64,000 nt of DNA from the NCBI GenBank assembly GCA_903828515.1, contig CAIKMD010000003.1, positions 310,001-374,000 on the forward strand, given 5' to 3'. This DNA comes from an uncultured Rhodospirillales bacterium (GTDB lineage Bacteria > Pseudomonadota > Alphaproteobacteria > ATCC43930 > CGMCC-115725). A model generated the notes under the pieces. The model saw only the letters and a list, made by a program, of their open reading frames with translations, was not told the DNA's origin and ran no database searches. How positions within the stretch are numbered: the first letter of the stretch is position 1; each line of letters opens with the position of its first letter. Positions 1-64,000 of the stretch are shown piece by piece. Made by a program: the position numbers and the translations under genes.

Positions 1-308
1 ATGCTCGACCGTTCCGCTTCGCTCAACCGGCCGACTTCGAGGAGGCCGCTGACGAAGAGACGGAGGCCGGCTTCGGTCGGCAGGCGGCCGGCCGAGGTAT
101 GCGGGGCATAGAGCAGCCCGGCCTCTTCCAAATCGGCCATGACGTTGCGAATGGAAGCCGGCGAGAGATCGATCCGCCCCAGCCGCGCGAGCGTGCGCGA
201 CCCCACCGGCTCGCCGGTTTCGACATAAGCATCGACGATGGCGCGAAAAATCTCGCGGCTGCGCTCGTTGAGTTCGCCGATCATCGGTCTTGGAAGGGGC
301 TCTGACAT
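1..308 (-). CDS. hrcA: Heat-inducible transcription repressor HrcA (N-terminal part)
   Basis: Reading the minus strand from the ATG at 308 gives about 102 residues that match the HrcA N-terminus, including [26 protein letters not shown] and [14 protein letters not shown], the winged-helix DNA-binding part. The frame is open to the window edge, so the rest of the gene lies to the left. HrcA represses chaperone genes by binding CIRCE operators. The divergent rph neighbour is the usual alphaproteobacterial arrangement. I see no CIRCE inverted repeat between hrcA and rph, so autoregulation through a local operator is not evident. No Shine-Dalgarno sequence precedes the ATG; the predicted promoter would start transcription only a few bases upstream. 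Confidence 0.95.
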
Positions 309-318
309 ATGAGGTGAA

Positions 319-347
319 AATGTAGGAATGACGCGGGTAACCGTCAA
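319..347 (-). promoter_or_regulatory. Predicted sigma-70-type promoter of hrcA
   Basis: On the minus strand TTGACG (347-342) and TACATT (324-319) are separated by 17 bases, close to the housekeeping consensus. The expected start near 311-313 is only about 4 bases upstream of the hrcA ATG at 308, which implies a leaderless or nearly leaderless mRNA. This is inferred from sequence only. Confidence 0.55.
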
Positions 348-411
348 CCGCTGCTCTTTACCTCATGGCGGCCAGACACTAGGTTTCGCCGCGTTCACGA
401 GAGGAATGATC

Positions 412-1131
412 ATGCCGCGCCCTTCCGGCCGCGCCCCCGACCAGATGCGGGCCGCGACCCTCGAACCCGGTTTCTCCAAATACGCCGAAGGCTCCTGCCT
501 GGCGAAATTCGGCGATACCCACGTCCTGTGCACCGCCTCGGTCGAGGAAAAAGTGCCGCCCTTCCTGCGCAACACCGGGCGCGGGTGGGTGACCGCCGAA
601 TACGGCATGCTGCCGCGCTCGACCCATACCCGCACCGATCGCGAAGCCGCGCGCGGCAAGCAATCGGGCCGCACCCAAGAGATTCAACGCCTCATCGGGC
701 GCTCGCTGCGCGCCGTTACCGATCTCACCAAGCTCGGCGAGCGCCAGGTCCGCATCGATTGCGACGTGTTGCAGGCCGATGGCGGCACCCGTACCGCCGC
801 GATCACCGGCTCCTATGTCGCGCTTCACATCGCGTTGCAGAAACTGGTGGACGCCAAGACGCTCGCGGCACTGCCGCTGACCGATGCGGTGGCGGCGGTT
901 TCCTGCGGCATTCACGACGGCAGGCCGGTGCTCGATCTCGATTACATCGAGGATTCGAACGCGGCGACCGATTCCAATTTCGTGCTGACCGGCAAGGGCG
1001 GCATCGTCGAGATTCAAGCGACCGCCGAGCACGAGCCGTTCGCCGAGGCGCAATTCGCCGAACTTCTCGCCCTCGCGCGCAAGGGCATCGGCGAATTGAT
1101 CGCGTTGCAGCGCGGCGCGCTCGGCCTTTAG
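412..1131 (+). CDS. rph: Ribonuclease PH
   Basis: RNase PH trims tRNA 3' ends by phosphorolysis. The 239-residue product has the usual family length. It starts [13 protein letters not shown] and contains FGDTHVLC, the basic loop [19 protein letters not shown] and the phosphate-binding [12 protein letters not shown]. The acidic [16 protein letters not shown] stretch expected of the active site is also present. The reading frame is open further upstream (GTG/ATG codons from 328), but the ATG at 412 fits the family N-terminus and lies about 7 bases after GAGAGGA (399-405). It is divergent from hrcA and 3 bases ahead of rdgB, so the two are probably one transcript. Confidence 0.96.
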
Positions 1132-1134
1132 CCG

Positions 1135-1746
1135 ATGGCCCGGCGCTTTGACGGCGAAAAGCTCGTCATCGCAACCCATAATCGCGGCAAGCTGGTCGAG
1201 ATGGAGGCGCTGCTGCGGCCCTATCGCGTCGCTTGCGTGAGCGCGGGCGAACTCGGCCTGCCCGAGCCCGAGGAAACCGGTCTGACCTTCGAGGCCAATG
1301 CCGAATTGAAGGCGCGCGCGGCGACGATGGCGAGCGGCTTGCCGGCCTTGTCCGATGATTCGGGTCTGTGCGTCGAGGCGCTCGGCGGCGCGCCGGGGAT
1401 TTATTCGGCGCGCTGGGCCGGCGAATCGAAGGATTTCGGCCCGGCGATGGAACGGGTCGAGCGCGAGCTGGTGGGCAAGTCCGATCGCCGCGCCTATTTC
1501 GTCGCGGTGCTGTCGCTCGCCTGGCCCGACGGGCATATCGAAAGCTTTCGCGGCGAGATCCATGGCGCGGTGATTTGGCCGCCGCGCGGGAAACTGGGCT
1601 TCGGTTATGATCCGATGTTCCTGCCGACCGGCCACGCCGATACGTTCGGCGAACTCGATCCGGCGATCCGGGCGCAGGTGAGTCATCGCTCGATCGCCTT
1701 TCGCCAACTCATGGCCGCGTGTTTCGGCGCGCCACCGGCGCCGTGA
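1135..1746 (+). CDS. rdgB: Non-canonical purine NTP pyrophosphatase (dITP/XTP)
   Basis: This house-cleaning enzyme hydrolyses dITP, ITP and XTP to monophosphates so deaminated purines are not incorporated. The 203-residue product has the N-terminal ATHNRGKL motif (family SHNxGK) and the LSDDSGLCVEALGGAPGIYS block that carries the metal-binding acidic residues. GYDPMFLP and SHRSIAF follow near the C-terminus. It lies 3 bases after rph, and its TGA overlaps the GTG start of the next gene, suggesting translational coupling through rph-rdgB-MBL-hemW. Confidence 0.96.
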   Translation: MARRFDGEKLVIATHNRGKLVEMEALLRPYRVACVSAGELGLPEPEETGLTFEANAELKARAATMASGLPALSDDSGLCVEALGGAPGIYSARWAGESKDFGPAMERVERELVGKSDRRAYFVAVLSLAWPDGHIESFRGEIHGAVIWPPRGKLGFGYDPMFLPTGHADTFGELDPAIRAQVSHRSIAFRQLMAACFGAPPAP

Positions 1747-3101
1747 AACTCACCTTCGTCAACCACGCCTGCTGCAAAATAACGACGCGCACGACGAGCG
1801 TGCTGTTCGATCCGTGGATCGAGGGTCCGGCCTTCAACGCCGGCTGGGACCTCCTCGTACCGACGCCGTATTCCTTCGACTGGCTGATGGAGGACGTGTC
1901 CTTCATCTGGATTTCGCACGAGCATCCCGATCATTTCTCGCACCGTTTTCTCGCCCGCGTCGCCGAACGCCACGCCGACAAGGTCACGATCCTCTTTCAG
2001 GAGACGCGCGACCGCCGCGTCGCGAATTATTGCCGCTCGCTCGGCCTGAAGGTGCGCGAGCTGCAGGATCGCGTGCGCGCGCCGCTCAATCACGAAGTAA
2101 TGGTGACCTGCGGCAATTTCGATTTCTACGATTCCTGGCTCCTGCTCAGCGACGGGCATGAGTCGGTGCTCAACCTCAACGACTGCGCGATGCGCGATCC
2201 CGCCGATCTGACGAAACTCGCGGCCCTCGTCGGTACGCCGACCGTCCTGCTGACCCAGTTCAGTTACGCGGCGTGGAAAGGCGGCCGCGACAATCGCGAA
2301 TTCCGCCTCGACGCCGCGCGCGCCAAACTCGCGACGCTCGACGCCCAGGCGCGCGCCTTGCATCCGCGCTTCGCGCTGCCGTTTGCCAGCATGATCTATT
2401 TCTCGAATGTCGAGAATTCCTACCTCAATGACGGCATCAACACGCCGCGCGACGCGGCGATGGCCTTGGCGGCGGCGGGAACCCAACCGGTCGTGCTCTT
2501 TCCGGGCGAAGCCTGGGAGGTCGGCGCGGTCCATGACACCGAGATGTCGCTGCGGCGGTACGATTCGCATTACGCGGCGATCGGCGATTTGCCGCTGCGC
2601 CCACCCGGTGAATCGGCGGATCTCGCGACGTTGAGCCAGGGGTTTGCCGCCTACAGCGAACGCGTTTTCAAGCGCAACGCCAAGAGCCTGATCTGGCTGT
2701 TGAGCAAATTCCGCTTTCTCGGGGCGTTCCAGCCGCTGGTAATCCGGCTCACCGATATCGATCTGCTGTTGTCGTTTTCATTGCTCGACGGGATTTCGTC
2801 GTTGCCGGCGGGGGCGGCCGTGCCCGACGTGTCGATGCATTCCTCGTCGCTGCTCTTCGTGCTGCAGAACGAATTCGGCTTCGACACCCTGACCGTCAAC
2901 GGACGGTTCGAGGCGACCCCCGAGGGTTTCGCCAAAATGACCCGCGCGCTCGCGATCGGCTCGCTCAACGCGATGGGGCTCAGCATCTCGTTGCGCCTGT
3001 TGTTCAACGTCCATGTCGTGGTGATCCTGTTGCGCCGCCTGCGCGGCGTGCTCGCCCGGCTGAAGGGCGGCGCGGCAGCGCAAAGTGCGTCGCCCTCGTG
3101 A
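1743..3101 (+). CDS. MBL-fold metallo-hydrolase, UlaG/CMAH-like
   Basis: The 452-residue product (from the GTG at 1743) begins KLTFVNHACC and carries the metallo-beta-lactamase metal motif HEHPDH at residues 59-64, preceded by DPWIEGPAFNAGW and IWIS. This pattern recalls the UlaG-like MBL proteins and the MBL part of CMP-Neu5Ac hydroxylase-type proteins. The last 140 residues or so look like a separate domain, ending in a hydrophobic stretch (about 405-430) and a basic tail. There is no signal peptide. The GTG overlaps the rdgB stop as GTGA; an in-frame GTG at 1719 is an alternative start. The substrate is unknown. Its place between rdgB and hemW, with overlaps on both sides, suggests an operon role. 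Confidence 0.85.
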   Translation: MKLTFVNHACCKITTRTTSVLFDPWIEGPAFNAGWDLLVPTPYSFDWLMEDVSFIWISHEHPDHFSHRFLARVAERHADKVTILFQETRDRRVANYCRSLGLKVRELQDRVRAPLNHEVMVTCGNFDFYDSWLLLSDGHESVLNLNDCAMRDPADLTKLAALVGTPTVLLTQFSYAAWKGGRDNREFRLDAARAKLATLDAQARALHPRFALPFASMIYFSNVENSYLNDGINTPRDAAMALAAAGTQPVVLFPGEAWEVGAVHDTEMSLRRYDSHYAAIGDLPLRPPGESADLATLSQGFAAYSERVFKRNAKSLIWLLSKFRFLGAFQPLVIRLTDIDLLLSFSLLDGISSLPAGAAVPDVSMHSSSLLFVLQNEFGFDTLTVNGRFEATPEGFAKMTRALAIGSLNAMGLSISLRLLFNVHVVVILLRRLRGVLARLKGGAAAQSASPS

Positions 3102-4246
3102 GCGATTCCTTCGCGGTCTATATCCACTGGCCGTTCTGCAAATCGAAATGCCCCTATTGCGATTTCAATTCGCATGTCCGCGACACGATCGACGAGGCGC
3201 GTTGGCGCGCCGCCCTGCTGGCCGAACTCGATCATGCGGCGGATACGCTCGCGGGACGGCGAATTGAATCCGTATTTTTCGGCGGCGGCACGCCGTCGCT
3301 GATGGCGCCGGAAACCGCCGGCGCGCTGCTCGACCGGCTGGCGTCGCGCTGGGGTCTCGATGACAAGGTCGAGATCACGCTCGAAGCCAATCCCACCTCG
3401 GTCGAGGCGTCGCGCTTCGCCGGGTTTCGCGCGGCCGGTATCAATCGCGCGTCGCTCGGTGTGCAGGCGCTCGACGATGCCTCGCTGCGTTTTCTCGGCC
3501 GCGGGCACGACAATCAACAGGCACGCGCGGCGGTCGGCTTGGCGGCGCGGCATTTTCCGCGTTATTCGTTCGACCTGATCTATGCGCGGCCGGGCCAGGA
3601 TGTGGATGCCTGGCGAAGCGAACTGCGCGACGGCCTCGCGATGGCCGGTGATCATCTCTCGGTCTATCAGCTCACGATCGAGACCGGCACCGCGTTTGCG
3701 AGCGCCTATGCGCGCGGCGATTTCGTGTTGCCCGATGAAGAGACGCAAGGCGCGCTCTATGAGACGACGCAGGAATTGCTCGATGAAGCCGGGCTGCCGG
3801 CTTACGAGATTTCCAATCACGCGCGGCCGGGCGGCGAAAGCCGGCATAACCTGGTCTATTGGCGCTACGGCGATTATCTCGGGCTTGGACCCGGCGCGCA
3901 TGGCAGGCTGACGCGCGCCGAGGGAAAATTCGCCACGCGCAATCTTCGCTCGCCCGAAGCCTGGCTCAAGGCGGTCGAAGCCAACGGCCATGGCAGCGAG
4001 GAAGAGCTGCCGCTCAATGCCGACGAGCGCCGCGACGAGATGCTGATGATGGGCCTGCGCCTGCGCGAAGGAATTTCGCGCGCGCGGTTTGCCGGTGAAA
4101 CCGGTCGGGATTTTGAAACAGTGTTGGGGTCACGCTTGGCGCCGCTGATCGAAGGCGGGTTTCTCACCCTCGATGAAACCGTGTTGCGCGCCACGGACGC
4201 GGGGCGTCAGCGCCTCAACGCCGTACTGGCATCGCTGCTCGCTTAA
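3098..4246 (+). CDS. hemW: Radical SAM heme chaperone HemW
   Basis: HemW is a HemN-like radical SAM protein thought to bind heme and deliver it to respiratory proteins. The 382-residue product has the 4Fe-4S motif C14-x3-C18-x2-C21 in the YIHWPFCKSKCPYCDFNSH context, then FFGGGTPSLM and YEISNHA, which are typical of the family. It lacks the N-terminal extension and extra cysteine of true coproporphyrinogen dehydrogenase HemN, so HemW is the better name. The GTG start overlaps the upstream stop as GTGA. A position after rdgB is common in alphaproteobacteria. Confidence 0.93.
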   Translation: MSDSFAVYIHWPFCKSKCPYCDFNSHVRDTIDEARWRAALLAELDHAADTLAGRRIESVFFGGGTPSLMAPETAGALLDRLASRWGLDDKVEITLEANPTSVEASRFAGFRAAGINRASLGVQALDDASLRFLGRGHDNQQARAAVGLAARHFPRYSFDLIYARPGQDVDAWRSELRDGLAMAGDHLSVYQLTIETGTAFASAYARGDFVLPDEETQGALYETTQELLDEAGLPAYEISNHARPGGESRHNLVYWRYGDYLGLGPGAHGRLTRAEGKFATRNLRSPEAWLKAVEANGHGSEEELPLNADERRDEMLMMGLRLREGISRARFAGETGRDFETVLGSRLAPLIEGGFLTLDETVLRATDAGRQRLNAVLASLLA

Positions 4247-4255
4247 GGCTCGAAA

Positions 4256-4390
4256 CAACCCTCTCCGCCCATCGGGGGGAGAGGGTCCGAGCGTCGCGAG
4301 GGGGTGAGGTGGGCGGCGACGCTGTCCAACGACACCTCACCCGCCCGTGCATTGCGCGGGCCCCCCTCTCCCCGCAAGCGCGGAGAGGGG
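4256..4390. repeat. Palindromic intergenic repeat, modules A then B, head to head
   Basis: After the hemW stop, module A (4256-4312) contains the inverted repeat ACCCTCTCC...GGGAGAGGGT and ends GTGAGGTGGG. Module B (4333-4390) begins ACCTCACCC and ends in CTCTCCCCGCAAGCGCGGAGAGGGG, itself a strong hairpin. The GTGAGGT/ACCTCAC ends face each other, so the whole forms a large imperfect palindrome between two convergent genes and may also act as a transcription stop. The same modules recur at 39649-39791 in the opposite order. Confidence 0.85.
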
Positions 4391-4405
4391 CTTAAGAGGT
4401 CTCGC

Positions 4406-5080
4406 TCAGTACCAGATCTGCATGTGCAGGCCCCTGGCGTCGGTTGCGCCGGAATCGATGCATCGCGCCCTGCTGCCGGTAGCGTCGCGCGCGGCGAGGG
4501 CGCACACGCCCGCATCATAAAGGTCGTCGACCTTCGCGCCCGAGCCGCGCAGCTTGCCGGACCAATCGTCGATGTCCTTGAAACCCTGCGCGCGAAGAAG
4601 ATCGCGGCGCGCGCGCAAACCTGCGGGCTTGTGCTTCGAAATCAGCGCGGTTCTGCCGTTGAGACGTTGAAACACCAATTCGGGATGGCTCTCGCGGAAA
4701 TTGTTTTGCCGCGCCGGCGATAGGAAGGCATCGATCTCAGCGATCTTCGGCAGGATGTTGAAAGCCTGTTTCGCGAGGCCCTTGCCGTCGGCCTTCGCCC
4801 ATGCATTGGCGGCAGCGTAATCGGTGAACCGCAATAACGGCCGGCGCAGGCCGATGAACACGCGCGGCCAAGCAAAGCCGAGTTGTTTGCGCGCTTGAAG
4901 ATCGCAGCCGCGATCGCCGCTCTCGGGCAGGCCGATCGGCATATCGATGAAGACCATGGCGTTGTCGATGATGGCGAGGCGGTCGATGCGCGGCACGATT
5001 TGAAAATCGCGTTGATCGGCATCGTCGATCGATACCGCGATCCAGCCGGCGCGGCATCCGTCGATGCCGATCGCCAGCAC
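4406..5080 (-). CDS. DUF429 domain-containing protein
   Basis: The 224-residue product opens with GIDGCRAGWIAV and has VFIDMPIGLPE and SHPELVF, the conserved blocks of DUF429. This family has an RNase H-like fold; its biochemical role is not established. It starts at a GTG directly abutting the stop of the upstream lipoprotein gene (TAG then GTG, no gap), so it is probably co-transcribed and translationally coupled with it. There is no signal peptide or membrane segment. Identification is by motif recognition only. Confidence 0.85.
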   Translation of the reverse strand: MLAIGIDGCRAGWIAVSIDDADQRDFQIVPRIDRLAIIDNAMVFIDMPIGLPESGDRGCDLQARKQLGFAWPRVFIGLRRPLLRFTDYAAANAWAKADGKGLAKQAFNILPKIAEIDAFLSPARQNNFRESHPELVFQRLNGRTALISKHKPAGLRARRDLLRAQGFKDIDDWSGKLRGSGAKVDDLYDAGVCALAARDATGSRARCIDSGATDARGLHMQIWY

Positions 5081-6385
5081 CTAGAAGCCCAAATCCTGGA
5101 AACTCTGCGGTGCGGGATCGATCACGGTCGGGGCGCCGCGATGGACTTCGAGAATGGCGAAACCGCGCTGCGCCGTGCCGTCGGCGGGGAAGCGGAAGAC
5201 ACCGTCGACGCCGGCGAACCCGTTGGGGTTGGTCAGCGTCGTGGGCGAGAAATCGGCGCCCTGCGGCGCGCGCGACAGCACCGCGACCAGCGCGGTCGCG
5301 TCATAGCCGAGGGTTGCGAGGCGCGGCGGCGGGTTTCGGTACGTCGTCCGGTAACGGGTTTCGAAGCCGACGCGCCCGGCGGGCACCGGCGCGGCGAACC
5401 AGCCGCCCTCGAGCGAGGGTTCGGTGCCCAGGCCGGGATCGTCCCACAGACCGGTGCCGAGAAATTTCACCTGATCCGGATCGACTTTGAAATAGGGCAA
5501 CAGGGGCGCAAGGGTTTTCAGTTTGGCGCCGCCCTCCGGCAGGAAGAGCGCGTCGTAATCGACGCCCTGAGCGGCGAAACTGCGCACGAAGGGGGAGAGA
5601 TCGGTGATCGAAGGATCGTAGGTGGCGGTGCGTACCAGGGTGGCGCCGAGCGCCGCGGTCGCGGCGCGCACGCCGTCGGTGACGACATCGCCATAGGGCG
5701 AACGCGGCGCGAGGACGGCAAAGCGCGTCTTGCCCTTATTGAACGCAAAGGCGGTGATGCGCTGGATTTCCTCGGCCGGCGTGAAACTCATGAGATAGAC
5801 GCCGCCGCCGGCCAGTTGGGCCGCGGTCGAGAAGGCGAGTACCGGTACCTGCGCGGCCTGGGCGATCGGCTTGACCGCGTCGACCTCGGCGGCGAGAAGC
5901 GGGCCGATGATGACTTTCGCGCCGGCGGCGATGGCCGATTGCGCCGCCGTCGCCGCGCCCGCCGCGGTGCCTTGTGTGTCGCGGGTCACCAGGCTCAGCC
6001 GGTTGTCGGCAAGGTCATAGAGCGCCATCTGCGCTGCGTTCAGCATCGCCTGACCCAGCGGTCCCGCCGAACCGGTGAGCGGCAGCAACACGCCGGCGAC
6101 GACTTTCGCGCCCGGCGCGCCGGGCGGCGGCGAGGACACGGGTTGTTCCGGGGCTGGTGAGGGCGTGGTCTCGACGACCGGCGGTGCCACCGGCGCGACA
6201 GGGGTCGGTGCGGGTGGCGGTTGCACCAGAGGCGCGGGGCGGGCAAGTTGCTGCGGAGGAAGCAGCGCCGGTATCTTCAGGCTGCCGATGTTGAATTCGG
6301 TACACGAGACCAGCGCAAGCGCGGAGACGAGCATAAATGCCGCAGCGGCGAAGCGCGCAAAAGGCCGGCGGACAACAAACACCAA
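5081..6385 (-). CDS. Penicillin-binding protein activator-like lipoprotein (LpoA/periplasmic-binding fold)
   Basis: The 434-residue product has a lipoprotein signal: an arginine-containing start, a hydrophobic core and the lipobox LVSC with the acylated Cys at 28. A proline-rich linker (about 40-90) follows. The remainder is a type I periplasmic-binding fold: VAGVLLPLTGSAGPLGQAMLNA, then GAKVIIGPLLAAEV and RFAVLAPRSPYGD. This matches the LpoA/YraM C-terminal domain, whose E. coli member activates PBP1A from the outer membrane. The divergent rsmI and downstream yraN and BON genes mirror the E. coli rsmI-lpoA-yraN-dolP cluster. The start is GTG; its first 49 bases overlap the rsmI reading frame. 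Confidence 0.85.
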   Translation of the reverse strand: MVFVVRRPFARFAAAAFMLVSALALVSCTEFNIGSLKIPALLPPQQLARPAPLVQPPPAPTPVAPVAPPVVETTPSPAPEQPVSSPPPGAPGAKVVAGVLLPLTGSAGPLGQAMLNAAQMALYDLADNRLSLVTRDTQGTAAGAATAAQSAIAAGAKVIIGPLLAAEVDAVKPIAQAAQVPVLAFSTAAQLAGGGVYLMSFTPAEEIQRITAFAFNKGKTRFAVLAPRSPYGDVVTDGVRAATAALGATLVRTATYDPSITDLSPFVRSFAAQGVDYDALFLPEGGAKLKTLAPLLPYFKVDPDQVKFLGTGLWDDPGLGTEPSLEGGWFAAPVPAGRVGFETRYRTTYRNPPPRLATLGYDATALVAVLSRAPQGADFSPTTLTNPNGFAGVDGVFRFPADGTAQRGFAILEVHRGAPTVIDPAPQSFQDLGF

Positions 6386-7302
6386 GCACGATCTCCGAAC
6401 GGGGCGATGAAAGCGCGGCGGAGCCTATCGAGCCGGGGTGGGGAAGTAAACCGGCGCGCCCCGCGCCGGGGCTTTACCTGGTGGCGACGCCGATCGGCAA
6501 TCTGCGCGACATCACCCTGCGCGCGCTCGATGTATTGGGCAACGCCGACCTGATTGCCTGCGAGGATACGCGGGTGACCGCGCGGCTGACGACCCGCTAC
6601 GGCCTAACCACCAAACGCCTGCCCTATCACGAGCACAATGCCGAGCGGATGCGTCCGCACCTGATCGAGCGCCTGAAGGCCGGCGCGGTGGTGGCGCTGG
6701 TCTCGGACGCGGGCACGCCGCTGATTTCCGATCCCGGCTACAAACTCGTGCGCGCAGCGATCGCCGAAGGCATCGCGATAACCGCGTTGCCCGGCGCGTC
6801 GGCGATGCTCGCCGGACTGGTGCTGTCGGGCCAGCCCTCGGACCGCTTTCTCTTCGCCGGGTTCCTGCCGCCGAAGACGGTGGCGCGGCGGCGCGACCTC
6901 GGCGAGGTGGCGGCGATGCGCGCGACCTTGATCTTTTATGAAACCGGACCGCGGCTTGCCGCCTCGCTCGCCGACATGGCCGATATTCTGGGGTCGCGGC
7001 CGGCGGCGGTGGCGCGCGAACTGACCAAACTCTTCGAGGAAACCCGACGCGGTTCGCTCGCCGAACTCGCCGCGCATTATCACGAGGCCGGCCCGCCCAA
7101 GGGCGAGCTCGTCGTCGTTATCGGGCCGCCCGAAGAACCGGAAGAAGCGGCCGATGCCGGCGATACACTCGATGCCGCGCTCGTCGCGGCGATGGCGACG
7201 ATGAGCCTGAAAGATGCGAGCGAGGCGGTGGCGACCGCGACCGGGCGCAAGCGGCGCGAGGTCTATCAGCGCGCGCTGATCCTCAACGGCAAGGCACCGT
7301 GA
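6337..7302 (+). CDS. rsmI: 16S rRNA (cytidine(1402)-2'-O)-methyltransferase
   Basis: RsmI 2'-O-methylates C1402 of 16S rRNA. The product has the tetrapyrrole-methylase-fold signatures GLYLVATPIGNLRD, CEDTRVTARL and VSDAGTPLISDPGYKLV. The conserved core begins near residue 45. In this frame the only ATG/GTG/TTG upstream of the core is the ATG at 6337, which lies inside the 5' end of the divergent lipoprotein gene; the true start is therefore uncertain, and a nonstandard start nearer 6440 cannot be excluded. The stop overlaps the GTG of yraN (GTGA). Confidence 0.93.
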   Translation: MPQRRSAQKAGGQQTPSTISERGDESAAEPIEPGWGSKPARPAPGLYLVATPIGNLRDITLRALDVLGNADLIACEDTRVTARLTTRYGLTTKRLPYHEHNAERMRPHLIERLKAGAVVALVSDAGTPLISDPGYKLVRAAIAEGIAITALPGASAMLAGLVLSGQPSDRFLFAGFLPPKTVARRRDLGEVAAMRATLIFYETGPRLAASLADMADILGSRPAAVARELTKLFEETRRGSLAELAAHYHEAGPPKGELVVVIGPPEEPEEAADAGDTLDAALVAAMATMSLKDASEAVATATGRKRREVYQRALILNGKAP

Positions 7303-7667
7303 GCGACGCGCGCCGGCGGGCCGAAAGGCGCGGCAATCTCGCCGAGCATCTCTGTCTTTGGCAGTTGCGCCTCAAAGGCTATCGCATCCTGGCGCGGCGC
7401 TATCGGGTTCCGGTCGGCGAGATCGATCTGATCGCCCGGCGCGGCCGCGTTCTTGCCGCCGTCGAGGTCAAGGCGCGAACCGATCGGAGAACCGCGGCGG
7501 AGGCGATCACCGCGCGGCAACGCCGGCGCATCGCCCGCGCGCTCGAACATTTTCTCGCCCATCGTCCGGATCTCGCGCAACTCGACGCGCGTTTCGACGT
7601 TATGCTGGTGGCGCCGCGGCGCCTGCCGCTCCATCTCGTCGATGCCTGGCGGCTCGACGAGCGCTGA
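7299..7667 (+). CDS. YraN family protein (UPF0102, endonuclease-like fold)
   Basis: The 122-residue basic protein has GNLAEHLCLWQLRLKGYRILARRYR, then VGEIDLIARRG and VEVKARTD. The E-x(n)-D-x(n)-E-V-K pattern is that of the UPF0102/YraN group, related to PD-(D/E)XK nucleases. A defined substrate is not established for the family. It overlaps rsmI by 4 bases and precedes the BON lipoprotein, the conserved neighbourhood of this gene in proteobacteria. Confidence 0.9.
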   Translation: MSDARRRAERRGNLAEHLCLWQLRLKGYRILARRYRVPVGEIDLIARRGRVLAAVEVKARTDRRTAAEAITARQRRRIARALEHFLAHRPDLAQLDARFDVMLVAPRRLPLHLVDAWRLDER

Positions 7668-7771
7668 CTCCGGCCTTCGCACCCGGCCTTCGATTGTCAA
7701 AGCGGGCGCGATTACCTAGATTCGCCTTCCGCGTGAAGGCTCCCCTTTATCCCTGAGGATTGGCATCCACG

Positions 7772-8470
7772 ATGTCCCGCTCCCGCTTTCGCGTCTTGTT
7801 CAGCCTTGGTGTCATGCTCGCGGCGTTGCCGCTCGGCGGTTGCCCCGCGATCGTCTTGGGCGGCGCCGCCGCCGGCGGCTACACGCTGGCGACCGCGCAA
7901 CGCTCGCCGGCCCAGATCGCGAAAGACGCCTCGATCGCCGCGGTCGCTCATAAATACTGGGCGGATACCAGCACCGACCTCGCCCGCGACGTCAGCGCCA
8001 CGGTTTACAACAGCCAGTTGCTGATCACCGGCACCGTGCCCAACGCGGAGATGAAAGCCAAGGCCGAGGAAGTCGCCAAGCGCATCGAGGGCGTCGGCCC
8101 GATCTACAACGAAATCCAGGTCGGGCAGCCGACCAATTTCGGACAGGACGCCAAGGACGGCGTCGTCAGCAACACGTTGCGGGCAAAGCTCCTGAGCGAT
8201 TCCGAGGTGCGGTCGTCGAACTTCACCACCCACACGCTGAACGGCGTGGTCTATCTCATCGGTTACGCGCGCAATGCCGCCGAACGCCAGCGCGTGGTCG
8301 ACTATGCGCGCAACCTCTCGAACGTCAGCCGCGTGGTCGCCTATATCGAGGTCGGCAACGAAGTGACGCCGCCGACCGGAACCCAGGCACCGCCATCGAC
8401 GCCGCCGGAAGACGCGCCGCCGCCGCGGGCGGTGCCGCGCGATACGATCGAGGTCACGCCGCTGCAATGA
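7772..8470 (+). CDS. BON-domain lipoprotein (DolP/YraP-like)
   Basis: The product (232 residues from the ATG at 7772) carries a lipoprotein signal with lipobox LGGC, acylated Cys at 24. Two BON domains follow, around residues 60-115 ([17 protein letters not shown]) and 130-190 ([20 protein letters not shown]), and then a proline-rich C-terminal tail. E. coli DolP is a two-BON outer-membrane lipoprotein important for envelope integrity. TGAGGA lies about 12 bases upstream of the ATG; a TTG at 7760 is an alternative start. The stop overlaps the gshB ATG (ATGA). Confidence 0.9.
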
Positions 8471-9408
8471 CCCTTCGCGTCGCCATTCAGATGGATCCCA
8501 TCGCATCGGTGAACATCGATGCGGATTCGACCTTCGTCCTCGCGCTCGAGGCGCAGGCGCGCGGCCATCGGCTTTATCACTACCTGCCGCGCGATCTGAG
8601 CCTGCTGGACGGCAAGGTGATCGCGCAGGCGCGGCGTCTGAAGGTGAAGCGCGTGCTGGGGCGTCACGCGACGCTCGGTCCGGTCGAGACGCTGGACCTC
8701 TCGACGATGGACGTGATCCTGATGCGCCAGGACCCGCCGTTCGACATGGCCTATATCACCGCGACCCATGTGCTCGAACACCTGACGCCCAAAGTGCTGG
8801 TGGTGAACGATCCGGCCGCGGTGCGCAACGCGCCGGAGAAACTCTTCGCCACGCATTTCCCCGGCCTGATGCCGCCGACGCTGGTGTCGAGCGACCGCGC
8901 GGCGATCGCGGCGTTCCGCAAGAAACATCGCGACATCATCTTGAAGCCGCTGTTCGGCAATGGCGGCGCGGGTGTGTTTCGCGTGACGCCCGATGACGAA
9001 AATTTCAACGCGCTGCTCGAAAGCTTCGCCGCGTTCTATCGCGAGCCGATCGTGGTGCAGCGTTATCTGCCCGAGGTGCGCCAGGGCGACAAGCGCATCA
9101 TTCTGGTCGACGGCGAACCGGTCGGCGCGGTGATGCGCGTGCCGGCCAAGGGCGAGGCGCGCGCCAATCTCCATGTCGGCGGCCGCGCGTTGAAGACGAA
9201 GCTGACGAAGCGCGAACGCGCGATCTGCGCGGCGATCGGCCCGACGCTGAAGAAACAGGGACTTCTATTCGTCGGCATCGACGTGATCGGCGATTACCTC
9301 ACCGAGATCAACGTGACCTCGCCGACCGGGATTCAGGAGATCAACCGCCTCGACGGCACCACGCTCGAAAAGAACGTGTGGGACGCGATCGAAGCGCGGC
9401 TTCGGTAA
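8467..9408 (+). CDS. gshB: Glutathione synthetase
   Basis: GshB joins gamma-glutamylcysteine and glycine using ATP. The 313-residue length is typical. It opens with an [17 protein letters not shown] block, has the ATP-grasp motif [15 protein letters not shown], and ends in the Mg/ATP-binding region [21 protein letters not shown]. The ATG overlaps the BON-protein stop as ATGA, so rsmI-yraN-BON-gshB probably forms one operon. It is followed by a long inverted repeat that could end the transcript. Confidence 0.97.
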
Positions 9409-9425
9409 ACTGACGCTGCATCGAC

Positions 9426-9518
9426 ATCCTGCGGCCTTCGACAGGCTCAGGCTGAGGAAAAATTGTCGATGGCATCAAGAAGAACGCCTCACCCTGAGCT
9501 TGTCGAAGGGCGCAGGAT
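9426..9518. repeat. Long inverted repeat of the CTTCGACAGGCTCAG type
   Basis: Two 32-base arms (9426-9457 and 9487-9518) are inverted copies with 29 of 32 positions matching, separated by 29 bases. The CCTTCGACAAGCTCAGGGTGAGG-type sequence resembles a repeat commonly met between genes in alphaproteobacteria. It lies between the convergent gshB and a lipoprotein gene and could fold into a strong hairpin in either transcript. Confidence 0.85.
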
Positions 9519-9540
9519 GGTCGTCCAGGCGTCTAAATAA

Positions 9541-9975
9541 TTACAGCGCCGACTGGCGGACCAGATGCGCCTTCAACGGCGAGTCTTCGTCGCGGCAGCG
9601 CGCGGGGGCGAGGCCGGGAGCGGCGTTGCGGTCCCAGGTTTCGGTATGGGTCAGGCGATAGCCCTGCTGATCCTGATAGAAGAACAGGTTCAGCACGCAA
9701 TCGGCCGCGCGGTATTGCCACACTTCGGCGGGCGGATCGTCGCGCTTCAGGTCGGGCTGGCCGAACATCGCGACGATCTCGGGTGGCTGCATGCCGGCGA
9801 GCTCGGTCAGGCGCGGGACGCGCGTCGGCACCGCGGCGACGGCCGGCGACGCGCCATACAGCACGCTGCTCGATTTCGCGGGCGTTCCCGGTTGCGGCGC
9901 GGCGCACGCGACGAGGAGCGCCGTGGCCATGATCACCAGCGCGGGCCTCGCTGCCCACTTGATTGTCCTAAACAT
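9541..9975 (-). CDS. Small hypothetical lipoprotein
   Basis: From the ATG at 9975 the product is 144 residues. The start MFRTIKWAARPALVIMATALL leads to the lipobox LVAC, with Cys at 24. The mature part contains TRVPRLTELAGMQPPEIVAMFGQPDLKR, reminiscent of the short helix-strand start of BamE/SmpA-like proteins, followed by VWQYRAADCVLNLFFYQD. Two further cysteines in the mature part could form a disulfide. An ATG/GTG 17 codons upstream would put extra residues before the signal peptide and is less likely. The function is not recognised. Confidence 0.75.
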   Translation of the reverse strand: MFRTIKWAARPALVIMATALLVACAAPQPGTPAKSSSVLYGASPAVAAVPTRVPRLTELAGMQPPEIVAMFGQPDLKRDDPPAEVWQYRAADCVLNLFFYQDQQGYRLTHTETWDRNAAPGLAPARCRDEDSPLKAHLVRQSAL

Positions 9976-10097
9976 CTTGTCGATCCCCGCCAGAGCCCGC
10001 GCCGCCGGTTTCTCCGGCCTTGCCAATGGGTTCTATCGCACTTGCACAATTAACCACCCAATCTCCCGTAAATAAAGCACTTTTTCATGCTGCGGGC

Positions 10098-10125
10098 TTG
10101 CTCGGCGAGGAAGCCCCGCTATACT
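10098..10125 (+). promoter_or_regulatory. Possible promoter of the adenosine kinase gene
   Basis: TTGCTC (10098-10103) and TATACT (10120-10125) are spaced by 16 bases, about 36 bases upstream of the kinase ATG at 10162. The -10 is strong and the -35 is weak. The call rests on inspection only. Confidence 0.4.
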
Positions 10126-10161
10126 CGCGCCGCTTTTCAAACTGCATCCCGGATTTCTGTC

Positions 10162-11157
10162 ATGGCGGCTCCCAACCTCGATGTCGTTGGCATCGGCAAT
10201 GCGATTGTCGATGTCCTGGCCCAGGCCGACGATTCCTTCATCACCGCGGAAAAGATCAACAAGGGGACGATGTCCCTGATCGACGAGGCGCGCGCGCGTT
10301 CCTTGTACGAGCGGATGAATGCGTCGATGGAAGCTTCGGGCGGTTCGGCCGCCAACACGATCGCCGGTATCGCCTCGCTCGGCGGCAAGGCCGCCTATAT
10401 CGGCAAGGTCGCCGACGACGCGCTGGGCAAGGTCTTCGCGCATGACCTGCGCGCCACCGGCGTGCATTACGCGACCAAGCCGCTGTCCGGCGGCCCGGCG
10501 ACCGCGCGTTGCCTCATCCTGGTGACCCCGGACGCACAGCGCACGATGAGCACATTCCTCGGCGCTTCGGCCGAATTCCAGCCCGGCGACATCGACGAGA
10601 ATTTGATCGCGGATGCCCAGGTGACCTATCTCGAAGGCTATCTGTTCGACCGCCCGCAAGCCAAGGACGCGTTCCGCCAGGCCGGCGAGATCGCTCATAA
10701 GGCCGGCCGCAAGGTCAGCCTCACGCTCTCCGATCCGTTCTGCGTCGATCGCCATCGCGACGATTTCCGCAGCCTCATCAAAGGCCATGTCGACATTCTT
10801 TTCGCCAACGAAGCGGAAATCTGCTCGCTCTACCAAACCAAGGATTTCGACGAGGCCGCGGCGGCCGTGTGGGCCGAGGCCGACATCGGGGTGCTGACGC
10901 GCAGCGAAAAAGGCGCGACCGTGATTACCGCGAAGGAACAGATTTCCATTTCGGCGTCGCCGGTCGCCAAGGTGATCGATACCACGGGCGCGGGCGACCT
11001 GTTCGCCGCCGGTTTCCTCTATGGCTTCACCCACGGCCAGAACCTCGAAAAATCGGCCAAGCTCGGCGCGCTGTGCGCGGCCGAAATCATTTCCCATTTC
11101 GGCGCGCGGCCGGAGACCAAGCTTAAGGATCTCGCCGCAAAGGCGGGCCTCGTCTGA
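10162..11157 (+). CDS. PfkB-family carbohydrate kinase, probable adenosine kinase
   Basis: The 331-residue product has the PfkB/ribokinase signatures: an N-terminal LDVVGIGNAIVDVLAQ, GGSAANTIAGIASLGGKAAYIGKV, and the C-terminal catalytic DTTGAGDLFAAGFLYG with its aspartate base. Close relatives in alphaproteobacteria are annotated as adenosine kinases, converting adenosine to AMP in purine salvage; the exact substrate is not proven by sequence. The frame is open further upstream, but the ATG at 10162 matches the family N-terminus. typA follows 11 bases downstream. Confidence 0.88.
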   Translation: MAAPNLDVVGIGNAIVDVLAQADDSFITAEKINKGTMSLIDEARARSLYERMNASMEASGGSAANTIAGIASLGGKAAYIGKVADDALGKVFAHDLRATGVHYATKPLSGGPATARCLILVTPDAQRTMSTFLGASAEFQPGDIDENLIADAQVTYLEGYLFDRPQAKDAFRQAGEIAHKAGRKVSLTLSDPFCVDRHRDDFRSLIKGHVDILFANEAEICSLYQTKDFDEAAAAVWAEADIGVLTRSEKGATVITAKEQISISASPVAKVIDTTGAGDLFAAGFLYGFTHGQNLEKSAKLGALCAAEIISHFGARPETKLKDLAAKAGLV

Positions 11158-11168
11158 GGCGCTGAGTC

Positions 11169-12998
11169 ATGGATCTCCGCAACATCGCCATCATCGCCCA
11201 CGTCGATCACGGCAAAACGACGCTGGTCGATCAATTGCTGCGCCAGAGCGGCTCCTTCCGCGCCAATCAGCAAGTGGCGGAACGCGCCATGGATTCCAAC
11301 GATCTGGAACGTGAGCGCGGCATCACCATTCTCGCCAAGTGCACCTCGGTGCAATGGAAGGACACGCGCATCAACATCGTCGACACGCCGGGCCACGCCG
11401 ATTTCGGCGGCGAGGTCGAGCGCATCCTGTCGATGGTCGATGGCGTTCTGGTGCTGGTCGATGCCGCCGAAGGTCCGATGCCGCAGACCAAATTCGTGGT
11501 CGGCAAGGCGTTGCGTCTCGGCCTGAAGCCGATCGTCGTGATCAACAAGATCGACCGTTCCGACGCGCGGCCGGACGAAGTCCATAACGAGATTTTCGAT
11601 CTGTTCGCGGCGCTCGACGCCAACGACGACCAGCTCGATTTCCCGACCCTTTATGCCTCGGGCCGCGCCGGCTGGGCGGTGACCGACCTCGCGCATGAGC
11701 GCAAGGACCTGAACGTCCTGTTCGACCTCATCGTCGCGCACGTCAAACCGCCCGAGGGCGTGATCGACGCGCCCTTCGCGATGCTCGCGACCACGCTCGA
11801 GAACGATCCCTATCTCGGTCGCGTGCTGACCGGCCGTATCCATTCGGGCGTCGCCCGGATGAACATGAACGTCAAATCGCTGTCGCACGACGGCCGGGTT
11901 CTCGAGACCGCGCGCCTGACCAAGCTCCTGGCCTTCCGTGGCCTCGAGCGCCGTCCGGTCGAAGAGGCCGAGGCGGGCGACATCATCGCCATCGCCGGCC
12001 TCGCCGAGACCACGGTCGCCGACACGATCTGCGCGCCCGAGGTCGAGGTGCCGCTTCACGCGCAGCCGGTCGATCCGCCGACCCTCGCGATGAGTTTCGC
12101 CGTCAATGACAGCCCGCTCGCGGGCCGCGAAGGGACCAAGGTCACCTCGCGCATGATCGTCGAGCGCCTGATGCGCGAAGCCGAAGGCAATGTCGCGATC
12201 CGTGTGAGCCAGAGCACCGGTGGCCGCGACGCGACCGAGGTTGCCGGCCGCGGCGAATTGCAATTGGGCGTGCTGATCGAACAGATGCGCCGCGAAGGGT
12301 TCGAGCTCGCGATCTCGCGCCCGCGCGTTTTGTTCAAGAACGACGAGAAGACCGGCGACCGGCTCGAGCCGATCGAGGAAGTCGTGATCGATCTCGACGA
12401 GCCCTATGCCGGGGTCGTGGTCGAGAAGATGGCCCTGCGCAAAGGCGAGATGCAGGAGATGCGTCCCACGGGCGGCGGCAAGCTCCGGCTGGTGTTCCTC
12501 GCGCCGACGCGCGGCCTGATCGGCTATCTCGGCCAGTTCCTCACCGACACGCGCGGCACCGGCGTGATGAGCCGCCTCTTCCACGGCTACGGCCCGTGGA
12601 AAGGCGCGATCGAAGGTCGCCGCACGGGCGTGCTGATCTCGACGACGGGCGGCGACGCGGTTGCCTTCGCCTTGTGGAACCTCGAAGAACGCGGACCGAT
12701 GTTCATCGTCCCCGGCACGCCGGTATACGAAGGCATGGTCATCGGCGCGCATACCCGCGGCAACGATCTCGACGTCAATCCGACCAAGGGCAAACAGCTC
12801 ACCAACATCCGCACCACGGCGGCGGACGAAGCGGTGCGCCTGACCACGCCGATCATCATGACGCTCGAACAGGCGATCGCTTACATCGAGGACGACGAGC
12901 TGGTCGAGGTGACGCCGAAATCGATCCGGATTCGCAAACGCTGGCTCGACCCCAACGAGCGCAAGCGCGAGAGCCGCAAGGCCGAAGCGACGGGCTGA
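11169..12998 (+). CDS. typA: Ribosome-associated GTPase TypA/BipA
   Basis: TypA is a translational GTPase related to EF-G that acts on the ribosome under stress and in cold. The 609-residue product begins [23 protein letters not shown] with the G1 P-loop. It has ERERGITI (switch I), [14 protein letters not shown] (G3) and [11 protein letters not shown] (G4), followed by EF-G-like domains and the TypA-specific C-terminal region, with [11 protein letters not shown] and [10 protein letters not shown]. Length and motifs are complete. Confidence 0.97.
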
Positions 12999-13199
12999 CA
13001 AGCGTCGGGGCGATACCTGCTCGCCTGCGCTCCTAAGTAGATTCCGATTCTACCTTTGCGGCGTCGTTGCCGGGTAGACTCGTCCTCGCTCCACGAAATT
13101 CGCGCGATGATCCACGTCTGACGACGATCGCTGTCGTCCGAGACCGGGATCGTTCGTCGTCGTGGCACCCGATCCGAGCGGCACGGCCAGGAGACTGAG

Positions 13200-14105
13200 A
13201 TGGCGATCGAGCGGGCTTGCGTACGGGCCGTGCGCAAACCCTGGGGATCCGCCGATCTCCGGCCGTGGAGCGCGATCGACCCCGACGGTGATCCGATCGG
13301 CGAACTGTGGTTTCAGCGCGCCGACGTGAACGCGCCCGATCCGGCCCTGCTGCTCAAGCTCCTGTTCACCACCAAACCGCTGTCGATCCAGGTTCATCCC
13401 GACGACGACTACGCGCGGTCGATCGGCTTGCCGCGCGGCAAAACCGAGGCGTGGTACATCCTCTCGGCGGTGCCGGGCGCGCGGGTCGCCGCCGGCCTGA
13501 AGCGACAGGTGACCGCGCCGCAATTGCGGGCGGCGATCGAGGACGGCTCGATCGCCAACCTGGTGCGCTGGCACGGCGTCCTGAAAGACCATCTTATTTT
13601 CGTTCCGGCGGGCACCATTCATGCGGTCGGCGCCGGACTCGTGGTCGCGGAAATCCAGCAGCGCAGCGACGTGACGTTCCGCCTTTTCGATTACGGCCGG
13701 CAGCGCGCGCTTCAACCCGATGAGGCGGTGGCCGCCGCGAAGACGGATCCCGCCGACTTCCAATCCGTTCATCGACGCCTGACAGATGAAAGAACCCTGT
13801 TGGTCGCCAACCGGAACTTCGTCTTCGAGCGGATCGACCTGCCGGCGAATTCCCATTGGGAACTCAGCGCCGAGAAAGAAACCTGGGCGGTGGTGCTCGA
13901 CGGTCATGCCGAGGTCGGGCCGATCGAACTCGGCGTCGGCGAGGCGCTTTTTATCGAAGCGGACAGCGTCGGCATGACGGTCGGATCCGAGGGCCTGTGT
14001 GGTCTGTTGGCCTATCCGGGGCCCGAGCCCAGTCCCGGTCTGCTGCACGATCTCGACGGAACGGTTGCCGGCCCGCCGGGCGGCTTTGCTGAGGTGCGCC
14101 CATGA
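13200..14105 (+). CDS. manA: Class I mannose-6-phosphate isomerase
   Basis: The enzyme interconverts fructose-6-phosphate and mannose-6-phosphate, the entry point to GDP-mannose. The 301-residue product shows the class I pattern: KPWG near the start, LSIQVHPDD (Gln64 and His66) and KTEAWY (Glu83). PAGTIHAVGAGLVVAEIQQ (His141) completes the expected zinc ligands, and RSDVTFRLFDYGR follows. CAGGAGA lies 7-13 bases before the ATG at 13200. The stop overlaps the GT4 start (ATGA), so supply of a mannose phosphate appears coupled to the next two genes. About 200 bases upstream hold no gene and presumably the promoter. Confidence 0.93.
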   Translation: MAIERACVRAVRKPWGSADLRPWSAIDPDGDPIGELWFQRADVNAPDPALLLKLLFTTKPLSIQVHPDDDYARSIGLPRGKTEAWYILSAVPGARVAAGLKRQVTAPQLRAAIEDGSIANLVRWHGVLKDHLIFVPAGTIHAVGAGLVVAEIQQRSDVTFRLFDYGRQRALQPDEAVAAAKTDPADFQSVHRRLTDERTLLVANRNFVFERIDLPANSHWELSAEKETWAVVLDGHAEVGPIELGVGEALFIEADSVGMTVGSEGLCGLLAYPGPEPSPGLLHDLDGTVAGPPGGFAEVRP

Positions 14106-16411
14106 CCCCCCTTCAACGAATCGCGTTCGTCGGGAATTCGCTGCCGCGGCGTTGCGGGATCGCCACCTTCACGACCGATCTGCAACAGGCGGTCGCGCTG
14201 TCCTGTCCGGGCGTCGAGACCACGATCGTGGCGATGAACGACGACGGTCGCGTCTACGACTACCCGTCCACGGTGGGCTTCCAGGTCAAAGACGACAAAC
14301 TGGAAGACTACATACGGGCCGCCGATTTTCTGAACGCGGGCCGGTTCGACGTGGTCTCGCTTCAGCACGAATTCGGCATTTTCGGGGGCGAGGCCGGCGG
14401 CCACGTCATGGCCCTTCTGTCGCGGCTGACCATGCCGATCGTGACGACGCTCCACACGGTTCTGGCCGATCCCACGCCGGCACAACGCGGCGTTCTCGAT
14501 CGCATCATCGCGGTATCGTCGCGGGTCGTCGTCATGGCCGAGAAGGGACGTGAACTGCTCGACACGGTCTACAAGGTGCCGGCGGCAAAGATCGAGGTCA
14601 TTCCCCACGGGATTCCCGATGTCGCTTTCACCGATCCCGACGAGGCGAAGCAAAAACTCGGGTTCGCCGGCCGGTCGGTCATTCTCACCTTCGGCCTGCT
14701 GTCGCCCAACAAGGGCATCGAAGTGATGATCGATGCGATGCCGGCGATTCTGAAAAATCGTGCCGACGCGGTTTATGTCGTGCTCGGCGCGACACACCCG
14801 AATCTCGTTCGCCAGCATGGCGAGGCCTATCGCGAGAGCCTTATCGCGCGGGTGCGCGAACTCGGGGTCGAAGACAGCGTGGTGTTCCTCGATCAGTTCG
14901 TCGATCAGGCGACGCTGCTCGGCTTCATCGCGATGTGCGATGTCTACGTCACGCCCTATCTCAACGAGGCGCAGATGACGTCGGGCACGCTCGCCTACAG
15001 TTTCGGTTTGGGAAAAGCGGTGGTCTCGACGCCCTATTGGCACGCGCGCGAATTGCTGGCCGACGGACGCGGCATTCTGGTTCCGTTCGGCGATGCCGTT
15101 TCCGTCGCCCACGAGATCGTGGGTTTGCTGACCGACGACACGCGGCGCCTCGCGATGCGCCGGCGCGCTTATGCGAACAGCCGCTCGATGACTTGGGCGC
15201 GCACGGCCCTGCGCTATGTCGCCACTTTCGAAAACAGCCGGGGCGGTCACCGGCTCCGGGTGATCGCGGGATACGATCAAAACCTTTCGCCCCGCGATAT
15301 CCAGGCGCCGCCGGAGATGCAGCTCGGCCATCTTCTGTCGATGTGCGACGACACCGGGCTTTTTCAGCACGCGCTCCATTCGGTGCCCGATCGTTCGCAT
15401 GGCTATTGCGTGGACGACAACGCGCGCGCGCTTCTCGTTTCCTGCGCGCTCAACAATTCCGGCGAGCGGGGCCTGTCCGAAACCCTGACCACCCGATTGG
15501 CGGCTTTCATCCAGCATGCCTGGAACCCTGACACGCGGCGGTTTCGCAACTTCATGAGCTTCGATCGAAACTGGCTCGAGGAAAGCGGTTCGGAGGACAG
15601 CCATGGGCGAACGCTCTGGGCCTTGGGCGTCTGTACCCATGACGACGCGAGTCCGTCGCGGCGGCGCTGGGCCGCTGCCTTGTTCGCCGAAGCGCTGCCG
15701 ACCGCCGAAAGTTTTCGCTCGCCGCGCGCCTGGGCTTTCACGCTGCTCGGGTTGGATGCCTATTGCGTCGCTGGGACGGACGATCCTTTTGCCGAGCGGC
15801 TTCGATCGCTTCTGGCGGATCGGCTGATGGCGATCCTGTCGGCGGTCGAAACCGAGGACTGGGTGTGGTTCGAGGACGGTCTTGCCTACGACAATGCGCG
15901 TCTGCCGCAGGCCCTGATGGCAACCGGCGTTTCGACCGGAAACGCCGCCTACGTCGCGGCCGGTTTGCGATGTTTGCAATGGCTCGTCAAGCTGCAAACG
16001 ACGCCGACCGGTCTGTTCAGGCCGGTCGGTACCGACAGTTTCGGCGAAAAGCGGTCGGCCCCGCGGGCGTTCGATCAGCAGCCGCTGGAAGCCGCGGCGA
16101 CGATCTCGGCGTGCGTGGCGGCGTGGCGCGCGGACGGCAATGTCGACTGGCTGACCGGCGCAACGAGCGTATTTTCATGGTTTCTTGGCCGCAATGATCT
16201 ATCGTTGCCGCTCGTCGACCTGGAAACCGGAAGCTGCCGCGACGGGTTGCACCCCGATCGCCCGAACGAGAACCGGGGCGGCGAGTCCGTCGTGTCCTAT
16301 CTTCTCGGCCTCTTGGAGATTCGGCAGATCGCTCGCCTCGGCGAGGGCCGGGTGAAATTCGTGCCGCGCCTTGCTGGGGGGCGCGAACGCGCCGAAATCC
16401 CAATCGCGTGA
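14102..16411 (+). CDS. GT4-family glycosyltransferase fused to an alpha/alpha-toroid-like domain
   Basis: This 769-residue protein has two parts. Residues 1-380 are a GT-B family 4 glycosyltransferase: RRCGIATFTTDLQ, SLQHEFGIFGGEAG, IPHGIPD, FGLLSPNKGIEVMIDAM, and the acidic EAQMTSGTLAYSFGLGKAVVSTPYW near 289. Residues 400-769 are rich in helices with SHGYCVDDNARALL (about 433), SHGRTLWALG, YDNARLPQALM and NENRGGESVVSYLLGLLEI. That pattern resembles (alpha/alpha)6-barrel glycosidases and epimerases. There is no signal peptide, so it is cytoplasmic. It overlaps manA upstream and the GH130 gene downstream by 4 bases each. I infer a mannosyltransferase making a mannose glycan that GH130 can attack; donor and product are unknown. 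Confidence 0.85.
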   Translation: MTPLQRIAFVGNSLPRRCGIATFTTDLQQAVALSCPGVETTIVAMNDDGRVYDYPSTVGFQVKDDKLEDYIRAADFLNAGRFDVVSLQHEFGIFGGEAGGHVMALLSRLTMPIVTTLHTVLADPTPAQRGVLDRIIAVSSRVVVMAEKGRELLDTVYKVPAAKIEVIPHGIPDVAFTDPDEAKQKLGFAGRSVILTFGLLSPNKGIEVMIDAMPAILKNRADAVYVVLGATHPNLVRQHGEAYRESLIARVRELGVEDSVVFLDQFVDQATLLGFIAMCDVYVTPYLNEAQMTSGTLAYSFGLGKAVVSTPYWHARELLADGRGILVPFGDAVSVAHEIVGLLTDDTRRLAMRRRAYANSRSMTWARTALRYVATFENSRGGHRLRVIAGYDQNLSPRDIQAPPEMQLGHLLSMCDDTGLFQHALHSVPDRSHGYCVDDNARALLVSCALNNSGERGLSETLTTRLAAFIQHAWNPDTRRFRNFMSFDRNWLEESGSEDSHGRTLWALGVCTHDDASPSRRRWAAALFAEALPTAESFRSPRAWAFTLLGLDAYCVAGTDDPFAERLRSLLADRLMAILSAVETEDWVWFEDGLAYDNARLPQALMATGVSTGNAAYVAAGLRCLQWLVKLQTTPTGLFRPVGTDSFGEKRSAPRAFDQQPLEAAATISACVAAWRADGNVDWLTGATSVFSWFLGRNDLSLPLVDLETGSCRDGLHPDRPNENRGGESVVSYLLGLLEIRQIARLGEGRVKFVPRLAGGRERAEIPIA

Positions 16412-17721
16412 GTCGAGGACTCTTTATAAAAGTGTCGTTCCTGAACCGGCAGGCTCTCTACCTGCGGCCCGATCCCGCCCGGGTGATCGTGCGCCCGTTC
16501 CGGCCGGCGACCGAACCGCGCGATCTCAATCCGGTCGACATAACCCGTGCCAATCACATCGTCGACCGGGTCCTAGCGCTCGATCCCGAGGCCGCCGCGA
16601 GCCAGCTCGCGGACGTCCTCGAAAACTTTCAGGGCCGCCACCGCAATCTGCTGAAGACCTTCGAGGCGCGGGCCGACGACATGGAAGAGGCCTTTTCGCT
16701 GCACGACGCATTCACCCAGGTGCAGCGGCAATTGGCCGGCGCCTATTTCCTGCACGAATACTCTTTCGAATCGTCGGCGCTCTTCAATCCCAGCATCGTC
16801 GCTCATCCCGATCAGTCCGGCGCGCCGCCGGGCGGGCGGCGCTTCATCCTCAGTCTTCGCGCGGTCGGCGAGGGCCATGTTTCCTCCCTCACGTTTCGAT
16901 CCGGATCGATCGCCGCTGATGGCGGCGTGCGGGTCGATCCGACGGCGCGTCTCGCGTCGATCCCCAATGTTAAAAGCCGGATAACCGGTCCCAACGGCGA
17001 CAGCGTCGAGATCAACTTCGCGCCGGACACGGATCTCAGCGAAAGGGTGATCTTCCCCGTCACGGACTCCCAGTCGAACGGCATCGAGGATGCCCGTTTC
17101 GTGGAATTCGACGATGGCGAGCGAAGGACCTTCTACGCGACCTACACCGCCTATAGCGGCAAGGGAATCCGGTCGGAGCTGCTCGAAACCCGCGACTTCA
17201 TATCGTTCCGCATGACGCCGCTGACCGGTCCCGCCGCGCGCAACAAGGGCATGGCGCTGTTTCCGCGCAAGATCGACGGGCGATACGCGATGATCGCGCG
17301 CCAGGACAACGAGAATCTCTACCTGATCTATTCGGACGACCTTTATGCGTGGGGCGAGGGCGTGGCGATCTTGAAGCCGCAATTCCCGTGGGAATTCGTC
17401 CAGATCGGCAATTGCGGATCGCCGGTCGAACTCGACGAGGGTTGGCTGCTGCTGACCCACGGCGTCGGTCCGGTGCGCAAATATTCGATCGGCGCGGTTC
17501 TCCTCGATAAGACCGATCCATCGAAGGTGCTCGCCCGCTCGCGCGAGCCGCTGGTGCGCCCCGAACCTTCCGAGCGCGAAGGCTATGTCCCGAACGTGGT
17601 CTACACATGCGGCGCGCTGCGCCACAACGATCAGATCATTCTGCCCTATGCGGTCTCGGACACGTTCTCCAATTTCGCGACGATCAAGATCGCGGAACTG
17701 TTGCAGACGATGCGCAGCTGA
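16408..17721 (+). CDS. GH130-family mannoside phosphorylase or mannosidase
   Basis: GH130 enzymes cleave beta-mannosides, many by phosphorolysis to mannose-1-phosphate, some by hydrolysis of beta-1,2-mannosides. The 437-residue product has the five-bladed-propeller motifs: FNPSIV (127), SNGIEDARFVEF with the probable catalytic Asp228, NKGMALFPRKIDGRYAMIARQD, GNCGSPVELDEGWLLLTHGVG and YVPNVVYTCGAL. An N-terminal extension of about 110 mainly helical residues precedes the propeller, as in the longer GH130 members. It begins at a GTG overlapping the GT4 stop and has no signal peptide. Whether it is a phosphorylase or a hydrolase cannot be told from inspection. Confidence 0.9.
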   Translation: MSRGLFIKVSFLNRQALYLRPDPARVIVRPFRPATEPRDLNPVDITRANHIVDRVLALDPEAAASQLADVLENFQGRHRNLLKTFEARADDMEEAFSLHDAFTQVQRQLAGAYFLHEYSFESSALFNPSIVAHPDQSGAPPGGRRFILSLRAVGEGHVSSLTFRSGSIAADGGVRVDPTARLASIPNVKSRITGPNGDSVEINFAPDTDLSERVIFPVTDSQSNGIEDARFVEFDDGERRTFYATYTAYSGKGIRSELLETRDFISFRMTPLTGPAARNKGMALFPRKIDGRYAMIARQDNENLYLIYSDDLYAWGEGVAILKPQFPWEFVQIGNCGSPVELDEGWLLLTHGVGPVRKYSIGAVLLDKTDPSKVLARSREPLVRPEPSEREGYVPNVVYTCGALRHNDQIILPYAVSDTFSNFATIKIAELLQTMRS

Positions 17722-17730
17722 AGCGGCGCG

Positions 17731-18198
17731 CTACGGACGCTTTTGCCGCGTCGGTCGCTCGATCCAGTCGCGGCCCATCATCAGGAAAGTGAACGAGGTC
17801 GACCATCCGATCAGGATGAGTCCCGCCACGGGTTCCAGACTGGCGATCAAACGCAAGGCGCCGATCGCATAGATGTCGCCGACGCCCTGGGTCGTGTAGG
17901 TTTCGAGCGAGAAATAAAAGAAATCCCGGAAATCCATGACCCGGCTGCTGGTGAACGCGCCGATCTTGAGGCCGCGCACGGCGATCCCGAATCCGACCGC
18001 GAAGATCGCGGCTTCGAGGACATGCGCAGCGATCAGCCCGAAGATGATCAACAGGATTTTGGCGTGACCCGAGGCGCGCCATTCCTGCTGCCAGGTCGAG
18101 AGAATCCGCAGCGCCTGAAAATGCACGCCGACGACAGCGGCGATCAGGATCAGCGCGAGGATCAACGCGGCAAAACTATCGAGCAGGGTGACTTCCAT
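17731..18198 (-). CDS. Two-TM potassium-channel-like membrane protein
   Basis: The 155-residue product has hydrophobic segments at about 8-28, 47-72 and 118-140. Between the last two, SLETYTTQGVGDIYAIG reads as a pore helix and selectivity filter: TTQGVGD (102-108) in place of the classic TVGYGD. This is the Ion_trans_2 (KcsA-like pore) arrangement with an extra N-terminal helix. No cytoplasmic RCK gating domain follows. It starts 8 bases after the GST gene on the same strand and converges on the GH130 gene with a 9-base gap. Ion preference is not established. Confidence 0.75.
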   Translation of the reverse strand: MEVTLLDSFAALILALILIAAVVGVHFQALRILSTWQQEWRASGHAKILLIIFGLIAAHVLEAAIFAVGFGIAVRGLKIGAFTSSRVMDFRDFFYFSLETYTTQGVGDIYAIGALRLIASLEPVAGLILIGWSTSFTFLMMGRDWIERPTRQKRP

Positions 18199-18206
18199 CG
18201 GTGTGC

Positions 18207-18935
18207 TTAGCGCTGTGTTCCGGTTTCATCGGAAGGCTGATACGTCGCCTGCACTGCCGGCCGCACCATCACCCGCTCGTACCATTCGGTGGTGCGCGGA
18301 TGCGTCGTCATCAATTCGGGCCGGACTTCGCGGAACGCGTGGATATAGGGCAGGATCGCGATATCGGCGAGGCTGTAGGCGGCGCCGGCGAGATAGGGAC
18401 TTTCCGATAACGCCGCCTCGCTGCGATCGAAGACGTAATCCATCCGGCCATAGGCCTCGTCGAATTCCTTTTTGCTGAAGCCTTCGCCGCGCAGCGCCTG
18501 CAGCTTCAACCGGTGATCGACCAGCGCGGTCTCGCTCACCACCCGGTCGAATTCGGCCGCGCTCATCGCCTGTACCTGCGCGGCTTTGGTGCGGGTCCAG
18601 GTCGGGATGCGCGTCGCCGGCAGCGCGTATTCGTCCGCCATCTTGCAAAAAATGCGCATCCGCGCGCGGCCCAGGGGATCGGCCGGTTTCAACGGCTTGT
18701 CGGCAAACACCTCGTCGACATATTCGTTGATCACGCCGGATTCGATCACGACCTTCCCGTCATGAACCAGCGTCGGCACCAGCCCGTTGGGATTGAGCTT
18801 CAGATAGGCCGGATCGTGATGCTCGAACTTGCCGAGATTGAGGTAATGGCTTTTATAGGCCAGTCCCTTTTCTTTGAGCGCGAGGCGCGATTTCTTCGAG
18901 CAGGTGGTCAAGCCGGCATGATAAAGTTCGAGCAT
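18207..18935 (-). CDS. Glutathione S-transferase family protein
   Basis: The 242-residue product (ATG at 18935) begins LELYHAGLTTCSKKSRLALKEKGL, a thioredoxin-fold GST N-domain with TTCSKK in the catalytic Ser/Cys position. LNPNGLVPTLVHDG and VIESGVINEYVDEVF follow, which form the glutathione-binding loop. The C-terminal helical domain has SLADIAILPYIHAF. GGGAGGC precedes the ATG; the open frame further upstream overlaps the divergent isochorismatase gene and is not used. The substrate is unknown. It is followed by the channel gene 8 bases away. Confidence 0.9.
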   Translation of the reverse strand: MLELYHAGLTTCSKKSRLALKEKGLAYKSHYLNLGKFEHHDPAYLKLNPNGLVPTLVHDGKVVIESGVINEYVDEVFADKPLKPADPLGRARMRIFCKMADEYALPATRIPTWTRTKAAQVQAMSAAEFDRVVSETALVDHRLKLQALRGEGFSKKEFDEAYGRMDYVFDRSEAALSESPYLAGAAYSLADIAILPYIHAFREVRPELMTTHPRTTEWYERVMVRPAVQATYQPSDETGTQR

Positions 18936-18987
18936 CGTTGGGCCTCCCAGGGCTGATCTTTGTCCCTTTATACGACGGAGCGATGAA

Positions 18988-19728
18988 ATGTCCGAGCCGA
19001 TCTGGAACAAATTCATGACCGAGCGCGACAAGGAATTCTTCGCGCAAAAGGGTTTCGGCGCGTATGCCGGCTGGGGCAAACGCCCGGCACTCCTGATCAT
19101 CGACGTGAATTACGCGTTTTGCGGCGACAAGCGCGAGCCGATCATGGACTCGGTCAAACGCTGGCCGACCTCGTGTGGCGAGGATGCGTGGGACGCGCTC
19201 CCGGTGCTGGCCCGCGTGATCGACGCGGCGCGCGTGCAGGGCGTGCCGGTGATCTACACGACCGGCATCGGCCGCGACGACAAATGGGATTCGGGAAGCT
19301 GGGGCTGGAAAAACTCCCGCACCAACGAACGGCCGGTCGTGCGCGAAACCAATCAGTCGGGCAACGAGATCATGCCGCAGATCGCGCCGGGACCGCAGGA
19401 CATCGTGGTGCCGAAACAGAAACCGTCCGGGTTTCATGGCACCAACCTGTTGAGCTACCTGACGCTCTTGGGCTGCGACAGCGTGATCGTCGGCGGCACC
19501 ACGACCAGCGGCTGCGTGCGCGGCACGGTGATCGACTCCTTCAGTTACAATCTGCGCACGGCGGTGATCGAGGATGGCTGCTTCGACCGCTCGCAGATGA
19601 GCCACGCGGTCAATCTCTTCGACATGCACGCGAAATACGCCGACGTGGTGACCAGCGATGCGGCGATCGAATTCCTGCGCTCCCTGCCGAAAGGCATGTA
19701 CGAGCTGCCATCGGGCATGGCGCGCTGA
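18988..19728 (+). CDS. Isochorismatase-family cysteine hydrolase (N-carbamoylsarcosine amidase-like)
   Basis: The 246-residue product has the cysteine-hydrolase triad: Asp in PALLIIDVNYAF, Lys in VPKQKPSGFHGTNL, and the nucleophilic Cys in VGGTTTSGCVRGTVIDSFSYN. The GTTTSGCVR signature and overall length resemble N-carbamoylsarcosine amidase and related amidohydrolases rather than true isochorismatase. The residues SGSWGWKNSRTNERPV may shape the substrate pocket. It is divergent from the GST gene across 52 bases, which may hold promoters for both. The substrate is not determinable here. Confidence 0.9.
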   Translation: MSEPIWNKFMTERDKEFFAQKGFGAYAGWGKRPALLIIDVNYAFCGDKREPIMDSVKRWPTSCGEDAWDALPVLARVIDAARVQGVPVIYTTGIGRDDKWDSGSWGWKNSRTNERPVVRETNQSGNEIMPQIAPGPQDIVVPKQKPSGFHGTNLLSYLTLLGCDSVIVGGTTTSGCVRGTVIDSFSYNLRTAVIEDGCFDRSQMSHAVNLFDMHAKYADVVTSDAAIEFLRSLPKGMYELPSGMAR

Positions 19729-19760
19729 TTCTACGCTTTGGTGCCACGTCCACTTTAAGC

Positions 19761-19849
19761 CGTCATGGCCGGACTTGTTCCGGCCATCCACGACTTTTCG
19801 TCACGCGGGCTTTAGACGCGGATGCCCGGCACGAGGCCGGGCATGACGG
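19761..19849. repeat. Double-hairpin intergenic repeat (CGTCATGGCCGG type)
   Basis: The element starts CGTCATG and ends CATGACG, so its ends are inverted. Inside are two hairpins: ATGGCCGG/CCGGCCAT (19765-19787) and ATGCCCGGC/GCCGGGCAT (19822-19844). It resembles the CATGGCCGGGC-type repeats scattered between alphaproteobacterial genes. It follows the isochorismatase stop and may act as a terminator. Only one clear copy is in this window. Confidence 0.8.
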
Positions 19850-19949
19850 TCGATTTGATTGGCTATCGTTCCAATCGGTACGCTTGACCGCGCGCGATCC
19901 TGGGATAAGGTCGCGGCTCCCTTTTCACCGCAACATCTCGGATCGCGCC

Positions 19950-20507
19950 ATGTTCAGAGCCGCCTCTCTTCTCGCTTTCGCCGCCGCCTTGTTCCTTCAT
20001 CTGGCGCCGGTCAGCGCTGCCGATCTCGACAACACGCTCTATCTCGACGTGCCGAAGGGCCGCGTCGTCATCGAGCTGCGTCCCGACCTCGCGCCGAAAA
20101 CGGTCGAACAGATCAAGGCATTGGCGCGGCGCGGCTTTTATGACGGAATCGTCTTCCATCGCGTGATCGACGGCTTCATGGCGCAGACCGGCGATCCGAC
20201 GGGCACCGGCGGCGGCGGTTCGGGTCATACGCTGAAGGCCGAATTCAACCAGGCGCATTTCGTGCGCGGCACGCTCGGCATGGCGCGCACCTCCGATCCG
20301 AACAGCGCCGACAGCCAGTTCTTCATCTGCTTCGCGCCGGCGCCTAACCTCGACGGCCAGTACACGATTTTCGGCCAGGTGACGTCGGGCATGGAATTCA
20401 TCGATGCGATCAAGAAGGGCAGCCCCGCCCAGAACGGCCTGGTGAGCAATCCGGACAAGATCGTGCGGATGCAGGTCGCGTCGGACGCCGCCAAAAGCGG
20501 CAAATAG
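19950..20507 (+). CDS. Periplasmic cyclophilin-type peptidyl-prolyl isomerase
   Basis: The 185-residue product has a signal peptide (MFRAASLLAFAAALFLHLAPVSA, cleavage likely before ADLDN) and a cyclophilin domain. FHRVIDGFMAQTGDPTGTGGGG carries the catalytic Arg-Phe region; SADSQFFICFAPAPNLDGQYTIFGQV and KKGSPAQNG follow. It would assist folding of exported proteins. The next gene is a closely related cyclophilin without a signal peptide, so the pair looks like a tandem duplication split between compartments. Confidence 0.94.
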   Translation: MFRAASLLAFAAALFLHLAPVSAADLDNTLYLDVPKGRVVIELRPDLAPKTVEQIKALARRGFYDGIVFHRVIDGFMAQTGDPTGTGGGGSGHTLKAEFNQAHFVRGTLGMARTSDPNSADSQFFICFAPAPNLDGQYTIFGQVTSGMEFIDAIKKGSPAQNGLVSNPDKIVRMQVASDAAKSGK

Positions 20508-20645
20508 GCCCGGCCGCGGCGCGGCTTGATAATCGTCGCAAACGAAAATAGGCTCCGCCGGCGCGCTATAACCCGGCAGCGCCGATCCCGCCCGCATCAC
20601 CGGGCATCCCCGAACCGGACATGATTCGTCCAGACAGGCAAACCC

Positions 20646-21122
20646 GTGGAAGACACTCTTTATCTCGACGTGCCCAAGGGCCGCGTCACCATCAAACTGC
20701 GTCCCGATCTCGCGCCGAACACCGTGGCGCGGATCAAGGAACTCGCGCGCGAAGGTTTCTATGACGGCATCGTCTTTCATCGCGTGATCGACGGCTTCAT
20801 GGCGCAGACCGGCGATCCGCGCGGCGACGGCACCGGCGGCTCGGGCAAGCATTTGAAGGCCGAATTCAATTCGGGCAAGCATCTGCGCGGCACCGTGTCG
20901 ATGGCGCGCGCCAACGATCCCGATAGCGCCGACAGCCAGTTCTTCATCTGCTTCGCGCCCGCGCCGTTCCTCGACGGCAAATACACCATCTTCGGCGAAG
21001 TGACCGAAGGCATGGACCATATCGACGCGATCAAGAAGGGCAGCGCCAGCCAAAACGGCTCGGTCTCGAACCCCGACAAGATCACCAAGATGCAGGTCGC
21101 GGCCGACGCGGATAAGAAGTAA
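20646..21122 (+). CDS. Cytoplasmic cyclophilin-type peptidyl-prolyl isomerase
   Basis: The 158-residue product starts at a GTG and directly enters the cyclophilin fold (EDTLYLDVPKGRVTIKLRPD). It contains FHRVIDGFMAQTGDPRGDGTGG, DSADSQFFICFAPAPFLDGKYTIFGEV and a lysine-rich end. No signal peptide is present. It is a clear paralogue of the secreted cyclophilin 138 bases upstream; the two share long identical blocks such as YDGIVFHRVIDGFMAQTGDP. Protein proline isomerisation in the cytoplasm is the expected role. Confidence 0.94.
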   Translation: MEDTLYLDVPKGRVTIKLRPDLAPNTVARIKELAREGFYDGIVFHRVIDGFMAQTGDPRGDGTGGSGKHLKAEFNSGKHLRGTVSMARANDPDSADSQFFICFAPAPFLDGKYTIFGEVTEGMDHIDAIKKGSASQNGSVSNPDKITKMQVAADADKK

Positions 21123-21137
21123 TTCCCGCGCCGTGCC

Positions 21138-22409
21138 ATGAAGACGTGGCTCGGCTCGCTCAAGATTTACGGCGATCGGCGGATTCTCGCGATTCTCCTG
21201 ATGGGGGTCGCGAGCGGTCTGCCGCTTGCGCTGACCGGCGCGACGCTGTCGATCTGGCTCAAATCGTCGGGCATCACGCTGACCGCGATCGGTCTCTTTG
21301 CCCAGGCGGGCCTCGCCTATAACCTCAAATTCCTCTGGGCGCCGGCGATGGACCGGCTGGAACTGCCTTTCCTGACGCGGCGTTTCGGCCGGCGGCGCGG
21401 CTGGGCGCTGCTGATCCAGATTTGCTTGGCAACGTCGCTGCTCTTTCTCGGCGCGTCCGATCCCACCGAAAATCTGCTGCGCACCGCGATCTGCGCGGTC
21501 GTCGTCGCGTTCTTCTCGGCGAGCCAGGACGTGGTGATCGATGCCTATCGCGTCGAGCTTCTCGACAAGAACGAGCAGGGCGCCGGTGCTGCCGCGACCC
21601 AGATGGGCTATCGCATCGGCATGCTGATCTCGGGTGCCGGTGCGCTCTATCTCGCCTCGGCGCTCGGCTGGTACGCCGCTTATGCGGTGATGGCGCTGCT
21701 CATCGTCGCCTCGATGGGGGTCGTGCTGATGACGCGCGAGCCGCGCCGCGTGCCCGAGCCGCCCGGCCCGTGGCTCGAAGGCGCGGTGATCGCACCCTTC
21801 GCCGATTTCGCGCGGCGGCGGCATTGGCTCGCGATCCTGATTTTCGTCGTGCTCTATAAATTCGGCGATGCGTTGGCCGGCGTGATGTCCGGGCCGTTCT
21901 ATGTCGATCTCGGCTTCAAGCTGACCGAGATCGCCAGCGTCACCAAGATTTTCGGCGTCGTCGCCTCGATGCTCGGTGTGTTCTTGGGCGGTGTCGCGGT
22001 CTATCGCTGGGGTTTGATGCGCGCCTTGTTCCTCTGCGGCGCGTTTCAGATGGTGTCGAACCTGATGTATGTCGCGCAGCTTTGGGCCGGACACGACGTC
22101 GCGATGCTGGCGGGGACGATCGCGATCGAGAACGTGACCGGCGGCATGGCCTCGGGCGCGTTCGTTGCCTATCTGTCGAGCCTGTGCAATCCGGCTTTCA
22201 CCGCGACTCAATACGCGCTGCTCTCGGCGCTGGCGGCGACCGCGCGCACCATGCTCGCGTCCACGGGCGGCTATTTCGCCGACCGGCTCGGCTGGGCCGC
22301 GTTCTTTTTCCTGGCGACCGCGGCTTGTGTCCCCGGCCTCGCGCTGCTCGCCTGGCTGATGCGCTCAGCCGATCCGCAACAGCCGTGCCCGGTTCCGGTT
22401 GAGCCATAA
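21138..22409 (+). CDS. AmpG-like muropeptide permease (MFS)
   Basis: The 423-residue membrane protein has about 12 hydrophobic segments. Its N-terminal region (GVASGLPLALTGATLSIWLKSSGITLTAIGLF, then KFLWAPAMDR and FGRRRGW) and ASQDVVIDAYRVELL are typical of AmpG, which imports anhydromuropeptides released during cell-wall turnover. The C-terminus overlaps the convergent metallopeptidase gene by 45 bases. No recycling genes (amiD, nagZ, ampD) are nearby. The substrate is inferred from family membership. Confidence 0.88.
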   Translation: MKTWLGSLKIYGDRRILAILLMGVASGLPLALTGATLSIWLKSSGITLTAIGLFAQAGLAYNLKFLWAPAMDRLELPFLTRRFGRRRGWALLIQICLATSLLFLGASDPTENLLRTAICAVVVAFFSASQDVVIDAYRVELLDKNEQGAGAAATQMGYRIGMLISGAGALYLASALGWYAAYAVMALLIVASMGVVLMTREPRRVPEPPGPWLEGAVIAPFADFARRRHWLAILIFVVLYKFGDALAGVMSGPFYVDLGFKLTEIASVTKIFGVVASMLGVFLGGVAVYRWGLMRALFLCGAFQMVSNLMYVAQLWAGHDVAMLAGTIAIENVTGGMASGAFVAYLSSLCNPAFTATQYALLSALAATARTMLASTGGYFADRLGWAAFFFLATAACVPGLALLAWLMRSADPQQPCPVPVEP

Positions 22410-23078
22410 TTTGTGCGCCTTGGCGTCGGGGTCGAGACGCTCGACCAGTTGCCAGAACCGCACCCCATGATTCATATGAACGAGATGCGCGACTTCGTGC
22501 GCCACCACCGAATCGATGATCCCGTCGGGCGTGAAGATCAGCCGCCAGCAGAACGACAGATTGCCGTTATGCGCGCAACTGCCCCACCGGCTGGTGGTGT
22601 CGCGCACGGTGACGCGGCTGACCTCACGCTCGACGAGCGCGGCCATCGCGATCGCCCGGCGCTGAAACTCCTCTTTCGCCAACGCGCGCAGGAAGTCGCG
22701 CGCCCGGCGCGCCAGGAACGCCGGATCGCCGGTCACGCAAATCTCGCCCGCATCGATCCACGCCGGACCCTTGCCGCGAATCTTGCCGACATGCCGGATG
22801 CGATGGATCACGTCCATGACGGGTATTTCCGCGCCGTCGGCAAAGACGATGCGCGGCGGCAGTGCGTCGAGCCGCTTCTCGACCCAGAGACGATTGTCTT
22901 CGAGAAAGCGTAAAGCCTCGGCGCGCGAACAGCGGCGCGGCATGGTCAGCTCGACGGCTTCGCCCGCCGCGTCGATGCGCACCGCCAGCCGCCGCGCGCG
23001 CGGATGCGGTTTCAGGCGAAGCGCGACTTCGCCGCCGCGATGCGGCCAGGTGATGAGGATGGATGAACCGTCGGGCAT
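22365..23078 (-). CDS. YgjP-like metallopeptidase domain protein (SprT/M48 type)
   Basis: The 237-residue product contains the zinc motif HEVAH in DSVVAHEVAHLVHMNHGVRFW, preceded by VRDTTSRWGSCAHNGNLSFCWRL. These are the hallmark of the YgjP/DUF45 family of cytoplasmic metal-dependent hydrolases. Its third ligand region follows in the NHG/FW block. There is no signal peptide. Its 3' end overlaps that of the ampG-like gene (22365-22409). The physiological substrate is unknown. Confidence 0.9.
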   Translation of the reverse strand: MPDGSSILITWPHRGGEVALRLKPHPRARRLAVRIDAAGEAVELTMPRRCSRAEALRFLEDNRLWVEKRLDALPPRIVFADGAEIPVMDVIHRIRHVGKIRGKGPAWIDAGEICVTGDPAFLARRARDFLRALAKEEFQRRAIAMAALVEREVSRVTVRDTTSRWGSCAHNGNLSFCWRLIFTPDGIIDSVVAHEVAHLVHMNHGVRFWQLVERLDPDAKAHKLWLNRNRARLLRIG

Positions 23079-23128
23079 GGGCTCCGAGTCTATCCGACCT
23101 TGATCGCGCGCGCCCGGTTTTCGTTGCG

Positions 23129-24439
23129 TCAGACGCGATCGATCAGGTGGACGAACGATCCCATGACGTTGCCCGCGACGCGGCCGGAAGGGGTCAGCGC
23201 GTTGCCGTCGGCGTCGCTCACCTGAAACAGCGGCCGTCCATCGCCTTCGGCGACGATGCTCGCGTAATGAAATTCGTGACCGCGAAACGCCACGCCGGCC
23301 TTTCCGAAAATGCCATCATCCTCAAGCCTGACCGCGCGATAGCCCAGATGGAGCTTGCGCGCGGCGAAACTGGTCTTCAGCGGCAACAGCCCGGCCATCG
23401 CGTGATCGGTGCCGTCGGCATCGGTCAGCGTCTCACCCAGTACCATGTAGCCGCCGCACTCGCCGTAAACGACGGCGCCGCGTGACGCCGCCGCGCGCAG
23501 GCCGCCGAGAAAATTCCGGCTGGCGGCGAGACGCGGGGCATGAAGCTCGGGATAGCCGCCCGCGAGATAGACCGCGTCGGCGTCGGCTGCCGGCGCTTCA
23601 TCGGCGAGCGGCGAGAAAAAGGAAACCGCCGCCCCGCTCGCGCGCCACGCCTCGAGAACCGCCGGATAGGCGAAGGTGAAAGCCGGGTCGCGCGCCACCG
23701 CGATATGCGCCCCAAGGCGCGGCAGGATTGTCTGGTTCGTGGTGGGTTCGAGCGTGCTGCGTCGCACCAGCGCGGCGATGGCGTCGAGATCGACCGCCGC
23801 GCCGACGATCGCGGCCGCGCGATCGAGCACCGGGTCGAGTTCCGCTGTCTCGCCGGCCGGGACCAGCCCGAGGTGGCGCGACGGCAGCTCAAGCCCGGTC
23901 CCGCGCGGCACATGGCCGAGAATTCTTATCGCGGGCAGGACGCGCGCCATCGCCGCATCCACCATCGCCGCATGTCGATCGCCGGCAACGCGATTGAAGA
24001 TCACGCCGACGATGTCGATGTCCTTGCGATGATGGGCAAAGCCCTCGACCAGGGCCGCGACCGAAGCCGCCTGTCCCGATACGTCGATCACCAGCACGAC
24101 CGGCCATCCGGTCAATGCCGCGATGGCGGCGGTCGAACCTTCGCCCGCCAGCCCCGCGCCGTCGAACAAACCCATCACGCCCTCGCACAGCACGATATCG
24201 CTCTGCGCCTCGAGGGCGTGAACCCGTGCGGCGATCGTCGCGCGCCGCATCGCCCAGGAATCGAGGTTGTGACAGGGCGTACCAGCGGCCGCGCCGAGAA
24301 AACCCGCATCGATGTAATCCGGTCCGACCTTGGCGGCGGCGACGCGCGATCCGCGCCGGCGCAGCGCCCGCAACAGGCCAAGCGTGACCATCGTCTTGCC
24401 GCTGCCCGAGCGCGGCGCCGCGAGGATCAGCCCGCCCAT
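23129..24439 (-). CDS. cobB: Cobyrinate a,c-diamide synthase
   Basis: CobB (CbiA) amidates the a and c side chains of (hydrogeno)byrinate using glutamine and ATP. From the ATG at 24439 the product is 436 residues. It has an N-terminal P-loop (APRSGSGKTMVT), KVGPDYID and DGAG in the synthetase part. The C-terminal glutamine amidotransferase has YGECGGYMVLGE with the nucleophilic Cys and FRGHEFHYAS with the His. The open frame extends 39 codons upstream into the SCO gene, but the family start is MGGLILAAPRSGSGKT. It follows SCO by 25 bases. Confidence 0.95.
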   Translation of the reverse strand: MGGLILAAPRSGSGKTMVTLGLLRALRRRGSRVAAAKVGPDYIDAGFLGAAAGTPCHNLDSWAMRRATIAARVHALEAQSDIVLCEGVMGLFDGAGLAGEGSTAAIAALTGWPVVLVIDVSGQAASVAALVEGFAHHRKDIDIVGVIFNRVAGDRHAAMVDAAMARVLPAIRILGHVPRGTGLELPSRHLGLVPAGETAELDPVLDRAAAIVGAAVDLDAIAALVRRSTLEPTTNQTILPRLGAHIAVARDPAFTFAYPAVLEAWRASGAAVSFFSPLADEAPAADADAVYLAGGYPELHAPRLAASRNFLGGLRAAASRGAVVYGECGGYMVLGETLTDADGTDHAMAGLLPLKTSFAARKLHLGYRAVRLEDDGIFGKAGVAFRGHEFHYASIVAEGDGRPLFQVSDADGNALTPSGRVAGNVMGSFVHLIDRV

Positions 24440-24464
24440 GGCGGCCCCCCGCTCGCCAGTCGCA

Positions 24465-25049
24465 TCAGAGATAGCCTTTGAGGCTCGCGGCCATCGCCTT
24501 CGGCGGCAACCCGGTCGGGATCTGGCCGAGATAGCGTCCGTCGCGGCCCATGACATAGATGACCGAGCTGTGATCGATCAGGTAGTCGTCGGTGCCCGAC
24601 TGTTTCACCTTCGCGACATAGACGTGATAGGAGCGCTCGACCTTGTCGAGGGCATCCTGTGCGCCGGTGAGGTAGACGATGTCGGGATGGAAATTGGTCG
24701 CATAGGTCTTGAGCTGTTCGGGCGTGTCGCGCGCGGGATCGACCGAGATGAACACCGGTTCGATTTTTGTCGCGTCCGTGCCGAGGAGATCGAGCGTCGA
24801 CGATATCGCCTGCAGCGTGGTCGGGCAGGCATCGGGGCAATAGGTGTACCCGAAATAGACCAGCATGATCTTGCCGCGGAAATCGGCATCGCGCCGTGTC
24901 GCGCCGTCCTGGTCGATCAGCGCGAAGGGTCCGCCGACGGCGGGCGCCGCGTCCTCGCCCAGCCAAAAATGCTGATACATCACGCCGCCGACGATGATCG
25001 CCAGCGCCGCGATGAAGAGATAAAGCCCGCGTCTAGCCGCTTCGGACAT
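24465..25049 (-). CDS. SCO1/SenC-family copper chaperone
   Basis: SCO proteins insert copper into the CuA site of cytochrome oxidase or serve as periplasmic thiol proteins. The 194-residue product has one N-terminal membrane anchor (about 9-25). A thioredoxin fold follows with FGYTYCPDACPTT, copper ligands Cys71 and Cys75, and the expected later His in YLIDHSSVIYV. It lies between cobA and cobB on the same strand, 44 bases after cobA, an unusual position. In Rhodobacter senC accompanies regA, but here regBA is 22 kb away. Confidence 0.94.
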   Translation of the reverse strand: MSEAARRGLYLFIAALAIIVGGVMYQHFWLGEDAAPAVGGPFALIDQDGATRRDADFRGKIMLVYFGYTYCPDACPTTLQAISSTLDLLGTDATKIEPVFISVDPARDTPEQLKTYATNFHPDIVYLTGAQDALDKVERSYHVYVAKVKQSGTDDYLIDHSSVIYVMGRDGRYLGQIPTGLPPKAMAASLKGYL

Positions 25050-25093
25050 GGTCTCTGATATAGGTCCCGGTTGTTGGTGTCGCCAGCGGCGAA

Positions 25094-25903
25094 TCAGCGC
25101 GTCGCTTCGAGCGCGGCCGCCGCGGTCGCGCCCAGCCAGTCGAGCTCGTGACGCAGCCGCACGGCCGGGCCGATCGCGACGATCGCGGGCGGCTCGATGC
25201 CGGCGCGCTTGGCGTCCGCGGCGGCATGTTCGAGCGTGGTTTCGAGCACGGTCTGCTCGTCGGTGGTGGCCTTGCTGATGATCGCAACCGGCTCGTCTTT
25301 ATTCCGGCCGGCGGCGATCAGCTTTTCGGCGATCGGTTTCAGCGTATGCAATGCCATGTAGATCACCAGCATCGCCGCGCCTTTGGACAAGGCGGCCCAA
25401 TCGACCGCGTCGGGCAGCGCGCCGCCGCTGCCCTGGCCGGTGACGAAGGCGATGGCGGAATTGGTGTCGCGATGGGTCGCCGGGATGCCGGCATAGGCGA
25501 GGCCGCCGATCCCGGCGGTGATCCCCGGCACGATGCGGAACGGGATATGCGCCTGGGCCAATGCCCGGCCTTCCTCGCCGCCGCGGCCGAACACGAAGGG
25601 ATCGCCGCCCTTGAGCCGGAGGACCCGATGCCCCGCGCGCGCCAGGCGAACCAGCTTCAGGGAAATATCGGGCTGCAATGGCGAAGGCTTGCCGCCGCGC
25701 TTGCCGGCATGTTCGAGCGTGGCGCCCGGCCGCGCGAGTTCGAGAATGCGCGGCGCGACCAGCGCGTCGTAAACCACGACGTCCGCGTTTTCCAGCGCAT
25801 GCAGGGCGAGCAGGGTCAGCAGGCCGGGATCGCCGGGCCCGGCCCCGACCAGCCAGACGCTGCCGGGGGCAAACGCGGGAAAATCGAGTTGGGAAAACGC
25901 CAT
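25094..25903 (-). CDS. cobA: Uroporphyrinogen-III C-methyltransferase
   Basis: CobA methylates uroporphyrinogen III twice (C2 and C7) to precorrin-2, the branch to cobalamin and siroheme. The 269-residue single-domain product has the SUMT signatures VWLVGAGPGDPGLLTL, VVYDALV, AGKRGGKPS and LRLKGGDPFVFGRGGEE. It lacks the CysG dehydrogenase/ferrochelatase half, so it is the cobA type. It is first of a minus-strand set cobA-SCO-cobB, divergent from the ankyrin gene. Confidence 0.96.
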   Translation of the reverse strand: MAFSQLDFPAFAPGSVWLVGAGPGDPGLLTLLALHALENADVVVYDALVAPRILELARPGATLEHAGKRGGKPSPLQPDISLKLVRLARAGHRVLRLKGGDPFVFGRGGEEGRALAQAHIPFRIVPGITAGIGGLAYAGIPATHRDTNSAIAFVTGQGSGGALPDAVDWAALSKGAAMLVIYMALHTLKPIAEKLIAAGRNKDEPVAIISKATTDEQTVLETTLEHAAADAKRAGIEPPAIVAIGPAVRLRHELDWLGATAAAALEATR

Positions 25904-26019
25904 CGCCCGACTCTACACCCCCGGCGTGGGCGCGTGTAGCCGGGTCGCTATTCGATGGCTGCCTGTTCACGCGCCGCGCGCGCGGTTCTATCATCGCGCG
26001 GTTCATGGAGGGTTTCGGC

Positions 26020-26595
26020 ATGAGATTGCGCGCTATTCCGCTGATCGTCGGCGCGATTCTGGTGGCGACGGCGCCGTCCGGCCGATCCCAGTCGATCCCG
26101 CTCGGCGGGGTGGATCTGTCGGGCCTCTACAGCCTGCCGGATGCCGCCTCGCGCAATCGCCCCGAAGACGTGAAGTCGATGCTCGCCGCCGGCAAGAATC
26201 CCGATGTCGCCGACGAAACCGGCCAGACGCCGCTCGGCTATGCGTCGAGCTTCGGCAATCTCGCGATGGTACAAAACCTGCTTGCCTATCACGCGCCGGT
26301 CGATCGTCGCGACGGGTTCGGCAACACGCCGCTGCATTGGGCGGCGCAGCGCGGGACGATCGACGTGCTGAATGCCCTGATCGACGCAAAGGCTTCGATC
26401 GATCTGCAGAACAAGCAGGGGATCACGCCGCTGATGCTCGCGGCCAGTAACGCGCAGGTCCAGGCCGTGCGTATCCTGATGCAGCACGGGGCCGATGCGA
26501 CGAAACAGGATTATACCGGCCGCGACGCCGTCGGCTGGGCCAATGGCCGGCCCAACGTATTACAGGCGCTGAAGACCCCGCGCAGCGGCGGCTGA
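26020..26595 (+). CDS. Secreted ankyrin-repeat protein
   Basis: The 191-residue product (ATG at 26020, GGAG 9 bases upstream) has a signal peptide (MRLRAIPLIVGAILVATAPSG). About four ankyrin repeats follow, visible as QTPLGYASSFGNLAMVQNLL, NTPLHWAAQRGTIDVLNALI, ITPLMLAASNAQVQAVRILM and a final degenerate one. It is probably periplasmic and mediates protein contact; the partner is unknown. It sits on the opposite strand between cobA and cobM and ends 1 base from the cobM stop. Confidence 0.88.
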   Translation: MRLRAIPLIVGAILVATAPSGRSQSIPLGGVDLSGLYSLPDAASRNRPEDVKSMLAAGKNPDVADETGQTPLGYASSFGNLAMVQNLLAYHAPVDRRDGFGNTPLHWAAQRGTIDVLNALIDAKASIDLQNKQGITPLMLAASNAQVQAVRILMQHGADATKQDYTGRDAVGWANGRPNVLQALKTPRSGG

Positions 26596-26596
26596 C

Positions 26597-27352
26597 TCAG
26601 TCCTTCAGCGGGATGCGCACCCGGTCGGATGCGTAGAGGTGGCTGTCGGCGAAGTCGGCGGTATCGAGCACCCGCCCGACGATGATCAACGCGGTGCGCG
26701 TGATGCCCGATACTTTCACTTGCGCCTCGATCGTCGCCAATGTCCCGCGCAGGATTTTCTGATCGGGCCAGCTCGCGCGATAGACCACCGCGACCGGACA
26801 GTCGGCGCCGTAAAACGGTGTGGCCTCGCGCGCGATCCGCTCGATATCGCCGATCGCCAGATGCAGGACCAGCGTCGCTTTGCTTTGCGCGAGCGTGGTC
26901 AGCGCCTCGCTTGCCGGCATCGCGGACGATTGCAACGCCGTGCGGGTGAGGATCACGGTCTGCGCGACCTCGGGCAGGGTGAGTTCGATGCCGAGCGCCG
27001 CCGCCGCCGCCGCGAAGGCCGGCACGCCCGGAATCATGTCATGGGGAATGCCGAGCGCGTCGAGCCGGCGCATCTGTTCGGCCACCGCGCCATAGATCGA
27101 GATGTCGCCGGAATGCAGCCGCGCGACGTCGTGACCCTGCGCGTGGGCGCGGCTCATCTCGGCGACGATTTCGTCGAGGGTAAGCGCCGACGTGTCGACG
27201 ACGCGCGCGCCCTGGGGTGCGGCGTCGATGATCGCACGCGGAACCAGCGACCCGGCATAGAGGCACACCGGACAGGATTCGATCAGGCGCAAGCCCCGCA
27301 CCGTGATGAGATCGGGCGCGCCGGGTCCCGCGCCGATGAAGTGGATCGTCAT
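26597..27352 (-). CDS. cobM: Precorrin-4 C(11)-methyltransferase
   Basis: CobM methylates precorrin-4 at C11 in the aerobic cobalamin route. The 251-residue tetrapyrrole methylase has IHFIGAGPGAPDLITVRG, VCLYAGSLVP, ARLHSGDISIYGAVAEQM and PGVPAFAAAAAALG, typical of CobM/CbiF. Its ATG overlaps the cobE stop (ATGA), so the two are coupled. The other ring methylases (CobI, CobJ, CobL) are absent from this window. Confidence 0.95.
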   Translation of the reverse strand: MTIHFIGAGPGAPDLITVRGLRLIESCPVCLYAGSLVPRAIIDAAPQGARVVDTSALTLDEIVAEMSRAHAQGHDVARLHSGDISIYGAVAEQMRRLDALGIPHDMIPGVPAFAAAAAALGIELTLPEVAQTVILTRTALQSSAMPASEALTTLAQSKATLVLHLAIGDIERIAREATPFYGADCPVAVVYRASWPDQKILRGTLATIEAQVKVSGITRTALIIVGRVLDTADFADSHLYASDRVRIPLKD

Positions 27353-27741
27353 GACGGATTCCCCGCGATGGCGCAGGTCACGCCGTTACCGTTCTGCTTT
27401 GGGACGATCAGCTTTGATTGCGCGCCGGCGGCGGCCAAGGCGGCCCCTTCCGCCACGCCATAGCAGCCGACCGCGCGAAACACGGCATCGGATGGATTGG
27501 CGAGCCGCTTGGTTTCCGCGAGCAACGCGGTGGCGCTGAAAAATCGTAAAGGCAGGTTCAATGCGGTGCCGAGCGCGCGCAGCGCTTCCTCGCCGGTCTT
27601 GGTGTCGAGCGACGCGATCACGTCGATGTCGGCGGCGTTAATCCCGTGATCCGCGAGCGTCGCGGTGACGAGGGCCTGCAACGCCGGGCTCGCCGCATCG
27701 CGTTCGCAACCGATCCCGAGGGCGAGACGCCGTCCGCTCAT
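27349..27741 (-). CDS. cobE: Cobalamin biosynthesis protein CobE (CbiG C-terminal domain)
   Basis: The 130-residue product has the CobE/CbiG-C features LALGIGCERDA near the start, VIASLDTKTGEEAL, VFRAVGCYGVAEGAAL and LIVPKQNGNGVTCAIA at the end. CobE is needed for aerobic cobalamin synthesis in Pseudomonas denitrificans; its exact step is less clear, and CbiG opens the delta-lactone in the anaerobic pathway. It overlaps both the upstream GT39 stop and the downstream cobM start by 4 bases. Confidence 0.92.
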   Translation of the reverse strand: MSGRRLALGIGCERDAASPALQALVTATLADHGINAADIDVIASLDTKTGEEALRALGTALNLPLRFFSATALLAETKRLANPSDAVFRAVGCYGVAEGAALAAAGAQSKLIVPKQNGNGVTCAIAGNPS

Positions 27742-29390
27742 CGCGGCACCGCGTCGTAGAGCGTGAGGGTGAGTTCGCGTCCGTTGGAATAATTGAGGCC
27801 GGCGACCTGGCCGATTTGGCGGGGTTCCCAGCCGAGCGCGGCGAGCGCCTTGCGGAACGATTCATCATCCGGCGTCGCGACGAGAGCCAACGCGCCGCGC
27901 GCGGTGGTGAGGTTGCGCGCCGTGCGGTCGACGCCGCCGATCTTGGTCTTGCTGCCGAGCAGGAAGACGAGGCTCGGCTCGGCATAGCCGGTCGCCGCGA
28001 CCGACGCGTCCTTGGGGACGCCGTAACGCGTCACCAACGCGGCAGCGGCGCGGCTCAGCCACAGCCGGTCGAGATTCGGCGCGATGAACTCGAAACCGAG
28101 CGGAAAGATCAGCAGCGCCAGGATCGCCACGCGGATCGCGAGGCGCGGGCTGGTCTGGCGCCACGCGCTCGCCGCGCAACGCAGGCCGAGATAGAGCACG
28201 ACAATGGCGGCAACGACACCGGCGGCCGAGAGACCGCCGCCGTAGCGCACCGGCGCGACGATGAAGAGCGCGGCGAGGCCCAGCGCGATCGCGCCGCCCA
28301 GCACCGCGCCGACGCGATCGAGCCAGCGCCACGAGGTGAGATTGCCGTCGCTTGCGGCGACGAGCGCGCCGCCGATCAACAATGCTAAGGCGGGGAACAC
28401 CGGCAGGAGATAATTCGGCAGCTTGGTCGGCACGAGTTCCAGCACGATCCAGAATGGAATCGCCCAGGCGATCAGGAACCGCTCGGCCGGCGCGCGCCGG
28501 CGCTGCCAGGCCGAGGCGATAGCGGGACCGAGCAGCAGGATTCCCGGCCAGAACGTGACCGGCAGCAGTGCAAGATAATAAAGCGGTGGCGCGCCATGGC
28601 TTTCCTGCGCGCCGATCAGCTTGCCGAAAAAATCATTGCCGAGGGAATCGGCGAGGAAGGCGCCGTTGGTCGCCGACATGATCGCGACGAGCCAGGGGGC
28701 GACGATCACGATCAGGCCGATCAATCCCCAGACCGGGCGCAGGTTTTTCAGCCACCGCGCATCGCGATCAGCAAGAGCGAGCGTGGCGATGCTGAGGATC
28801 GAGACCAAAGGCGCGACCGGTCCCTTGATGAGAATGCCGATGGAAAGCGCGAGCCAGAAGATCGCCGCGTCGCGCCATGGGGCGATGCGGCCGTCGCGTG
28901 AAGCGACATAGATTCGCCCCAGCGCCAGTTGCGCGGCGGTGATCGCGGCAAGCAGCACCGCATCGGTTTTGGCCAGGTGCGCCTCGGTGACGAGGCCGAG
29001 CGTCGCCGTCAGCACCGCCGCGCCGATAAACGCGGCGCGCCGCCCGACCAGCGCCGCGCCCATGCCGAAGCTCAGCAGACCCGCGCCCAGCGCGCCGAGC
29101 AGCGACGGCAGGCGATAGGGCCAAATGTTGGTGCTCTCGGCATTGCTGAAGAGGGCGACCGAGGCGGCCTGCAGCCAATAGATGCCCGCGGGCTTCTTGT
29201 TGCGCGCCTCGTCGAGAAAGCGAATGGCGATGAAATCGCGCGTCTCGAGCATCTGCCGGGTCGCTTGCGCGAAGCGCGCCTCGTCGCGGTCGGTCACCGG
29301 CAGGCTCGCCATGCCCGGCAGATAAAGCCCAAGCGCCAGCAACACGAGCAGCGCATAAGGCCGCCAGGTCTTGGTCGCGGGCTCGATCAT
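27738..29390 (-). CDS. GT39/ArnT-like membrane glycosyltransferase
   Basis: The product (550 residues from the ATG at 29390) is an integral membrane protein of at least ten helices. It has the GT39 acidic start LPVTDRDEARFAQATRQML, then FLDEARNKKPAGIYWLQ and EAHLAKTDAVLLAA, as in ArnT-like enzymes. Those enzymes transfer sugars from undecaprenyl-phosphate carriers to lipid A or other envelope acceptors. A start 7 codons upstream is possible. Its stop overlaps the cobE start as ATGA, so an envelope-modifying enzyme is translationally coupled to two cobalamin genes. No carrier-sugar synthesis genes are nearby. Confidence 0.85.
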   Translation of the reverse strand: MIEPATKTWRPYALLVLLALGLYLPGMASLPVTDRDEARFAQATRQMLETRDFIAIRFLDEARNKKPAGIYWLQAASVALFSNAESTNIWPYRLPSLLGALGAGLLSFGMGAALVGRRAAFIGAAVLTATLGLVTEAHLAKTDAVLLAAITAAQLALGRIYVASRDGRIAPWRDAAIFWLALSIGILIKGPVAPLVSILSIATLALADRDARWLKNLRPVWGLIGLIVIVAPWLVAIMSATNGAFLADSLGNDFFGKLIGAQESHGAPPLYYLALLPVTFWPGILLLGPAIASAWQRRRAPAERFLIAWAIPFWIVLELVPTKLPNYLLPVFPALALLIGGALVAASDGNLTSWRWLDRVGAVLGGAIALGLAALFIVAPVRYGGGLSAAGVVAAIVVLYLGLRCAASAWRQTSPRLAIRVAILALLIFPLGFEFIAPNLDRLWLSRAAAALVTRYGVPKDASVAATGYAEPSLVFLLGSKTKIGGVDRTARNLTTARGALALVATPDDESFRKALAALGWEPRQIGQVAGLNYSNGRELTLTLYDAVPR

Positions 29391-29488
29391 GCGATGAGGC
29401 TGAAGACGCAAAGGCTCGGCACGACGATCATCTCAACTCAGAGGGGAAAGACAGGGGGACGCCGGTCCCGCGCTCTAGCACAGGCGGT

Positions 29489-29510
29489 GTCCCCTCGCCA
29501 GCGCGGGGAC
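29489..29510. repeat. Short hairpin between divergent GT39 and cbiB genes
   Basis: GTCCCC (29489-29494) and GGGGAC (29505-29510) form a 6-base-pair stem around a 10-base loop in a GC-rich leader. It may be the remnant of an intergenic repeat. No regulatory role can be assigned, and no cobalamin riboswitch motif is present here. Confidence 0.4.
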
Positions 29511-29561
29511 CCACGCTTTCCGCTTGTATTCTCCGTGGCTTACGGCCGATCTTGGCGCCCC

Positions 29562-30548
29562 ATGCTGCTCTTTCCCTCCACCGATCCTTTCGTGGTCCTC
29601 GCGCTGGCGCTGCTGCTCGATCTCGCCTTCGGCGACATGGCGCCGGTGTTCCGCTTGCTGCCGCATCCGGTGGTGATCGCCGGCGGCGCGATCGGCTTTT
29701 TCGACAAACGCCTCAACCGCGCCACGCGCAGCGATCGGACCCGGCTGGTGCGCGGCGCCATCGCGATGGCGATCCTCGTTGCGTGTGCGGCTCTGCTCGG
29801 CTGGGCGGTGCGGCGCTATCTCGATGTCGTTCATTACGGCTGGGTGGTCGAAGGCTTCGTCGTCGCGGTGCTGCTGGCGCAACGCAGCCTCTTCGACCAC
29901 GTCGCCGATGTCGCGCGCGCGTTGCAATCGGGCGGGCTCGCCGAGGGACGCAAGGCGGTGGCGAAAATCGTCGGCCGCGACCCCGACAGTCTCGACGAAT
30001 ACGGCGTCGCGCGCGCCGCGATCGAATCCCTGTTCGAGAATTTCAGCGATGGCGTGGTGGCGCCGGCTTTCTGGTACCTGCTGCTCGGCCTGCCCGGACT
30101 CTTCGTCTATAAGACCGCGAGCACCGCCGACAGCATGATCGGCCACCGCACGCCGAAATACCTCTATTACGGCTGGGCCGCGGCACGGTTCGACGATGTG
30201 CTCAACTGGATTCCGGCGCGGCTGACCGGCGCGTTGATCGGTGTCGCCGCGCTGTTCCTGCCCGAGACGCGGTCCGGCGTCGCGTTGCGCACCATGCTGC
30301 GCGATGCGGGCAAACATCGCTCACCCAATGCCGGCTGGCCCGAGGCGGCAGCGGCGGGCGCTTTGGGTTTGGCGTTGAGCGGCCCGCGCCGTTACGGCGC
30401 CGCGATCATGAACGAACCCTGGCTCGGCGACGGCCGCGCCCGCGCGACGGTCGCCGATATCGGCGCGGCGCTGACACTCTATCTCGCCTCGGGCGCGGTG
30501 ATGGGGTTGCTCGTTATCGCAGGAGCGGTGGCGCGGTTTTACGGGTGA
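29562..30548 (+). CDS. cbiB: Adenosylcobinamide-phosphate synthase
   Basis: CbiB (CobD in Pseudomonas nomenclature) attaches aminopropanol (or its phosphate) to adenosylcobyric acid at the membrane. The 328-residue product has LLLDLAFGDMAPVFRLLPHPVV, VGRDPDSLDEYGVARAAIESLFENFSDGVVAPAFWY, TADSMIGHRTPKYLYYGWAAARFDD and SPNAGWPEAAAAGAL. All are family blocks, with about five membrane segments. The ATG at 29562 fits the family start. It is the only cob gene on this strand between the two minus-strand groups. Confidence 0.95.
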   Translation: MLLFPSTDPFVVLALALLLDLAFGDMAPVFRLLPHPVVIAGGAIGFFDKRLNRATRSDRTRLVRGAIAMAILVACAALLGWAVRRYLDVVHYGWVVEGFVVAVLLAQRSLFDHVADVARALQSGGLAEGRKAVAKIVGRDPDSLDEYGVARAAIESLFENFSDGVVAPAFWYLLLGLPGLFVYKTASTADSMIGHRTPKYLYYGWAAARFDDVLNWIPARLTGALIGVAALFLPETRSGVALRTMLRDAGKHRSPNAGWPEAAAAGALGLALSGPRRYGAAIMNEPWLGDGRARATVADIGAALTLYLASGAVMGLLVIAGAVARFYG

Positions 30549-30599
30549 GTTCGCGGTCCGATTCCATTGAGGGTGGCGTCTGCGAAATTCACATCCGAG

Positions 30600-30968
30600 T
30601 CACGCCGTGGGCAATGCATCGATGAACGTGTAAAGCGTGGCGATGCGCCCGTCGCGCACGGTGACGACGTCCAACCCCGTAACTTTTGGCGGCTCACCTG
30701 CTGGGCCGTGGCCCCAGGCCAGCCGCCCGACATCAAAAAACGTTTGAGGCGAACCCAAGGCGGTGAATACAAAGCCGGTGAATTTTCTTTGCAATTCTCC
30801 AACGGCTTCATTGAGCGCGTCCCGACCGACATGCCGGCCATGCGGTTCAGCAAAAACGCCATCGTCCGTCCAGATAGCGGCAATGGCCATACGACGTTTC
30901 GATGCGTCCGTTTCGCCAAAGATCTCGACTAAATTCCGCGAAAGTAGCGTCTCTACGCTATCGGTCAT
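30600..30968 (-). CDS. NTF2-like (SnoaL-type) small protein
   Basis: The 122-residue product reads as an NTF2-like cone fold: an N-terminal helix (VETLLSRNLVEIF), IAAIWTDDGVFAEPHG, GRDALNEAVGELQRKF and a C-terminal VTVRDGRIATLYTFIDAL. Such proteins may be small enzymes or ligand carriers; nothing here specifies a reaction. It follows cobQ by 72 bases on the same strand. The surrounding DNA, 30.97-31.04 kb in particular, is visibly more AT-rich than the rest of the window, hinting at a different origin. Confidence 0.75.
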   Translation of the reverse strand: MTDSVETLLSRNLVEIFGETDASKRRMAIAAIWTDDGVFAEPHGRHVGRDALNEAVGELQRKFTGFVFTALGSPQTFFDVGRLAWGHGPAGEPPKVTGLDVVTVRDGRIATLYTFIDALPTA

Positions 30969-31040
30969 GATGTTCTCCCCGAAATTCTACACATCGTATT
31001 CAACCGCGCGTTCGACCGCGACAATATTCAATTTAATCGC

Positions 31041-32510
31041 CTAGCGCGCCTGCGCGTGCTTCAACAGCGCGTCGAGGTCGATATGGATTTCGACGTGGCG
31101 CGCGAGCGTGTCGAGGGCTTTCTCGATCCGTGTGTCGTTGTCGAGCGTGAGGTCAGGAGCCGCGCCGAGGCGCGTGATGAACGCGCGACGGAATTCGTCG
31201 TTGGCGAAAAGTCCATGAAGGTGACAGCCGATGACGCGTCCCGTGGCTGAGCGCGCGCCGTCGTCGTGGCCGTCGAGCTGCAGCATCGGGCGCGACGTGT
31301 CGGGGCCGGTGGTGCGGCCGAGATGCATTTCGTAGCCGGCGACTTTCGCGCCGCTCGCGATTTCGAGGCCGTTGACGTTGCTGAGAATCTTCTCCGGCGC
31401 CATTTCGGTTGCGACGTCGAGGAGGCCGAGGCCCGGCGCGCTGTCGGGCTCGCCTTCGAGGCCGTGTGGATCGGCGATCGTCTTGCCGAGCATCTGATAC
31501 CCGGCGCAGATGCCGAGAACATGGCCGCCGTGGCGGACATGCGCCTGGATGTCGATGTCCCAGCCTTCGCGGCGCAGGGCGGCGAGATCGGACAATGTTG
31601 CTTTCGAGCCCGGCAACAGGATGAGATCGCAACGCGGCAATGGTCTTCCCGGCTCGACCAGTTCGATGGTCACGGATGGTTCGGCGCGCAATGGATCGAG
31701 ATCGTCGAAATTGGCGATGCGCGGCAAGACCGGGACGACGATCCTGATCGTGCCGTCGCGCGCGGGGGCCGGCGTCTGGCGCAAGCCCATGCTGTCCTCG
31801 GCGGGCAGTTCACGCGTTGCGTCGAGCCACGGCACGACGCCGAAACAGCGCATGCCGGTGTACCCGCGCATGATGTCGAGCGCGTCGGCGAAGAGGCCGA
31901 GATCGCCGCGGAACTTGTTGACGATATAGCCTTTGACCAACGCGCGTTCTTCGGGTGCGAGCAATTCGTGTGTCCCGACAAGCTGCGCGATGACGCCGCC
32001 GCGATCGATATCGCCGACGAGAGCCACGGGCACCTGCGCGGCCAGCGCGAACCCCATATTGGCGATGTCGAAAGCGCGCAAATTGACTTCGGCGGCCGAC
32101 CCTGCGCCTTCGACGAGGACGATGTCGGCCTGTTCCTCGAGCCGAGCGAAACTCGCCACCACCTTCGGCAAGAGGCCGATCTTCATCATCTGATAATCCG
32201 AGGCCGAGACGACACCGGCGACGCGACCTTCGACGATCACCTGCGACACGCGGTTTCCCTGCGGCTTCAGCAGCACGGGGTTCATGTCGATGCTCGGCGC
32301 CACACCAGCCGCGCGCGCCTGCAAGGCCTGGGCGCGGCCGATCTCGCCGCCGTCGGCCGTTACCGCCGCGTTGTTCGACATGTTCTGCGGCTTGAACGGC
32401 CGGACCTTGAGGCCACGCCGTGTGAAGGCGCGCGCCAACCCGGCGACGAGGACGGATTTGCCGACGTCCGAGCCGGTGCCTTGCAGCATGATCGCGGGCG
32501 TCTTCGCCAT
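31041..32510 (-). CDS. cobQ: Cobyric acid synthase
   Basis: CobQ amidates the b, d, e and g carboxylates of adenosylcobyrinate a,c-diamide. The 489-residue product has the N-terminal [20 protein letters not shown]-loop, [11 protein letters not shown] and MNPVLLKPQ. The C-terminal amidotransferase has [24 protein letters not shown] with the catalytic Cys, and [10 protein letters not shown] with GCHLHGLF. It starts 4 bases after the cobO stop, in the operon behind the cobalamin riboswitch. Confidence 0.96.
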
Positions 32511-32514
32511 GGAT

Positions 32515-33138
32515 TTAGAACTCGATGCCTTTTTGTGCCTTCACGCCCGAGCGGAACGGGTGCTTCACCATCGTCATCTCGGTGACCAGGTCGGCGATCT
32601 CGATCAATTCGGGTTTGGCGTTGCGTCCGGTGACGATCACGTGGAGGTCGCGCGGCTTGGCTTTCAGGGTTTCGATCACCTCGTCCAAAGGCAGGTAATC
32701 GTAACGCAGCACGATGTTGAGTTCGTCGAGCAGGACGAGCTTGTAGGACGGATCGGTGATCATCGCTTTGCCCATCTCCCAGGCGGCGCGCGCGGCCGCG
32801 ATATCGCGCGCGCGATCCTGCGTGTCCCAGGTGAAGCCTTCACCCATCGCGCGGCAGGTGACGAGTTCGGGGTAAGCGTCGAGCACGGTGCGCTCGCCGG
32901 TCTCCCACACGCCTTTGACGAATTGCACAACGCCGACGCGCATCCCGTGGCCGACGCAGCGCAGCACCATGCCGAACGCCGCGGTCGATTTGCCCTTGCC
33001 GGTGCCGGTGTGAACCATGACGAGGCCGCGTTCCTCGGTCTTGGTCGCGAGAACGCGATTGCGGACTTCGCGGCGCTTGGCCATTTTCTCGGCATGGCGG
33101 CGGTTGAGTTCTTCTTCGGTTTCTTGCGGCTCGGTCAT
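32515..33138 (-). CDS. cobO: Cob(I)yrinic acid a,c-diamide adenosyltransferase
   Basis: CobO (BtuR/CobA type) transfers the 5'-deoxyadenosyl group of ATP to cobalt(I). The 207-residue product has the P-loop GTGKGKST at 45-52, [24 protein letters not shown] and [16 protein letters not shown]. The ATG at 33138 overlaps the cobN stop (ATGA); the frame is open further upstream but inside cobN. It makes the adenosyl form used by CobQ. Confidence 0.96.
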
Positions 33139-36100
33139 GAGTCGATCTCCAGATGAAGGCGCACGGCGTTGCGCTTGGGGTGCCATAGGCCGCGCCTTAT
33201 GGCCTCGGCGAAACGCTGCTCGATCTCCTTGAGCGCGTCGGGATTATGGAGGCTGAGAAACTCGTGCACGACCGCATCGCCGAGATAGGCGTCGTACAGC
33301 GCGTCGAAATGATGATCCTTCACCGCATGCGCCGTCGCCGCGAAGGCGAAGAGGTAATCGACCGTCGCCGCGATCTCGAACGCGCCCTTGTAGCCATGGC
33401 GCATCACGCCCTTGAGCCATTTCGGATTGGCGGCGCGCGCATGGACGACGCGGCCGATCTCGTCCTCGAGGGTTCGGATGCGCGGCGTGTCGGGCCGCGA
33501 ATGATCGCCGTGATAGAGCGCGGGCGCCGTGCCGCTGATGTGGCGCACCGCGGCGGCAAGGCCGCCTTCGAACTGATAGTAATCGTCGCTGTCGAGGACA
33601 TCGTGTTCGCGATTGTCCTGGTTCTGCACCACCGCTTCGACGGTCTTCAATCGCGCGCGGAACAGGCCCTGCGCCTCGTCGCCCTGCGCGCCCGCGCCAT
33701 AGGCAAAGCCGCCCCAGTTGAGATAGGCCTCGGCGAGATCGCCGTCGCTGTCCCAGCCGCCTTCGTCGATCAGGGTCTGCAGTCCCGTGCCGTAAGCGCC
33801 GGGCCGCGAACCGAAGATGCGGAACCCCGCACGGCGCGCCGCATCGTCGGGTGACAGTCCTTGTGCTTCGAGCGCCGCGCGATCCGTCTTCACCCGCGCC
33901 GCGAGCGGATTGATTGCCGCGTTCTCGTCGAGCGTAGCGACGGCGCGCGCGGCGCTGTCGAAAAGATCGATCAGGCCGGGGAATGCATCGCGGAAAAACC
34001 CCGAGACGCGCAACGTCACATCGACGCGCGGCCGGTCAAGGATCGAACTCGGAAGAATTTCGAATCCGGTCACGCGCCCGGTGCGGTCTTCCCACACCGG
34101 CCGCACCCCCATCAGCGCGAGGCCTTGCGCGATATCGTCGCCGCCGGTGCGCATGTTGGACGTGCCCCAGGCCGAGAGGGCAAGGCTCTTCGGATAGACG
34201 CCGTGATCCTGCGCGTAACGCTGAATCAGCAGACCCGCCGATTTCCACCCGAGTTGCCACGCGGCCGGCGTCGGCATCGCGCGGCTGTCGAGCGAGAAGA
34301 AATTGCGCCCGGTCGGCAAAACCTCGGGTCGGCCGCGCGACGGTGCGCCCGATGGGCCCGGCCGCACGAACCGCCCGTCGAGACCCGCGAGCAACCCGTC
34401 GATCTCGGCCTTGCCGCAGGCGGCGATGGTCGGTTTGAGGTCGGTCGCGACCCAGTCGAGTACGGCGAGGCTGCGCGTCCATGACGGATCGGCTTTGTGC
34501 GTGCCCGCGACGAGGTCGCGCGCCAGGAGTTCCAATCGCTCGACCGTGTCGCCGGTGTTGCGCCATGCCTCGCCGCCCGCAAGCACGGACGGTTTGGGTC
34601 CGCGCCACGCCTCGCCCAATTCGGCGGCGAGCGGATCAAAGCCGAGTTCGAGATCGTCCGCGAGCGCGCGGATCAGCGAGGCCTGATGCGGTTTCGGTCC
34701 GCGCGACAGGCGCACCAGGGCCACCAGTAATTCGGCACTGTCGGGCGACTGGCCGAAGACATGCAGCCCGTCGCGGATCTGCATCTCCTTCAACTCGCAG
34801 AGGTAGGAGTCGAGAGTCTGCAGCGCCTTCGCATCGCTCTCGCTTGGCGCGATGCCGCAATCGCGGTCGATGCCGGAATCGCGCACCAGTTCCAATATCT
34901 GCGCGCCCAATAATTTCACGCGGCGGGGATCGCCCTGCGCCGCTGCGTAATACTCGTCGACCAGCCGCTCGAGTTCACCGAGTCGTCCATAGCTTTCGGC
35001 GCGTGCCAGCGGCGGGGTCAGGTGATCGACGATCACCGCCTGGGCGCGGCGCTTGGCTTGTGTCCCTTCACCCGGATCGTTGACGATGAAGGGATAAAGA
35101 TGCGGGATCGGCCCCAGCGCGATCTCGGGAAAACACGACGACGACAAGGCCAAGGCCTTGCCCGGCAGCCATTCGAGATTGCCGTGCTTGCCGAGATGAA
35201 TGATGGCTTGCGCGCGCACGCTGTCGGCGAGCCAGGCATGAAAGGCGAGATAGCCGTGCGGCGGCGGCAGGTCGGGAGCGTGATAGCTGGTCTTCGGATC
35301 GAGGTCATAACCGCGCGACGGCTGCACGCCGATCACCACGTTGCCGCACCGGATGGCGGGGATCGCGAAGGCGCCGCAATCGAGGCGGCTTTCGCGGAAG
35401 AGCTTGTCCGTCTCGATCGCGCCCCAGCGCGCGTCGATTTGTTCCTGCGCTCCGCGCGGCACGCTCGACAGAAACATTTCGTAGTCGCTACGCGCGAAAG
35501 TCTCGTCGGCTTCGCGCGTCGGTTTGGCGTTGGTCGGACCGTCGAGCAGGCGGTGGATCAGCGCGTCGCCATCGGCCGGAATATTCTCGACGCGATAGCC
35601 CTGCGCTTTCAGCGCGTGCAGCACCGCGATCGCCGAAGCCGGCGTATCGAGACCCACGCCATTGCCGATGCGCCCGTCGCGATGCGGATAATTCGCCAGC
35701 ACCAGCGCAATGCGCCGCTCGGCCTTCGGTGTCCGGCGTAGAGTCGTCCAGTTACGCGTGAGGTCAGCAACGAACTCGATCCGGTCCGGCACCGGGCGAT
35801 AGAGCGTCAGATCGGCTTGCGTTCGTTCATCGTGTGTCGCCGCCTTGAACGACACGGCGCGGGTGACGATGCGCCCGTCGAGTTCGGGCAATGCCACGTT
35901 CATCGCGATGTCGCGCGCATCGAGCCCGCGCGCACCGGCGCGCCAGGCTTCCTCGCTGCCACCCGAAAAGATCACCTGCAGCACCGGGCAATCGAATGGC
36001 GCAAAAGGTCCGTCGGCGTCGGCCTCACCGGTCGAAACGGCAAAGGCGGTGGCGTTGAGGACGATGTCGGGCGTCGCCGCGCCCAGATTGGCGGCGAGGA

Positions 36101-36854
36101 TCGACGCGGCCTGCGCGTCTTTCAGCGATGCGACGTAAAGCGGCAACGGATTGATTCCGCGCGCCTGCAACGCCGCGATCAATGCATCGACCGGTGCGGT
36201 GTTCGCCGCGAGCACGAGCGCGCGGTAGAACACGAGCGCGGCGACCGGCGCGCCGTCCTGCCAATGTGTTTTGATCTGCTCGAGATCGGGCATCGTCGCG
36301 CCCGGCCAATAAAGCCCCGCGCGCAGCACCGGCGCGGGCTCGCGCCATTCGCCGTCGCGACCGGTGAGCGACGCGGCGCAGCGCAAAAACTGCTCCGCAT
36401 TGGCGGCGCCGCCTTCGGCGAGATAGCGCCAGAGCCGATGCAGCATCGCTGCTTCGACGGTCGAGGCGCGGGCCAGTTCGGCGTCGGGCTGATCGTCGCC
36501 GGGTAGCAGCGCCAAAGCGATGCCGCGTTCGCGCGCCAGCGCCGAGAGTTGTTCGACGCCATAATTCCAATAGCCGCGCCCGCCGAGAATGCGCGCGACG
36601 ATCAGCTTGGCGTGCGACGCGACGCTGTCGAGATAGAGATCGACCGAATAATGATGATTGAGCTTCAGGAGGCTGGCGAGGCGCAGGCTCGGCCAATCGG
36701 ACGATCCGGCCGTGAGCATCTTCTGCGCGGCGGCGAGGCAGGAGAGATCGCTGTCCGCCGCCGAGAACACGACGATGTCGCCGCGCGTCTGGCCGAGATC
36801 GACCGCCGCGCTGCCGTCGCTGACCGCGCCGGGGACGGTGGCTAAGAGGTGCAT
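33135..36854 (-). CDS. cobN: Cobaltochelatase subunit CobN
   Basis: CobN is the large subunit of the aerobic, ATP-dependent cobaltochelatase that inserts Co2+ into hydrogenobyrinate a,c-diamide, together with CobS and CobT of the chelatase. The 1239-residue length and blocks such as IHLGKHGNLEWLPGKALALSSSCFPE, RRIALVLANYPHRDGRIGNGVGLDTP, SAWGTSNMRTGGDDIAQGLALMGVRP and LNWGGFAYG are typical of the CobN/BchH/ChlH family. The chelatase CobST partners are not in this window. It follows cobW by 21 bases and overlaps cobO. Confidence 0.96.
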   Translation of the reverse strand: MHLLATVPGAVSDGSAAVDLGQTRGDIVVFSAADSDLSCLAAAQKMLTAGSSDWPSLRLASLLKLNHHYSVDLYLDSVASHAKLIVARILGGRGYWNYGVEQLSALARERGIALALLPGDDQPDAELARASTVEAAMLHRLWRYLAEGGAANAEQFLRCAASLTGRDGEWREPAPVLRAGLYWPGATMPDLEQIKTHWQDGAPVAALVFYRALVLAANTAPVDALIAALQARGINPLPLYVASLKDAQAASILAANLGAATPDIVLNATAFAVSTGEADADGPFAPFDCPVLQVIFSGGSEEAWRAGARGLDARDIAMNVALPELDGRIVTRAVSFKAATHDERTQADLTLYRPVPDRIEFVADLTRNWTTLRRTPKAERRIALVLANYPHRDGRIGNGVGLDTPASAIAVLHALKAQGYRVENIPADGDALIHRLLDGPTNAKPTREADETFARSDYEMFLSSVPRGAQEQIDARWGAIETDKLFRESRLDCGAFAIPAIRCGNVVIGVQPSRGYDLDPKTSYHAPDLPPPHGYLAFHAWLADSVRAQAIIHLGKHGNLEWLPGKALALSSSCFPEIALGPIPHLYPFIVNDPGEGTQAKRRAQAVIVDHLTPPLARAESYGRLGELERLVDEYYAAAQGDPRRVKLLGAQILELVRDSGIDRDCGIAPSESDAKALQTLDSYLCELKEMQIRDGLHVFGQSPDSAELLVALVRLSRGPKPHQASLIRALADDLELGFDPLAAELGEAWRGPKPSVLAGGEAWRNTGDTVERLELLARDLVAGTHKADPSWTRSLAVLDWVATDLKPTIAACGKAEIDGLLAGLDGRFVRPGPSGAPSRGRPEVLPTGRNFFSLDSRAMPTPAAWQLGWKSAGLLIQRYAQDHGVYPKSLALSAWGTSNMRTGGDDIAQGLALMGVRPVWEDRTGRVTGFEILPSSILDRPRVDVTLRVSGFFRDAFPGLIDLFDSAARAVATLDENAAINPLAARVKTDRAALEAQGLSPDDAARRAGFRIFGSRPGAYGTGLQTLIDEGGWDSDGDLAEAYLNWGGFAYGAGAQGDEAQGLFRARLKTVEAVVQNQDNREHDVLDSDDYYQFEGGLAAAVRHISGTAPALYHGDHSRPDTPRIRTLEDEIGRVVHARAANPKWLKGVMRHGYKGAFEIAATVDYLFAFAATAHAVKDHHFDALYDAYLGDAVVHEFLSLHNPDALKEIEQRFAEAIRRGLWHPKRNAVRLHLEIDS

Positions 36855-36875
36855 CGTTGCTTCATGCGCGGCTCA

Positions 36876-37871
36876 TCACGCCCGAATGGCCGCCGTGATG
36901 GCGTCGCGGTCGATGCCCTTGGCGCCGATCACGACGAGGCGTGACTGGCGACGCTCTCCCGCGCCCCACGGCCGGTCGAAATACTGCTCGATGCGCGGGC
37001 CGACCGCCTGAATGACCAGCCGGAAATCCTTGCCCGGCACGTCGAGGAAGCCTTTCACTCGCAGCACATCATGCATGGCGATCACGGTGGGTAGTTTGGC
37101 CACGAACGCGCCCGGATCGGCGATCGATCCCAACGCCACGACGAAGCTGTCGAAATCGTCGTGGTCGTGTTCGCCGGCGGCATCGTGGAACGATGGCCGT
37201 GTGGCGAGATCGTCCTCGGCGGCAGCGGAAAGCCCGAGCAGGATCTGCGGTGACACCTTGCCGAAGCTGGCGTTGACGTGGCGCGCCTGCGCGCGCAGCC
37301 GCGATCCGATCTCGCGCTCGGCGATGTCGAGCGTGGCGCGATCGGCAAGGTCGGTCTTGTTGAGCACGACGAGATCGGCGCAAGACAATTGATCGCCGAA
37401 CACCTCGTCGAACGGGTTGTCGTGGATCAGGGCTGGCGTGTTGGCGGCGAAACGCCCCTCGGCCACTGCCATCGCGTCGATCACCGCGATCACGCCGTCG
37501 ACCGTCACGCGCGCCTTGATCTCGGGCCAGTTGAAGGCTTGCACCAAGGGTTTCGGCAGCGCCAATCCCGACGTCTCGATCAGGATGTGATCGGGCGGGT
37601 CGGGCCGGTCGATGAGTTTTTCCAGCGCGGGCAGGAAGTCCTCGGCCACGGTGCAGCAGATGCAGCCATTGGCCAATTCGACCACGTCGTCGTCGGTGCA
37701 ATTGGTGAGGCCGCAGCCCAGGAGCAATTCGCGGTCGATGCCGAGCTCGCCGAATTCGTTGATGACCAGCGCGATGCGCCGTCCTTCGGCATGCGTCACC
37801 AGGTGCCGCAGCAGGCTGGTTTTGCCCGCGCCGAGAAAGCCGGTGACGATGGTGGCGGGAATCTTGCGCAT
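36876..37871 (-). CDS. cobW: CobW-family metallochaperone GTPase
   Basis: CobW is a GTPase of the COG0523 group, thought to deliver cobalt to the cobaltochelatase. The 331-residue product has the P-loop GFLGAGKTSLL at 11-21, the metal-binding CICC motif (residues 70-73) in ANGCICCTV, ILIETSGLALPKP and VLNKTDLAD. It ends in the CobW C-terminal domain with VLRVKGFLDVPG. The ATG directly follows the cobU stop. Next to cobN, and behind a cobalamin riboswitch, a cobalt role is well supported. Confidence 0.95.
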   Translation of the reverse strand: MRKIPATIVTGFLGAGKTSLLRHLVTHAEGRRIALVINEFGELGIDRELLLGCGLTNCTDDDVVELANGCICCTVAEDFLPALEKLIDRPDPPDHILIETSGLALPKPLVQAFNWPEIKARVTVDGVIAVIDAMAVAEGRFAANTPALIHDNPFDEVFGDQLSCADLVVLNKTDLADRATLDIAEREIGSRLRAQARHVNASFGKVSPQILLGLSAAAEDDLATRPSFHDAAGEHDHDDFDSFVVALGSIADPGAFVAKLPTVIAMHDVLRVKGFLDVPGKDFRLVIQAVGPRIEQYFDRPWGAGERRQSRLVVIGAKGIDRDAITAAIRA

Positions 37872-38426
37872 TTATTCTTCCTTGAGGGTCAGCGACAAAC
37901 CCGCCGCCATGAAAACAACGTGCGATGCGATGGCAGCGACGCCCTGGTTCAATCGCCCGGCATCGTCGCGAAACCGGCGAGCCAAGGCGTTGTCAGGCAC
38001 GATGCCGAGGCCGACTTCGTTGGCGACCATCACCACCGGTACTTCAAGGCGCGGCAGGGCCGCGAGAAGCGTTTCGATCTCGACATCGATATCGCGTTCG
38101 GCGCCGTAGAGATTCGAGAGCCACAGCGTCAGGCAATCGACCAGCACCGGTTGCCGCGCGGCGCGCAGCGCGGTCGCCAGCTCGATCGGCTCCTCGACGG
38201 TGGTCCATAACGCGCCGCGCCGGGCGCGATGCTGCGCGATCCGCGCCTTCATCTCGTCGTCGCGCGCCTCGCCGGTGGCGAGATAAAGCGCGGGCCCGCC
38301 CATCCCCTCGATCAGGTTTTCGGCATAGCGGCTTTTGCCCGAGCGCGCGCCGCCCAAAACCAGGGTGAGGCGACGCGACGGGTTGCGCGCAAGGCCTTCG
38401 CGCGAAGGCCGATCCAGATCCGGCAA
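37872..38426 (-). CDS. cobU: Bifunctional adenosylcobinamide kinase/guanylyltransferase
   Basis: CobU (CobP) phosphorylates adenosylcobinamide and then forms adenosylcobinamide-GDP. The 184-residue product has the P-loop LVLGGARSGKSRYAE, LYLATGEARDDEM and KARIAQHRARRG with the guanylylated His. VDCLTLWLSNL and VANEVGLGIVPDNALARRFRDDAGRLNQ follow. The start is a TTG at 38426, supported by a strong GGAGG (38433-38437 on the plus strand as CCTCC) at good spacing. It is the first gene behind the cobalamin riboswitch, 42 bases downstream of it. Confidence 0.95.
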   Translation of the reverse strand: MPDLDRPSREGLARNPSRRLTLVLGGARSGKSRYAENLIEGMGGPALYLATGEARDDEMKARIAQHRARRGALWTTVEEPIELATALRAARQPVLVDCLTLWLSNLYGAERDIDVEIETLLAALPRLEVPVVMVANEVGLGIVPDNALARRFRDDAGRLNQGVAAIASHVVFMAAGLSLTLKEE

Positions 38427-38467
38427 GACACCCCTCCGCCCGAGGATGGTCGGTTAAGACAAGGCGA

Positions 38468-38620
38468 TACGGAGGTCTCCTGGCTCGGGGTCATCGGCCG
38501 TTTGGCGCCTTCCCGACGGATCGCTCCGTCAGTGGCATTTCGCCACGGTCTCGCCGCTTACAGTTGCGGGGGCAGCGCCGGCGTCGCACCGGCTTCCCTG
38601 TCGCATCGCTGGCGCACGCT
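38468..38620 (-). promoter_or_regulatory. Cobalamin (AdoCbl) riboswitch
   Basis: Read on the minus strand, the leader has the hallmark blocks in order: GGGAAGCCGGTG, CCCCCGCAACTGTAAGCGG, the B12-box core GCCACTG (complement at 38529-38535), GGGAAGGC, and GAGCCAGGAGACCTCCG near the 3' end. It precedes cobU and should repress the cobU-cobW-cobN-cobO-cobQ operon when adenosylcobalamin is plentiful, probably by sequestering the GGAGG before the TTG start. Its 5' end is only about 35 bases from the divergent reductase ATG at 38655, so promoters of the two units must overlap. Confidence 0.95.
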
Positions 38621-38654
38621 AGCACGGTCCACGGCATGGCGCTATCGTCGGCCC

Positions 38655-39623
38655 ATGGGCCAATACGAGGTCACCGTCGCTGCCATCCGCGTGCTCACGC
38701 CGACGATCCGCGAGCTGTTGCTGCGCTCGAAGGATGGATCGGCGCTGCAGTCCTATGCGCCGGGCGCGCATATCGAAATCGATGTCGAAACCGGCACCCG
38801 CCCTTATTCGTTGCTCGGCGGCATGCCCGATGCCGACGATCCGCCCGACACCTATCGCATCATGGTCGAGCGCCGGCCCGAGGGCACGGGCGGCTCGCTG
38901 TTCCTCTGCGACAAGGTCGCTGTCGGCGCCACGCTCGGGATCTCGGCGCCGCGCAACAATTTCGCGCTGGATACGCATCCGGCCAACCGGTTGCTGATCG
39001 CGGGCGGTATCGGGATCGCACCGATCTATGCGATGGCGCGGCAATTGAAGCGTCTCGGCCGACCCTTCGATCTCGTCTATGTCGCGCGCGACGCTGATCA
39101 GATGGCCTATCGCGACGAGATCGCGGCCGTCTCGCCCAACCCGGTGCTGTTTCACATTGAAACCGCCGAGGCCGCTTCGCTCGACGTGAAGCCGCTGTTC
39201 AAGAAACTGGTCTATCCGTCCGAGGTCTATGTCTGCGGCACCCACGGTCTCAACAAAGCGGTGGTCGCGGTGGCGAGCGCCAACGGGTTGTCGCGATTGC
39301 AGACCCACGAGCAATGTTTCGCGCCGCCGCCCGTCGTCGTGCTCGACAATGCGCCGTTCGAGGTGCTGCTGCGCCTGACCGGGGTCGAGTTGAAGATTCC
39401 GGCCGACGCGACGATCCTCGAGACCATGCTGGCCAACGGCATCACGCCCAAATTCTATTGCGGGCGCGGCGAATGCGGCATCTGCCCGATGACCGTCGTC
39501 TCCGCTGATGGGCCGCTCGAACACCGCGACCATGTGCTGAAGCCCGCCGAAAAAGAATCGGGCAAGCGCATCTGCATCTGCGTCTCGCGCGTCAAAGGCT
39601 CGCGGTTGGTGCTGGACGCTTAG
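38655..39623 (+). CDS. Phthalate-dioxygenase-reductase-type oxidoreductase (VanB-like)
   Basis: The 322-residue product has a flavin/NAD(P)H reductase module followed by a plant-type [2Fe-2S] ferredoxin domain. RPYSLLG is the flavin-binding Arg-x-Tyr-Ser, and LIAGGIGIAPIYAMA begins the nucleotide fold. Its cluster ligands are in FYCGRGECGICPM and the later CICVSR. Relatives pass electrons to Rieske oxygenases, but no oxygenase gene is nearby. It is divergent from the cobalamin riboswitch. It may serve a cobalamin redox step such as cob(II)yrinate reduction, or a distant oxygenase; both are inference. The ATG at 38655 fits the family start. Confidence 0.88.
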   Translation: MGQYEVTVAAIRVLTPTIRELLLRSKDGSALQSYAPGAHIEIDVETGTRPYSLLGGMPDADDPPDTYRIMVERRPEGTGGSLFLCDKVAVGATLGISAPRNNFALDTHPANRLLIAGGIGIAPIYAMARQLKRLGRPFDLVYVARDADQMAYRDEIAAVSPNPVLFHIETAEAASLDVKPLFKKLVYPSEVYVCGTHGLNKAVVAVASANGLSRLQTHEQCFAPPPVVVLDNAPFEVLLRLTGVELKIPADATILETMLANGITPKFYCGRGECGICPMTVVSADGPLEHRDHVLKPAEKESGKRICICVSRVKGSRLVLDA

Positions 39624-39648
39624 AGGACGAACGGCCCAAGCAGAACCA

Positions 39649-39791
39649 CACCTCACCCTCCCATTGCTGTCGCAATGGGCCCCTCCCTCTCCCCGCAAGC
39701 GCGGAGAGGGGCAAGTGTCGGCATCGCTAAAACAAACCCTCTCCGCCCATCGGGGGGAGAGGGTGCGAGCGTGAGCGAGCGGGTGAGGTGG
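39649..39791. repeat. Palindromic intergenic repeat, modules B then A, tail to tail
   Basis: Module B (39649-39712) begins ACCTCACCC and ends with CTCTCCCCGCAAGCGCGGAGAGGGG. Module A (39733-39791) contains ACCCTCTCCGCCCATCGGGGG and ends GTGAGGTGGG. Both are near-identical to the modules at 4256-4390, but here the AGAGGG ends face each other. It sits between the convergent reductase and TRAP genes and may help end both transcripts. Confidence 0.85.
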
Positions 39792-39829
39792 GCTCGCGTC
39801 AATCTGAAACAATCGCGCGTAAGCGCCGC

Positions 39830-40831
39830 TTACTTCCCCGCTTTGACCTCGGCGACCAGACGCCGGTATTCGGCCATCGCCTTGTCGATGTTCGGGCGGC
39901 TCTTGGCCCATTCGTCGATCGCGCCGTCGAGCTTCTTCGACCATTGCGCGTGCATCGCCGGGTCGAGCGTCACCACCGTGTGCTTGGGGTCGTGCTTGGC
40001 GGCCTGACGGCCTTTCTCGTTGTCGCCGTCCCACCATTTGCCCCAGGCGCGGCTGGCTTCTTCGCCCGAATTGACGTCGAGCGCGTGCTTGGCTTCGGGC
40101 GACAGGCTGTCATAGGTCTTGCGCGACATGAACAGCATGCCGGCGGCGGTGCCGAGCGGCGCGTCGACGTGATAGGAGGTGACCTCGCCGGTCTTGAACG
40201 AGAAATAGGTGTTCCACGACAGGATCGCGCCGTCGGCGGTGCCGCGCAGAATCGCGGTATAGACCTCGGGCGACGACAGCGTGATCGCCTGGGTCCCGAG
40301 ATATTTCGCCGAGAGGGCGGTCATCTGGGTCGCGCCGATGATCCGCAGGCCCGACAGATCCTGCAGAGTCTTCGGCGGCTTCGCCAGATGAAGCAATGAT
40401 TGCGGCAGGGCGATCAGCATCAGCGGCCTGACCTCGTCGAACTCCGCGTCGAGCATGCCCGACTTGTAAAGCCGCCACAGCGCGACCGTGCCCTGTTCGG
40501 CATTGTCGGCGACGAAGGGAAGCGCCGCGACTTCCGCCAGCGGAAACTTGCCGGCGACATAGTTGAAGAGGGTGAAGCCGATATGCGTCACGTCCTGCTT
40601 CACGCGCTCATAGACATTCGTGATGTTGGCGATCGTCGAGCCTTCGCGGATATCGAGCTTCAGCGCGTCGGGCGCCACCGCGTTCACTTTGTCGGACCAC
40701 GGTTTGTAAAAATCGTCGTAGGCCGCGGTGCCCGATTGGGTCAGCGGCGTGAAGCGCAGCACGGTCGGGTCCGCGACGGCGCCTTGCGCGGTGAGCGCGA
40801 GCAAGGCCGCGCCGGTCAGAAATGCCTTCAT
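39830..40831 (-). CDS. TRAP transporter solute-binding protein (DctP family)
   Basis: The 333-residue product has a signal peptide (MKAFLTGAALLALTAQGAVA). A DctP-type binding fold follows, with LPFVADNAEQGTVALWRLYKSG, the strand-loop LSGLRIIGATQMTALSAKYLG, and ITLSSPEVYTAILRGTADGAILSWNTYFS. These proteins capture carboxylates and related compounds for a DctQM membrane pair, but no dctQ or dctM gene is in the window. It follows two alpha/beta hydrolases on the same strand (48-base gap) with AGAGGGAGGAA before the ATG, so it probably serves the uptake of their substrate. Confidence 0.92.
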   Translation of the reverse strand: MKAFLTGAALLALTAQGAVADPTVLRFTPLTQSGTAAYDDFYKPWSDKVNAVAPDALKLDIREGSTIANITNVYERVKQDVTHIGFTLFNYVAGKFPLAEVAALPFVADNAEQGTVALWRLYKSGMLDAEFDEVRPLMLIALPQSLLHLAKPPKTLQDLSGLRIIGATQMTALSAKYLGTQAITLSSPEVYTAILRGTADGAILSWNTYFSFKTGEVTSYHVDAPLGTAAGMLFMSRKTYDSLSPEAKHALDVNSGEEASRAWGKWWDGDNEKGRQAAKHDPKHTVVTLDPAMHAQWSKKLDGAIDEWAKSRPNIDKAMAEYRRLVAEVKAGK

Positions 40832-40879
40832 CCTGTTCCTCCCTCTTATTTTTTTCAGCGGCCTTGTGGCCGCCGTCGA

Positions 40880-42130
40880 TTACTTCAACGGTGTTACGGT
40901 GGCGCGGCCGGTATTGGCAATGAAAATTTCCTCGGATTGCGTCATCGGCTTGCCGGCGATCCGGTCGGCGATCCAGTCCGCTTGCAGGGTCTGCGGGTTC
41001 TCGCCGGCCATCGTCGAGGGCGCGTTATAGACGCCGTGGACGGCGCTCTCATAGATGACGAACTGCCTGGGTTGTTTCACCAATGACAGCAGCTCGCGGG
41101 TGTGTTCGAGCGGCGAGAGCTGATCGTCCTCGCCGGCGATCACCTGATAAGGCACGCGAATGTCCTTGGCCAAGGGACGCAGGTCGCATTTCTTGACCCA
41201 GAGGTCGAACGCGTCTTCGTCCTCGAAACCCGCCATGTACATGAAGCGCATTTTGAACGACGGCGCCGCGTGGTTGAAGATCGTGTCGTGGCCCGGCTCG
41301 TGGCAGACCGCCGCTTGCGATAAGGCGATGATGCGGTTGCCGAGCACCGACGCGGCCTGGGTCGAGAAGAACGTCCCCATCGACGAGCCGCGCAATACCA
41401 GCTTCGACTTGTCGATCGCCGGGTGGTTGCTGAGGAATTTATAATTCGCCTCGCCCGCTTCCATGTGCGCGGTGTAGGTGACGTTGACGCGGCGCGCGAA
41501 GCATTCGCCCTGACCCGGTCCGTCGACCGCGAAGACGGCGATGCCGCGCTCCAGCAACTTGTCGCCATACATCGCGACCGCGTTCTCCTTGGTGCCGTCC
41601 ATGCCGCCGACGGCAATGACGCAGGGGAATTTCTCGCCACCGACGGGCGTGCGCGGGAGATGGAGATAGGCGGGCAGGAACTGGCCGTTGCCGAACGGCA
41701 CCTCGACGCGCTCGATCGGATGCGCCGCGTATTTGATGTATTTGGCATAGCATTCGTTCATCTTGGTCTCGAGATGCTCGAGTTCGGCGTTCATCTCGAA
41801 GATCGGCCAGCGCGCGATCGACCAGAGCAGCGAGGCGATGAGATAGCTCTCTCGCGCGGCGACCTGGCGACCGGCTTCGTCATAAGCGACCGCCTTGGCC
41901 TCGCGTCGTCCAGCCTGGATCGCGTATTCGCGGGCGATGTCGTTGATCTTCTTGCAGCGCGTGGCGGTGACGCGGAATTCCGCCAGGGCCTCGGGACCGG
42001 CGACGCCGGCGGTGTAGTTGATGCGCGCCTGATCGAATTCGACGCCGACCTGGCTGACGACGGTATCGAGGAGCCAGCGCTGCTCGCGCCAGCGCCGCAC
42101 ACGGTTTTCCGCCTTGGTGCTCATGGCCAT
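40880..42130 (-). CDS. Alpha/beta hydrolase, 2,6-dihydroxypseudooxynicotine-hydrolase-like
   Basis: The 416-residue product has an N-terminal helical domain (about 1-140) and an alpha/beta hydrolase domain. The nucleophile elbow is G248-S-S250-M-G252. GGMDGTKENAVAMYGDKLLERGIAVFAVDGPGQGE shapes the oxyanion region, ending with a late acidic residue in AGEDDQLSPLEH and a His in ESAVHGVYNA. This architecture resembles C-C hydrolases of the dihydroxypseudooxynicotine hydrolase group and FrsA-like esterases. It is a paralogue of the next gene (42183-43439). The substrate is unknown. Confidence 0.85.
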   Translation of the reverse strand: MAMSTKAENRVRRWREQRWLLDTVVSQVGVEFDQARINYTAGVAGPEALAEFRVTATRCKKINDIAREYAIQAGRREAKAVAYDEAGRQVAARESYLIASLLWSIARWPIFEMNAELEHLETKMNECYAKYIKYAAHPIERVEVPFGNGQFLPAYLHLPRTPVGGEKFPCVIAVGGMDGTKENAVAMYGDKLLERGIAVFAVDGPGQGECFARRVNVTYTAHMEAGEANYKFLSNHPAIDKSKLVLRGSSMGTFFSTQAASVLGNRIIALSQAAVCHEPGHDTIFNHAAPSFKMRFMYMAGFEDEDAFDLWVKKCDLRPLAKDIRVPYQVIAGEDDQLSPLEHTRELLSLVKQPRQFVIYESAVHGVYNAPSTMAGENPQTLQADWIADRIAGKPMTQSEEIFIANTGRATVTPLK

Positions 42131-42182
42131 GATGTCGTTCCTCCCTCGTGTCGTGCTTGATCGGCTTGGTCGTCTGGGCGGT

Positions 42183-43439
42183 TCAATAGGCGGTTTTGTT
42201 CACTTGTCCACTGCCGTTGACGTACCAGCGTTCGCTGACGAAAGGCCGCCCGGCCAGCCGCGCCGTCATCCAATCGGCGACCAGCATCGGCGGATAGGGA
42301 CCGAGCGCCACGGACGGCACGCCGGCGATGCTGTGCCGCGCATCCTGATAGACGACGAGGCGTTTCGGGCCCTTGAGCTTCGCAAAGAGTCGCTCGGCAT
42401 GGACGAGCGGCGACAATTCTTCCGCTTCGCCGGCCAGGCAAAGATAAGGACATTTGATTTTGTCGACGTGACCTTCCCAGGTCAGCGTCTTGACGAAGAC
42501 ATCGAACTTCGATTCGTCGACAAAGCCCGCCATCCACATGAAGCGCTTCTTGAAGGTCGGCGAGGCTTCCTCGAAGATCGTGTGACAACCGGGTTCGAGA
42601 CAGGTCGCCGAAACCGCGCAGGCGCGATAGCGCGGCTCGCTGCCGGCCATGATGGTGGAAAAGAACGAGCCGAAGCTGCTGCCGGCGATGCCGATCCGGT
42701 TGCCGTCGATCTCGGGCCGCGCGGCCAGCCACTCGTAAATGCCGGTCGCCGCCAGCGCCCAATTCTCCATGCTGACGCGAATCCCGAGCAGCGGCGCCTC
42801 GTATTGTCCCGGCCCGTCGATGGCGAGGACGGCGATGCCGCGATTGAGCCAACGATCGCCGTAAAGCGCGACGCTGATCTCCTTGAAACTATCCATGCCC
42901 GGAATGGAAACCACCGCTGGAATCTTGCCGTCGACATAATCCGGCGGCAGATGCAGCCACGCGGGCAGCGCGGTGTCCTTGAACGGAATCCACACCGGCT
43001 CGACGCGATGATCGGCCAGTCGCGCGTAATTCGCGTAGCAGGTGCGTTTCTTCTGGTTGAGGAAGATGTTCTGCTCGTTGTTTTCATCAAACGTCCATTG
43101 CGCGGCGCCCCAATGCACCGCCGCCATGAAGTAATTGTCGCGCGCGGTGATCTTCTCGTCGGCTTCGTCGCCGATCCGCGCCATGGCTTCGCGCCGCCGC
43201 GCGGTCGCCTCGAAGGCGGGGCCGATATCGGCCATCTTCTTCACCCGCAGCCGGATGGCGGCGAAATCGGCCAGCGATTCGACGCCGCAGGGCGCCTGCA
43301 GATACATCGAACGTGGTTGATCCCAATCGATGCCGTTGGCCTGGATGATATTGTCGATCGCCCAGCGCTGCTCGTTGAAGCGGCGGACCTGCGGCGCGCC
43401 GGTATGTTCGATGATCGGCTGGGGATGACGCGTGCTCAT
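42183..43439 (-). CDS. Alpha/beta hydrolase, paralogue of the 40880-42130 gene
   Basis: The 418-residue product shares the helical N-domain and catalytic layout of its neighbour: G253-S-S255-F-G257 as nucleophile elbow, PGMDSFKEISVALYGDRWLNRGIAVLAIDGPGQ, and CLAGEAEELSPLVHAERLF. The late His is in YQDARHSIAG. Shared positions such as RWxxDxxI near residue 25 and FKKRFMWMAGF support tandem duplication followed by divergence. AAGGAGA precedes the ATG, 18 bases after the cobC stop, so this catabolic-looking set may read through from cobS-cobC. The substrate is unknown. Confidence 0.85.
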   Translation of the reverse strand: MSTRHPQPIIEHTGAPQVRRFNEQRWAIDNIIQANGIDWDQPRSMYLQAPCGVESLADFAAIRLRVKKMADIGPAFEATARRREAMARIGDEADEKITARDNYFMAAVHWGAAQWTFDENNEQNIFLNQKKRTCYANYARLADHRVEPVWIPFKDTALPAWLHLPPDYVDGKIPAVVSIPGMDSFKEISVALYGDRWLNRGIAVLAIDGPGQYEAPLLGIRVSMENWALAATGIYEWLAARPEIDGNRIGIAGSSFGSFFSTIMAGSEPRYRACAVSATCLEPGCHTIFEEASPTFKKRFMWMAGFVDESKFDVFVKTLTWEGHVDKIKCPYLCLAGEAEELSPLVHAERLFAKLKGPKRLVVYQDARHSIAGVPSVALGPYPPMLVADWMTARLAGRPFVSERWYVNGSGQVNKTAY

Positions 43440-43457
43440 GCAGGTCTCCTTCTTGTC

Positions 43458-44105
43458 TTAGATGGGCGGTTGATTGACCACGCCGACGCGCCAGCCATGG
43501 CCGAGACCGGGTCCCGGAAAATGGTCGAGGCGGGTCAGCGACAGATTGTCGATGGTGAAGGCCAAGGCGGCTTCGGGCGTGAGGTCGAGGGCGAGGGCCA
43601 ATGCCGCGCGGATCGTGCCGCCATGCGTCACCGCGACGATGTCGCGTCCGGCAAGGCGTTCGTTGAGGCGCGTGATCGCGCCATGCACGCGCGCGATCAA
43701 CGAGACGAAACTTTCGCCGCCCGGTGGTGTCTCATGCGCGGGTGCCAGCCAGAAGCGATGCCATTCGTCGCCGCGTTGTTTCTCGAGGTCGGCGTAGCGC
43801 TGTCCTTGCCAATCCCCGAAATGCTGCTCGATCAGGTCGGGCTCGATCGCAACATCCGGTCCCGGAATAAGGTCCGGGCCGTCCGATCCCGCGGCAACCA
43901 GCGCCGAGGCCGTCATATGCGTGCGTTTCAAGGGAGTCATGACCCAGCTCGCGGCCGACGGCAGGCGCTTGGCCAGGCTCGCGAAGCCGTGGCGCGCATC
44001 GGTTTCGCAGGGCAGATCGGTCTGGCCGTAACAGCAGCCTTTGTTGACGGTAACCGGCGCATGCCGCACCCACCACCATCGGGTTACGATATCGGACGTA
44101 TTCAT
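43458..44105 (-). CDS. cobC: Histidine phosphatase, probable alpha-ribazole phosphatase
   Basis: The 215-residue product has the phosphoglycerate-mutase-like catalytic start WWWVRHAPVTVN, followed by YGQTDLPC. The later VAVTHGGTIRAALALALDL carries the second His, and FGDWQGQRY is typical of CobC-type phosphatases. CobC removes the 5'-phosphate of the lower-ligand nucleotide. The ATG at 44105 overlaps the cobS stop (ATGA), and this coupling to cobS supports the assignment over other histidine phosphatases. Confidence 0.85.
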   Translation of the reverse strand: MNTSDIVTRWWWVRHAPVTVNKGCCYGQTDLPCETDARHGFASLAKRLPSAASWVMTPLKRTHMTASALVAAGSDGPDLIPGPDVAIEPDLIEQHFGDWQGQRYADLEKQRGDEWHRFWLAPAHETPPGGESFVSLIARVHGAITRLNERLAGRDIVAVTHGGTIRAALALALDLTPEAALAFTIDNLSLTRLDHFPGPGLGHGWRVGVVNQPPI

Positions 44106-44869
44106 GACGCCCAGGCAGCGACAGTGAGCAAGGTCGCGACCTCGCCGCATTGTTCGATCGCGCCCAAGACGTCACCGGTCTGGCCGCCGATCTGGCGTTG
44201 CGCGACGAATCCCATCGCCACCATGGTCACGCCCGACGCGATGACGGCCGAGAGTCCGGGCCGAAAGCCGATCGCGATCAGCGCGATGACGATGGCGATG
44301 CCGGCGGCCGACCACACCACGCTCGATTCCGGCTTGCCGGCGCCCGCGCCCAATCCGTTGTCGCGCGCCGGCGCCATCATCTGCATCGCCACCGGAAGGA
44401 ATCCGCGCGACAAAGCATGCGCGGCGATCAGCGCGCCGAGCACATGCCAGCCGTCGGCAAGGGCGCTGACCGCGACGACCCGAAGCGCGATGGAGAAGAC
44501 GAGAACGAGAACGCCGTAAACCCCGATGCGGCTGTCGCGCATAATGAGAAGCTTGTCGTCGCGCGTCGCGCCGCCGCCGAATCCGTCGGCGCAATCGGCG
44601 AGGCCGTCTTCGTGCAGGCCGCCGGTGACCAAGGCGGTGGCCCCCACGGCAATGAGTGCGCCGGCGATCACCGGCAAACCGAGCATCAACGCGATCGCGA
44701 AGGCCAATCCGCCGATCAATCCGACCGCAACGCCGACCAGCGGGAAGGCCCAGGACGATGCGGCAAGGCTCGGCATCGGCTCTGTCAGGACAGGGCCGAC
44801 GGGCAGGCGCGTGAAAAAACCGAGCGCGGCGAGAAAATCGTCGCGCCAGGACGGGGGAAACGCGCTCAT
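44102..44869 (-). CDS. cobS: Adenosylcobinamide-GDP ribazoletransferase (cobalamin synthase)
   Basis: CobS (CobV) joins adenosylcobinamide-GDP and alpha-ribazole (phosphate) in the membrane, the last assembly step. The 255-residue product has the family start DDFLAALGFFTRLPVG, the conserved GLHEDGLADCADGFGGGATRDDKLLIMRDSRIGVYGVLVLVF metal-binding block, and several membrane helices. It is divergent from cobT across 107 bases and overlaps cobC downstream. Confidence 0.95.
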   Translation of the reverse strand: MSAFPPSWRDDFLAALGFFTRLPVGPVLTEPMPSLAASSWAFPLVGVAVGLIGGLAFAIALMLGLPVIAGALIAVGATALVTGGLHEDGLADCADGFGGGATRDDKLLIMRDSRIGVYGVLVLVFSIALRVVAVSALADGWHVLGALIAAHALSRGFLPVAMQMMAPARDNGLGAGAGKPESSVVWSAAGIAIVIALIAIGFRPGLSAVIASGVTMVAMGFVAQRQIGGQTGDVLGAIEQCGEVATLLTVAAWAS

Positions 44870-44976
44870 GGTCGATTCTTAACCCAGATGGGTATTTCGT
44901 GCCAGCGCGCACGGTTTTCGCTTGGCCTTGCGGGTGCGATGCGGGAAAGTCGCGCGCCCCCTGCGGCGGAGAAACG

Positions 44977-46005
44977 ATGGCCGAACGAACACCACCCAGC
45001 ACCCTTGCCGAGATGCGCGCGATCATCGGCGAATTTCCCGGACCCGACCGCGAGGCGGGCGCGGAAGCAACCGCGCATCAGGCGCAATTGACCAAGCCCG
45101 CCGGTGCGCTCGGCCGGCTCGAAGAGATCGCGATCTGGATGGCGACGTGGCAGGGCAAGCATCCGCCGACCTGCGTTCATCCGCGCACCGCCGTCTTTGC
45201 CGGCAATCACGGCGTCGCCGCGCAAGGCGTCTCGGCCTATCCCGCCGCGGTGACGGCGCAGATGGTCAAAAATTTCATCGACGGCGGCGCAGCGGTCAAT
45301 CAGCTTTGCCGCGCCGTCGATGCCGATCTGCGCGTCTATGAAATGGCGCTCGAGGAACCGACCGAGGATTTCACGCAAGGTCCCGCGATGAGCGAGGAAG
45401 AATGCGCGATGGCGATCGCCTACGGGATGATGGCGGTCGAACCCGGCATCGATCTCCTGGCGGTGGGCGAGATGGGGATCGCCAATACGACGGCCGCCGC
45501 CGCCCTCAACGCGGCGCTGTTCGGCGGCTCGGGCACGGATTGGGTCGGGCCCGGCACCGGCGTCGCCGGCCCGATGCTCAGCCACAAGATCGCGGTGGTC
45601 GACCGCGCGCTGGCGCTGCATCGCCCGCTGGCCGGCGACGGCTTCGACAAGCTGCGGCGTCTCGGCGGCCGTGAATTCGCGGCGATGGTCGGCGCGATCA
45701 TGGCGGCGCGGATGGCGCGCGTGCCGGTGCTGCTCGACGGCTATGCCGCTTGCGCGGCGGCGGCGGCGCTGCAATCGATGGCGCCGGGCGCGCTCGATCA
45801 TTGCCTGGTGGCGCATCGCTCCGCCGAACCGGGGCATCAGCGTCTCCTCGAAAAGCTCGGCATGGCGCCGCTTTTGGATTTCGGCATGCGGCTCGGTGAG
45901 GCATCGGGCGCCACGCTGGCGGTGGCGATCGTCAAGGCGGCGCTCGCCTGTCATACCGGCATGGCGACCTTCGCCGATGCCGGGGTCAGCGGGAAAAGTT
46001 CCTAG
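44977..46005 (+). CDS. cobT: Nicotinate-nucleotide--dimethylbenzimidazole phosphoribosyltransferase
   Basis: CobT makes alpha-ribazole phosphate from nicotinate mononucleotide and the lower-ligand base. The 342-residue product has LTKPAGALGRLEEIAIWMA, FAGNHGVAAQGVSAYPAAVTAQMV, VGEMGIANTTAAAAL, GPGTGVAG and HRSAEPGHQ; the last carries the catalytic-site Glu. The ATG at 44977 follows GGAGA; the open frame upstream (from 44899) gives residues unlike the family. It is divergent from cobS-cobC. No bluB for the base is in the window. Confidence 0.95.
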   Translation: MAERTPPSTLAEMRAIIGEFPGPDREAGAEATAHQAQLTKPAGALGRLEEIAIWMATWQGKHPPTCVHPRTAVFAGNHGVAAQGVSAYPAAVTAQMVKNFIDGGAAVNQLCRAVDADLRVYEMALEEPTEDFTQGPAMSEEECAMAIAYGMMAVEPGIDLLAVGEMGIANTTAAAALNAALFGGSGTDWVGPGTGVAGPMLSHKIAVVDRALALHRPLAGDGFDKLRRLGGREFAAMVGAIMAARMARVPVLLDGYAACAAAAALQSMAPGALDHCLVAHRSAEPGHQRLLEKLGMAPLLDFGMRLGEASGATLAVAIVKAALACHTGMATFADAGVSGKSS

Positions 46006-46113
46006 GGCGCGGCGTATCGCCATGGGATGGCATCGGCATCCCGTTCCGCGCTAGGCTCGCCCGACCAGATCAATCGCGACCCGATCGCGATCCGCAAGGG
46101 GAAGGAGCTGACG

Positions 46114-46632
46114 ATGACGATGCAGGACTCGGCCGTCAAAGAAGCGGTGCGCACGCCGGTGGTGAACGGGCCGCCGGCTTTCCAGGCTTTCGCCCATGTC
46201 TCCATGCCGTGCCGCGATCTCGACGAGGGCAAGCTCTTCTACGCCAAGGTGCTCGGCGGCGAGATGCATGTCGAGACGCCGACCTTCTGCTCGTTCCGCA
46301 TCTGCGGCGTCGATGTCGGGATCGGCAATGTCGGCTGCACGTTTCTCGAACCCAGCACCGAGTATCCGCATTTCGCTTTCTTCTGCGGACCCGACGAATT
46401 GGTTCAGATGAAGGAGTGGCTGGCGCGCTGCGGCGTGCCGAGTTCGAATTTCTGGACGCGCAGCGGCGTCGAGGCGCTGATGTTCTTCCGCGACCCCTCG
46501 GGCAACATGATCGAGCTGTTTTGCGAGCGCGGGTTCAAGGACGCGGACGGCTTGCCGCGCGGCCCCGCGCGCGGCCACGGCACCGCGGTCGATATCGACA
46601 AGCTGCGCTACAACACATGGAAGCTGCCCTAA
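46114..46632 (+). CDS. VOC-superfamily (glyoxalase/dioxygenase fold) protein
   Basis: The 172-residue product has two beta-alpha-beta-beta-beta modules of the vicinal-oxygen-chelate fold: FAHVSMPCRDLDEGKLFYAKVLGGEMHVE (about 28-56) and a second half with ALMFFRDPSGNMIELFCERGF. Candidate metal ligands are the His in FAHVS, a His in YPHFAFF and the Glu in MIELFC. AAGGAGCTG precedes the ATG at 46114. The reaction is not specified by sequence; family members include glyoxalases, dioxygenases and resistance proteins. Confidence 0.85.
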   Translation: MTMQDSAVKEAVRTPVVNGPPAFQAFAHVSMPCRDLDEGKLFYAKVLGGEMHVETPTFCSFRICGVDVGIGNVGCTFLEPSTEYPHFAFFCGPDELVQMKEWLARCGVPSSNFWTRSGVEALMFFRDPSGNMIELFCERGFKDADGLPRGPARGHGTAVDIDKLRYNTWKLP

Positions 46633-46658
46633 CCGGCCGCCCGACTCCTCCCGATAAC

Positions 46659-47999
46659 ATGAGCGCGTCGGGCGAAACCGAGACGCCGGCGCAAGGCACC
46701 GGCGTCTCGATCAGCCTCCGCAAGCTGGTCCTGATCCGCTGGGTCGCGGTGACCGGCCAAGCGGCGGCGGTGCTGTTCGCCTATTTCGTTTTGGGTTTCG
46801 ACCTGCCGATCAAAAGCGCGCTCGCCGTGGTGGCGACCTCGGCGGTGCTCAACCTGCTCGCCTCGCTGCCGAAAAGCGCCGGCGCGCGGTTGGGCGATCG
46901 CGAAGCCGCGATCTATATCGCCTATGACACGCTGCAACTGGGCATCCTGCTGTTCCTGACCGGCGGATTGCAGAATCCGTTCGCGATGCTGATGCTGGCG
47001 CCGGTGACGGTGTCAGCGACGATCCTGTCGCGCTCGTCGGTGATCGGATTGAGCGGCCTGACGGTAATCGCGATCAGCGTGCTGGCGGTGGCGCATCTGC
47101 CGCTGCCGTCGCGTGGCGACATGCTGATCGAGCCCGATCCGGTCTACGTGCTCGGCATCTGGACGGCGCTGGTGTGTTCGACGTTGTTCATTTCGGGTTA
47201 CGCCTGGTCGGTGGTACGCGAGGCGCGGCGCATGCGCGATGCCTATGCGGCGACGCAATTGGCGCTGGCGCGCGAACAACGCATCTCGGCGGTCGGGAGT
47301 CTTGCCGCCGCCGCCGCCCATCAACTCGGATCGCCGCTCGCCACCATCGCGGTGGTGGCGAAGGAACTGGTGCGCGACCTGCCGAAGGGGTCGGCCTATA
47401 CGGCGGATGCCGAATTGCTGCTGTCGCAAAGCGAACGCTGCCGCACGATCCTGGCTGATCTGTCGCAACAGCGCGACGCCGGCCAGGCCTCGCCTTACGC
47501 GCAATTGCCGTTTTCGGTGCTGGTCGAGGCCGCCGGCGAGCCCCATCTCGTACCCGAGATCGTCATGCAGTACGAGATCGGCCCCGGCCGCGACGTCCAA
47601 GGCGAGGCGATCGAGGAGCCGCTGGTGTCGCGCAGCCCCGAAATCATGCACGGGCTGGGCAATCTGATCCAGAATGCGATCCAGTTCGCGCGCAACGACG
47701 TGACCGTGACCACGAGCTGGAACGAGGATACGATCGCGGTCGATATCGCCGATGACGGGCCCGGCTTTTCCAACACGGTGCTGGCCCGGATCGGCGAACC
47801 TTACATTTCCGGTCGCGCGACGCTGGGACAACATATGGGGCTGGGCATCTTTATCGCGCAGAGCCTGTTGGAACGGACCGGCGGCCGGCTTACCTTCGCC
47901 AACGCGGCGGATGGCGGCGGACATGTCGTGATCGAATGGCGGCGCAACGGGCTCATCTCGATGGAGCCGGCGGTGCCGATGCGGGAGGCTGGGGAATGA
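46659..47999 (+). CDS. regB: Redox-sensing histidine kinase RegB/PrrB
   Basis: RegB controls photosynthesis, respiration and carbon/nitrogen genes in response to redox state. The 446-residue product has six membrane segments (about 25-185), the quinone-sensing GGLQNPF loop (102-108) and the redox-active Cys261 in SERCRTILADLSQ, all RegB hallmarks. The phospho-acceptor is His221 in AAAAHQLGSPLATI, followed by an ATPase domain with NLIQNAIQFA and DDGPGF. The usual HELGTPL is HQLGSPL here. An ATG 14 codons upstream is an alternative start. regA overlaps its stop. Confidence 0.93.
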   Translation: MSASGETETPAQGTGVSISLRKLVLIRWVAVTGQAAAVLFAYFVLGFDLPIKSALAVVATSAVLNLLASLPKSAGARLGDREAAIYIAYDTLQLGILLFLTGGLQNPFAMLMLAPVTVSATILSRSSVIGLSGLTVIAISVLAVAHLPLPSRGDMLIEPDPVYVLGIWTALVCSTLFISGYAWSVVREARRMRDAYAATQLALAREQRISAVGSLAAAAAHQLGSPLATIAVVAKELVRDLPKGSAYTADAELLLSQSERCRTILADLSQQRDAGQASPYAQLPFSVLVEAAGEPHLVPEIVMQYEIGPGRDVQGEAIEEPLVSRSPEIMHGLGNLIQNAIQFARNDVTVTTSWNEDTIAVDIADDGPGFSNTVLARIGEPYISGRATLGQHMGLGIFIAQSLLERTGGRLTFANAADGGGHVVIEWRRNGLISMEPAVPMREAGE

Positions 48000-48589
48000 G
48001 CGACGACGGTAATCCACCGCAAGACGGCGCGGCACCGGGCCTGATCGCCGGCCAGCCCGAGAACGAACGCACCCTGCTGATCGTCGACGACGACGAACCG
48101 TTGTGCCAGCGCCTGGCCCGCGCGATGGAACGGCGCGGCTTCATCGTGCGGACCGCCGACAGCGTCGCCTCGGGGGTTGCCGCGGCGGCGGAAGCGCCGG
48201 CTTTCGCCGTGGTCGATCTTCGCCTCGGCGACGGCAGCGGCCTCGATGTGGTTAAGACTTTGCGAAAGACCAGGCCGAGCGCACGCATCGTCATGCTGAC
48301 CGGCTACGGCAATATCGCGACCGCCGTCGCGGCGGTGAAGGCCGGTGCGGTCGATTATCTGCCGAAGCCGGTCGATGCCGATGCGGTCGAACGCGCCCTG
48401 CTCGCATCGGATGCTGCCGGTCTGCCGCCGCCGCCGGAAGACCCGATGTCGGCCGACCGGGTGCGTTGGGAGCATATTCAGCGCGTGTTCGAGCAATGCG
48501 ACCGCAACGTTTCGGAAACCGCGCGGCGGCTCAAGATGCATCGCCGCACCCTGCAGCGCATTCTCGGCAAGCACGCGCCGCGCAACTGA
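47996..48589 (+). CDS. regA: Redox response regulator RegA/PrrA (ActR)
   Basis: The 197-residue product has a receiver domain (LLIVDDDEPLCQRLARAMERRGF, phospho-accepting Asp74 in VVDLRLGDGSGLDVV, Thr102, Lys124 in YLPKPVDADAV). A proline linker leads to the Fis-type helix-turn-helix VRWEHIQRVFEQCDRNVSETARRLKMHRRTLQRIL, highly characteristic of RegA. The ATG overlaps the regB stop (ATGA). An open frame 20 codons upstream lies within regB and is not used. Confidence 0.96.
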   Translation: MSDDGNPPQDGAAPGLIAGQPENERTLLIVDDDEPLCQRLARAMERRGFIVRTADSVASGVAAAAEAPAFAVVDLRLGDGSGLDVVKTLRKTRPSARIVMLTGYGNIATAVAAVKAGAVDYLPKPVDADAVERALLASDAAGLPPPPEDPMSADRVRWEHIQRVFEQCDRNVSETARRLKMHRRTLQRILGKHAPRN

Positions 48590-48723
48590 CGTGGTTAACG
48601 CGGCGTGAACCGCGACATCGCGTCGCCCTTCCATACCCCTCGCGTTTAACGGTCCGTAAAGCGCGCCGGTCTAGGGTTTGCGCTGGATTTGGCCCTCCAT
48701 GAACCCGGGCCGTGAACGGCAGA

Positions 48724-49989
48724 ATGGCACAAGTCGCAAACGCAAAGACGTCGAACGCGGAGCATTTGCTCCACGATTTCACCGAACGCCTCGAAAAACA
48801 TCCTTTCGGGTGGCGTGGGGTCGTGCTCAATCTGTCGCGGCTTCGCCCGGACAATCGCCGCGCCCAGCAGATCCGCATCGCCGCCAGCACCTTCGAATCC
48901 CTGGTCCAGCATTTCGAGGGCCAGATCTTCCTGCTGCAGCAGGGCGATATCGTCTTCATCTGCAAGGACGCCGATGTCGGCGCGGTCGATAACGCGGTCA
49001 ACAAAATCCGCTATCTGTTCAGCGACGATCCGCTCACCGCGCAACTCGACGACATTCAGGCCGACGGCTTTTCGAGCTGGTACGATCTCGCGCGCGAATA
49101 CGTCAAATTCTCCGGCTTCGTCCAGGACATCTACAAGGAAGAGCAACGCCGCCAGAAACGCCTCACGGCGATCGCCGGCGACGCGGTCAAGAGCGAGCGC
49201 CAGCCGATGGATCCCCAGGCGCTGGGCGAACTGATCAACGTCATTTCGCGCGCCGACCTCAGCAACGTGTTGCGCCGCCAGGCGATCTGCGGCATCCAGC
49301 CCGGCACCGACCCGAAGCCGATCTTTCGCGAAATTTACGTCTCGATCCCCGATCTGCGCGACACGGTGATGCCGAAACGCGACATCGCGTCGGATCGCTG
49401 GCTGTTTCAGTATCTGACCCAGACGCTCGACAAGCGCGTCCTGTCGCAACTGAAGCGCAACGAGGACAGCGCGCTCACCCATTCCTACAGCATCAATCTC
49501 AACGTCTCGACGCTGCTGTCGCCCGAATTCCAGTCTTTCGACCAGAGCCTGCGCGCCGGTTCGCGCGGCAGCATCGTGATCGAACTCGAGAAGGTCGACA
49601 TCTTCAACGACATCGGCGCCTATATCTTCGCGCGTGATTACGTGCGCGAGCGCGGCTATCGCATCTGCCTCGACGGCGTCACCGCGCTGACCCTGCCGTT
49701 CATCGATCGCGAGCGCCTCGGCCTCGATCTCGTCAAGATGTTCTGGAGTCCCGAACTCGGCGACACCGCGCGGGTGGATCGCAATGCCGAGGTTCGCGCC
49801 GCGTTCGAGCGTGTCGGCAAGTCGCGCATCATCCTCGCGCGCTGCGACGGCCCGGAAGCGGTCGGCTTCGGGCACGAATGCGGCCTGCGCCTGTTCCAGG
49901 GTCGGCATATCGATCGCTTGTTAACCGCGTCGGGCAACGGCGCGATGAAGGGACGATTGGCGGCCCCGGCGAAAGCCGCGGCTGGTTAG
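48724..49989 (+). CDS. Degenerate EAL-domain-like protein
   Basis: The 421-residue soluble protein ends in a C-terminal region shaped like an EAL domain (SINLNVSTLLSPEFQSF, SIVIELEKVDIFNDIG, GYRICLDGVTALTLPFI, LGLDLVKMFWS, GLRLFQGRHIDRLL). The catalytic signatures are altered: no EAL tripeptide, and the DDFG-type metal loop reads LDGVTA. The N-terminal half (about 1-150) has no domain I recognise. It is probably a non-catalytic c-di-GMP sensor or scaffold. The start is placed at the ATG 48724; a GTG 4 codons upstream is possible. Confidence 0.75.
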   Translation: MAQVANAKTSNAEHLLHDFTERLEKHPFGWRGVVLNLSRLRPDNRRAQQIRIAASTFESLVQHFEGQIFLLQQGDIVFICKDADVGAVDNAVNKIRYLFSDDPLTAQLDDIQADGFSSWYDLAREYVKFSGFVQDIYKEEQRRQKRLTAIAGDAVKSERQPMDPQALGELINVISRADLSNVLRRQAICGIQPGTDPKPIFREIYVSIPDLRDTVMPKRDIASDRWLFQYLTQTLDKRVLSQLKRNEDSALTHSYSINLNVSTLLSPEFQSFDQSLRAGSRGSIVIELEKVDIFNDIGAYIFARDYVRERGYRICLDGVTALTLPFIDRERLGLDLVKMFWSPELGDTARVDRNAEVRAAFERVGKSRIILARCDGPEAVGFGHECGLRLFQGRHIDRLLTASGNGAMKGRLAAPAKAAAG

Positions 49990-50046
49990 CCCGGAAACAA
50001 ATCGTTTTTTCTTGCCAGTCCAACGCGACTGCCATAAGACGAAGCG

Positions 50047-51504
50047 ATGGCCGAGGCCGATCTCATTCCGCTAATCGAACAACTCAAATCCGTTCACGTC
50101 ATGTGCGTGGGCGATCTGATGCTCGATCATTACATTTACGGCCGGGTCGAACGCATTTCGCCCGAGGCGCCGGTTCCCGTTATCCATATCGAACGCGAAG
50201 AACGCACGTTGGGCGGCGCTGGCAACGTGCTGCGCAATTTGCATGCACTCGGCGTCGAGACCTGTTTCGTGTCGGTGACCGGTTCGGATGCCGGCGGCCG
50301 CGAAGTGTCGCGCATGGTGGCGTCGCTCGGCGGCGCCGAGGCTCATGTGCTGGCCGAACTCGGACGCGTCACCACGCTGAAGACCCGCTACGTCGCGGGC
50401 ACGCAACAATTGCTGCGCGCCGATCATGAAAACGTCGTGCCGCTGCCGGCCGAGCTGCGCAGCGACCTCATCAAGATCGTCACCGACGCGCTGAGCCTGC
50501 ACAAGGTCATCATCCTGTCGGATTACGCCAAGGGCGTGCTCGGCAACGGCATCGCCGCCGAACTGATCGCGGCGGCCAAGCGCGCCGGCAGCATCGTGGT
50601 GGTCGACCCCAAGGGCAACGATTACAGCATCTATCGCGGCGCCGACGTCCTGAAGCCCAATCGCCCTGAACTCGCTATCGCCACCCAGTCGCCGGTGCGC
50701 ACCGACGACGAGGTGATCGCGGCGGCGCGCGGCTTGATGGCGGCGCACGACATCGGCTCCATTCTCGTCTCCTGCGGCAAGGACGGCATGCTGCTGGTCG
50801 AGGGCAACGGCAATACGCTCAAGCTCGCGGCCGAGGCGCGCGAAGTATTCGACGTCTCGGGTGCCGGCGACACCGTTGTCTCGGTGCTGGCGGCGGCGCT
50901 CGGCGCCGGCGCCAGTCTTCAGGACGCGGCGCGGGTCGCCAATGTCGCGGCCGGCATCGTCGTCGCCAAAGTCGGCACCGCGGTGGTCGAGCCGTCCGAG
51001 ATCGAAGGCGCGTTGCTCGATCACGACGCGACCGCGCAACGCAAGGCATTGCCGCTGTCGCTCGCGCTCGATCGGGTCGCGCGCTGGCGTCGCACCGGCC
51101 TGAAGGTCGGTTTCACCAATGGCTGTTTCGACCTGCTTCATCCCGGTCATGTCGGGTTGCTGAGCCAGGCCCGGGCGGCGTGCGACCGGCTGGTGGTCGG
51201 GATCAATTCCGACGCCTCGGTGGTGCGCCTCAAAGGTCCCGGCCGCCCGGTGCAAAATCAGGACGCGCGCGGCGCGGTTCTGGGTTCGCTCGCCTCGGTC
51301 GATCTGGTCGTCGTATTCGATGAAGAGACGCCGATCGAACTGATCAAAGCGATCCGGCCCGACCTGCTGGTCAAAGGCGCGGATTATCGGATCGACCAGG
51401 TGGTCGGCGCCGACATCGTCCAGGGTTACGGCGGCAAGGTCGTGCTTGCCGAGCTTTTGCCCGGACACAGCACGACCGCGACCATCGCGCGCGCCGCGCG
51501 CTGA
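50047..51504 (+). CDS. hldE: Bifunctional heptose-7-phosphate kinase/heptose-1-phosphate adenylyltransferase
   Basis: HldE makes ADP-heptose for the LPS inner core. The 485-residue product has an N-terminal PfkB kinase (VMCVGDLMLDHYIYGRVERISPEAPVPV, GGAGNVLRN, and the catalytic DVSGAGDTVVSVLAAALG). Its C-terminal nucleotidyltransferase has VGFTNGCFDLLHPGHVGLLSQA (about 356), NSDASVVRLKGPGRPV and a final GHSTTATIAR. Both activities are in one chain, as in E. coli. The 3' end falls within a 26-base tandem repeat. Confidence 0.96.
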   Translation: MAEADLIPLIEQLKSVHVMCVGDLMLDHYIYGRVERISPEAPVPVIHIEREERTLGGAGNVLRNLHALGVETCFVSVTGSDAGGREVSRMVASLGGAEAHVLAELGRVTTLKTRYVAGTQQLLRADHENVVPLPAELRSDLIKIVTDALSLHKVIILSDYAKGVLGNGIAAELIAAAKRAGSIVVVDPKGNDYSIYRGADVLKPNRPELAIATQSPVRTDDEVIAAARGLMAAHDIGSILVSCGKDGMLLVEGNGNTLKLAAEAREVFDVSGAGDTVVSVLAAALGAGASLQDAARVANVAAGIVVAKVGTAVVEPSEIEGALLDHDATAQRKALPLSLALDRVARWRRTGLKVGFTNGCFDLLHPGHVGLLSQARAACDRLVVGINSDASVVRLKGPGRPVQNQDARGAVLGSLASVDLVVVFDEETPIELIKAIRPDLLVKGADYRIDQVVGADIVQGYGGKVVLAELLPGHSTTATIARAAR

Positions 51505-51560
51505 ACTTAAACCCGCGCGCCGCGCGCTAAACTTAAACCCGCGCGCCGCGCGCTAGAACC
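51489..51560. repeat. 26-base tandem repeat, about 2.7 copies, over two convergent gene ends
   Basis: The unit GCGCGCCGCGCGCT plus 12 bases (GAACTTAAACCC or AAACTTAAACCC) occurs at 51489-51514 and 51515-51540 with one mismatch; a partial third copy runs from 51541. The first copy encodes the last hldE residues and its TGA; the third contains the stop of the convergent mmcB gene (51553-51555). Slippage-type duplication at the 3' junction is likely. Confidence 0.9.
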
Positions 51561-52005
51561 CCGCTTCCAGATCGAACGCGCCCGGATCGTTGATCCGGTA
51601 TAACCGTGCCGCCGCGAGGCGCGCGAAGCGTAGCGTTACCGCGCGCCGCCGCGCGGGCACGAGTTTGTGATCCTGTGGTTCGCGCAGGAAAGCCGCGCCG
51701 AACCCGTCGGCGCGAATGAGGCCGCATTCCAAAGGAATGAGTTCGAGGGGAAAAGCTTCGGGCACCGCGAAATAGAGCTTGTCGCACCACGCGCGATATT
51801 CCGGCCATTTGCGGTCGGCGCGGAAATCAGCTACCGACGATTTGACCTCGACGATCACCAGCGCGCCGTCGGGGCCGAGCGCCATGAGATCGGCGCGCCT
51901 GCCGTCGGCGAGCGGTACCTCGACGAGGGAGGCGAAGCCGAGCTGGGCCAGCGCGCGGGCGACGCCGCGCGCAAGCGCTTTCGGAATATCGCGGGCATCA
52001 GACAT
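51553..52005 (-). CDS. mmcB: MmcB-family DNA repair protein
   Basis: MmcB is an alphaproteobacterial protein linked to damage repair and mutagenesis in Caulobacter. The 150-residue product has a PD-(D/E)XK nuclease-like core: RRADLMALGPDGALVIVEVKSS, then ADFRADRKWPEYRAWCDKLYFAV. The Asp and Glu-x-Lys are where the active site is expected. The ATG at 52005 is in the palindrome CATG shared with the divergent ABC gene. The open frame beyond the ATG is antisense to that gene and is not used. Confidence 0.87.
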   Translation of the reverse strand: MSDARDIPKALARGVARALAQLGFASLVEVPLADGRRADLMALGPDGALVIVEVKSSVADFRADRKWPEYRAWCDKLYFAVPEAFPLELIPLECGLIRADGFGAAFLREPQDHKLVPARRRAVTLRFARLAAARLYRINDPGAFDLEAGF

Positions 52006-53782
52006 GACGATCGAACCGGACAAGGACGGCGCGGCGCAGATGGCGAACGCCGAGGATACCAGGCGCTGGGCATTTTTGCGCGACGCGTGGCGCCTCGCCA
52101 AGCCCTATTGGTCGTCCGAGGATAAACGCTGGGCCTGGGGTCTTCTCGCGGCAGTGATCGGGCTCAATCTCGGTTCGGTCTTCATCAACGTGCGACTCAA
52201 TATCTGGCGCAACGCTTTCTACAACACGCTGCAGGATCTCGACGAGCATGGGTTCTGGGAGCAGCTCGCCGTCTTCACCGGCCTCGCGGCGGCCTTCATC
52301 GTCATCGTCGTCTACCAGACCTATCTGCAGCAGATGCTGCAGATCCGCTGGCGGCGCTGGCTGACGCGGCGCTATCTCGGCGAATGGCTCGGCGACAAGG
52401 CCTATTACCGGCTGCAGCTCGAAGGTAATCCGGCCGACAATCCGGATCAGCGCATCGCCGACGATCTCAATCGCTTCACCGATGCGAGCCTTAGCCTTAC
52501 TCTCGGCCTGCTCAACGCGGTCGTGACGCTGTTTTCGTTTCTCAGCATCCTCTGGGTTCTGTCGGGCCCGCTGACCATTCCACTCGGCAGTCTCGGCTCG
52601 TTCGAGTTGCCCGGTTACATGCTGTGGTTCGCGCTGGTCTATGCGATCGGCGGCACTTGGCTCACGTTCAAGATCGGCCGGCCTTTGGTCGGATTGAATT
52701 TCCGTCAGCAGCGCTTTGAAGCCGATTTTCGTTTTGCCCTGGTGCGTCTGCGCGAGAACACCGAGGCCGTCGCGCTCTATAGCGGCGAGGAGCGCGAGCT
52801 GGCCGAGTTCCGCACGCTCTTCGTCAACGTGGTCGATAATTTCTGGAAGATCATGCGACGGATCAAGGCGCTCGGCTGGTGGACCAGTTTCTACAATCAG
52901 TTCGCGGTGATCTTTCCCTATATCGTCGCGGCGCCGCGCTTCTTCGCCAAGGAAATGCAATTGGGCGGGCTGATGCAGACCGCCGACGCATTCGGCACGG
53001 TGCAAGGCTCGCTGTCGTTCATCATCGGCGCCTATACCGACATCGCCACCTGGCAGGCGGTGGTGCAGCGCCTCGCCGGATTCGACGCGCGGGTGCGCGC
53101 CGTCGCGGCCGAAGCGCTGGCGCCGCAGCCGATCGTGATCGCGCGCGAAGGCAGCGGCCTGGCGGTGACCGGGCTCGATCTCGATTTGCCGCAGGGCGCG
53201 CCGCTCCTGCATCAGGTCGGACTCACCGTCGAGCCGGGTCAATCGGTGCTGATCACCGGTCCGACCGGCAGCGGCAAGAGCACGCTGCTCCGGGCGATGT
53301 CGGGGATCTGGCCCTATGGTAAGGGCGCCGTCCGCCTGGCGCTCGGCAAGCTCCTGTTCCTGCCGCAGAAACCTTACATGCCGCTCGGCTCGTTGCGCGA
53401 TGCCGTCGCCTATCCCGGCGCGTCGGACGCGTTTCCGGACAGCAAGATTCAGGCGGCGATGGCGAGCGTCGGGCTCGATGCTTTCGCCGGGCGGCTCGAT
53501 GAGACCGACAATTGGGCGCAACGCCTGTCGCTGGGCGAGCAGCAGCGCCTGTCCTTTGCGCGGGTTCTGCTCAGCGAGCCCGATCTGGTCTTTCTCGACG
53601 AGGCGACCTCGGCGCTCGACGAGCCGAGCGAGGCGCGGTTCTATCAGATGCTGCGCGCCGCCTTGTGGCATCCGACCATCGTCTCGGTCGGCCATCGCGG
53701 CACCCTCGCGGCGTTCCACGATCGTGGCGTCGATATCGCGGCCTTCCGCGCGGGACCCCCGAGCAAGACCGCATCAACTTGA
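52004..53782 (+). CDS. Fused ABC transporter permease/ATPase (YddA/BacA-related type)
   Basis: The 592-residue half-transporter has a membrane domain of about six helices (45-330) with RWRRWLTRRYLGEWLGDKAYYRLQL and NPDQRIADDLNRFTD, blocks shared with the SbmA/BacA and YddA group. Its ATPase has Walker A GPTGSGKST, signature LSLGEQQRLSFARVL and Walker B LVFLDEATSALDE. Relatives carry peptides, cobalamin or long-chain lipids; the cargo here is unknown. The ATG at 52004 overlaps the mmcB ATG; an in-frame ATG at 52040 is a plausible alternative that would remove this overlap. Confidence 0.85.
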   Translation: MTIEPDKDGAAQMANAEDTRRWAFLRDAWRLAKPYWSSEDKRWAWGLLAAVIGLNLGSVFINVRLNIWRNAFYNTLQDLDEHGFWEQLAVFTGLAAAFIVIVVYQTYLQQMLQIRWRRWLTRRYLGEWLGDKAYYRLQLEGNPADNPDQRIADDLNRFTDASLSLTLGLLNAVVTLFSFLSILWVLSGPLTIPLGSLGSFELPGYMLWFALVYAIGGTWLTFKIGRPLVGLNFRQQRFEADFRFALVRLRENTEAVALYSGEERELAEFRTLFVNVVDNFWKIMRRIKALGWWTSFYNQFAVIFPYIVAAPRFFAKEMQLGGLMQTADAFGTVQGSLSFIIGAYTDIATWQAVVQRLAGFDARVRAVAAEALAPQPIVIAREGSGLAVTGLDLDLPQGAPLLHQVGLTVEPGQSVLITGPTGSGKSTLLRAMSGIWPYGKGAVRLALGKLLFLPQKPYMPLGSLRDAVAYPGASDAFPDSKIQAAMASVGLDAFAGRLDETDNWAQRLSLGEQQRLSFARVLLSEPDLVFLDEATSALDEPSEARFYQMLRAALWHPTIVSVGHRGTLAAFHDRGVDIAAFRAGPPSKTAST

Positions 53783-53823
53783 TGCGATCTTGCTCTGATT
53801 CTTGAACCTGTTACAAAGCCCTC

Positions 53824-55305
53824 ATGACGGAAGAACGCGACGATAATCTGTTTCGTGTGGCCCGGATCGACAAGCTGAAGGCGCTGCGCGCGCTGGGCGT
53901 CGATCCCTATCCTTATGTCTTCGCGCGGACGGCCGAGGCGAAAGACCTCGACGCACGCTACGCCGATCTGGCGACCGGGGCGGTGACCGAGGATCGCGTC
54001 GCGGTGGCCGGGCGCATCCGCGCCAACCGCAACAGCGGCATGTTCATCGATCTCTATGACACCACCGGCAAGATTCAGATCTTCAATCACAAGGATCATC
54101 TGCCGCCGGAACAGATCGCGCTGGTCAAGCTCCTCGATCTCGGCGACCTGATCGGTGTCGAAGGCATCGTGCGCCGCACCCCGCGCGGCGAACTCACGAT
54201 CAACAGCACGAAGGTGACGGTTCTCGCCAAGGCGTTGCTGCCGTTGCCGGAAAAATTCCACGGCCTCGCCGACGTCGAGACGCGCTATCGCCAGCGTTAT
54301 GTCGACCTCATCATGAACGAGGGCAGCCGCGAGACCCTGCGCCGGCGCAGCCACATCATCGCGACGATCCGGCGCGTGCTGATCGACGACGGGTTTCTCG
54401 AAGTCGAAACCCCGATGCTGCACACGATCCCGGGCGGCGCCTCGGCCAAGCCCTTCACCACGCATCACAACGCGCTCGACCTTCAGCTCTACCTGCGCAT
54501 CGCGCCCGAACTGCATCTGAAGCGGCTTTTGGTGGGCGGTCTTTCGGAAAAGCTTTTCGAGATCAATCGCAACTTCCGCAACGAAGGCATCTCGCCGCGC
54601 CACAATCCGGAATTCACCTCGCTCGAACTTTACCAGGCCTATGTCGATTACATCGCGATGATGGACCTCGCCGAGAAACTGGTGACCGAGGCGGCCAAAG
54701 CCGTGCTCGGCGGCACCTCCGCGAAATTCGGCGACAAGACCATCGAACTGGCCGGCCCATGGCCGCGCCGTCCGATGGCGGAACTGGTGAAAGAGGCAAC
54801 CGGCATCGACTTCATGGCGATCACGGATGACGCGGTGGCGCGCGACGCGGCGAGGAAGCTCGGCGCCGATTGCCCGAACTCCGCCGGCTGGGGCCGCGCG
54901 CTCGAAGCCGCGTTCTCGGCGAAGGTCGAATCGACCCTCATTCAGCCGACTCACGTGACCGGTTTTCCGCGCGAGATCTCGCCGCTCGCCAAGGCCGATC
55001 GCCACGATCCGCGCCTGACCGAACGCTTCGAGACCTATGTGAACGGCTGGGAAATCGCCAACGCGTTTTCCGAGATCAACGACCCGCTCGATCAGTTCGA
55101 CCGTTTCCAGGCGCAGATGCAGGAACGCGAAAAAGGCGACGAAGAGGCGCAGCACCTCGACGCCGATTTCGTCGCCGCGCTCGAATACGGCATGCCGCCG
55201 GCGGGTGGATTGGGCATCGGGATCGATCGTCTGGCCATGCTGCTGACCGACAGCCAATCGATCCGCGACGTCATCGCCTTCCCGACGATGAGGCCGAAAA
55301 CCTAA
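53824..55305 (+). CDS. lysS: Lysyl-tRNA synthetase, class II
   Basis: The 493-residue product has an N-terminal OB-fold anticodon-binding domain (VAVAGRIRANRNSGMFIDLYDTTGKIQIF). The class II core follows: FLEVETPMLHTIPGGASAKPF, motif 2 around FEINRNFRNEGISPRHNPEFTSLE, and motif 3 GGLGIGIDRLAMLLTDSQSIRDVIAFP. This is the bacterial class II type rather than the class I enzyme found in many alphaproteobacteria. It converges on the MFS gene with a 3-4-base overlap of stops. Confidence 0.96.
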   Translation: MTEERDDNLFRVARIDKLKALRALGVDPYPYVFARTAEAKDLDARYADLATGAVTEDRVAVAGRIRANRNSGMFIDLYDTTGKIQIFNHKDHLPPEQIALVKLLDLGDLIGVEGIVRRTPRGELTINSTKVTVLAKALLPLPEKFHGLADVETRYRQRYVDLIMNEGSRETLRRRSHIIATIRRVLIDDGFLEVETPMLHTIPGGASAKPFTTHHNALDLQLYLRIAPELHLKRLLVGGLSEKLFEINRNFRNEGISPRHNPEFTSLELYQAYVDYIAMMDLAEKLVTEAAKAVLGGTSAKFGDKTIELAGPWPRRPMAELVKEATGIDFMAITDDAVARDAARKLGADCPNSAGWGRALEAAFSAKVESTLIQPTHVTGFPREISPLAKADRHDPRLTERFETYVNGWEIANAFSEINDPLDQFDRFQAQMQEREKGDEEAQHLDADFVAALEYGMPPAGGLGIGIDRLAMLLTDSQSIRDVIAFPTMRPKT

Positions 55306-56492
55306 ACCGGAAGACGACGCGCGACGAGCCAGTACGCGGCGAGCGCACCGAGCGCGCCGATGACGATGGCGATCCCCATCGGCAGGCCGGTGCCGTTGAA
55401 GAAATAATTCACCGCGATGCCGCCGACCGCGGCGCTCGACATCTGGATCGCGCCCATCAGCGACGATCCGGTGCCCGCCATATGCGGGATCGGCTCCATC
55501 GCCGCGGCGATCGAGTTCGACTGCACCAGGCTGATCGCGATGCAATAGACGACATAGGGACCCATGATCCCCAGCGTCCCGCCGGTCATCGTGCCGGCGA
55601 AATAGAGCATCGCGAAGGCGGCGACGGCAAGGACGCCAAGACCCCAGCGCATCAACTGGTCGCCGGTCACGCCCTGGCGCAGGAAGCGCCGGTTGAAGAA
55701 CGCGCCGACCATGTAGCCGAGCACCGACGAACCGAAGAAGAATCCGTAGGTCTGGCTCGACAGCCCATAAAGATCGATCAGCACGAAGGGCGAGGCCGAC
55801 AGCACCGCGAACAACCCGCCGAAGACGCAGGCGCTGACCAGCGCGAAGCCGATGCAGCGCGGGTTGCAAAAGAAGGTGATGTAATTGGCCAGCAGCCGGC
55901 TCGGCCGGATCGCGTGAATGTCGCGCTGGGCCAGCGATTCGGCGAAGCCCGACCAGGTGAGGGCGAGGATCAGCGCGGCGAAAGCGCCCTGCACGATGAA
56001 GATCGAATGCCAGCCGAGATGGTCGGCGAGCACGCCGCCCAGCACCGGCGCCAGAAGCGGGCCGAAAGCCTGCACCGCGGTGATCGACGACATGGTCTGG
56101 CCGAGATCGGAGCCGCTGAAATAATCGCGCGCGGCGGCGCGGGTGACGACCACGCCGACGCAACCGCCCAGCCCCTGCAGGAGACGCAACGCGACCATGA
56201 TCTCGATCGACGGCGCGGTCGCGCAAAGAAATCCGGCGATGGTGTAGACGACCAGGCCGAACAACAGCATCGGCCGCCGCCCATAGCGGTCGGAGAGCGG
56301 GCCGTAAAAGAGCTGACCCAGCGCGTAACCGATGAGATAGGAACTGATGGTGAGCTGGACGCCGGCGGCCGGCGCTGAAAACGCGACCGCCATCGCCGGC
56401 AGCGCGGGCAGGCTCATGTCGACGGCGAGACTCGATACCATCGACTGGGAGCCGAGCAGCACCCGGAACCAACGCCCGTGCGGATCGAGCAT
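55302..56492 (-). CDS. Bcr/CflA-family MFS drug exporter
   Basis: The 396-residue membrane protein has 12 predicted helices. FYGPLSDRYGRRPMLLFGL is the MFS loop 2-3 motif, and LRLLQGLGGCVGVVVTRAAARDYF is the Bcr/CflA motif. The family exports drugs such as bicyclomycin and chloramphenicol. Its ATG shares one base with the ABC ATPase stop (TGATG), so it is translationally coupled to the importer genes upstream. The substrate is unknown. Confidence 0.9.
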   Translation of the reverse strand: MLDPHGRWFRVLLGSQSMVSSLAVDMSLPALPAMAVAFSAPAAGVQLTISSYLIGYALGQLFYGPLSDRYGRRPMLLFGLVVYTIAGFLCATAPSIEIMVALRLLQGLGGCVGVVVTRAAARDYFSGSDLGQTMSSITAVQAFGPLLAPVLGGVLADHLGWHSIFIVQGAFAALILALTWSGFAESLAQRDIHAIRPSRLLANYITFFCNPRCIGFALVSACVFGGLFAVLSASPFVLIDLYGLSSQTYGFFFGSSVLGYMVGAFFNRRFLRQGVTGDQLMRWGLGVLAVAAFAMLYFAGTMTGGTLGIMGPYVVYCIAISLVQSNSIAAAMEPIPHMAGTGSSLMGAIQMSSAAVGGIAVNYFFNGTGLPMGIAIVIGALGALAAYWLVARRLPV

Positions 56493-57799
56493 CAGGGGTT
56501 TTCGAGACTCAGGACGCCGCGATCGTAATCATAGGCGAAGAGCTCGGCATAGCGGCCCCAGTTGATCACCGTCTCGAGTACGCGCTGGGCTTCTTCCTCG
56601 CTCAGATGATCCTCGAGCTCGCCGAGGAAACGTCCTTCCGGCGCGGAATGGCCGGGCCGCTCGTCGAGAATGCGGCGGATATGCGCGATGAACGCGATGT
56701 TGCGCATCATCGATTCGGCGAAGAGCTGTTTGCGGCGCAACAGATCGGCATCGACGAAGGTGCGCCCGACCGGCGTCACCTCGATATCGCCGCCGCCGAC
56801 CTGGGCGAAGCCCAAAAGCTGCAGCGCCTCGATCAGCACCATCAGATCGTCGGTCGCGAGGTTTTCGTTGTCGGCGAGATGCGGCAGATCGGCGCGACCG
56901 TTGAAGGGCTCGATGGTCAACGCATCGAGCAGACCGACGAGCTGTTGAATCGACGCATCGGGCAGACGGTACTGCATGCTGAGTTGATCGACCCGGCTGC
57001 CGCGCCGCGTCGTCTCGCGCCCCGGCACCGTGGTGAGCAGCGTGTAGACCTCGTCGACGATGCGGCGAAAGGCAGGGGTCGACCAGTCGCGCGGCCTTGC
57101 CAGCGGCACCTGGATTTCCGAGCGGATGCAGCCGGGATCGCTGCCGAACACGATGATGCGGTCGGACATCGCGACCGCTTCGTCGATATTGTGCGAGACG
57201 AAGATGATGCCCTTGGTCGGGATGCGGCGCTCGACCCACAGGTCCTCGATGTCGCCGCGCAGCGTCTCGCCGGTCAGCACGTCGAGCGCCGAGAACGGTT
57301 CGTCGAGCAGCAGCACGTCAGGATTGACGACCAACGCGCGCGCGAAGCCGACGCGCTGGCGCATGCCGCCGGAGAGTTCCTTCGGATAGGCGCTCTCGAA
57401 TCCGTCGAGGCCGATCAGATCGATCGCCGCGATGGCGCGCTGACGGCGTTCCTCGCGCGGCACGCCCAGGGCTTCGAGGCCGAGTTCGACATTGCCGAGC
57501 ACGGTGAGCCAGGGAAAGAGAGCGAAACTCTGGAATACCATCGCGATGCCCTGCGCCGGTTCATAGACCGGCTGGCCGCGATAGGTGACGGTGCCCTCGG
57601 TCGGCGGCGTCAGGCCCGCGACCACGCGCAGGAAGGTCGATTTGCCCGAACCCGATTTGCCGAGAATGGCGACGATCTCGCCTTCCTTCAGGGTGAAGTC
57701 GATATGATCGAGCACCAATCGCCCGGCATGGTCCGGCTGCTGATAGGTTTTGCAGATGCCGGCGGTGCTGATGAGGTCGCCGTTGGTGATGGTATCCAT
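56492..57799 (-). CDS. NitT/TauT-type ABC importer ATPase with AAA-associated C-terminal domain
   Basis: The 435-residue product has an ATPase core: Walker A GKSGSGKST, FQSFALFPWLTVLGNVELGLEALG, signature LSGGMRQRVGFARAL, Walker B LLLDEPFSALDV and the His in FVSHNIDEAV. About 170 extra residues form the AAA-associated domain, with QYRLPDASIQQLVGLLDAL, TPVGRTFVDADLLRRK and HIRRILDERPG. It starts 3 bases after the permease gene. Substrates of this group include nitrate, sulfonates and similar anions; none can be assigned here. Confidence 0.92.
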   Translation of the reverse strand: MDTITNGDLISTAGICKTYQQPDHAGRLVLDHIDFTLKEGEIVAILGKSGSGKSTFLRVVAGLTPPTEGTVTYRGQPVYEPAQGIAMVFQSFALFPWLTVLGNVELGLEALGVPREERRQRAIAAIDLIGLDGFESAYPKELSGGMRQRVGFARALVVNPDVLLLDEPFSALDVLTGETLRGDIEDLWVERRIPTKGIIFVSHNIDEAVAMSDRIIVFGSDPGCIRSEIQVPLARPRDWSTPAFRRIVDEVYTLLTTVPGRETTRRGSRVDQLSMQYRLPDASIQQLVGLLDALTIEPFNGRADLPHLADNENLATDDLMVLIEALQLLGFAQVGGGDIEVTPVGRTFVDADLLRRKQLFAESMMRNIAFIAHIRRILDERPGHSAPEGRFLGELEDHLSEEEAQRVLETVINWGRYAELFAYDYDRGVLSLENP

Positions 57800-57802
57800 G
57801 GA

Positions 57803-59539
57803 TCAGTCCAGCCGCAGCCGCTCCTCTGCGAGTTGATAGAGCCGCCGCCACAGTAGCCGATTGAACAGGAGGACATAGAGGCTCAATACCGTAATCCCCA
57901 GTGCGATGCGGGGAAAGTCGCCCTGCTCGGTCATCTGCGCGATATAGGCGCCGATGCCGGTGGCCTGAAGCGTGGTGTCGCCCCATTTCGCCACCTCGGC
58001 GACGATCGATGCGTTCCACGATCCACCCGAGGCGGTCACCGCGCCGGTCACGAACGCCGGGAAGATGCCGGGCAGGATGAGCCGCTTCCACCACAACCAG
58101 TTGCGGATGCCGAGATTGCCGGCGACGAGCTGATAGTCGTAGGGCAGCGCCATGGTGCCGGCGATCACGTTGAAGAGGATGTACCACTGGGTGCCGAGAA
58201 TCATCAGCGGCGACAGCCAGATCTCGGGGTTGAGCTTGTAGATGACGATCGCTGATACGAAGATCGGGAAGAACAGATTGGCCGGGAACGCGGCAAGGAA
58301 CTGGATGACCGGCTGAACATGCCGCGCGAGGCGCGGGCGCAAGCCGATCCACACGCCGATCGGCACCCAGAGAAGCGCGGCGAGCGCGATCAGCACGATC
58401 ACCCGCGCCAATGTGGCGAGGCCCAAGAGCATGACGTGACCGACTTCGCGCAGGCCCACTTCATCGTGGATGAACAGGCCGATCTCGATCAGCGCTGCGA
58501 CGGCAAAGCCGACCACCGCGACGTTCCAGATCACGTCGGCGACGATGGTGTTGCGCGGCGCGCGGGCCGGCCGTCGCGCCCGGCGCGGCACGCGTTTGGC
58601 GGCCTTGCTCAGAAAATCGCCCAAGGCATGGATGGTGAATGAGAAGAGCCGCACGATCCGCGCGCGCTGCATCATCACCATGAACCACGGCGGCTCGATC
58701 TCGTCCTGGCCGATCTCCTCGAAGCGGAAACGCTGCGCCCAGGCCAGCAGGGGCCGGAACAGCAACTGATCGTAGATCAGGATCAGCACCAGCATGGTGA
58801 GGATCGCGTAGAGCACCGCGCTCAGGTCGCGATGGTCGATGGCGAGCGAGATGTAGGAGCCGATGCCGGGCAGCAGCACCTGGTTGTTCGAGACGCTGAT
58901 CGCTTCGGACGCGACCACGAAGAACCAGCCGCCCGAGACCGACATCATCATGTTCCAGATGAGCTGCGGCGTGGCGAAGGGAACCTCGAGCCGCCAGAAG
59001 CTTTGCCACGGCGACAGGTGGTACATCCGCGCGGCCTCGCGCAGATCGTGCGGCACCGCGCTGAACGACTGATAGAGGCTGAACGTCATGTTCCACGCCT
59101 GCGAGGTGAAGATCGCGAAGATCGCCGCGCATTCGTAACCCAGCAGACTGCCGGGAAAGAGCGCGATGAACCCGGTCACCGTGATCGAAAGGAACCCGAG
59201 GATCGGCACCGATTGCAGCATGTCGAGGATCGGGATGAGAACCTTCTCGGCCCGTTTGCTCTTGGCCGCCACCGCCGCATAGGAAAGGCTGAAGACCAGC
59301 GACGCGCCCAAAGCGGCGATCATGCGCAACACCGTGCGCACCCCGTATTCGGGCAGGTAACTCGGATCGAGCGAGATCGGCAGGGCTACGCCGGGCTGGT
59401 ACGGCACGCTCATCTGCTTGTTGGCCCAGGCGATCAGCATGATCGCGCCGAACACCAGCGGTATGGCGAGCCCATCCCACAGGCTGGGACGCAGCCGCGA
59501 CGGCCAGGCGACGATGGGCAGGCCCCAGCGTTGTTGCAT
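57803..59539 (-). CDS. ABC importer permease with two fused membrane domains
   Basis: The 578-residue product contains two binding-protein-dependent permease modules in one chain. The first EAA loop reads DLREAARMYHLSPWQSFWRLEVPFATPQLIW; the second reads DYQLVAGNLGIRNWLWWKRLILPGIFPAFVTG. About 12 helices are present, with a basic linker (around 300-330, RVPRRARRPARAPRN) between halves. A single gene thus supplies both permease subunits. It is divergent from the solute-binding protein gene across 243 bases that hold no recognisable gene. Confidence 0.92.
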   Translation of the reverse strand: MQQRWGLPIVAWPSRLRPSLWDGLAIPLVFGAIMLIAWANKQMSVPYQPGVALPISLDPSYLPEYGVRTVLRMIAALGASLVFSLSYAAVAAKSKRAEKVLIPILDMLQSVPILGFLSITVTGFIALFPGSLLGYECAAIFAIFTSQAWNMTFSLYQSFSAVPHDLREAARMYHLSPWQSFWRLEVPFATPQLIWNMMMSVSGGWFFVVASEAISVSNNQVLLPGIGSYISLAIDHRDLSAVLYAILTMLVLILIYDQLLFRPLLAWAQRFRFEEIGQDEIEPPWFMVMMQRARIVRLFSFTIHALGDFLSKAAKRVPRRARRPARAPRNTIVADVIWNVAVVGFAVAALIEIGLFIHDEVGLREVGHVMLLGLATLARVIVLIALAALLWVPIGVWIGLRPRLARHVQPVIQFLAAFPANLFFPIFVSAIVIYKLNPEIWLSPLMILGTQWYILFNVIAGTMALPYDYQLVAGNLGIRNWLWWKRLILPGIFPAFVTGAVTASGGSWNASIVAEVAKWGDTTLQATGIGAYIAQMTEQGDFPRIALGITVLSLYVLLFNRLLWRRLYQLAEERLRLD

Positions 59540-59782
59540 CGTCCCCGTCCTAATTTCCGGAACGCCGATTTCCCGATTGGCGCGTCGCGTGCGGGTTTAG
59601 CCAAAGTTTGTGACAAGTAAAAGACAGAACGGCCCGCCATCGAACCCGAGCGACGATTTATCGCCGCTCTGGCCTCGTTTATGCGCGAAAGGGTGGCGAC
59701 GAACGGCTTGTCGGTTGCTGCCGTCTCGGCATAGGCTCGCGGCCAAGCCCGGTCAGGGCAAGTCGTCGTGGGGGAGGAATCG

Positions 59783-60787
59783 ATGCGTGTGCGTGTTTGG
59801 GCCGGCCTGTTGCTGGGGTTGGCCGTCGTGGCGCCGGCGGCCGCATGGGCCGAGGCGATCAAGATCGGCGTCCTCAAGACCTCGGGCTCGGGTCCGGTCT
59901 ATATCGCGCAGGACAAAGGCTATTTCGCCGCCGAGGGCGTGCCGGCACAGATCGTCTTCTTCGAAGCGGGCGCCGCGATCCCTTCCGCCGTGGTGTCGGG
60001 CGACATCGATTTTGGCGTCACCGGCATCAATGCCGGGCTTTATAACCTCGCCGCCCAGAACCAATTGCGGGTCATTGCCGCGCAGGCGCGCGAGGCGCCG
60101 GGCTTTCCAAACAACACGATGGTTGCCTCGAACAAGGCATGGGATGCCGGGCTCAAAAGCTTCAAGGACATCGGCAACCGCTCGATGGCGATCGGCGCGG
60201 TCGGCACCCCGCCGCATTACAGCGCGGTCCTGATCGCGGAAAAATACGGGATCGATTTCAAGTCCATCCGTACCCAACAGCTCGGCGCGATCCCCAACGT
60301 CGTCAACGCGATGATTGGCGGCCAGGCCGATATCGGGGTGATGCCGATCAGCTATGTCCAGGCGGCGATCCAGGCCGGTCAGGTAAAGCTCCTCGGTTAT
60401 ATCGGCGACGAGGTGCCCTATCAGTTCGGCGGCGCCTTCACGTCGGTGAAGGCGACCGACGCGCGGCACGAAACCGTTGAACGCTTCCTGCGCGCCTATC
60501 GCAAGGGCACCAAGGAGTATCACGATGCGTTCACCGGCAACGACGGCAAGCTTGCCTTCGGGCCGGGCTCGGCCGCGGCGCTCGACATCATCGCGAAAAA
60601 CATCGGCCAGACAGTCGACCAGATCAAACTGGGGATTTCCTTCGTCGACGCCGATGCGCGGCTCGACGTGAAGGACATCCAGCATCAGATCGACTGGTTC
60701 AAGGAAGCGGGCATGGTGAAAGGCGATATCGACGCCGCCAAGGCGGTCGACATGCGCTACGCCATCGCCCTGCCGGATAAGAAGTAG
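59783..60787 (+). CDS. NitT/TauT-type ABC solute-binding protein
   Basis: The 334-residue product has a signal peptide (MRVRVWAGLLLGLAVVAPAAAWA). A type II binding fold follows: IKIGVLKTSGSGPVYIAQDKGYFAAEGV, FFEAGAAIPSAVVSGDIDFGVTGINAGLYNLAAQ, VGTPPHYSAVLIAEKYGID and AMIGGQADIGVMPISYVQAA. The ATG at 59783 follows the strong GGGGAGGAAT. Its permease and ATPase are divergently encoded just upstream, and a secreted heme/propeller protein follows 92 bases downstream, suggesting that import is tied to a periplasmic reaction. The ligand is unknown. Confidence 0.93.
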   Translation: MRVRVWAGLLLGLAVVAPAAAWAEAIKIGVLKTSGSGPVYIAQDKGYFAAEGVPAQIVFFEAGAAIPSAVVSGDIDFGVTGINAGLYNLAAQNQLRVIAAQAREAPGFPNNTMVASNKAWDAGLKSFKDIGNRSMAIGAVGTPPHYSAVLIAEKYGIDFKSIRTQQLGAIPNVVNAMIGGQADIGVMPISYVQAAIQAGQVKLLGYIGDEVPYQFGGAFTSVKATDARHETVERFLRAYRKGTKEYHDAFTGNDGKLAFGPGSAAALDIIAKNIGQTVDQIKLGISFVDADARLDVKDIQHQIDWFKEAGMVKGDIDAAKAVDMRYAIALPDKK

Positions 60788-60879
60788 GGCCTCTTCCGGC
60801 TTGCCCTGCAACAGGGTGCGGGTCTAGGCTTTGCTCCGAAGGCGCGAGCGAACGCGTCCATGACTTCGGAGGAAATGCG

Positions 60880-62544
60880 ATGCGTATGATTCGGTTCATG
60901 CCGTTCGTATCGGCGCTTGCGTTGGTGTTGTCGCTGGCCTCGGGCGCGCTCGCCGCGTCGCCCGCCCTCACCGGCAACGTGGCCGGCCCTGACGGCAAGC
61001 CGCTCGAAGGCGTGGTCGTCACCGCCAACAAGCCGGGCTCGACCATCACCGTCTCGGTGATCAGCCAGGCCGACGGCAGTTACAGTTTCCCCGCCGATCA
61101 TCTGGCACCGGGGAGCTACTACCTCGATATCCGCGCCGAAGGCTACGAGCTCGACGGCAGCGCCGCGCCGCAAATCGCGGCGGCGAAAACCGCGACCGCC
61201 GATCTGAAACTCGTGATCGCGCACGATCTCGCGCATCAATTGACCAACGCCGAATGGATCGACAGCTTCCCCGGCGCGCCCGCGCAAAAGGCGATGCTCA
61301 TCAACTGCGTCGGCTGTCACACGCTGGAACGCATCGCACGCTCGACCCATACGTCGGACGAATGGGTGCAGACGATCGACCGGATGAATCACTACGCGCA
61401 GGTCTCGACGCCGTTGAAGCCGCAAAAACGCGTCGGCGCGCCCGAGAACACGCCGGCCGCCGAGGTCGTGCGCAAACAGGCCGACTATCTCGCGACGGTC
61501 AATCTGAGCGCGACGCCGGCGTGGAAATATGAATTGAAAACGTTTCCGCGCGTCACCGGCCGCGGAACCCACGTCATCGTCACCGAATACGGCTTGCCGC
61601 GTCCGACCATCGAGCCGCATGACGTGATGATCGATGCCAAGGGCCAAGCTTGGTATTCCGATTTCGGCGAGATGTATTTCGGCAGCATCGATCCGAAGAC
61701 CGGCAAGGTCACCGAATATCCGGTCAAGCAACTGAAGGCGAATTATCCCGTCGGCATGCTCGATCTCGAGCGCGACAAGGACGGGAATTTCTGGCTCGGC
61801 GTGATGTTCCAGGGCGCGATCGCCAGGTTCGACCCTCGAGCCAAGAAGTTCACCTATTGGAGCTTGCCCAAGGCGGCCAATGACGACGTCGCCCAGATCA
61901 ACATGGTGACGACGCAGTCGCACGTGTCGGGCAAGGTGTGGACCAACAATGTCGGCCATGGCGACATCTACCGCCTCGATCTGAAGAGCGGACAGATGGA
62001 GCATTTCGAGCCCTATAAGGGCCTGCCGGATGATTCGCCGCAGGCGCATCGCCCGCATGCGATCTATGGGCTCGCCGCTGACAGCCACGACAATCTGTTC
62101 TTCACCGATTTCCTCGGCCGCTGGATCGGCAAGGTCGATGCCCAGACCGGCAAGCCCTCGTTCTATCCGACCCCGACCGACGGTTCGCGGCCGCGGCGCG
62201 GGCACATGGACGATCAGGATCGTTTCTGGTTTGCCGAATACGGCGCCAATCGCGTCGCCGTGCTCGACACCAAAAACGGCGCGTTCCAGGAATGGGAAAT
62301 GCCGACGCCGTGGACCGCGCCTTATGACGTGATCTGGGACAAGAACGGCGATCTGTGGACCGGCGGGATGACCACCGACCGGATCGTGCGCCTCGACCCG
62401 AAGGCCGGAACCTCGGTCGAATATCCGATGCCGAATGACGTCAACGTGCGCCGCGTCTTCGTCGACAACTCAACCCCGAAGCCGACCTTCTGGGTCGGCA
62501 GCAATCACGGCGCGGCGGTGGTGAAAGTCGAACCGCTCGACTGA
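60880..62544 (+). CDS. Secreted fusion: carboxypeptidase-regulatory-like domain, c-type heme site, Vgb-like propeller
   Basis: The 554-residue product has a signal peptide (MRMIRFMPFVSALALVLSLASGALA). A carboxypeptidase-regulatory-like beta-sandwich (about 28-112) has GNVAGPDGKPLEGVVVTA and DGSYSFPADHLAPGSYYLDI. Next is one c-type heme motif, C143-V-G-C146-H147, in a helical stretch (120-190). The last part (about 205-554) is a repeated-sheet propeller of the virginiamycin B lyase/NHL type, with PHDVMIDAKGQAWYSDF, GLAADSHDNLFFTDFLG and YDVIWDKNGDLWTGG. It is probably a periplasmic redox or binding protein; true Vgb lyase activity is not implied. Confidence 0.85.
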   Translation: MRMIRFMPFVSALALVLSLASGALAASPALTGNVAGPDGKPLEGVVVTANKPGSTITVSVISQADGSYSFPADHLAPGSYYLDIRAEGYELDGSAAPQIAAAKTATADLKLVIAHDLAHQLTNAEWIDSFPGAPAQKAMLINCVGCHTLERIARSTHTSDEWVQTIDRMNHYAQVSTPLKPQKRVGAPENTPAAEVVRKQADYLATVNLSATPAWKYELKTFPRVTGRGTHVIVTEYGLPRPTIEPHDVMIDAKGQAWYSDFGEMYFGSIDPKTGKVTEYPVKQLKANYPVGMLDLERDKDGNFWLGVMFQGAIARFDPRAKKFTYWSLPKAANDDVAQINMVTTQSHVSGKVWTNNVGHGDIYRLDLKSGQMEHFEPYKGLPDDSPQAHRPHAIYGLAADSHDNLFFTDFLGRWIGKVDAQTGKPSFYPTPTDGSRPRRGHMDDQDRFWFAEYGANRVAVLDTKNGAFQEWEMPTPWTAPYDVIWDKNGDLWTGGMTTDRIVRLDPKAGTSVEYPMPNDVNVRRVFVDNSTPKPTFWVGSNHGAAVVKVEPLD

Positions 62545-62545
62545 G

Positions 62546-63826
62546 CTAAATCGCCTGGCGCAGCGGCGCTTCGGCCGGCGCTTCGCTCTCCGGCGAAGCG
62601 GGTGGCGACAGGTCGGGGAACGACGAGCCGGTGGCGGCACCGAACAGGGCCGAGGCGATGTCCTCGATGCCGATGATGCGTTCGGCCGGAAAGATCGCGG
62701 TGACCGTCGTGCCGACGCCGAGTTGGCTGGTGATTTTCATTTCGCCGCCGTGCAGTTCGGTCATCGCCGCGACCAGCGGCAGGCCGAGGCCGGTGCCGTT
62801 ATGGGCGCGGCTCAACGCGTTATCGACCTGAACGAAAGGCTGCAGCACGCGCGGTATGTCGGCTTCGGCGATGCCGATGCCGCTGTCCTTCACCGCGATG
62901 ATCAGGCCGACCTCCGTGTCGGCGGTGACCGTGATGGTGATCTTGCCGCCCGGATGGGTGAACTTGATCGCGTTGGAGACGAGGTTGAGCAGGATCTGCT
63001 TGAGCTTCAATCGGTCGCAGAAGATCAGCGGCGGCGCGTCGGGCAGGACCGATTCGAGCGCCAGGCCGGCTTCCTCGGCGCGCGCGCCGATGAGGCGCGT
63101 CACGGTGCGCACCAGGCTCGCGACGTCGACCGATTCCTCGAGCAGTTCGAGCTTGCCGGCTTCGGCCTTCGAGAGATCCAGAATCTCGTTGATGATCTTC
63201 AAAAGGTCGGTGCCGGCCTCGAAGATGTCGTTGATATAGGCGTGATAGGTGCCGTTGCCGATCGGCCCGTGCGAACCGCCGAGCATCAGCTCCGAGAAGC
63301 CGATGATGGCGTTGAGCGGCGTGCGCAATTCGTGGCTGATATTGGCGAGGAATTCCGATTTCGCGCGGTTGGCGGTTTCGGCCGCTTCCTTGGCGGACCG
63401 CATCGTCTCCATGGCCGAGCGGTTCTCGGCCTCGAGGCGCTGACGCTCGAACGCGCGTTCGAGTACCGCGAGCAACTCGTCGGGCTCGCAGCTTTTGTCG
63501 CAATAATCATAGGCGCCCTGGCGCAACGCGATGATCGCCGTCTGGGTGTCGGCATGCGCGGTCATCATCACGACGACGAGGTCGGGACGATCGGCTTTGA
63601 GGCGTCCCATCAATTCGACGCCCGAGGACCCGCCCAGGCGCACGTCGACGATCGCCACCGGCGGGAGATAACGCTTGGCCGCGATCATGGCGGTTTCGGC
63701 GCGATCCGCGAGGATCGGCGCGTAGCCGTGCGGGGCCAATATATCCACGACCGATTCGGCGAATTCCAGATCGTCGTCGACGATCAGGAGTTGCCGGCGG
63801 CTCGCGGTGTCTTCTGTTTCAGGCAT
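62546..63826 (-). CDS. Hybrid response regulator/histidine kinase (REC-HisKA-HATPase)
   Basis: The 426-residue soluble protein begins with a receiver domain: [15 protein letters not shown], Asp61 in AIVDVRLGG, Thr89 and Lys111 in [10 protein letters not shown] short coiled helix (about 120-155) leads to the kinase: His165 in [25 protein letters not shown], then [20 protein letters not shown] and GTGLGLPL. There is no membrane segment. The receiver may gate the kinase. Its ATG overlaps the stop of the upstream receiver gene by 8 bases, suggesting a phosphorelay pair. The usual Lys-Pro after the third receiver strand is Lys-Ser-Cys here. Confidence 0.9.
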
Positions 63827-64000
63827 GACCGGCCGGGTTGGCGCTGGTCGCGGCGGCGATCGCCGAGAGCAGTGCGTTGGGATCGAACGGCTTCATCAAG
63901 AGGCCGCTATCGGCCGGTTGCAGTTGCGCGAGGAGCGCTTCCTGCGCGGCGTTGCCGCCGGTGATGAAAATCGTCGGGATGTCTTTCCCGTTCGCCAGCA
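63819..64000 (-). CDS. Response regulator receiver protein (C-terminal part)
   Basis: Sixty codons of minus-strand reading frame enter from the right edge and stop at 63821-63819. The peptide has [20 protein letters not shown] and [19 protein letters not shown], the fourth and fifth strands and the conserved Lys-Pro of a receiver domain, followed by a short Ala-rich tail. No output domain follows the receiver. It overlaps the hybrid kinase start by 8 bases, so the two are coupled. The N-terminus lies outside the window. Confidence 0.85.

Follow-up and report, generated by a model that had tools for sequence, protein, structure and literature searches.

The stretch of 64,000 nucleotides analysed here (hereafter the window), from an uncultured Rhodospirillales bacterium, carries in immediate succession a manA-like gene, a gene for a GT4 glycosyltransferase domain fused to a toroid domain, and a GH130 gene. 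Do these genes form a dedicated unit, and would such a unit make, recycle or only degrade mannosides? The features of the locus, with the evidence for each, are:

13188–13193, + strand: CAGGAG ribosome-binding site 5' of manA (sequence)
13200–14105, + strand: putative class I mannose-6-phosphate isomerase (ManA-like), 301 aa (TIGR00218 E 1.6e-14, below cut-off; Zn ligands invariant in 23 orthologues)
14102–16411, + strand: entire GT4-toroid protein, 769 aa (265 relatives in a single GTDB contig scan, the best 80 at 69–78% identity)
14102–15241, + strand: putative GT4 (GT-B) glycosyltransferase domain, residues 1–380 (Pfam PF13692, 64.9 bits; PimA/MshA alignment)
15299–16366, + strand: predicted C-terminal (alpha/alpha) toroid domain, residues ~400–755 (AlphaFold pTM 0.83; Foldseek 7tem, E 2e-10; invariant residues)
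16408–17721, + strand: entire GH130 protein, 437 aa (ORF; Pfam GH130)
16408–16782, + strand: GH130 N-terminal extension, predicted mainly helical, residues ~1–125 (AlphaFold secondary structure)
16783–17721, + strand: GH130 five-bladed propeller with E227-D228, K280, R298, Q332 and H351 (Pfam PF04041, 128 bits; Foldseek 9gph, TM(target) 0.76; residue census)

Layout, conservation and distribution of the operon

The first-pass annotation described three genes joined by ATGA and GTGA overlaps and free of signal peptides. The ORF coordinates bear out the first statement: all three ORFs are on the + strand and neighbours overlap by 4 bp each (ATGA, then GTGA). A hydropathy scan agrees with the second, as it found no signal-peptide-like N-terminus in the three proteins. 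The upstream neighbour is typA, at a gap of 201 bp, and a convergent ion-channel gene lies downstream. Elsewhere in the window, two adjacent cyclophilin-type peptidyl-prolyl isomerase look-alikes (19863–20507 and 20646–21122) form an apparent tandem duplication.

We then compared the organization of related loci, i.e. the best 80 from the contig scan. In 77 of the 80, the GT4-toroid gene has a same-strand GH130 gene on its 3' side, and in 63 it has manA on its 5' side. Of 64 loci, with the window counted in, 52 keep a manA/GT4 overlap of exactly 4 bp. The flanks of the operon differ between genera, and at just 3 of 63 loci does an ORF on the same strand lie upstream at a distance of 60 bp or less. 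Among 399 Pseudomonadota genomes, the toroid protein is present in 19 and a long-form GH130 (scored at 350 bits or more by the long-form profile) in 17, all of which are within the 19 (Fisher 5e-28, a p value that overstates independence because the genomes are related). Linkage of the GT4-toroid and long GH130 genes is still seen at 38–50% identity, and in Fusobacteria. This confirms, by the kept overlap and the linkage, that the operon is a real conserved unit and not a chance arrangement; the neighbourhood search proposed earlier has thus found the three genes together as expected. With the lack of signal-peptide-like N-termini, the linkage counts also support the earlier view of a co-inherited cytoplasmic mannoside unit.

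The module is compact, widely distributed and patchily inherited in bacteria. It is found in Bradyrhizobium, Bosea, Sphingomonads and Steroidobacter, and in altered form in Fusobacteria and Deinococci; plasmid-borne relatives occur in Sphingobium, Sphingomonas, Novosphingobium, Devosia, Ilyobacter and Deinococcus. Among the genomes sampled from the window's family, strong matches are confined to the window's genome and one other, with two more from the same order. With so patchy an occurrence and few carriers in its own family, the module is accessory. No direction of transfer is claimed, since the GT4 tree contains long branches and leaves many forks open. A record named Mycobacterium sp. KBS0706 has three GT4-toroid copies (L005, L012 and L023), two of them without an adjoining GH130 gene; the two copies placed in the tree cluster with alphaproteobacterial sequences, so this assembly is probably misnamed. 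We found no earlier description of a GT4-toroid/GH130 operon in the open-licence literature. The parts belong to known enzyme families, but two of the enzymes have unusual active sites, and we saw neither this combination nor these modifications described in that literature.

Folds and active-site residues of the three proteins

ManA scores 53.9 bits against TIGR00218 (curated cut-off 116) and 17.8 against Pfam PMI (cut-off 22), and its expected metal (Zn) ligands Q64, H66, E83 and H141 are invariant across 23 orthologues.

The GT4 domain matches its Pfam family well above the cut-off of 27 bits, and its closest solved relatives are MshA and PimA. In alignments to these two enzymes, L199 replaces a conserved Arg of MshA (Leu in 22/22 orthologues), which in GT4 enzymes is the usual diphosphate-binding Arg. 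Q291-x7-Y299 replaces the EX7E motif, with Tyr at the second-Glu position in 20 of 22. Because this Arg and the second EX7E Glu are missing, use of GDP-mannose by the domain is not assured. Many GT4 enzymes serve envelope glycans. With MshA and PimA as the top solved relatives, the unit could be imagined to make or remodel a glycolipid or LPS decoration at the cytoplasmic face. We regard such a surface or lipid-linked product as unlikely, since no flippase, polymerase or export gene was recognised in the annotated plasmid neighbourhoods, the unit comprises three genes with varying flanks, and GH130 would be an unusual partner in an export pathway.

For the C-terminal domain, the guess of a fold like an alpha/alpha-barrel glycosidase or epimerase was upheld by the structure prediction and by Foldseek matches to N-acylglucosamine 2-epimerase-like folds, i.e. 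the predicted fold is of a carbohydrate type rather than an unrelated one. The best PDB match is Yersinia YPO2471 (7tem; TM 0.70), followed by AGE-superfamily epimerases and GH76 mannanases. YPO2471 is also the sole match in a sequence search (E 4e-6), and no Pfam family matched the domain. The motifs DDN, ED, QQ..E and NxNxGxES are invariant among relatives, as are many Asp, Glu, Arg, Trp and His residues, which suggests a working carbohydrate site.

The GH130 protein clears the Pfam cut-off of 26 bits by a wide margin, and the best fold match of its propeller is Teth514_1788. Among solved structures, its nearest relatives are beta-1,2-mannoside phosphorylases. These solved chains are shorter, the sequence match to them begins near residue 211, and the N-terminal ~125 residues are without counterpart among solved GH130s. 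The catalytic Asp (D228) is invariant (35/35 and 14/14), and E227, which precedes it, and K280 are invariant in 35/35. A Glu before the catalytic Asp and a specificity Lys have been tied to beta-1,2 specificity (PMC4599007). K280 is probably the equivalent of Lys199 of BT3780, judging from the Teth514 alignments, and the Glu-Asp and Lys residues point to a Man-beta-1,2-Man substrate.

In GH130 mannoside phosphorylases, three basic residues bind phosphate (PMC4599007). The basic positions common to the solved phosphorylases (Arg, Lys/Arg, His) correspond to R298, Q332 and H351 in the long form, and from the alignments these would be the three phosphate-site positions. Gln occupies position 332 in 34 of 35 orthologues and in 12/12 long forms, where the solved phosphorylases have Lys or Arg. 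The protein therefore falls outside the three-basic-residue pattern of mannoside phosphorylases, with Gln332 in the third position, and the presence of a Gln among these residues makes phosphorolysis doubtful. A beta-1,2-mannosidase of the BT3780 type was considered and rejected: such enzymes are secreted and have acidic residues in place of the basic ones, whereas Arg, Gln and His are found here without a signal-peptide-like N-terminus, and the profile NF058598 gives 24 bits against a cut-off of 550.

GT4 enzymes are retaining, so that a GDP-alpha-mannose donor gives alpha linkages, while GH130 enzymes are inverting and act on beta-mannosides. The bond made by the GT4 domain should therefore differ from the one cleaved by GH130. 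The proposed loop, in which GT4 builds a glycan and GH130 phosphorolyses it, does not hold if one and the same bond is meant, and Gln332 weakens its phosphorolytic step as well.

Neighbouring genes, direction and regulation

The most informative relative lies on plasmid pSAMIE_2 of Sphingobium amiense (L112, 3909–13160), where groES-groEL is followed by GMP, manA, GT4-toroid, GH130 and PMM genes in one direction. This five-gene run supplies the whole route from Fru-6-P through Man-1-P to GDP-Man, plus the GT4-toroid/GH130 pair. pSAMIE_2 is a conjugative plasmid, and similar GT4-toroid matches occur on several further Sphingomonad plasmids. The earlier remark on the lack of adjacent GDP-mannose genes is correct for the window but not for this homologue, and the window's genome encodes the families outside the operon (GMP/PMI and three PGM/PMM-family genes).

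The ManA reaction is reversible, and ManA might instead pass mannose-6-phosphate to glycolysis after GH130 has phosphorolysed imported plant or fungal beta-mannan fragments. Catabolism of imported mannan is the role of the best studied GH130 enzymes (PMC8950772, PMC4599007). Here it seems quite improbable: neither a mannan importer nor an endo-mannanase was recognised in the annotated plasmid neighbourhoods or among ten recurrent neighbour families compared with Pfam (a sample of the neighbour genes), GH130 has a synthetic enzyme, the GT4, as its obligate partner, the GH130 residues are of the beta-1,2 and not the beta-1,4 type, and the Sphingobium operon includes GMP and PMM genes. The anabolic direction is favoured because, in this sample, mannose-activation genes rather than importers accompany the GT4-toroid/GH130 pair. 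Biosynthesis and turnover are likewise favoured over import by the enzyme families of the host genome, and nothing in the neighbourhoods examined resembled a locus for plant-mannan breakdown, which would be expected if GH130 acted only on imported plant fragments.

In a salvage pathway of the kind put forward for Thermoanaerobacter, GH130 would yield Man-1-P without ATP for GDP-mannose synthesis. The Teth514 cluster combines GH130, mannose-1-P guanylyltransferase and GT4 genes (PMC4264767), and the Sphingobium module is adjoined by a GMP gene. However, salvage would be unnecessary where the operon's ManA gives Man-6-P de novo, the Teth cluster includes ABC transporters and the window's operon does not, and GH130 has Gln332. 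We thus give salvage little chance.

A second GT4 protein (GT4b), with canonical Arg and EX7E motifs, is encoded near the operon in 11 of 80 loci, mostly in Bosea. These genes (L004, L006, L007, L011, L017, L021, L028, L042, L053, L064 and L081) encode proteins 54–58% identical to Ilyobacter GT4b, and in Bosea GT4b usually adjoins a gene of the GH13 alpha-amylase family. GH130 genes are likewise flanked by this GT4b in Ilyobacter (GT4b, short GH130, long GH130, GT4-toroid) and Deinococcus (GT4-toroid, GT4b, short GH130-like protein). The window's genome has no close homologue of GT4b that could act as a second mannosyltransferase. At many Bradyrhizobium loci, a conserved same-strand gene of ~80 aa lies 3' of GH130 (L018, 9679–9921; L062, 9687–9929); no Pfam family matched the L062 copy, and the gene was not seen in the window.

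In 12950–18250 of the window, no sigma-70-like promoter was found and terminators were not above shuffled sequence. The ribosome-binding site CAGGAG is the most frequent hexamer 5' of manA in 53 dereplicated loci, and a de novo search for upstream dyads recovered only this site and a leader common to related strains. In Bradyrhizobium-type loci (e.g. L018), a common leader motif, CCAACGGCATnTCGC ... GCGT, directly precedes the ribosome-binding site 5' of manA; it could be a regulatory site or reflect common ancestry. The EcfG motif GGAAC-N15-19-CGTT is present upstream in 6 of 81 loci (0.6 expected), half of them from the Kaistia group, and absent in the window, so an EcfG general stress promoter is not general. 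In the Kaistia-related loci L041, L044 and L072, an EcfG-type -35/-10 pair stands ~120 bp 5' of manA. An FNR/FixK box was found upstream of the operon at 0 of 81 loci, though some neighbours appear hypoxia-related.

A putative mannoside cycle and its known counterparts

In brief, we see an even chance that the unit is a dedicated cytoplasmic system that makes and turns over a soluble mannose oligosaccharide, most likely beta-1,2-linked and thus mannogen-like. In such a cycle, (i) ManA would convert fructose-6-phosphate to mannose-6-phosphate; (ii) phosphomannomutase and GMP, both encoded elsewhere in the genome, would form Man-1-P and then GDP-Man, the presumed donor; (iii) the GT4-toroid protein would make or prime an alpha-mannosylated acceptor, with the toroid domain acting on, or holding, the glycan of the GT4 domain; and (iv) the long-form GH130 would add and/or remove beta-1,2-mannosyl residues on this acceptor. 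The data show the operon, its conservation, the folds and the residue patterns, from which the direction, donor, linkage, product and physiological role are inferred. The analogy to Leishmania mannogen (PMC8950772) and stress-type neighbours at some loci (groESL, cold shock and cyd) hint at a storage or stress role of the mannoside, although the loci showed no common regulatory site. Shared by the genera named above, the unit would imply that common soil and plant bacteria contain an intracellular mannose glycan not recognised so far, and the idea of a bacterial mannogen can be tested directly on this operon. Annotation of the EX7E-less GT4-toroid as a glycosyltransferase, or of the Gln-site GH130 as a mannoside phosphorylase, may mislead.

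In common with PimA and MshA, the GT4 domain has a GT-B fold with an alignable C-terminal half, and its His118 is invariant; it differs from them in the absence of the canonical Arg and EX7E Glu. The toroid has its fold in common with the AGE superfamily, cellobiose 2-epimerase and D-mannose isomerase (TM ~0.55–0.65), at only 8–14% identity and without a Pfam match of its own. Yersinia pestis YPO2471 has the NxxGxES motif in common with it, but is annotated as exported and lacks the GT4 fusion; we know of no function assigned to this protein.

Teth514_1788/1789 of Thermoanaerobacter X-514 are beta-1,2-mannoside phosphorylases in a GT4/guanylyltransferase cluster (PMC4264767). Like the operon's enzyme, they are cytoplasmic Glu-Asp/Lys (beta-1,2) GH130 proteins encoded beside a GT4 and a mannose-activation gene. 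They are, however, short (~300 aa), with Arg/Lys in the phosphate site and ABC transporters in the cluster, whereas the operon's GH130 has 437 aa, an N-terminal extension and Gln332, and its GT4 carries a toroid.

Leishmania mannogen is a cytoplasmic beta-1,2-mannan cycle run by GT108 mannosyltransferase/phosphorylases (PMC8950772). Both systems use GH130-fold enzymes, and the GT108 structures 6q4x and 6q50 are among the GH130 fold-search matches. The similarity is one of fold only and far weaker than that to GH130 proper, and the Leishmania system has no GT4-toroid. More speculatively, and with somewhat poor prospects, the long-form GH130 clade (helical extension, Arg-Gln-His) might be a non-phosphorylase beta-1,2-mannosyl synthase or transferase that builds soluble beta-mannan with its obligate EX7E-less GT4-toroid, which would amount to a bacterial equivalent of Leishmania mannogen that has spread horizontally and is produced by another pair of enzymes.
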